From: a virus
Length of the DNA: 20,437 nucleotides
Reading direction: 5' to 3' (one strand)
IMG/VR virus record: IMGVR_UViG_3300029319_000670
Location: 1-20,437 of that record
Shown: one piece after another, positions 1 through 20,437 of the stretch
Layout of the letters: every line of letters begins with the position of its first letter
Numbering within the stretch: position 1 is the stretch's first letter
Translations under genes and position numbers: made by a program
Notes under the pieces: model-generated
Databases searched by the model: none
What the model saw: only the letters and a program-made list of their open reading frames with translations
Told to the model about the DNA's origin: nothing

Positions 1-2
1 TT

Positions 3-28
3 AGGTGGGGAGCAATCCCCACCTTTTT
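3..28 (+). terminator. Strong rho-independent terminator (T-phi-like position)
   Basis: A perfect 8-bp stem, AGGTGGGG (3-10) with CCCCACCT (17-24), encloses the loop AGCAAT and is followed by a T-run at 24-28. The GC-rich stem stands out in this AT-rich sequence. It lies just before the tail tubular genes, so by T7 synteny it should end the transcript of an upstream gene, probably major capsid, as T-phi does after T7 gene 10. The upstream gene is outside the window. Confidence 0.88.
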
Positions 29-229
29 ATGAAAAATATTAAAGAATTAAAACCTGTACTACACTTTAAAAAAGATAATTATGTGTACAGATATGTATTG
101 GTAGACAGATTCAAACACGGTCCTAAATACCATTATGGATTTGATACCAAAGCAGAACGAACAGAAGAAGAAATTTTTGCTTTAGAAAAAGATAGACAGA
201 TAAGGCGAAAGTATATTATAAGGAAATAA
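29..229 (+). CDS. Small hypothetical protein after the terminator
   Basis: A 66-residue Lys/Arg/Tyr-rich soluble protein that I do not recognise. The frame stays open upstream to a GTG at 5, but that start lies inside the terminator stem, so ATG at 29 is chosen. No free Shine-Dalgarno (SD) sequence precedes it: the five upstream bases are the T-run and the bases before those are in the hairpin. It ends one base before the tail tubular A gene. T7 has no gene between T-phi and gene 11, so this is an extra small gene. It would be translated only from read-through transcripts or from a promoter I cannot see. Confidence 0.6.
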   Translation: MKNIKELKPVLHFKKDNYVYRYVLVDRFKHGPKYHYGFDTKAERTEEEIFALEKDRQIRRKYIIRK

Positions 230-230
230 T

Positions 231-812
231 ATGGCATCAGTAGTAGAAATTTGTAATGGAGCATTAAATCAACTAGGTGCAACAACTATCCTTTCACTTA
301 CAGAAGATTCAAAAAATGCAAGACTTTGCAATCAAAGATTTACACAAGTAAGAGATGCAGTATTCAGATCACATCCTTGGAACTGCTTACAAAAAAGACA
401 AGAACTAGCAGCAGACACTACAGCTCCTGCATGGGGTTTTAAGTTTGCTTATACTCTACCAGCAGATTGTTTAAGATTACTTAGAATACTAGACTATGAT
501 TCAAACTACAAAGTAGAAGGTAGAAAGATATTAAGCAATACTTCTAGTATGAAAATTTTATATGTTGCTAGAATTACAGATCCTAATGAATATGATGAGT
601 CATTAAGAGAAACTTTATCTGCTGCTTTAGGTGCTGATATAGCTTTTGGAGTTACTTCTAATAATCAAACAGCAACTAATATGTACAATTTATTTCAAGA
701 TAAATTAAGAGATGCTAGATTTATAGATGCAACTGAAGGTCAAAACATAGATCAAGACCTAGGTATGTCAGATCAAATAGATGCAGGTACATTTATAAAC
801 TCAAGGTTTTAA
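231..812 (+). CDS. Tail tubular protein A (T7 gp11-like)
   Basis: At 193 residues it is close to T7 gp11 (196). The N-terminal stretch has the family pattern EICNGALNQLG, then NARLCNQRF and the RSHPWNC block near residues 45-52, typical of podovirus gp11 proteins and of P22 gp4-like head-to-tail adaptors. These proteins form the ring below the portal that joins head to tail and is completed by the nozzle protein. The next gene is tail tubular B, the same order as in T7. The ATG at 231 is preceded by AAGGAAA at a workable distance. Family assignment is firm; atomic role is by homology. Confidence 0.88.
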   Translation: MASVVEICNGALNQLGATTILSLTEDSKNARLCNQRFTQVRDAVFRSHPWNCLQKRQELAADTTAPAWGFKFAYTLPADCLRLLRILDYDSNYKVEGRKILSNTSSMKILYVARITDPNEYDESLRETLSAALGADIAFGVTSNNQTATNMYNLFQDKLRDARFIDATEGQNIDQDLGMSDQIDAGTFINSRF

Positions 813-815
813 TAA

Positions 816-3380
816 ATGGCTAGAGTAGCTGTAGAATTAACAAACTTTACAGGTGGTGAACTATCACCAAGATTAGATGGTAGAACTGATCTAACTAAAT
901 ATTCATCAGGTTGCTCGACATTAGAAAATTTAGTTGTCTACCCACATGGCTCAGCAGCTCGTAGACCAGGTTCTACATTTATAGCAGAAGTTGCTGATAG
1001 CGATAATAAAACAAGATTAATCCCTTTTGAATTTTCAACAACACAAACTTATATGCTTGAGTTCTCTAATTTAAAAATGAGAGTGTATAAAGATAAAGGT
1101 GCTGTATTAGAAGGAGACAAAACTATAACAGGAATTACACAAGCTAATCCTGCTGTCGTAACCGCAACTTCACATGGTTATTCAAATGGTGATGAAGTAT
1201 TAATTAGTGGTGTTTCTGGTATGACAGAAGTTAATGGTAAAAGATTTTTAGTTGCAGATAAAACTACCAATACATTTGAACTACAAGATAAAGATGGTGT
1301 AGATATAAACAGCACATCATTCACTGCTTACGCTTCAGGTGGTGTATCTAATAAAGTTTTTGAACTAGCAACACCTTATACTACTGCACAACTTTTTGAT
1401 ATAAAGTTCGCACAATCAGCAGACGTAATGTACATCACACACCCAGAACACGAAGTAGAAAAACTATCTCGTACTGGTCATACATCTTGGACACTAACAG
1501 ATGTAGATTTTACTGATGGTCCTTATTTAGATAATAACATTACAACAACAACATTAAATCCAGGATCACATACTGTAGGAACAGGTGTAGCAGTTGTTGC
1601 TTCTGCTATTACAGGTATCAATTCTAATACAGGATTTCAATCAACAGATGTTGGCAGATTAATTAGATTTAGAGATGGCTACATGAAAGTAACTGCTGTT
1701 ACAGATACTTTAAATATTACAGTAGAAATTATAGAAGATTTAGGATCAGCAACTGCTTCAGCAGATTTTGCTTTAGGTTCTTTTTCTGACACCACAGGTC
1801 ATCCTTCTTGCGTAACCTTTTTTGAACAACGATTAGTATTTGCAGGAACAACTGATCAACCACAAACAGTATTCTTTTCAAAGTCAGGTGATTATGAAAA
1901 CATGAATGAAAACAGAGGTGGTACTGTAGCAGATGATGATGCAATCATTTATACAATAGCATCAAACCAAGTTAATGCGATTCGATTTATGACAGCAACT
2001 AGAACTTTAATTATTGGCACAGCAGGTGGTGAGTTTACTGTATCTGGTGGTGGCACTGATAGTGCTATCACACCAACAAACATATTAATTAAAAAACAAT
2101 CTAACCATGGCTCGGCAAATGTAGATGCTATATCTGTAGGTAATGCAACATTATTTTTACAACGTGCAAAAAGAAAGATAAGAGAACTAGCTTACAACTT
2201 TGATGTTGATGGTTACATTGCACCTGACATGACTATCCTTGCTGAACATATTAGTGAAGGTGGTTTGACACAAATCGCATATCAACAAGAACCAAATCAA
2301 ATTGTTTACGCTACAAGAAATGATGGTGAGTTAGTAGCATTAACTTATCAAAGAGAACAACAAGTAACTGCTTGGCACAGACATATATTTGGTGGTAGAT
2401 TTGGTAATGCAACAATAACAGTAACTGATTTTGCAAACATAGCAGATGGTACAAGAATAGTTTTAACAAAAGCAGATGGCACAACTACAACCTTTACGTC
2501 TGCCACATCTGCTACAAGTGGTAAGTTTCACACAACATCTAGTAACAATCAAACAGCTACAAACTTAAAAACATTAATAGATGCTGACTCTGATTTTACA
2601 GCAACAGTTAGTAGTAACGTAGTTACCATTAAAGAAACATCTCCATTGTCTACAGGATTTTTAACTATTACATCTTTAGATGATGCTACTAGATTAGCAA
2701 AAACTGATGAGGGTAAAGCAGTATGTGAAAGTGTTGCGGTAATCCCAACAGACGATACAGAGTATGAAGTTTATGTAATTATTAAAAGAACAATCAATGG
2801 TTCTACTAGAAGATTTGTAGAAGTTTTAAATGTATTTGATTTTGATCAAACAGATAATACATCATTTAATTTTTTAGATAGTGCATTAAGTTATAGTGGT
2901 AGTGCTGTAAGCACCATATCAGGATTAGATCATCTTGAAGGACAAACTGTTTCTATATTAGCAGATGGTGCAACGCACCCAGATAAAACTGTAAGCTCTG
3001 GTAGTATAACTTTAGATCGTTCATCAAGAAATGTTAAAGTTGGTTTAGCTTATAGATCATTGTTACAAACTATGAGATTAAATGCTGGTTCACAGAATGG
3101 AACATCACAAGGTAAGACTAAAAGAATATATGATATTACTGTTAGAATGTTTGAAACAATAGGTGTTGAAGTTGGACCAAACTTAAATGACATGGAAAGA
3201 ATACCATTTAGAAGTTCTGCTGATTTAATGGATGAAGGTATACCACCATTTACAGGAGATAAAGAGGTAGAGTTTAGAGGAAACTATGAAACAGATGGTT
3301 TTATCTTTGTTAGACAAACACAACCTTTACCTTTTACAATTTTATCGTTATACCCAAGATTAACTACTAATGATGGATAA
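816..3380 (+). CDS. Tail tubular protein B / nozzle (T7 gp12-like)
   Basis: An 854-residue protein, a little longer than T7 gp12 (794). The N-terminal block, with NFTGGELSPRLDGRTD and then PHGSAARRPG, is the signature of the marine and proteobacterial podovirus tail tubular B / stabilisation protein family, which forms the tail nozzle that closes the DNA channel. Residues about 106-177 look like a ubiquitin-E1 FCCH-type beta module (HGYSNGDEVLISGVSGM, then NTFELQD), common in such phage proteins. Residues about 530-634 look like an extra inserted beta domain (TITVTDF to TRLAKTDEG) between the WHRHIFGG and VCESVAVIP family blocks. It starts three bases after the gp11-like gene, and its last 11 bases overlap the next gene. 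Confidence 0.85.
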   Translation: MARVAVELTNFTGGELSPRLDGRTDLTKYSSGCSTLENLVVYPHGSAARRPGSTFIAEVADSDNKTRLIPFEFSTTQTYMLEFSNLKMRVYKDKGAVLEGDKTITGITQANPAVVTATSHGYSNGDEVLISGVSGMTEVNGKRFLVADKTTNTFELQDKDGVDINSTSFTAYASGGVSNKVFELATPYTTAQLFDIKFAQSADVMYITHPEHEVEKLSRTGHTSWTLTDVDFTDGPYLDNNITTTTLNPGSHTVGTGVAVVASAITGINSNTGFQSTDVGRLIRFRDGYMKVTAVTDTLNITVEIIEDLGSATASADFALGSFSDTTGHPSCVTFFEQRLVFAGTTDQPQTVFFSKSGDYENMNENRGGTVADDDAIIYTIASNQVNAIRFMTATRTLIIGTAGGEFTVSGGGTDSAITPTNILIKKQSNHGSANVDAISVGNATLFLQRAKRKIRELAYNFDVDGYIAPDMTILAEHISEGGLTQIAYQQEPNQIVYATRNDGELVALTYQREQQVTAWHRHIFGGRFGNATITVTDFANIADGTRIVLTKADGTTTTFTSATSATSGKFHTTSSNNQTATNLKTLIDADSDFTATVSSNVVTIKETSPLSTGFLTITSLDDATRLAKTDEGKAVCESVAVIPTDDTEYEVYVIIKRTINGSTRRFVEVLNVFDFDQTDNTSFNFLDSALSYSGSAVSTISGLDHLEGQTVSILADGATHPDKTVSSGSITLDRSSRNVKVGLAYRSLLQTMRLNAGSQNGTSQGKTKRIYDITVRMFETIGVEVGPNLNDMERIPFRSSADLMDEGIPPFTGDKEVEFRGNYETDGFIFVRQTQPLPFTILSLYPRLTTNDG

Positions 3381-3825
3381 TATGTTATATATAGTACCTT
3401 ATACTGCTGAACATGGAAAATTTATTCTATCATGTCAAATGAATCACGCACTTATGGATAAGGATGCTAGATTTGAAGGTGATGCTATGAACCTTGTGCA
3501 AGACCACCTTTCTTTTACAGGCATGGTTGGTAAGAAACCAATTTTCGCTGCTGGTATGAAAATGATTTGGGGTCAGGTCGCAGAAGGTTGGGTGATTGCA
3601 ACACAAGATGTTTGGGATCATCCATTGTCAGTTGCTAAAGCAATCAAGAAAGATTTTGCTAGAGTTGCAAGAAAGTATAATATTAAAAGAGTTCAAACTG
3701 CTGTAAGGTCAGATTTTGATAAAGGTATAAGATTTGCAGAATGGTTAGGATTAGAAAACGAGGGATTAATGAAACACTATGGTTTTGATGGTTCAGACCA
3801 ATATAGATTTGCGAGGATATTTTAA
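3370..3825 (+). CDS. GNAT-like protein in the T7 gp13 position
   Basis: A 151-residue protein (147 if ATG 3382 is used). The C-terminal pattern, IRFAEWLGLENEGLMKHYG followed by DQYRFARIF, resembles the last strands and helix of GNAT acetyltransferases. T7 has internal virion protein gp13 between gp12 and gp14, and related marine phages carry proteins of this type there. A structural or assembly role is therefore as likely as acetyl transfer. The GNAT acetyl-CoA loop (Q/R-x-x-G-x-G/A) is not evident, so activity is doubtful. Possible starts are ATG 3370, 3373 and 3382; the first two overlap the gp12-like gene and suggest coupling. Confidence 0.7.
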   Translation: MMDNMLYIVPYTAEHGKFILSCQMNHALMDKDARFEGDAMNLVQDHLSFTGMVGKKPIFAAGMKMIWGQVAEGWVIATQDVWDHPLSVAKAIKKDFARVARKYNIKRVQTAVRSDFDKGIRFAEWLGLENEGLMKHYGFDGSDQYRFARIF

Positions 3826-4283
3826 TGGGATTTTTAGCACCAGCAGCACCTTTTATTTCAGCAGCTACATCAATAGCAGCAGCTCAACAAGCAAGTGCTG
3901 TTGGTAGATATAATCAAGCTATACAAAATCGTAATGCACAAATAGCAGAACAAGAAGCTCAACAACAAGAAAAACAAAAAGAATTTGATATTGCTAGATT
4001 TGATCAACAGTTTGCAAGACTTCAAGGTCAAACAAGAACAAATGTATTGTTTTCTGGTGCAGAATTATCTGGATCAGGTTTAAGAATATTAAGACAAAAT
4101 GCTGAACAAGCTGAAATAGAAAAAGATATTTTAGATTATAATTCTAAAGTTAAACAATCTCAAAAATTAGAAGAAGCAAATTTTGCTCGTATGCAAGGTA
4201 CTCTTGCAAAAAGACAAGCAGGATTACAAGCACTTGGTTATTATAGTAAAGCTGGAACAAGTTTATTAGGAGCATTTGGATAA
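3825..4283 (+). CDS. Internal virion protein (T7 gp14-like)
   Basis: A 152-residue protein; T7 gp14 is 196. It has a small hydrophobic, Ala-rich N-terminus (FLAPAAPFISAATSIAAAQQ), a Gln/Glu/Lys-rich central helix, a GAELSGSGLRILRQNAEQAE block and a hydrophobic end. This pattern is typical of gp14-like internal core proteins, which leave the head first and form the outer-membrane part of the DNA ejection channel. The start overlaps the previous stop by one base (TAATG), so translation is probably coupled. Position between the gp13-slot and gp15/gp16-type genes supports the call. Confidence 0.8.
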   Translation: MGFLAPAAPFISAATSIAAAQQASAVGRYNQAIQNRNAQIAEQEAQQQEKQKEFDIARFDQQFARLQGQTRTNVLFSGAELSGSGLRILRQNAEQAEIEKDILDYNSKVKQSQKLEEANFARMQGTLAKRQAGLQALGYYSKAGTSLLGAFG

Positions 4284-4285
4284 CT

Positions 4286-5692
4286 ATGCCTAAGATACCT
4301 ACATTTACAGCAACAGGAAGACCCACAGCAGATGCACCAGGAGTTAGAACTGGTATTCAAGTTTCACCAACTGCTACTATTGGTGCTGCATTACTACCTG
4401 CTGCTGAAGTTATTAGTAACTATTCTATAAAAAAAAGAAATAATGAAGAAAAATTAGTTGCTGATAAAATAATTTTAGAATTAGATTCTGAGTCTGATAA
4501 AATTATACAATCACAAAAACAAAATATTGTCGAAGAAGATGCTATTAATAATTATAAAAATACATTTACACCTTTAGTAAATCAAAAATTATCTACCATA
4601 AAAAATAGAAGAGTTAAAAATTTAGTTGAAAGAGGTATAGATTTACAAAATTCAACAAGTATTTATCAATTAAAAAAAAATAGTTTTGAAGCATATCAAG
4701 GTGATAGTTTAGTAAATGTAAATAATAAAATTACTTCTAATATTGGAAAGTATGCAACTTCAGACAATCCAATAATGAAAGTAAAATATAAAACAATTAC
4801 TAAAGAAATAATTAAAGATTATGTTGAAGAATTTAATTTACCTAAAAATGTATTAGATCAAAAATTAGAAGCTGCTGATAGAGATTTTTTATTATCAGAC
4901 ATAAATCAATTTGCAGGTCAAGTAAATGGTGCTGAACAAATTAATGATTTAGATATTAGTTTAAAAGGAACTAATTTTTTAAATGATGAAGATTTTGGTG
5001 CAGGTGTTTACTCTGCTTACAATAATAAAATATCTGAACTAACAGTAAAAGGTAATCCAAATTCTGATTATGATAGAGCTTTAGAATTAGTAGATGAATT
5101 AAAAAATTTTAAAAGATCAAATGGTTATAGAGTTGATACAGGAAAATTATCTATACAAATATCTAATTTAGAACAAAAAGTATTAACTGAAAAAATATCA
5201 CATGATAGTTTAATTAGAAAACAAGGAGACAATAGATTATTTTATGGGTATGCAGAAAGTTTAAAAAAAGATTTATCTCAAAGTATAGCTGACCCTTATA
5301 GTGATCCTTCACTTGCTGACAGATTAGCTGCAACAGAGATAGAACAAGAATATGATAAAAGAATTAATAATTATGTTGTTTCAAATCCAGATGCAACTTT
5401 AGAAGAAAAAAGAGCTTATGCTAGATCAGTTACTTTTGTTTTAGCAAATAAATATGAAGATAATAAAATTTTAAAACAATCTGAATTTAATTTACAATTA
5501 TCTGCTACAGATTTAACAGATCAGTATAATACAACTATAAATGATATGAAAAAACTTGCTGATGGTACACTAGATCAAGATACAATAGAATCTTATGAAA
5601 GTTTAGCAAGAGCCAATGGTTATCAAGATATTCAATCTTTTATGAATGATTATATACCAATATTAGAATCTCAACTTTCAAGATCAAGATAA
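4286..5692 (+). CDS. Internal virion protein (T7 gp15-like)
   Basis: A 468-residue, mostly helical, charged protein rich in Lys, Asn, Asp and Glu, with long stretches suited to coiled coil and no membrane helix or Cys-based motif. T7 gp15 is 747 residues, so this is a short version. It is assigned from its place between the gp14-like and gp16-like genes and its overall character, since gp15 proteins diverge fast. In T7 gp15 forms the periplasmic tunnel for genome ejection. It starts two bases after the gp14-like stop and ends in a TAATG overlap with the next gene. Confidence 0.68.
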   Translation: MPKIPTFTATGRPTADAPGVRTGIQVSPTATIGAALLPAAEVISNYSIKKRNNEEKLVADKIILELDSESDKIIQSQKQNIVEEDAINNYKNTFTPLVNQKLSTIKNRRVKNLVERGIDLQNSTSIYQLKKNSFEAYQGDSLVNVNNKITSNIGKYATSDNPIMKVKYKTITKEIIKDYVEEFNLPKNVLDQKLEAADRDFLLSDINQFAGQVNGAEQINDLDISLKGTNFLNDEDFGAGVYSAYNNKISELTVKGNPNSDYDRALELVDELKNFKRSNGYRVDTGKLSIQISNLEQKVLTEKISHDSLIRKQGDNRLFYGYAESLKKDLSQSIADPYSDPSLADRLAATEIEQEYDKRINNYVVSNPDATLEEKRAYARSVTFVLANKYEDNKILKQSEFNLQLSATDLTDQYNTTINDMKKLADGTLDQDTIESYESLARANGYQDIQSFMNDYIPILESQLSRSR

Positions 5693-8600
5693 TGGCTACA
5701 GAATTTTCTCCAGAAGTTTTAAATTCATTAGAAAAATTTAATCAAGAAACTGTTAAGATAGAACCAGTTAATTCAGGTCTAGTAAAAAATCCAGATCAAG
5801 AAGATGCAAATTATTGGAATATTGCAAGAGATATGGCTTTATCTGCACCACAAGGTGTTTTTAATGCCATAGAAGAACAAGGAGATTTTTTAGATGAAAA
5901 TATAATTTCATTGGGTGGACTTGAGTTTGGAGATCAAGATGGTAAACTTACGTTCAAAGATTTTATACCAACATTTGTTCCGCCTTCAAAATGGAAAACA
6001 GAAGAGTATTCAAAAAAAAGACAACTACCAACTTTTCACAAACCAGAAACTTTAGCAGGAAATATGACAGAAGGAATATCAAGATTTCTTACTGGTTATG
6101 CAGGACCAGCTAAATTTTTAAAAGGTGCAGGTTTAGGAGGCACAGCAATAAGAAGAACAGGTAGAGCATTGATTGGTGGTGCAGTTGCTGATCTTACTGT
6201 ATTTGATCCTAACGAAGGTAGACTATCAGATATGTTAGTTGAGTTTGATTCACCTGTATTAAATAATGCTGTTACTCAATATCTTGCAACAGATAAAGAA
6301 GATGGTGAAATGGAAGGTAGATTAAAAAATGTATTAGAAGGAATGGCACTTGGTGGAGTTGCTGAATCTATATTTTATGGAATTAAAGGTTTTAAACAAA
6401 TGAAAAAAACAAAAGATTTAGAAAAAAGAGCAGTTTTACAAAAAAAAACAGACTTAGTTATTAAAGATGCACAAAAAGGAAAAAAAACAAAAAGATTAAG
6501 AAAACTTGCTTTAGAAAATAATGATGCAATAGATACAAAAGAAGCATTAAAAGTAATTACAAAATCAAAAGAAACTGCAAAAAAAGATGCAGAACTTTGG
6601 ATAAAAAAAATATTAAATACCAAATCACTTACAAGTGGTGAGCAAGTATTAAGAACAATAGACAATGTTGTTGATAATGGATTTGATGATATTACAAAAG
6701 AATTTTTAGAAAATGATAAATTAGCAAATGAAGTTGCATTAGAACTTGCAGAGATTGCAGGTAGAGATCAAAAAGAAGTATTAAAAGCAATCACAAAAGA
6801 AGGTGTAAGATCAAAAGATGGAACAGTTAGGATGCTTACCAATAAAATGTTTTTACAGCAACTTGGTCAAGATTTTATAGATGTGTCAAAAAAATATTTA
6901 GACGAGTTTGGAGAAAACGTAGATAATTGGTCTAAACAATCTAAAGAAGAAATAGCACTGAGAGGTAAAGTTATTCAAGAAGTTACTTATGCTTTAAAAG
7001 AACAAATAAGAAATGCAGCAAGAATAACACAAGCTGGTAATATAAAAGTTACAAGATCAGGTGGTAAAATTTTAGAAGTAGAAGATATTGCTAAAAACAT
7101 AAAAAACTTTAATGCCAATCCTGCTGTACTTGCTAAAAAAATAAAAGACATGAAACCTAAAGATGCTGTAGATGTAATATCAAAAACAAGATCACAAAAA
7201 GGTATTGAAGTATTTAACTCATTGTATATTAACTCTTTGTTATCTGGAACTTATACTCATGCAGTAAACTTTCTTTCAAACTCATACGAACTATTATTAA
7301 AACCAGCAGAACAAATTGCAGGAGGTATTGTTACAGCAAATATGCGATCCATAAGAACTGGAGCTTCTCAATATTTTGGAATGATGTTCACCATAGGTGA
7401 TACATTTAATGCTGTTAGAATTGCTTTTAAACAAGGTGATGCAATTCTTGACCCTCTTGCTAGAACTCAAGATAATTTAAGAATAATAAATGGCAAAGCT
7501 GTAAGACCTATTAGTGGTTCTAATCTTGGATTCGATGGTAGAGCTGGTACTTGGATAGATCGTCTTGGTATAATAGCAGAGCTACCAACAAGACTATTAA
7601 TGAGTTCTGATGAATTATTCAAACAATTAAATTATAGAGGTAGATTGTATGCCAACGCAGTAGATAATACTTTAGAATTAGGTTTAGATATTTCATCTAA
7701 AGAAGGTAGAGCAAATATAGACAGAATTTTTAAAGAAGGTTTTGATAAAAATGGAATGGCTAATGTAAAAGACAATCCAATAGCTGCTGAATCTTTGCAA
7801 CAAGCAAGAGTAGCAACATTTACAAATAGTTTAGAAGATGGAAGATTATTGAACATTGGTGGATCTTGGCAGAAATTTTTAAGAAATAGTCCTTATTTAA
7901 GATTTCTTACACCTTTTATAAGAACACCTACAAATCTTTGGAGACAATTTGAAACTCGTATTCCTGTTTATGGTTCATTTACAAAACCAATGAAAGATTT
8001 ATGGAGAACAGGAGATAGAAGAGCAAGAGCAGAGGTTTTAGGTAGACAAGTATTTGGAATATCTGCTGCTTTGTATGCTTGGCATTTAACTCAAGCATCA
8101 GTTAAAGATAAAAATGGAAATATATATCCTAAGATAACAGGTAATGGACCAAAAGATTTTAATATTAAAAAAACATGGATGAATAATGGATGGCAACCTT
8201 ATTCTATTGCAAGAGAAAATAAAGATGGCACAATAACTTATTTACAATACAATAGAATGGACCCTCGTTTTTATTTATTCGGTATTGCAGCAGATATGAG
8301 TGAAAATAGTAATAGTATTAATGATGAAGATAAAGAAAATATGTTTGCAGTTATAGGTTTATCAGCAATGAGATCAGCTATTAATAAATCTTATGTAAGA
8401 GGATTAGCAGATACTTTTGAACTTATGCAGAGAACAACACCTCAAAAATTAGAAAAGTATGTTGGTAGACAATTTGCAAATGCAATTCCTTATCAAGCAT
8501 TAATAGGTCAAGGTATTCCAGGTATAACAGAATATGATACTGATATGTTAGAAGCTAGAGGATTTGTTGATGAATTAATTAAAAAAACACCATTGATAAC

Positions 8601-9183
8601 TAAAACAGATTATTTAGAACCAAGAAGAGATATATTAACTGGTGAACCTATTGTTAGAAATCCTAACTCTATTTATTTTAATCCTGAAGGTGGAATATCT
8701 TTTTTAAGTTTTACTCAAGGACCTATTTTAGTGGGTAAAAAATCTCAGTTAAAAGATGATCCTGTAACATTAGAAATAGCAAGATTAAAAGTAGGTTTAT
8801 CTGAACCAAGAAAAATTATAGATAATATAGAATTATTAGATTATAAAATTGATGGTCAATCTGCTTACGATTATTGGACAGAAAGAGTTGGAAAAACCAA
8901 AGTTAGAGGGTTGACTTTGAAAGAAAAATTAGAGAGAACATTTGAATCTTTATCTTATAAAAGACAACAAGATGGTAATTTAGACTTTGATGGTAATAAA
9001 AAAAGAATTATACAAAGGATATTTGAGGTTCATAAGAAACAAGCATTTGGTGATGTTCTTGAAAAGTATAAAAAATTAGAGGAAGATTTACTAAATGCAA
9101 AGAAAGAAAAGTATGGATTTCTGCAACCAATGAGACTAGGAGATGTCAAAGAGCAACCAAAAGAGTTGTTGCCTAGACAATAA
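5692..9183 (+). CDS. Large internal virion / DNA ejection protein (T7 gp16-like)
   Basis: At 1163 residues this is the largest gene in the window; T7 gp16 is 1318. Position and size fit the protein that spans the inner membrane and draws DNA into the cell. The centre and C-terminal half show blocks I associate with marine phage internal core proteins: NSLLSGTYTHAVNFLSNS near residues 510-528, FLTPFIRTPTNLWRQFETR near 735-755 and the hydrophobic VFGISAALYAWHLTQ near 787. I see no lytic transglycosylase (SLT) motif at the N-terminus, unlike T7 gp16. It is coupled to the gp15-like gene by TAATG and followed by a 22-base gap before the fibre gene. Confidence 0.78.
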   Translation: MATEFSPEVLNSLEKFNQETVKIEPVNSGLVKNPDQEDANYWNIARDMALSAPQGVFNAIEEQGDFLDENIISLGGLEFGDQDGKLTFKDFIPTFVPPSKWKTEEYSKKRQLPTFHKPETLAGNMTEGISRFLTGYAGPAKFLKGAGLGGTAIRRTGRALIGGAVADLTVFDPNEGRLSDMLVEFDSPVLNNAVTQYLATDKEDGEMEGRLKNVLEGMALGGVAESIFYGIKGFKQMKKTKDLEKRAVLQKKTDLVIKDAQKGKKTKRLRKLALENNDAIDTKEALKVITKSKETAKKDAELWIKKILNTKSLTSGEQVLRTIDNVVDNGFDDITKEFLENDKLANEVALELAEIAGRDQKEVLKAITKEGVRSKDGTVRMLTNKMFLQQLGQDFIDVSKKYLDEFGENVDNWSKQSKEEIALRGKVIQEVTYALKEQIRNAARITQAGNIKVTRSGGKILEVEDIAKNIKNFNANPAVLAKKIKDMKPKDAVDVISKTRSQKGIEVFNSLYINSLLSGTYTHAVNFLSNSYELLLKPAEQIAGGIVTANMRSIRTGASQYFGMMFTIGDTFNAVRIAFKQGDAILDPLARTQDNLRIINGKAVRPISGSNLGFDGRAGTWIDRLGIIAELPTRLLMSSDELFKQLNYRGRLYANAVDNTLELGLDISSKEGRANIDRIFKEGFDKNGMANVKDNPIAAESLQQARVATFTNSLEDGRLLNIGGSWQKFLRNSPYLRFLTPFIRTPTNLWRQFETRIPVYGSFTKPMKDLWRTGDRRARAEVLGRQVFGISAALYAWHLTQASVKDKNGNIYPKITGNGPKDFNIKKTWMNNGWQPYSIARENKDGTITYLQYNRMDPRFYLFGIAADMSENSNSINDEDKENMFAVIGLSAMRSAINKSYVRGLADTFELMQRTTPQKLEKYVGRQFANAIPYQALIGQGIPGITEYDTDMLEARGFVDELIKKTPLITKTDYLEPRRDILTGEPIVRNPNSIYFNPEGGISFLSFTQGPILVGKKSQLKDDPVTLEIARLKVGLSEPRKIIDNIELLDYKIDGQSAYDYWTERVGKTKVRGLTLKEKLERTFESLSYKRQQDGNLDFDGNKKRIIQRIFEVHKKQAFGDVLEKYKKLEEDLLNAKKEKYGFLQPMRLGDVKEQPKELLPRQ

Positions 9184-9205
9184 AATAATTATATAGAAGG
9201 ATAAT

Positions 9206-11176
9206 ATGACAATATCTTCAACTACAGTAAAAAATTCATATTCAGGTAATGGAAGCACAACAGCTTTTGCTTACACATTTAAGATATTTGCGAACACAGA
9301 TTTACAGGTAATAATTAGATCATCTACAGGAACTGAAACTGTCAAAACTTTGACAACTCATTATACAGTATCTGGCGTGGGAGATGCTTCAGGTGGTAAT
9401 GTAACATTTACTTCTGGCAATATCCCTGCATCTGGTGAAACAGTTGTGATCAGAAGAGCTGTTCCGCAAACACAGGCAATAGATTATATTGCCAATGATC
9501 CATTCCCTGCGGAATCACACGAAGAGGGTTTGGATCGTGCAACCATGACCACACAACAAGTTCAAGAAGAACTTGATAGGTCTTTAAAATTATCAAGAAC
9601 AAATACTATGACATCTACAGAGTTTACTGTAGGTGCAACAGATAGAGCTAATAAAGTTTTATCTTTTGATTCTTCTGGTGAACTTTCAGTTACACAAGAA
9701 CTTGGTACATTCAAAGGCGATTGGTCTAGTGGCACAGCTTATGTTATAAGAGATTTAGTTAAAGACACATCAACAAACAATATTTTTATAGTAAACACAG
9801 CACATACTGCATCAGGTTCAGAACCTTTAACAACTAATGCAAACTCTGCTAAATATGATTTAATTGTAGACGCAGCTAGTGCAACGACTTCAGCATCTAA
9901 TGCTGCAACCTCAGCTACCGCAGCAGCTAGTTCAGCAACTGCCGCAGCAAGTTCTGCTTCATCTGCTTCTACACAAGCATCTAACGCTTCAACTTCTGCA
10001 TCAAACGCTGCTTCTTCTGCTACTGCCGCTGCCGCAAGTGCAACAGATGCCGCTAATTCTGCTGATGCTTTTGATGATATTTATTTAGGTTCTAAATCAT
10101 CTGATCCATCCACAGATAATGATGGTGATGCTCTAGCAGCAGGTATGCTATATTTTAATACTACAGATGATTTGCTTCGTGTTTATACAGGTTCAGCTTG
10201 GCAAAATGCTGCTGTGGATACTACTGGTTTTATCACAGTTTCTGGAACACAAACTTTAACAAATAAAACTTTAACATCACCTAAAATTGGAACTGCACTT
10301 TTAGATACCAATGGTAACGAACTTGCAAAAGTTACTGCAACAAGTTCAGCAGTAAACGAATTTACAGTTGCTAATGCTGCAACTGGTAATGGTCCAAGAA
10401 TATCGGTAACTGGTGATGACAGTAATGTTGATTTAGATTTATTAGCCAAAGGCACAGGTCATGTAACTGTTAGAGGTAATACAAACTCTGGTGCTATACA
10501 ATTAAATTGTGAAGTTAATACACATGGTCAGCAAATTAAAGCACAACCTCACTCTGCTGGTGTTACCAATAGTATGTTATTACCTGCTGGTGCTGATTCA
10601 ACTTTAGTATCTTTAGTATCGACAGATACACTTACTAATAAAACTTTAACTTCTCCTAAAATTGGAACAAAAATTGACGATACAAATGGAAATGAATTAG
10701 TTAATTTAACAGCTACAGGTTCAGCTGTTAATGAATTTACTATTGCCAATGCAGCTACAGGAAACAATCCTGTTCTTTCTGCAACAGGTGGAGATAGTAA
10801 TGTTGGTATAGAATTTACAACAAAGGGTACAGGAACTATTAAATTTAACGATCTAGCTTATATTCCACAACAAGCATTAACATCTTCATCAAATGCAGTA
10901 GCGTGGGATACACAAGCTAAACCAAACGCATATCATTTAACAACAGAAAATACTACTTTTGCTGCACCAACAAATAATACAGAAGGTTCATTTATTTGTT
11001 TAGAGATTAATTACAATGGTTCACACACAATCGCATTTAATACTGTGTTTGAATTTGCGGCTTCAACTGCACCAACATTTACTTCAACAGATGGTAAAAC
11101 TGATATATTAGTTTTTAGATATAATGGTGCTGTATGGCAAGAAGTAGGTAGAACATTAAATTTAAGTGAGAGTTAA
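9206..11176 (+). CDS. Tail fibre protein with T7 gp17-type N-terminus
   Basis: A 656-residue fibre. Residues 1 to about 135 match the T7 gp17 N-terminal tail-attachment domain (SYSGNGSTTAFAYTF, then GETVVIRRAVPQTQ and the DRATMTTQQVQEELDR helix). Residues about 172-205 (FKGDWSSGTAYVIRDLV) look like a small carbohydrate-binding module. Residues about 220-290 are almost only Ala, Ser, Thr and Asn, as expected for a trimeric coiled shaft. Two copies of a 73-residue unit follow, then a C-terminal beta domain (near 550-656) that probably contacts the receptor. The start has a good SD sequence, AGAAGGA. The marine host receptor is unknown. Confidence 0.87.
   Translation: MTISSTTVKNSYSGNGSTTAFAYTFKIFANTDLQVIIRSSTGTETVKTLTTHYTVSGVGDASGGNVTFTSGNIPASGETVVIRRAVPQTQAIDYIANDPFPAESHEEGLDRATMTTQQVQEELDRSLKLSRTNTMTSTEFTVGATDRANKVLSFDSSGELSVTQELGTFKGDWSSGTAYVIRDLVKDTSTNNIFIVNTAHTASGSEPLTTNANSAKYDLIVDAASATTSASNAATSATAAASSATAAASSASSASTQASNASTSASNAASSATAAAASATDAANSADAFDDIYLGSKSSDPSTDNDGDALAAGMLYFNTTDDLLRVYTGSAWQNAAVDTTGFITVSGTQTLTNKTLTSPKIGTALLDTNGNELAKVTATSSAVNEFTVANAATGNGPRISVTGDDSNVDLDLLAKGTGHVTVRGNTNSGAIQLNCEVNTHGQQIKAQPHSAGVTNSMLLPAGADSTLVSLVSTDTLTNKTLTSPKIGTKIDDTNGNELVNLTATGSAVNEFTIANAATGNNPVLSATGGDSNVGIEFTTKGTGTIKFNDLAYIPQQALTSSSNAVAWDTQAKPNAYHLTTENTTFAAPTNNTEGSFICLEINYNGSHTIAFNTVFEFAASTAPTFTSTDGKTDILVFRYNGAVWQEVGRTLNLSES
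10253..10846 (+). repeat. Duplicated 73-codon unit in the tail fibre gene
   Basis: Copy A (10253-10471) and copy B (10628-10846) start with the same ten residues, TLTNKTLTSP, and share NEFT and NAATGN blocks. About 50 of 73 residues are identical by hand alignment, and the copies are exactly 125 codons apart. The bases differ mainly at third positions, so this is an old intragenic duplication, not an assembly artefact. It lengthens the distal fibre shaft. Confidence 0.85.
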
Positions 11177-11179
11177 GAT

Positions 11180-11791
11180 ATGTATGCAATAGTAGAAAAT
11201 AACGAAGTAAAACAAATTATTACAAATCCTAAATCTATAGTTATAGGAGATGTAAGATACCCAGCTAAAATATTTCAATTATGGTCAAAGTCAGAACTAA
11301 ATAACATAGGTATCTATGAAGTAATTACAGATTCTACAAATAAAAAAGATGAAGCATATTACATAAACACAAACGAAGAATATAATTTTGCAGACAATCA
11401 AGTTACAAGATCATGGGGAACAGCTACACCAAAAAGATTAGAAGATGAAGATGCAGTAGATCAAGATGGAGAAAATATTTTAGATGATGATGGTAACCAA
11501 GTAATTAATTATGGTTTAAAAACAGAAAAAAAAAGAATTGTAAAACAACAAGCATCAGGATTATTATCACCAACAGATTGGTATGTAGTAAAAGCTAGTG
11601 AAGTTGCTGATTATTCTGTGCCAAGCAATATCACAACATTTAGAGCAGATGTAAGAGCAAAATCAAATGAAATGGAAACTCAAATAGATGCTTGTACTAA
11701 TGTTGATGAACTAAAAGCATTATACGAATATACGACACAAGAAGATGGAACTCAAACAAGACCACTAGCAGAATTTCCAGAGGAGATTTAA
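11180..11791 (+). CDS. Tail fibre assembly-like protein
   Basis: A 203-residue acidic protein three bases after the fibre gene. The N-terminus (MYAIVENNEVKQIITNPKSI) and the C-terminal helix-rich part (RAKSNEMETQIDACTNVDEL, ending PLAEFPEEI) resemble the tail-fibre-adjacent proteins of marine phages and the DUF4376/Tfa-like group. Residues about 130-150 (GLLSPTDWYVVKASE) fit the same type. A role in fibre folding or as a fibre tip adaptor is inferred from location and general likeness, not from a catalytic motif. It ends with an SD (AGGAG, 11781-11785) and a TAATG overlap with a very short reading frame. Confidence 0.6.
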   Translation: MYAIVENNEVKQIITNPKSIVIGDVRYPAKIFQLWSKSELNNIGIYEVITDSTNKKDEAYYINTNEEYNFADNQVTRSWGTATPKRLEDEDAVDQDGENILDDDGNQVINYGLKTEKKRIVKQQASGLLSPTDWYVVKASEVADYSVPSNITTFRADVRAKSNEMETQIDACTNVDELKALYEYTTQEDGTQTRPLAEFPEEI

Positions 11792-11865
11792 TGCTATCGT
11801 TAGATTTCATAACAAACATTCAATTAAACAATAGAATAACAAAAGGAATTTTGTTATGCCATTAA
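11791..11865 (+). CDS. 24-residue possible leader peptide
   Basis: A 24-codon frame begins at the TAATG that ends the previous gene, with a strong SD (AGGAG) five bases ahead of its ATG. It runs through the whole intergenic space, reads across the hairpin at 11836-11857 and stops at TAA 11863-11865, ten bases inside the LamG/SPRY gene that starts at 11856. The peptide is not recognised. Its layout suggests a leader whose translation opens the next ribosome site, or simply a tiny coupled gene. No other sequence evidence shows that it is made. Confidence 0.5.
   Translation: MLSLDFITNIQLNNRITKGILLCH
11836..11857 (+). promoter_or_regulatory. Hairpin sequestering the ribosome site of the LamG/SPRY gene
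   Basis: A perfect 9-bp inverted repeat, ATAACAAAA / TTTTGTTAT, closes on the tetraloop GGAA. The AAGGA ribosome site lies in the stem edge and loop, and the 3' arm includes the first two bases of the ATG at 11856. It could limit initiation unless a ribosome on the 24-codon frame opens it. The stem is A/T-rich, so its stability is modest. No T-run follows, so it is not a terminator. Confidence 0.5.
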
Positions 11866-13244
11866 TACTTGGAACTAACTCCATAAAAGATACAGGATAT
11901 GAAGTTGCTAACTCATTAAGATTTGATGAACCAAGTAATCAAGGTTTAAGTAAAACTCCCAGTAGTGCTGGAAATAGAAGAACATTTACTTTTTCAGTTT
12001 GGTTAAAAAGATCAAAAATATCAAATCAAACAGGAGATGTTCAACACTTTTTTGAAAGTAGAGTAGATAGTAATGATAATTGTGGATTAGTTTTTAATAC
12101 AGATGATACTTTACAAGTAAAATTAAAAATTGGTGGTACTAATGCAAAATTAATAACAAATAGAGTATTTAGAGATGTTTCAGCTTTTTATAATATAGTT
12201 GTTGCAGTAGATACTACACAATCAACAAATTCAAATAGAAATAAATTATATATAAATGGTGTGCAAGAAACTTCATTTGGCACAGAACAATATCCATCAC
12301 AAAATGCAGATACAACTTTTAATAATACTGTAGCACATGCTATAGGAAAAAGAACAGATGTAACAACTCAAAATTTTGATGGCTATATAGCAGAGGCAGT
12401 TATGATTGATGGATCAGCTTTAGCACCAACATCATTTGGAGAGTTTGACGAAGATAGCGGAATATGGAAACCCATTGATGTATCAGGTTTAACCTTTGGC
12501 ACAAATGGATTCTATTTAGATTTCGAGAACTCAGGCTCACTAGGTGCAGATGTATCAGGAAATGGAAATAACTTTACTGTAAATAATTTAACTAGCATAG
12601 ACCAAAGCACGGATACCTGCACAAATAACTTTGCAACATTAAATCCTTTAGTTAAAGCACCAAGTTCAATAACATTTTCTGAGGGTAACTTAAAAGCAGT
12701 GCATCCTGGCTCTTGGACAGGAGTACCAGCAACAATAGGTGTTCAAAGTGGTAAATGGTATTGGGAATGTAAAATTACAACAGGAAATAGTGCTAATGCT
12801 TTTACAGGAATATGTGTTGAAGATATTAATTTTAATGACAGTACAGTTTATGATGAAACAGGAATGATAACATATTTTGCAAATGGAAGAAAAACAGTTG
12901 ATGGAACAGAAACAGCAAGTTTTTTTAGTAGTCTAGCAACAAATGATATAGTTGGTGTTGCTCTTGATTTAGATAGTGGAACAAGAACTGTCACATTTAC
13001 TAAAAATGGTAGTGCATCAGGAAGTGCTGTAAATTTAACATCAAACTTTGATAATAAATTTATATTTCCTGTTGGTATTGGAAATAGTAGTAGTGCAACT
13101 GCTAATTGGGAGTTTAATTTTGGCTCTCCATCTTACTCAATCTCATCAGGAAATAGTGATGGTAATGGCTATGGAAACTTTGAATATGCTGTACCATCAG
13201 GATATTATGCACTTAACACAAAAAACCTAGCGGAGTTTGGATAA
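11856..13244 (+). CDS. LamG-like plus SPRY-domain tail/receptor-binding protein
   Basis: A 462-residue protein. The first 15 residues (MPLILGTNSIKDTGY) are typical of a marine phage tail protein family. Residues about 40-185 look like a concanavalin/LamG jelly roll (FTFSVWLKRS, YINGVQE, FDGYIAEAVMIDGSAL). Residues about 290-440 look like a SPRY/B30.2 domain (GKWYWECKI, then VGVALDLDSGTRTVTFTKNG and FPVGIGN). Such beta-sandwich proteins bind glycans, which suits host adsorption. The protein ends NTKNLAEFG, a block that in related proteins continues directly into the domain found here as a separate downstream gene. Confidence 0.72.
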   Translation: MPLILGTNSIKDTGYEVANSLRFDEPSNQGLSKTPSSAGNRRTFTFSVWLKRSKISNQTGDVQHFFESRVDSNDNCGLVFNTDDTLQVKLKIGGTNAKLITNRVFRDVSAFYNIVVAVDTTQSTNSNRNKLYINGVQETSFGTEQYPSQNADTTFNNTVAHAIGKRTDVTTQNFDGYIAEAVMIDGSALAPTSFGEFDEDSGIWKPIDVSGLTFGTNGFYLDFENSGSLGADVSGNGNNFTVNNLTSIDQSTDTCTNNFATLNPLVKAPSSITFSEGNLKAVHPGSWTGVPATIGVQSGKWYWECKITTGNSANAFTGICVEDINFNDSTVYDETGMITYFANGRKTVDGTETASFFSSLATNDIVGVALDLDSGTRTVTFTKNGSASGSAVNLTSNFDNKFIFPVGIGNSSSATANWEFNFGSPSYSISSGNSDGNGYGNFEYAVPSGYYALNTKNLAEFG

Positions 13245-14287
13245 TGTCATATACGAATGGTCTTGACGACCCAACACAATTCTTCAACACAATTCTTTGG
13301 ACAGGTGATGGAAATTCATCAAGAAGTATAACAGGTGTCGGATTTGCACCTGATATGGTCTGGTGGAAAGGCAGAACAACAACTTTCGATCACAGATTAA
13401 TAGATACATTAAGATCAGGAACATATCCAAAACTTTTATATCCAAATCTAAATATTTTGGAAAGTGAAGATGTAAACAATGCTGAATCAATAGATAGTGA
13501 TGGTTTTACTATTGGCTCTGGTAATGCAGTAAATCAAAGTGGACAAACTTATGTAGCATGGAACTGGAAAGCTGGTGGAACTGGCTCATCAAACACAGAT
13601 GGATCTATAACCTCAACTGTATCTGCTAACACTACAGCTGGATTTAGTATTGTGTCTTATACAGGAACAGGGAGTGCTGGAACAGTTGGTCATGGACTAT
13701 CTTCTGCACCATCTATAATTATAATTAAAGTTTTGACAAACACAGCGAATGATTGGGTTGTATATCATCAAGCAACTGGCAATAATCAAAGCACCTTTTT
13801 AAATGCAAATAATGCTGTATTTTCAAATGCTTTTATAAATAATACTACACCTACTTCAAGTGTTTTTTCAGTAGATGGTTCAAATTATTCAAGTGGAAGT
13901 AGCAGAAATTATATAGCCTACTGCTTCGCAGAGAAAAAAGGCTACTCAAAATTTGGAAGCTACAGAGGAAATGGGGGAAGTCAAAATTTTATTTATACAG
14001 GATTCAAACCAGCTTGGATTATCGGAAAAAGGACAGATGTTACAAATAATTGGTATATGTTTGATAATAAAAGAAACACTTTTAATGTAACAGATGCAAA
14101 GTTAAGAGCAGATCAAAGTAGTGCTGAAAATGTTAATTCAGGAAAAACAATAGATATTATTTCAAATGGAGTAAATATTAGATCAAGTGATGAAGAATTT
14201 AACGCTTCAGGTGGAACATACATTTTTATGGCATTTGCAGAATCGCCTTTTGTAAATTCTAATGGTGTACCAAATAACGCAAGGTAG
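13244..14287 (+). CDS. Tail/receptor-binding-type protein (DHRLID family)
   Basis: A 347-residue Gly/Ser/Thr/Asn-rich beta protein. It carries blocks I recognise from marine phage tail proteins: TGVGFAPDMVWWKGR, then FDHRLIDTLRSG, DSDGFTIGSG and YVAWNWKAGG in the first 115 residues, with a related half (FKPAWIIGKRTD, YIFMAFAESPF) toward the end, suggesting two similar subdomains. In many phages this region is fused behind a LamG/SPRY module. Here it starts at a TAATG overlap with that gene, so the two products are probably made together and may assemble together. Its exact ligand is unknown. Confidence 0.68.
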   Translation: MSYTNGLDDPTQFFNTILWTGDGNSSRSITGVGFAPDMVWWKGRTTTFDHRLIDTLRSGTYPKLLYPNLNILESEDVNNAESIDSDGFTIGSGNAVNQSGQTYVAWNWKAGGTGSSNTDGSITSTVSANTTAGFSIVSYTGTGSAGTVGHGLSSAPSIIIIKVLTNTANDWVVYHQATGNNQSTFLNANNAVFSNAFINNTTPTSSVFSVDGSNYSSGSSRNYIAYCFAEKKGYSKFGSYRGNGGSQNFIYTGFKPAWIIGKRTDVTNNWYMFDNKRNTFNVTDAKLRADQSSAENVNSGKTIDIISNGVNIRSSDEEFNASGGTYIFMAFAESPFVNSNGVPNNAR

Positions 14288-14289
14288 TT

Positions 14290-14514
14290 ATGAAATATAT
14301 TTTAATTATGCAACTATGTTCAGCTCTTACAGGATCTTGTCAAGAACCTTATAGAGCTGGTATTGAATTTAATAATTTTTATGATTGTGGGATAAGTGGT
14401 TATAGTATTGCTGGTTCTACAATAAAAAAAATGGATAGAGAGCTAGTTGAAAAAGATAAACTCTATGTAAGATTTGGTTGCATAGAACAAAATTTAGAGG
14501 AAGAAGATGCCTAG
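14290..14514 (+). CDS. Small conserved phage protein, unknown role
   Basis: A 74-residue protein with a short hydrophobic start (MKYILIMQLCSALTG) and four Cys, including the DCGISGY and RFGC blocks. Similar small proteins occur beside the lysis genes of marine phages, but I know of no function. The N-terminal hydrophobic stretch is too short for a convincing signal peptide, and the Cys at residue 17 does not sit in a proper lipobox. It overlaps the next gene by eight bases, so coupling is likely. Confidence 0.6.
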   Translation: MKYILIMQLCSALTGSCQEPYRAGIEFNNFYDCGISGYSIAGSTIKKMDRELVEKDKLYVRFGCIEQNLEEEDA

Positions 14515-14746
14515 AAAAAAGAAAACAGATGACATAGTACAAGCATCACTAGGTCATAGAATATCTAAACACGAAGCGATCTGTGCGGAAAGAATGAAAA
14601 CATTATTCAAAGCTATAGATGAAATGAGAACAGATATTAAAAATTTAAAAAAAGATATAAACAAAGGAAAGGGTGCAATAAACGTATTAATTTTTTTAGC
14701 AGGTTTAGTAGGAGCTATGATTGGCTTCTTTAAATGGAATGGCTAG
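14507..14746 (+). CDS. XhlA-like one-helix membrane protein, possible lysis accessory
   Basis: A 79-residue protein with a charged, helical N-terminal half (KTLFKAIDEMRTDIKNLKKD) and one C-terminal membrane helix (INVLIFLAGLVGAMIGFF, residues 58-75). This coiled-coil-then-helix plan resembles XhlA/hemolysin-type holin partners in phage lysis cassettes. It sits three genes before the holin-like gene and two before the endolysin. Function is inferred from topology and neighbours. The start lies in the end of the preceding gene. Confidence 0.6.
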   Translation: MPRKKKTDDIVQASLGHRISKHEAICAERMKTLFKAIDEMRTDIKNLKKDINKGKGAINVLIFLAGLVGAMIGFFKWNG

Positions 14747-15047
14747 GCGTAAAAAAGCAGTTGTTGGAATTATTAATGAACTTGCAGCACAGCTTGAATT
14801 TGCTAAAGACCCCAATATACTTGTATTTACACCACTTGGAGGACTTGGACCTATAGATATTGTGACTTTAAATATGACTACAGGTGAGTATACTGCTTAT
14901 GATGTCAAAACTAAAAATTTTAGAAAACGAGATTATCAAGCTAAAGATGGTTATAAGAGAAAAACTAAAGGGTCTCTTATTAATCGTCAAAGAACTTTGG
15001 AACAAAAAAAATTAAAGGTAAAAATAATTTATGCAACTATCTCGTAA
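14739..15047 (+). CDS. PD-(D/E)XK nuclease-like protein
   Basis: A 102-residue protein starting at ATG 14739. The pattern is that of a small PD-(D/E)XK nuclease: E14 in a first helix (INELAAQLEFAK), PID with D40, then D55-V-K57 in the YDVKTKN strand, ending in a basic tail. Closest in layout are the group I intron-associated or resolvase-like PD-(D/E)XK folds that use a QVK/DVK strand. It may trim or resolve DNA during packaging; this is inference. A TTG at 14721 with AGGAG six bases upstream could add six residues. It overlaps both neighbours, eight bases at the start and 17 at the end. Confidence 0.62.
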   Translation: MARRKKAVVGIINELAAQLEFAKDPNILVFTPLGGLGPIDIVTLNMTTGEYTAYDVKTKNFRKRDYQAKDGYKRKTKGSLINRQRTLEQKKLKVKIIYATIS

Positions 15048-15507
15048 CTTCTCTTTATTAGAGCTTACCAAATCAGACACTGCTATTCGTAAAGGTATAG
15101 ATAATAACCCTAATGCAGATCAAATAGAAAAATTAAAATTACTTTGTGAAAATATTTTACAACCAGTTCGTGATCATTTTGGTAGAGTCAAAGTAACTAG
15201 CGGATTTCGTAGTGTAGAATTATGTACAGCTATTGGTAGTTCAGCTAGATCGCAACACGCCAAAGCTGAGGCGGCAGACTTTGAGGTGGTTGGCACAGAC
15301 AACGCTGAACTTTTTGATTGGATTAAATCTAACCTTACGCCAGACCAGCTCATCCTTGAGTTCTACACTCCAGGTGAACCTAACTCAGGTTGGATACATT
15401 GTAGTTGGATACCTGAAGGTAGACGTGCATCATTTTTACACGCATATAGATCAGAAGGTAAAACAAAATATAAACCTATATTAGGTTCAGCTAGGGAAAT
15501 AGTATAA
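15031..15507 (+). CDS. Endolysin, M15-family peptidase
   Basis: A 158-residue protein of the peptidase M15 (D-Ala-D-Ala carboxypeptidase-like) type. The zinc ligands are visible as H76 (SQHAKAEAAD), D83 (AADFEV) and H123 (GWIHCSW), and E110 in LILEFY fits the catalytic acid. The N-terminal block NFSLLELTKSDTA and VTSGFR before the first ligand are family hallmarks. It cuts peptide cross-links in peptidoglycan at the end of infection. There is no signal peptide, so it needs a holin; a holin-like gene lies two genes downstream. It overlaps the gene before it, and the next starts in its TAATG. Confidence 0.88.
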   Translation: MQLSRNFSLLELTKSDTAIRKGIDNNPNADQIEKLKLLCENILQPVRDHFGRVKVTSGFRSVELCTAIGSSARSQHAKAEAADFEVVGTDNAELFDWIKSNLTPDQLILEFYTPGEPNSGWIHCSWIPEGRRASFLHAYRSEGKTKYKPILGSAREIV

Positions 15508-15713
15508 TGCCTAGCTATAAAGATGTTATTGTAGATGCTTTAGAAAAAAAATATGAAGCACAAATGGCTCAAGCAGAAGCTAATATAAAAGTTTATATGG
15601 AAAATCCTGTTGGTGTTGGTGAGCATCCTAACATTGTACATGAGGTAGAAAAATTGTTAAAAGAAATAAAAGATGCTAAAGAAATGTTAGACGAACTAAA
15701 AAATTGGAGATGA
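15507..15713 (+). CDS. Small helical protein between endolysin and holin
   Basis: A 68-residue protein, nearly all helix by composition, with coiled-coil-like Lys/Glu/Leu spacing (EKLLKEIKDAKEMLDELKNW) after a conserved-looking GVGEHPNIV turn. I know it only as a small marine phage protein of unknown role. It starts at the TAATG that ends the endolysin gene and stops one base before the holin-like gene. Its place suggests a lysis or late accessory function, without direct evidence. Confidence 0.6.
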   Translation: MPSYKDVIVDALEKKYEAQMAQAEANIKVYMENPVGVGEHPNIVHEVEKLLKEIKDAKEMLDELKNWR

Positions 15714-15714
15714 T

Positions 15715-16098
15715 ATGTGGTTAAGTGCAATTAAATTAGCAATCAATGCTGGATCAAAAATTTATGCAAACAAACAAAAAGCAAAAGTTGCAATGTCAGA
15801 TGCACAACTATTACACGCAGAACGTCAAGCTCGTGGTGAAGAAAAATATCAAGGTAAACTTTTAGAAGCTAGACAAAACGACTACAAGGATGAGGTAGTT
15901 CTTATCATACTCACGTTGCCTATTTTAGTTTTAGCGTATGGTGTATTCTCAGATGATGCAGCAGCTATGGATAAAATTAATTTATTTTTTGAGCATTTTC
16001 AAAACCTTCCAGGATGGTTTACAAATTTATGGATTCTTGTCGTGGCAAGTATTTTTGGTATAAAAGGAACACAAATATTTAGAAATGGTAAAAAATAA
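15715..16098 (+). CDS. Holin-like membrane protein
   Basis: A 127-residue protein with a charged amphipathic first half and two predicted membrane helices, at about residues 60-77 (EVVLIILTLPILVLAYG) and 101-118 (WFTNLWILVVASIFGIKG). The LPGWFTNL...FGIKG ending is typical of phage holins of the GTA 3TM-holin type (PF11351-like). It would form membrane lesions that release the endolysin. It is separated from the endolysin by one small gene. The ATG follows GGAGATGAT. Which of the two membrane proteins in this cassette is the true holin cannot be proven from sequence. Confidence 0.68.
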   Translation: MWLSAIKLAINAGSKIYANKQKAKVAMSDAQLLHAERQARGEEKYQGKLLEARQNDYKDEVVLIILTLPILVLAYGVFSDDAAAMDKINLFFEHFQNLPGWFTNLWILVVASIFGIKGTQIFRNGKK

Positions 16099-16210
16099 TT
16101 TTGTACAACAATATAGTAAAAAGGTAACACACTTATCGCAACAAGGATATGGCAAGAAAAAAATTCAACGTAGAAAAAATACCTCACGAAAGAATACCAA
16201 AAAGAACTAG
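16085..16210 (+). CDS. Possible 41-residue basic ORF, overlapping frame
   Basis: This frame starts inside the last codons of the holin-like gene and runs 41 codons, ending inside the next gene. Its product is very basic (GKKKIQRRKN, SRKNTKKN). It has no clear SD and shares 16149-16210 with a better-supported gene in another frame. The high Lys/Arg content may only reflect A-rich DNA, so this is a weak call. Confidence 0.2.
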   Translation: MVKNNFVQQYSKKVTHLSQQGYGKKKIQRRKNTSRKNTKKN

Positions 16211-16295
16211 CATTGGTGGTGGTAGAGTAAAGATGAGCAGTATGAATAAACATAAGAAACGATCTTACAAACGTAAGAACAGAGGTGGAATGTAA
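16149..16295 (+). CDS. Small basic protein (48 residues)
   Basis: Forty-eight residues, rich in Lys and Arg, starting MARKKFNVEKIP and ending KRSYKRKNRGGM, with an RTSIGGG turn and SSMNKHKK. I associate the SSMNKHKKRS-type ending with tiny basic proteins of marine phages of unknown role; nucleic acid binding is plausible. The ATG has AAGG only two to four bases upstream, close for an SD. The stop overlaps the next start as TAATG, which supports it as a real member of the operon. Confidence 0.6.
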   Translation: MARKKFNVEKIPHERIPKRTSIGGGRVKMSSMNKHKKRSYKRKNRGGM

Positions 16296-16666
16296 TGAAG
16301 GTAAGTGAGAATACATCTGTTGCAATGCCAATCAAAAACATGATTGGTATTATAATAGCTATATCTATGGGTATCTTTGCTTACACAGAGATTACTGCTA
16401 GACTTACATCACTTGAAACATCAAGAGAACTAATGAACGCTGATCTATTAAAAGCGAGTGAACAGACTACAGTAGATAAAGAACAGTTTTTATTACTTGA
16501 AGATTTGTACGAAACAATAGAAAAGCATCAAGAGTTATTAGATAAAAATATTCATAATCAAGTAATGCTTGAACACGTTGAGAAACAATTAGAAAAAGCA
16601 TTAAATGATATTGAAAAATTAAAAGATGCAAGTAGAGAAATGAAATATACAAATGGTACACACTAA
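16295..16666 (+). CDS. Membrane-anchored coiled-coil protein, possible i-spanin
   Basis: A 123-residue protein with one membrane helix near the N-terminus (residues 14-31, KNMIGIIIAISMGIFAYT) followed by about 80 residues of Glu/Lys/Leu-rich coiled coil. This is the topology of an inner-membrane spanin (Rz-like), and it lies in the lysis region three genes after the endolysin. I find no lipoprotein partner nearby, so the spanin reading is tentative; a structural or holin-modulating role is possible. It is linked by TAATG to both neighbours. Confidence 0.55.
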   Translation: MKVSENTSVAMPIKNMIGIIIAISMGIFAYTEITARLTSLETSRELMNADLLKASEQTTVDKEQFLLLEDLYETIEKHQELLDKNIHNQVMLEHVEKQLEKALNDIEKLKDASREMKYTNGTH

Positions 16667-16875
16667 TGCAAGAAATTGTTATAGCACTTTTATTAATTGT
16701 TAATGGAGAGATCAAGGAACATAGAATACAAAACTCTATGTCTGAATGTCTTAAAGGTAAGAGGGTTGCTTCGAGAGGTGCATCACAAAATATAGAATAT
16801 CAATGTATAAAATCACTTGCAGAAACAGAAATTTATATGGGTGAAAAATCTATCAAATCACTTATACTAGAATAA
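16666..16875 (+). CDS. Small conserved phage protein, unknown role
   Basis: A 69-residue protein with a short hydrophobic start (MQEIVIALLLIVNG) and two Cys (SECLKG, YQCIKS). In plan it resembles the 74-residue protein at 14290: hydrophobic start, a polar middle, paired Cys and an acidic C-terminus, so they could be distant relatives. It lacks a lipobox, so it does not qualify as an outer-membrane spanin. The start and stop are both TAATG overlaps. Confidence 0.58.
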   Translation: MQEIVIALLLIVNGEIKEHRIQNSMSECLKGKRVASRGASQNIEYQCIKSLAETEIYMGEKSIKSLILE

Positions 16876-17156
16876 TGAGAAGAAGAGATAAACAACCACC
16901 AAGAAGTAAAAAGTATTACAGATCAACCAAGTCTGGTGCAGGTATGACTAAAGCTGGTGTTGCAAGATACCGAAGAGAAAATCCTGGATCAAAACTTAAA
17001 ACTGCTGTAACAAAGAAGAGTGGATTGACAGCAAGAGAAAAAGCTAGACGTAAATCTTTTTGTGCAAGATCAGCAGGTCAAATGAAAAGATTTCCTAAAG
17101 CTGCTAAAGATCCTAACTCAAGACTAAGACAAGCGAGGCGAAGATGGAGGTGTTAG
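16875..17156 (+). CDS. Basic DUF6321-like protein
   Basis: A 93-residue, extremely Arg/Lys-rich protein. The blocks KAGVARYRRENPGSKLKTAV (residues 27-46) and KSFCARSAGQMKRFP (60-74), with DPNSRLRQARRRWRC at the end, are those I know from small proteins widespread in marine phages (DUF6321-type, from memory). Its function is unknown; the charge and Cys pair suggest nucleic acid contact or a virion or DNA-packing role. It starts at a TAATG overlap and overlaps the next small gene by 13 bases. Confidence 0.72.
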   Translation: MRRRDKQPPRSKKYYRSTKSGAGMTKAGVARYRRENPGSKLKTAVTKKSGLTAREKARRKSFCARSAGQMKRFPKAAKDPNSRLRQARRRWRC

Positions 17157-17266
17157 ATAAATTATTTAAAATGTTTTTTGATTATATTGATAGATTAAAT
17201 AAAAAGATTAATAATCTTTTAACAATGGACTTTACTAATTTTAGTAAGAGAAAGAAAAAAAAATAA
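17144..17266 (+). CDS. 40-residue protein closing the late operon
   Basis: A 40-codon frame whose ATG is preceded by GAGG at five bases. The product is an amphipathic helix-like peptide rich in Leu, Phe and Asn with a poly-basic end (SKRKKKK). It is not recognised. It overlaps the previous gene by 13 bases, and its TAA forms the first bases of the following hairpin terminator. That arrangement suggests the last gene of the + strand transcript. Confidence 0.5.
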   Translation: MEVLDKLFKMFFDYIDRLNKKINNLLTMDFTNFSKRKKKK

Positions 17267-17298
17267 GGCGACCATTTCTGATCGCCTTAAATATTTTT
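17264..17298. terminator. Bidirectional terminator between convergent genes
   Basis: The stem TAAGGCGA (17264-17271) / TCGCCTTA (17282-17289) has a ten-base loop. On the + strand it is followed by AAATATTTTTTA; on the - strand it is followed by a long T-run (the A-rich stretch before 17264). It can therefore end both the late + operon and the - strand gene at 17305-17538. Its stem matches the second hairpin at 17639-17668. Confidence 0.8.
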
Positions 17299-17304
17299 TA
17301 TTAA

Positions 17305-17538
17305 TTATTTATTCATAAGATACCATCTAGGATTACTTTCTTTTAATTCAGCATCAATCCAATTTTCAGCTTCAGTTACAGAAACCCAAGTTCTTACTTC
17401 TTTGATACCTTTTTTTAAAATCATCCAACCATCTCCTTTAGATAATTGAACTTCATTAGTTAGTTCATCAAGATATATATCTATACCTTTATATTTTTTA
17501 ACATGAACTACTCTATCTTTTCTTTTTTTTTGTTTCAT
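17305..17538 (-). CDS. Moron-like hypothetical protein 1
   Basis: A 77-residue basic, soluble protein (HVKKYKGIDIYLDE, GDGWMILKKGIKEVRTWVS, then ENWIDAELKE). The short alternating strands and a C-terminal helix look like a compact alpha/beta fold, but I recognise no family. The ATG at 17538 has an excellent SD (AAAGGAG) and its own consensus promoter upstream, with a terminator right after it. Being a single-gene unit on the opposite strand to the late genes, it may be expressed early or in the absence of phage regulators. Confidence 0.75.
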   Translation of the reverse strand: MKQKKRKDRVVHVKKYKGIDIYLDELTNEVQLSKGDGWMILKKGIKEVRTWVSVTEAENWIDAELKESNPRWYLMNK

Positions 17539-17570
17539 TGTTTGCTCCTTTTGTTTTTTTAATTAATTAT

Positions 17571-17599
17571 AGTATATACTATTTGGATATGCTTGTCAA
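17571..17599 (-). promoter_or_regulatory. Sigma70-type promoter for the 17305-17538 gene
   Basis: Reading on the - strand: TTGACA (17594-17599), a 17-base spacer, then TATACT (17571-17576). The -35 is a perfect consensus and the -10 differs in one base. The spacer holds ATATCCAAAT, also found in the spacer of the promoter at 17942-17970. The start codon lies about 33 bases downstream of the -10. Confidence 0.82.
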
Positions 17600-17629
17600 G
17601 TCTTTTTTTTTGTAGTAAAATTAAGAGTG

Positions 17630-17668
17630 AAAAAAAAAATAAGGCGACCATATTTCAGATCGCCTTAT
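17630..17668 (-). terminator. Rho-independent terminator of the 17675-17914 gene
   Basis: A 9-bp stem, ATAAGGCGA (17639-17647) / TCGCCTTAT (17660-17668), with a 12-base loop. On the - strand it is followed by about ten T (the A-run at 17630-17639). Stem and part of the loop match the terminator at 17264-17289, so the two arose by duplication or come from the same type of module. Confidence 0.88.
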
Positions 17669-17674
17669 AGTTAA

Positions 17675-17914
17675 TTAACTATTAAAGAACTCTCTCCAAT
17701 TTTTATTTATAGACCACCAATCATTATGACCAACAATATAGGCATAAGGTCTATGTCTCATTTTAGATGGTTTCTCTCTGATGCTTTCGCTTACAGCTAA
17801 CTTACATTGTTGCTGTGCCTCTTGTTGAGTTTTACCTTTACCCCAAGCATGAGCAACTCCTCTTCTTCCTATTGCATAACAAAGAAAGAAATCATCATCT
17901 TTTTTATTTTTCAT
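17675..17914 (-). CDS. Moron-like hypothetical protein 2
   Basis: A 79-residue soluble protein rich in Trp, His, Lys and Gln (FFLCYAIGRRGVAHAWGKGK, QQEAQQQCKLAVSESIREK, then HNDWWSINKNW). The order of strand, helix and strand suggests a small globular fold; I recognise no family, and it is not obviously related to the neighbouring 77-residue protein. AGAAAGG precedes the ATG. It has its own promoter and terminator, like the gene before it. Confidence 0.72.
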   Translation of the reverse strand: MKNKKDDDFFLCYAIGRRGVAHAWGKGKTQQEAQQQCKLAVSESIREKPSKMRHRPYAYIVGHNDWWSINKNWREFFNS

Positions 17915-17941
17915 TTTTACCTTTCTATTTGTTTATAATTT

Positions 17942-17970
17942 ATTGTATACGATTTGGATATTTAATTCAA
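17942..17970 (-). promoter_or_regulatory. Sigma70-type promoter for the 17675-17914 gene
   Basis: On the - strand: TTGAAT (17965-17970), a 17-base spacer, TACAAT (17942-17947). It is weaker than the promoter at 17571-17599 but aligned with it over the shared ATATCCAAATnGTATA block, which lies between -35 and -10. That shared block may be an operator for a common regulator or a trace of common origin. Confidence 0.62.
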
Positions 17971-18002
17971 TAACCAATTTGGCTACATAGTGTCGCAGAT
18001 TT

Positions 18003-18040
18003 TGTTGTATGTTTGCAACACCTGTTGTATTCTTGCAACA
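18003..18040. repeat. Tandem 18-bp palindromic sites (operator-like)
   Basis: TGTTGTATGTTTGCAACA (18003-18020) and TGTTGTATTCTTGCAACA (18023-18040) differ in two central bases and are spaced 20 bp apart, about two helical turns. Each is an imperfect palindrome with TGTTG and CAACA ends. They lie in the space between the divergent - strand moron and the + strand small-gene cluster, directly before the ATG at 18045. A dimeric repressor or activator site is the simplest reading. Confidence 0.65.
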
Positions 18041-18044
18041 AAAA

Positions 18045-18254
18045 ATGAAACAAAAAAAAACTTGGAACAAAAGTAAATACAGAGAGTTTATCTGTGGATA
18101 TTGCACATGGTGCAAAAAAGAGTTGTTGAATACCATGGGTGGATGGATTATAACTTATAGTAAGAAGTATTTTTGCCATGATGGTAAAGATGGTTCTTGT
18201 TTTGATAAATACTGTCACATAAAAAAGGAGGCACAATGCCAGGACATAAAATGA
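18045..18254 (+). CDS. Zinc-ribbon-like Cys-rich small protein
   Basis: A 69-residue protein starting at ATG 18045; an earlier ATG at 18009 would begin inside the tandem palindromes and is less likely. C17, C20 and C23 (CGYCTWCKKEL), then C44-H45 and C52, C57 (FCHDGKDGSCFDKYC) suggest a treble-clef or ribbon zinc site around two loops. Similar Cys-rich small proteins occur in marine phages; the role is unknown, DNA or protein binding being likely. No SD is visible ahead of the ATG. It overlaps the next gene by 19 bases. Confidence 0.6.
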   Translation: MKQKKTWNKSKYREFICGYCTWCKKELLNTMGGWIITYSKKYFCHDGKDGSCFDKYCHIKKEAQCQDIK

Positions 18255-18325
18255 AAAAACCAATGACAAAGAAAAAAGCTAAGAAAGCAAAGAAAGCTAA
18301 AAAAGCAAAAGGAAGAATGTACTAA
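18236..18325 (+). CDS. 29-residue Lys/Ala repeat micro-protein
   Basis: A 29-residue product, MPGHKMKKPMTKK followed by repeated KAK/KKA units and GRMY. The ATG has one of the best SD sequences of the window (AAGGAGG, 18225-18231), which makes translation believable despite its size. The composition resembles histone-tail-like DNA-compacting peptides, but that is inference. Its stop overlaps the next start as TAATG. Confidence 0.6.
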   Translation: MPGHKMKKPMTKKKAKKAKKAKKAKGRMY

Positions 18326-18456
18326 TGCCAGGTAAAGGTAAAAAAAAGTATAGCAAAAAACAAATGAAGATAGCTCGTGTTGCTGAACCTAGAGATAGGA
18401 TCACAGGAGCTGACTTTGTAAAGTTAAGAAAAGGTAAAAAGAAAAGAAGAGTATGA
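18325..18456 (+). CDS. 43-residue basic micro-protein
   Basis: Forty-three residues, beginning MPGKGKKKYSKKQ and ending KLRKGKKKRRV, with a short acidic turn (AEPRDRITGADF) in the middle. The first three residues match the preceding micro-protein, hinting at shared ancestry or convergent start. Family unknown. It begins at a TAATG overlap and ends in an ATGA overlap, so it is part of a tightly coupled set. Confidence 0.58.
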   Translation: MPGKGKKKYSKKQMKIARVAEPRDRITGADFVKLRKGKKKRRV

Positions 18457-18596
18457 CAACTAAATCAGTAAAAGCACCAAAAGGTTTTCATTGGATGAAA
18501 AAAGGTAGCTCATTGAAACTGATGAAGGGTACATACAAACCACACAAAGGAGCTGTAAAGATGGCAAAGTTTACAGTGCAAAAAAAACATGGCTAA
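18453..18596 (+). CDS. 47-residue basic protein
   Basis: Forty-seven residues with pattern KAPKGFHWMKKG, LKLMKGTYKPHKG and KMAKFTVQKKHG, repeating a Lys-Gly-aromatic theme. KGxHWM-type blocks are frequent in small phage proteins of unknown role. It begins in an ATGA overlap with the preceding gene, with AGAAGAG just upstream, and its end overlaps the next gene by eight bases. Confidence 0.58.
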   Translation: MTTKSVKAPKGFHWMKKGSSLKLMKGTYKPHKGAVKMAKFTVQKKHG

Positions 18597-18729
18597 GTTA
18601 TGTGCAAAAGGTAAAGCTGCCGCTAAACGAAAGTTTAAAGTATATCCATCAGCGTATGCAAATATGTACGCTGCTGGTGTATGTAGTGGTAGAATAAAAC
18701 CTAAAGGCACTAGAAAAAAAAGAAAGTAA
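18589..18729 (+). CDS. 46-residue KFKVYPSAYAN-type protein
   Basis: Forty-six residues, MAKLCAKGKAAAKRKF then KVYPSAYANMYAAGVCSG and a basic tail. The KFKVYPSAYAN block with a following VC-G is one I know from small proteins across many marine and freshwater phages, which makes this a well-supported gene despite its size. Two Cys (5 and 32) flank the block. No function is known. The stop overlaps the next start as TAATG. Confidence 0.7.
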   Translation: MAKLCAKGKAAAKRKFKVYPSAYANMYAAGVCSGRIKPKGTRKKRK

Positions 18730-18974
18730 TGTCTAAAGGTTTACGATCTTGGGTCAGAGCTAATTGGGTAGACATTGCTAATCCTAAAAAAGGTGGTGGC
18801 TTTCCCAAATGTGGTAGGAGCAAAGGAGAGAAGAGACGTAACTATCCTAAATGTGTACCTGCTGCAAAAGCTAGAGCCATGACACCTGCACAAAGACGTG
18901 CTGCTGTATCAAGAAAGAAAACTGCTGAAAGAAAAACAAGAACAGGTAAGAAACCAAACTACGCTAGGACTTAG
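18729..18974 (+). CDS. Basic protein with WVDI...CGR...CVPAAKA motif
   Basis: An 81-residue protein with LRSWVRANWVDIANP, GGGFPKCGR, YPKCVPAAKARAMT and PAQRRAAVSRKKTAERK. This resembles the small DUF5872-like proteins found in marine phages; the family name is given from memory. C28 and C42 may form a metal site. It ends the + strand cluster and overlaps the tail of the convergent DnaA-like gene by 11 bases. I see no terminator between them. Confidence 0.7.
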   Translation: MSKGLRSWVRANWVDIANPKKGGGFPKCGRSKGEKRRNYPKCVPAAKARAMTPAQRRAAVSRKKTAERKTRTGKKPNYART

Positions 18975-19500
18975 TTAGTTCGTCAAACTCTTGCCATATT
19001 GTTTGCTCTTCATTCCAAAACCTTCTTCTATATTGTTTCATCTGCACAGAATTTAAAACTGTAGTATGATCTTGATTAAATATTCTACCTATATCTGACA
19101 AACTCATCTTATATTTTTCATTTAATATATTATGAATAATGTTTCTTGATCGTACAATGTCTGTGGTTCTAGTCTTAGTAAATAAATCTTTCTTACTTAC
19201 CTCATACTTAATACAAACTTTATTAATCACAGAATCTATCTCTGATCGTTTAGGTTTTTTAAACTGATAACCAATAATCTTTTTTTCTGTACTTAAAGGT
19301 ATTATACTTGACTTTTTTATTTCACTAATATGATTTGACATTTTTTGTTGTGCAAGTTCAAAGCCAACTTTAAAACCTTCTTCATATAATTTATATTGTT
19401 GCTCTGATAGTAAATAAAAAGCGATCTTATGTTTGTAAATAAAATCGTTGTTGTTTATTTTTTTTATATGTTTTTGAAACTCTTGTTTTATTAAAGTCAT
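18964..19500 (-). CDS. DnaA domain IV-only DNA-binding protein
   Basis: A 178-residue protein from ATG 19500 (AGGGGA just upstream); a TTG at 19533 would add 11 residues. Residues about 86-165 match the DnaA C-terminal DNA-binding domain: VRSRNIIHNIL, LSDIGRIFNQ and the signature DHTTV at 144-148. No AAA+ ATPase with Walker motifs is present. The first 80 residues are helical and unlike other parts of DnaA. Such a protein could bind DnaA boxes and recruit or block host DnaA, or act as a transcription factor. It is the last gene of the leftward operon and overlaps the convergent + gene by 11 bases. Confidence 0.82.
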   Translation of the reverse strand: MTLIKQEFQKHIKKINNNDFIYKHKIAFYLLSEQQYKLYEEGFKVGFELAQQKMSNHISEIKKSSIIPLSTEKKIIGYQFKKPKRSEIDSVINKVCIKYEVSKKDLFTKTRTTDIVRSRNIIHNILNEKYKMSLSDIGRIFNQDHTTVLNSVQMKQYRRRFWNEEQTIWQEFDELTKS

Positions 19501-19548
19501 AGATCCCCTACAGATTTGTTTGTTTTTTTTCAACTATAAGTTTAATGA

Positions 19549-19713
19549 CTATCTAGTTGTCATTAAAAGTTCTTTTGCCTTCTCTATTTTCCAAAGCAAT
19601 CTATAAGAATCTTTTTGATACTTATATACTTTCTGCTTTGCTTCCAGGAACTTCTTATGTTTCTTTTGTTGAAGATCCCTGTACTTTTGAAGGCGAGTCT
19701 TTAACTCTTCCAT
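19549..19713 (-). CDS. 54-residue helical protein
   Basis: A 54-codon frame with a very good SD (AGGAG, six or so bases before the ATG at 19713). The product is a charged, Lys/Gln/Glu/Leu-rich helix (MEELKTRLQKYRDLQQKKHK, then KQKVYKYQKDSYRLLWK), likely a coiled coil. Not recognised. It overlaps the end of the 73-residue gene by 59 bases, in another frame, and ends 48 bases before the DnaA-like ATG. Confidence 0.62.
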   Translation of the reverse strand: MEELKTRLQKYRDLQQKKHKKFLEAKQKVYKYQKDSYRLLWKIEKAKELLMTTR

Positions 19714-19876
19714 CTTTCTCCTTTTTCACTTTGGTAAAGTCTATTTTTATATTCTCAACTTTACATTCTACATACTCTCCTTGTGCGTTAGGATCAGCAG
19801 CTTTCTTAACTTCATCAAATCTTTCAACCAACTGAAAGTTAGCTTCGCCAGATTTAATTCTTAAATACTTAACCAT
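19655..19876 (-). CDS. 73-residue hypothetical protein
   Basis: A 73-residue protein with a beta-like start (MVKYLRIKSGEANFQLVERF), a VKKAADPNAQGEY turn and a polar, low-complexity end (DSPSKVQGSSTKET). No family is recognised. The ATG overlaps the stop of the DUF6378-like gene by eight bases, and AAGAGAT precedes it. The last 59 bases also encode the start of the next gene, so the ribosome site of that gene lies inside this one. Confidence 0.58.
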   Translation of the reverse strand: MVKYLRIKSGEANFQLVERFDEVKKAADPNAQGEYVECKVENIKIDFTKVKKEKDGRVKDSPSKVQGSSTKET

Positions 19877-20168
19877 TTTTATCTCTTTTGTCTATATCTT
19901 TTTTGTGTAGGTCAAAGGTCATATCATTATAGATGGATAGGTCGTGATAGTTATCTGCCTTATAACCCTTGGTACTCCTGAATAATTTGAGTGTCATCAT
20001 TATTTGTCCTACTTGGTATGGTCTTAATTTTTTTTTTAAATTGGGTGCTAATATTAAGGTAAAAAGCTCTGCAAGTATAGTAAAATTGTATTGGTAATCG
20101 CCATATTGTTTTTGACGATCTGCTACAATCTTCTTCTTAATCTCTTTGTCTATGTCTGTAATTTTCAT
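19869..20168 (-). CDS. DUF6378-like protein
   Basis: A 99-residue helical protein. RQKQYGDYQYNF (residues 18-29), a central VGQIMMTLKLFR helix and DNYHDLSIYNDM (72-83) match the layout of DUF6378 phage proteins, which resemble MazG-like and DUF1599 nucleotide-related folds in having an all-helical D/E-lined site. A nucleotide-pool or modification-related role is possible but unproven. It starts at an ATGA overlap with the micro-protein upstream, without a clear SD, so coupling is likely. Confidence 0.68.
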   Translation of the reverse strand: MKITDIDKEIKKKIVADRQKQYGDYQYNFTILAELFTLILAPNLKKKLRPYQVGQIMMTLKLFRSTKGYKADNYHDLSIYNDMTFDLHKKDIDKRDKNG

Positions 20169-20263
20169 TTTAAATTTTTTATTACTAAATAAATAATTGT
20201 AAGACCTATCATAAGACAGATCATACTGTATGCAAACATACCTATGCCAAATTCAAATGTCAT
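20165..20263 (-). CDS. 32-residue single-helix membrane micro-protein
   Basis: A 32-codon frame encoding MTFEFGIGMF followed by a continuous hydrophobic helix to YLVIKNLK. The helix spans about residues 7-28 with a basic C-terminus, a plausible membrane peptide. The TGA overlaps the ATG of the DUF6378-like gene (ATGA), and its own start overlaps the stop of another short frame in the same way. Both overlaps argue that it is real. No SD is visible and function is unknown. Confidence 0.5.
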   Translation of the reverse strand: MTFEFGIGMFAYSMICLMIGLTIIYLVIKNLK

Positions 20264-20361
20264 TTTTTTAAAGGCATGGCAGAAGAAAACAAATAAGAGG
20301 GAGCATTACCAGAAAGGGAAAGAGGTAATATGATTCGCTGCTCTAAAAAAACTTCCGCCAT
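20260..20361 (-). CDS. 33-residue possible micro-protein
   Basis: A 33-codon frame (MAEVFLEQRIILPLSLSG, ending SSAMPLKK) that fills the space between the partial gene at the right edge and the membrane micro-protein. Support is the four-base ATGA overlap with the next frame. Against it are the lack of an SD and the size. It could equally be untranslated leader. Confidence 0.35.
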   Translation of the reverse strand: MAEVFLEQRIILPLSLSGNAPSYLFSSAMPLKK

Positions 20362-20368
20362 ACCATTG

Positions 20369-20392
20369 AACTACAAATTAGTATCTGTAGTT
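20369..20392 (-). other. Hairpin at the stop of the partial right-edge gene
   Basis: A 7-bp inverted repeat, AACTACA / TGTAGTT, with a ten-base loop that contains the stop codon of the partial gene. No T-run follows on either strand, so it is not a standard terminator. It may be an RNA processing or stability element. Confidence 0.35.
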
Positions 20393-20437
20393 GGTTTTGT
20401 TATATCCTGATCCTTGACCTTTTGCAAACTTGTTTGG
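20378..20437 (-). CDS. Partial gene, C-terminus only (runs off right edge)
   Basis: The - strand is open from the window edge to a TAA at 20378-20380, giving the last 19 residues, PNKFAKGQGSGYNKTNYRY. The Gly/Lys/Tyr-rich tail looks like the flexible end of a nucleic-acid-binding or recombination protein, but nothing can be assigned from so little. It is probably the upstream gene of the operon that ends in the DnaA-like gene. Confidence 0.45.
   Translation of the reverse strand, partial: PNKFAKGQGSGYNKTNYRY

Follow-up and report, generated by a model that had tools for sequence, protein, structure and literature searches.

Hairpin-ended small genes at an antisense docking site of pelagiphages: candidate cargo cassettes and their probable exchange

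Why do two small genes, each with its own promoter-like sequence and both ending at the same hairpin, lie antisense to the late genes of a SAR11 phage, and are they exchangeable cargo? SAR11 are the most abundant bacteria of the ocean and their phages are among its most abundant viruses; most small genes of these phages are orphans. The window analysed here is a whole virus record of 20,437 nt, whose closest named relatives are the HTVC010P-type pelagiphages. Its late genes occupy the plus strand up to position 18974 and are followed by a DnaA-like gene and others on the minus strand. We consider it probable, at roughly three chances in four, that the two genes are tandem cargo cassettes in an intergenic docking site, transcribed by the host and exchanged via short shared borders.

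The docking site and its occupants

The site is anchored on the left by a DUF6321 gene (16875-17156, plus strand; Pfam PF19846, E=1.2e-13) and on the right by a small Cys-rich gene, 'Zn81' (18009-18254, plus strand). Between them the minus strand carries, in this order, promoter, gene B, hairpin, promoter, gene A and hairpin. The promoter of gene B (17942-17970, minus strand; type P2, TTGAAT-17-TACAAT) has its -35 element TTGAAT at 17970-17965 and its -10 element TACAAT at 17947-17942. Gene B itself (17675-17914, minus strand; 79 aa, cargo family 0) is followed by the hairpin AAGGCGATC-TGAAATAT-GGTCGCCTT and a T tract (17668-17639, minus strand). The second unit comprises a type P1 promoter, TTGACA-17-TATACT (17571-17599, minus strand), gene A (17305-17538, minus strand; 77 aa, cargo family 7) and the hairpin AAGGCGATC-AGAAAT-GGTCGCCTT, again with a T tract (17289-17264, minus strand). 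A 40-aa late-strand ORF (17144-17266, plus strand) forms the left border of the site and ends at hairpin A, the base of which provides its TAA stop. The sequence-only reading of this DNA had described two unrelated small minus-strand genes with promoters sharing a spacer sequence and with hairpins of the same stem. Coordinates and motifs proved correct: ATATCCAAAT is present in both spacers, both genes end at the same-stem hairpin, and BLASTP of one protein against the other gives only E=1.5.

The corresponding interval (site I) was located and read in relatives by means of the DUF6321 and Cys-rich genes that anchor it. The site is empty in HTVC010P, HTVC034P, HTVC203P and the loci L130 and L131, so the flanking genes are adjacent there and the cassettes are extra genes in the sense used for morons. 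Environmental L130 encodes a DUF6321 protein 97% identical and a Cys-rich protein 85% identical to those of the window. Gene A occupies the site alone in L122 (same contig as L096) and gene B alone in L126, while about a dozen other genes are found there in further relatives (L365/L340/L120, L353/L366/L368, L345, L071, L238, L091, L306, L351, L299, L374/L375/L370, L369, L046 and, as gp28, isolate HTVC035P). All of this cargo is antisense to the late genes, and the A+B tandem was found in one assembled record only. The relatives thus bear out the proposal of a modular cargo site: its recurring parts enclose different genes or no gene at all, and A and B are not conserved in all relatives. A second tandem pair was seen in L246 (1453-1728), with gene 2 about 20 nt past the first hairpin and no obvious promoter of its own. 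The HTVC035P gp28-type cassette is also carried by L382 (PBPJ01000001.1), labelled a Candidatus Woesearchaeota MAG; this record and IMG/VR contig 2785511133_000004 are both 17,456 bp long, and L382 looks like a misbinned pelagiphage.

The dN/dS of gene B is about 0.1-0.3 in all informative allele pairs. As this is well below 1, gene B is a real gene and, judging from these alleles, under purifying selection. Gene A is represented by two identical copies, which give no dN/dS basis for its coding status. Neither gene has a Pfam or significant PHROG match or, up to E=0.05, a match to PADLOC anti-phage defence models, which leaves the suggested effect on the host or exclusion of other phages unsupported. 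An Rfam search gave no match. The GC content is 26.1% in gene A, 33.8% in gene B and 31.9% in the window. AlphaFold modelled the gene A product with a pLDDT of 70.7, and a Foldseek search of PDB and BFVD returned no match to this model at E<=0.001; for the gene B product the pLDDT was 57. A HicB-like fold, to which the sequence pattern of gene B had pointed, found no support and was abandoned. Our guess is that the most likely role of the cargo is to take over the host or counter its defences in a strain-specific way.

The hairpin and the promoters

A terminator scan of the window found only two sites combining an 11-pair stem with a long T run, hairpins A and B, which are linked by a 21-nt exact repeat and a 16-nt repeat of 94% identity. 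The hairpin pattern has an expectation of zero matches in shuffles. In IMG/VR, AAGGCGATC-WGAAAT(NN)-GGTCGCCTT matched 82 contigs. An ORF lies directly upstream of the hairpin in 65 units, 62 of them from phage loci, and these represent 30 gene families, over which the hairpin sequence, beyond its structure, is nearly invariant. Thirteen families have at least two members, and 10 of the 13 occur at two or more site classes, which were set approximately from neighbour gene clusters. Relatives of gene B occur in every site class; in L123-L128 the gene stands at other sites. The second major site follows the portal gene (phrog_145, E=1e-59) of HTVC026P/111P/112P/202P-like phages; it is empty in HTVC026P and HTVC112P and holds an antisense gene with a variant hairpin in the cultured phages HTVC111P (gp32; L386, 3458-3916) and HTVC202P (gp29; L384, 3485-3697). 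Together with these two, HTVC035P gp28 and HTVC106P gp23 are the isolate genes showing the same pattern, HTVC106P gp23 being a diverged homologue of gene B whose hairpin has two stem pairs exchanged by compensatory changes. The local repeat noticed earlier is part of a wider pattern: hairpin and gene pool are common to several pelagiphage groups and sites.

Folding of the hairpin on the cassette strand yields -15.9 kcal/mol and a complete stem that includes one G-U pair. For the late-gene strand the value is only -10.9 to -11.2 kcal/mol; there the stem contains an A-C mismatch and a U tract is absent. This folding asymmetry suggests a one-way terminator. In a separate scan with two stem positions left free, in which phages outside this group are also included, pairing was kept in 65 of 66 and 66 of 66 matches, which indicates selection on the hairpin structure. 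The hairpin is always oriented along its gene, and its downstream neighbour is convergent in 53 of 58 cases. A converging TAA stop lies between -4 and +6 nt from the hairpin 3' end at 50 of 58 hairpins, compared with 7.5% of random positions, and in 32 of those 50 the stop codon is the hairpin's own TTA. A T-rich tail follows 35 of 62 hairpins and is missing from the other 27. It appears to be supplied by the site rather than by the cassette, and consequently termination may be weak at some sites and vary in efficiency.

Related stems were also observed elsewhere. A sister hairpin with compensated stem pairs, AAGGCAGTC-TGAAATAT-GGCTGCCTT, ends related kinds of cargo gene (L389-L454, e.g. L402, L418, L434) and is mostly followed by ACCAATCAAA. 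In L220, L223, L225, L227, L279 and L289 the same stem, here with the loop TTTAT, lies behind a conserved gene of some 450 codons (MYLSETYEKKWQPVLEHPDLP...); as these are other AT-rich phages, the stem family extends beyond the cassettes.

Promoter A ties for the best sigma70-like score in the window. Scan statistics alone were discarded as evidence, being uninformative in DNA of 32% GC: promoter-like sites are no commoner in the window (84) than in shuffles (96). The promoter calls are therefore based on conservation between phages. The only two occurrences of ATATCCAAATNGTATA in the window are those at promoters A and B, but the motif was rejected as a stand-alone marker because it matches many unrelated contigs, and promoters were judged only jointly with the adjoining gene and hairpin. 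Promoter B with its upstream 100 nt recurs at the same site in L126, L120, L365 and L340, and the promoter A module precedes other genes in L024, L069, L071, L104 and L353. Across the units there are at least nine promoter types, which sort mainly by site, the exceptions being P1 once outside site I and P3 twice at site I. On these comparisons, the promoter belongs for the most part to the docking site and the phage group. Several site I promoters are preceded by short repeats, TTGCAANNATACAACA among them, and by a TGCGACA motif (window 17980-18060; L246, L299, L374-L377); these are possible operators of a phage regulator.

What is exchanged

The extent of the moving unit was read from 28 pairs, not independent of one another, in which the same gene, at least 80% identical in its coding sequence, stands in different contexts. 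Mean identity is 0.87 in the coding sequence, 0.81 from stop codon to hairpin and 0.96 in the hairpin, a value to which the search pattern itself contributes. No such effect underlies the steep fall behind the hairpin, to 0.42 in the first 20 nt and 0.39 in the next 40. Upstream of the start codon identity is 0.65 over 20 nt, 0.41 at 20-40 nt and 0.35 at 40-80 nt. Similarity thus falls to background at the last base of the hairpin and upstream of the ribosome-binding site. In L069 and L222 a 99% identical gene stands behind different promoters at different sites, whereas the unit exchanged between L315 and L280 also takes in the -10 region. The identity profile and the L069/L222 pair indicate that the exchanged unit is mainly ribosome-binding site, coding sequence and hairpin, with its right border exactly at the hairpin end. 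The moving unit is thus not the whole block from promoter to terminator: gene and hairpin move, and the promoter mostly stays with the site.

Such a border admits another reading, in which the hairpin is a dedicated recombination site, used in double- or single-stranded form by a specific recombinase as happens with integron cassettes, and termination is secondary. The exact right breakpoints, the near-invariance of the hairpin sequence rather than of its structure alone, the hairpins lacking a T-rich tail and the mobility of gene plus 3' hairpin past a stationary promoter would all fit. We nevertheless regard it as unlikely, since stem variants with compensated pairs are associated with cargo genes of the same kinds, in keeping with a structural role, and the hairpin always points along its gene. 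Furthermore, the hairpin sequences contain neither GTT nor AAC, and hence no attC boxes (GTTRRRY/RYYYAAC), and no integron-type integrase is present among the scanned proteins of the window, an incomplete genome, or annotated in positions 1-10200 of HTVC035P.

Less likely again is the capture of gene and terminator from SAR11 chromosomes as host-derived morons. An origin in host DNA has been proposed for lambdoid morons (PMC1524935), but a search of 84,980 species genomes with the exact hairpin gave five matches, none in a genome named as SAR11, compared with the 82 virus contigs, and most cargo proteins tested lack a Pfam or PHROG match. That A and B are ordinary lineage-specific early genes whose shared promoter and hairpin segments arose by local duplication, with no mobility, is already refuted by the comparative data, with each gene alone at the same site in L122 or L126, other genes there elsewhere and the same genes at unrelated sites.

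In the preferred reading of exchangeable tandem cassettes, host sigma70 RNA polymerase would transcribe each cargo gene on its own; we infer this from the related phage Skadi, which encodes no RNA polymerase (PMC10504331). The hairpin would end the cargo transcript, and its weaker counterpart on the other strand, devoid of a U tract, would let late transcription pass. A phage nuclease and a single-strand-annealing protein may then exchange cassettes at short shared borders, namely the hairpin, T tracts and the -10/ribosome-binding region, and selection would retain the products with intact late genes. In HTVC035P the genes for a putative nuclease and for a putative single-strand-annealing protein are neighbours, and the pair could plausibly carry out exchange over short homologies. 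As a counterpoint, a border of 25 nt is little for homologous exchange, and the exchange itself is deduced from sequence comparison. Hairpin B is directly followed by T10 and then by the module which, in phages with a single cassette, stands behind the T tract where the Cys-rich gene starts; in the one assembled tandem, cassette B may have been inserted into this tract, on the upstream side of cassette A.

A possible shared pool and its known counterparts

More tentatively, and at roughly one chance in three, we suggest that several pelagiphage groups share one pool of standardised hairpin-ended cassettes, placed antisense at few fixed late-region sites, an integron-like arrangement without an integrase in which the hairpin would serve as terminator and as exchange border at once. 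The open-licence papers searched contain no account of cassettes of this kind in pelagiphages. A recognisable hairpin border would allow the exchangeable cargo of SAR11 phages to be listed directly from metagenomes, yielding 30 or more gene families as candidates for host interaction and making gene trading by small streamlined phages testable. The fixed antisense slots would be natural plug-in sites for cargo genes. The hairpin also supplies a candidate terminator signal in phages related to Skadi, for which no terminators were identified (PMC10504331).

Three known systems invite comparison. As in integron cassettes, what moves is the gene with its 3' hairpin, the platform provides the promoter and tandem units occur; unlike them, the cassettes have no attC boxes, a hairpin of only 24-26 nt and one or two units only. 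Arbiol in 2010 and Comeau in 2014 reportedly described PeT/PeSL as mobile cassettes of T4-type phages. As described in PMC4503421, these are mobile regulatory cassettes, a composite of stem-loop and early promoter linked with the shuffling of small genes. The junction of hairpin B and promoter A, which lie within 98 nt (17668-17571), resembles PeT/PeSL in layout and apparent role. The phage here is HTVC010P-type and not T4-like, however, the motif probably differs, and the hairpin is the 3' border of a moving antisense gene at few fixed late-region sites.

Morons are autonomously expressed, classically from a prophage. In lambdoid phages they are defined as an ORF with promoter and terminator signals on its flanks and with distinct %GC (PMC1524935). 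The cassettes differ from them in the near-identical hairpin across 30 families, the recurrent docking sites, the mostly resident promoter and, for gene B, the lack of a clear GC difference. They are like them in being extra genes between genes adjacent in relatives, in their antisense placement and, at the sequence level, in having their own promoter and terminator. By position and sequence, the cassette units thus answer to the definition of morons.
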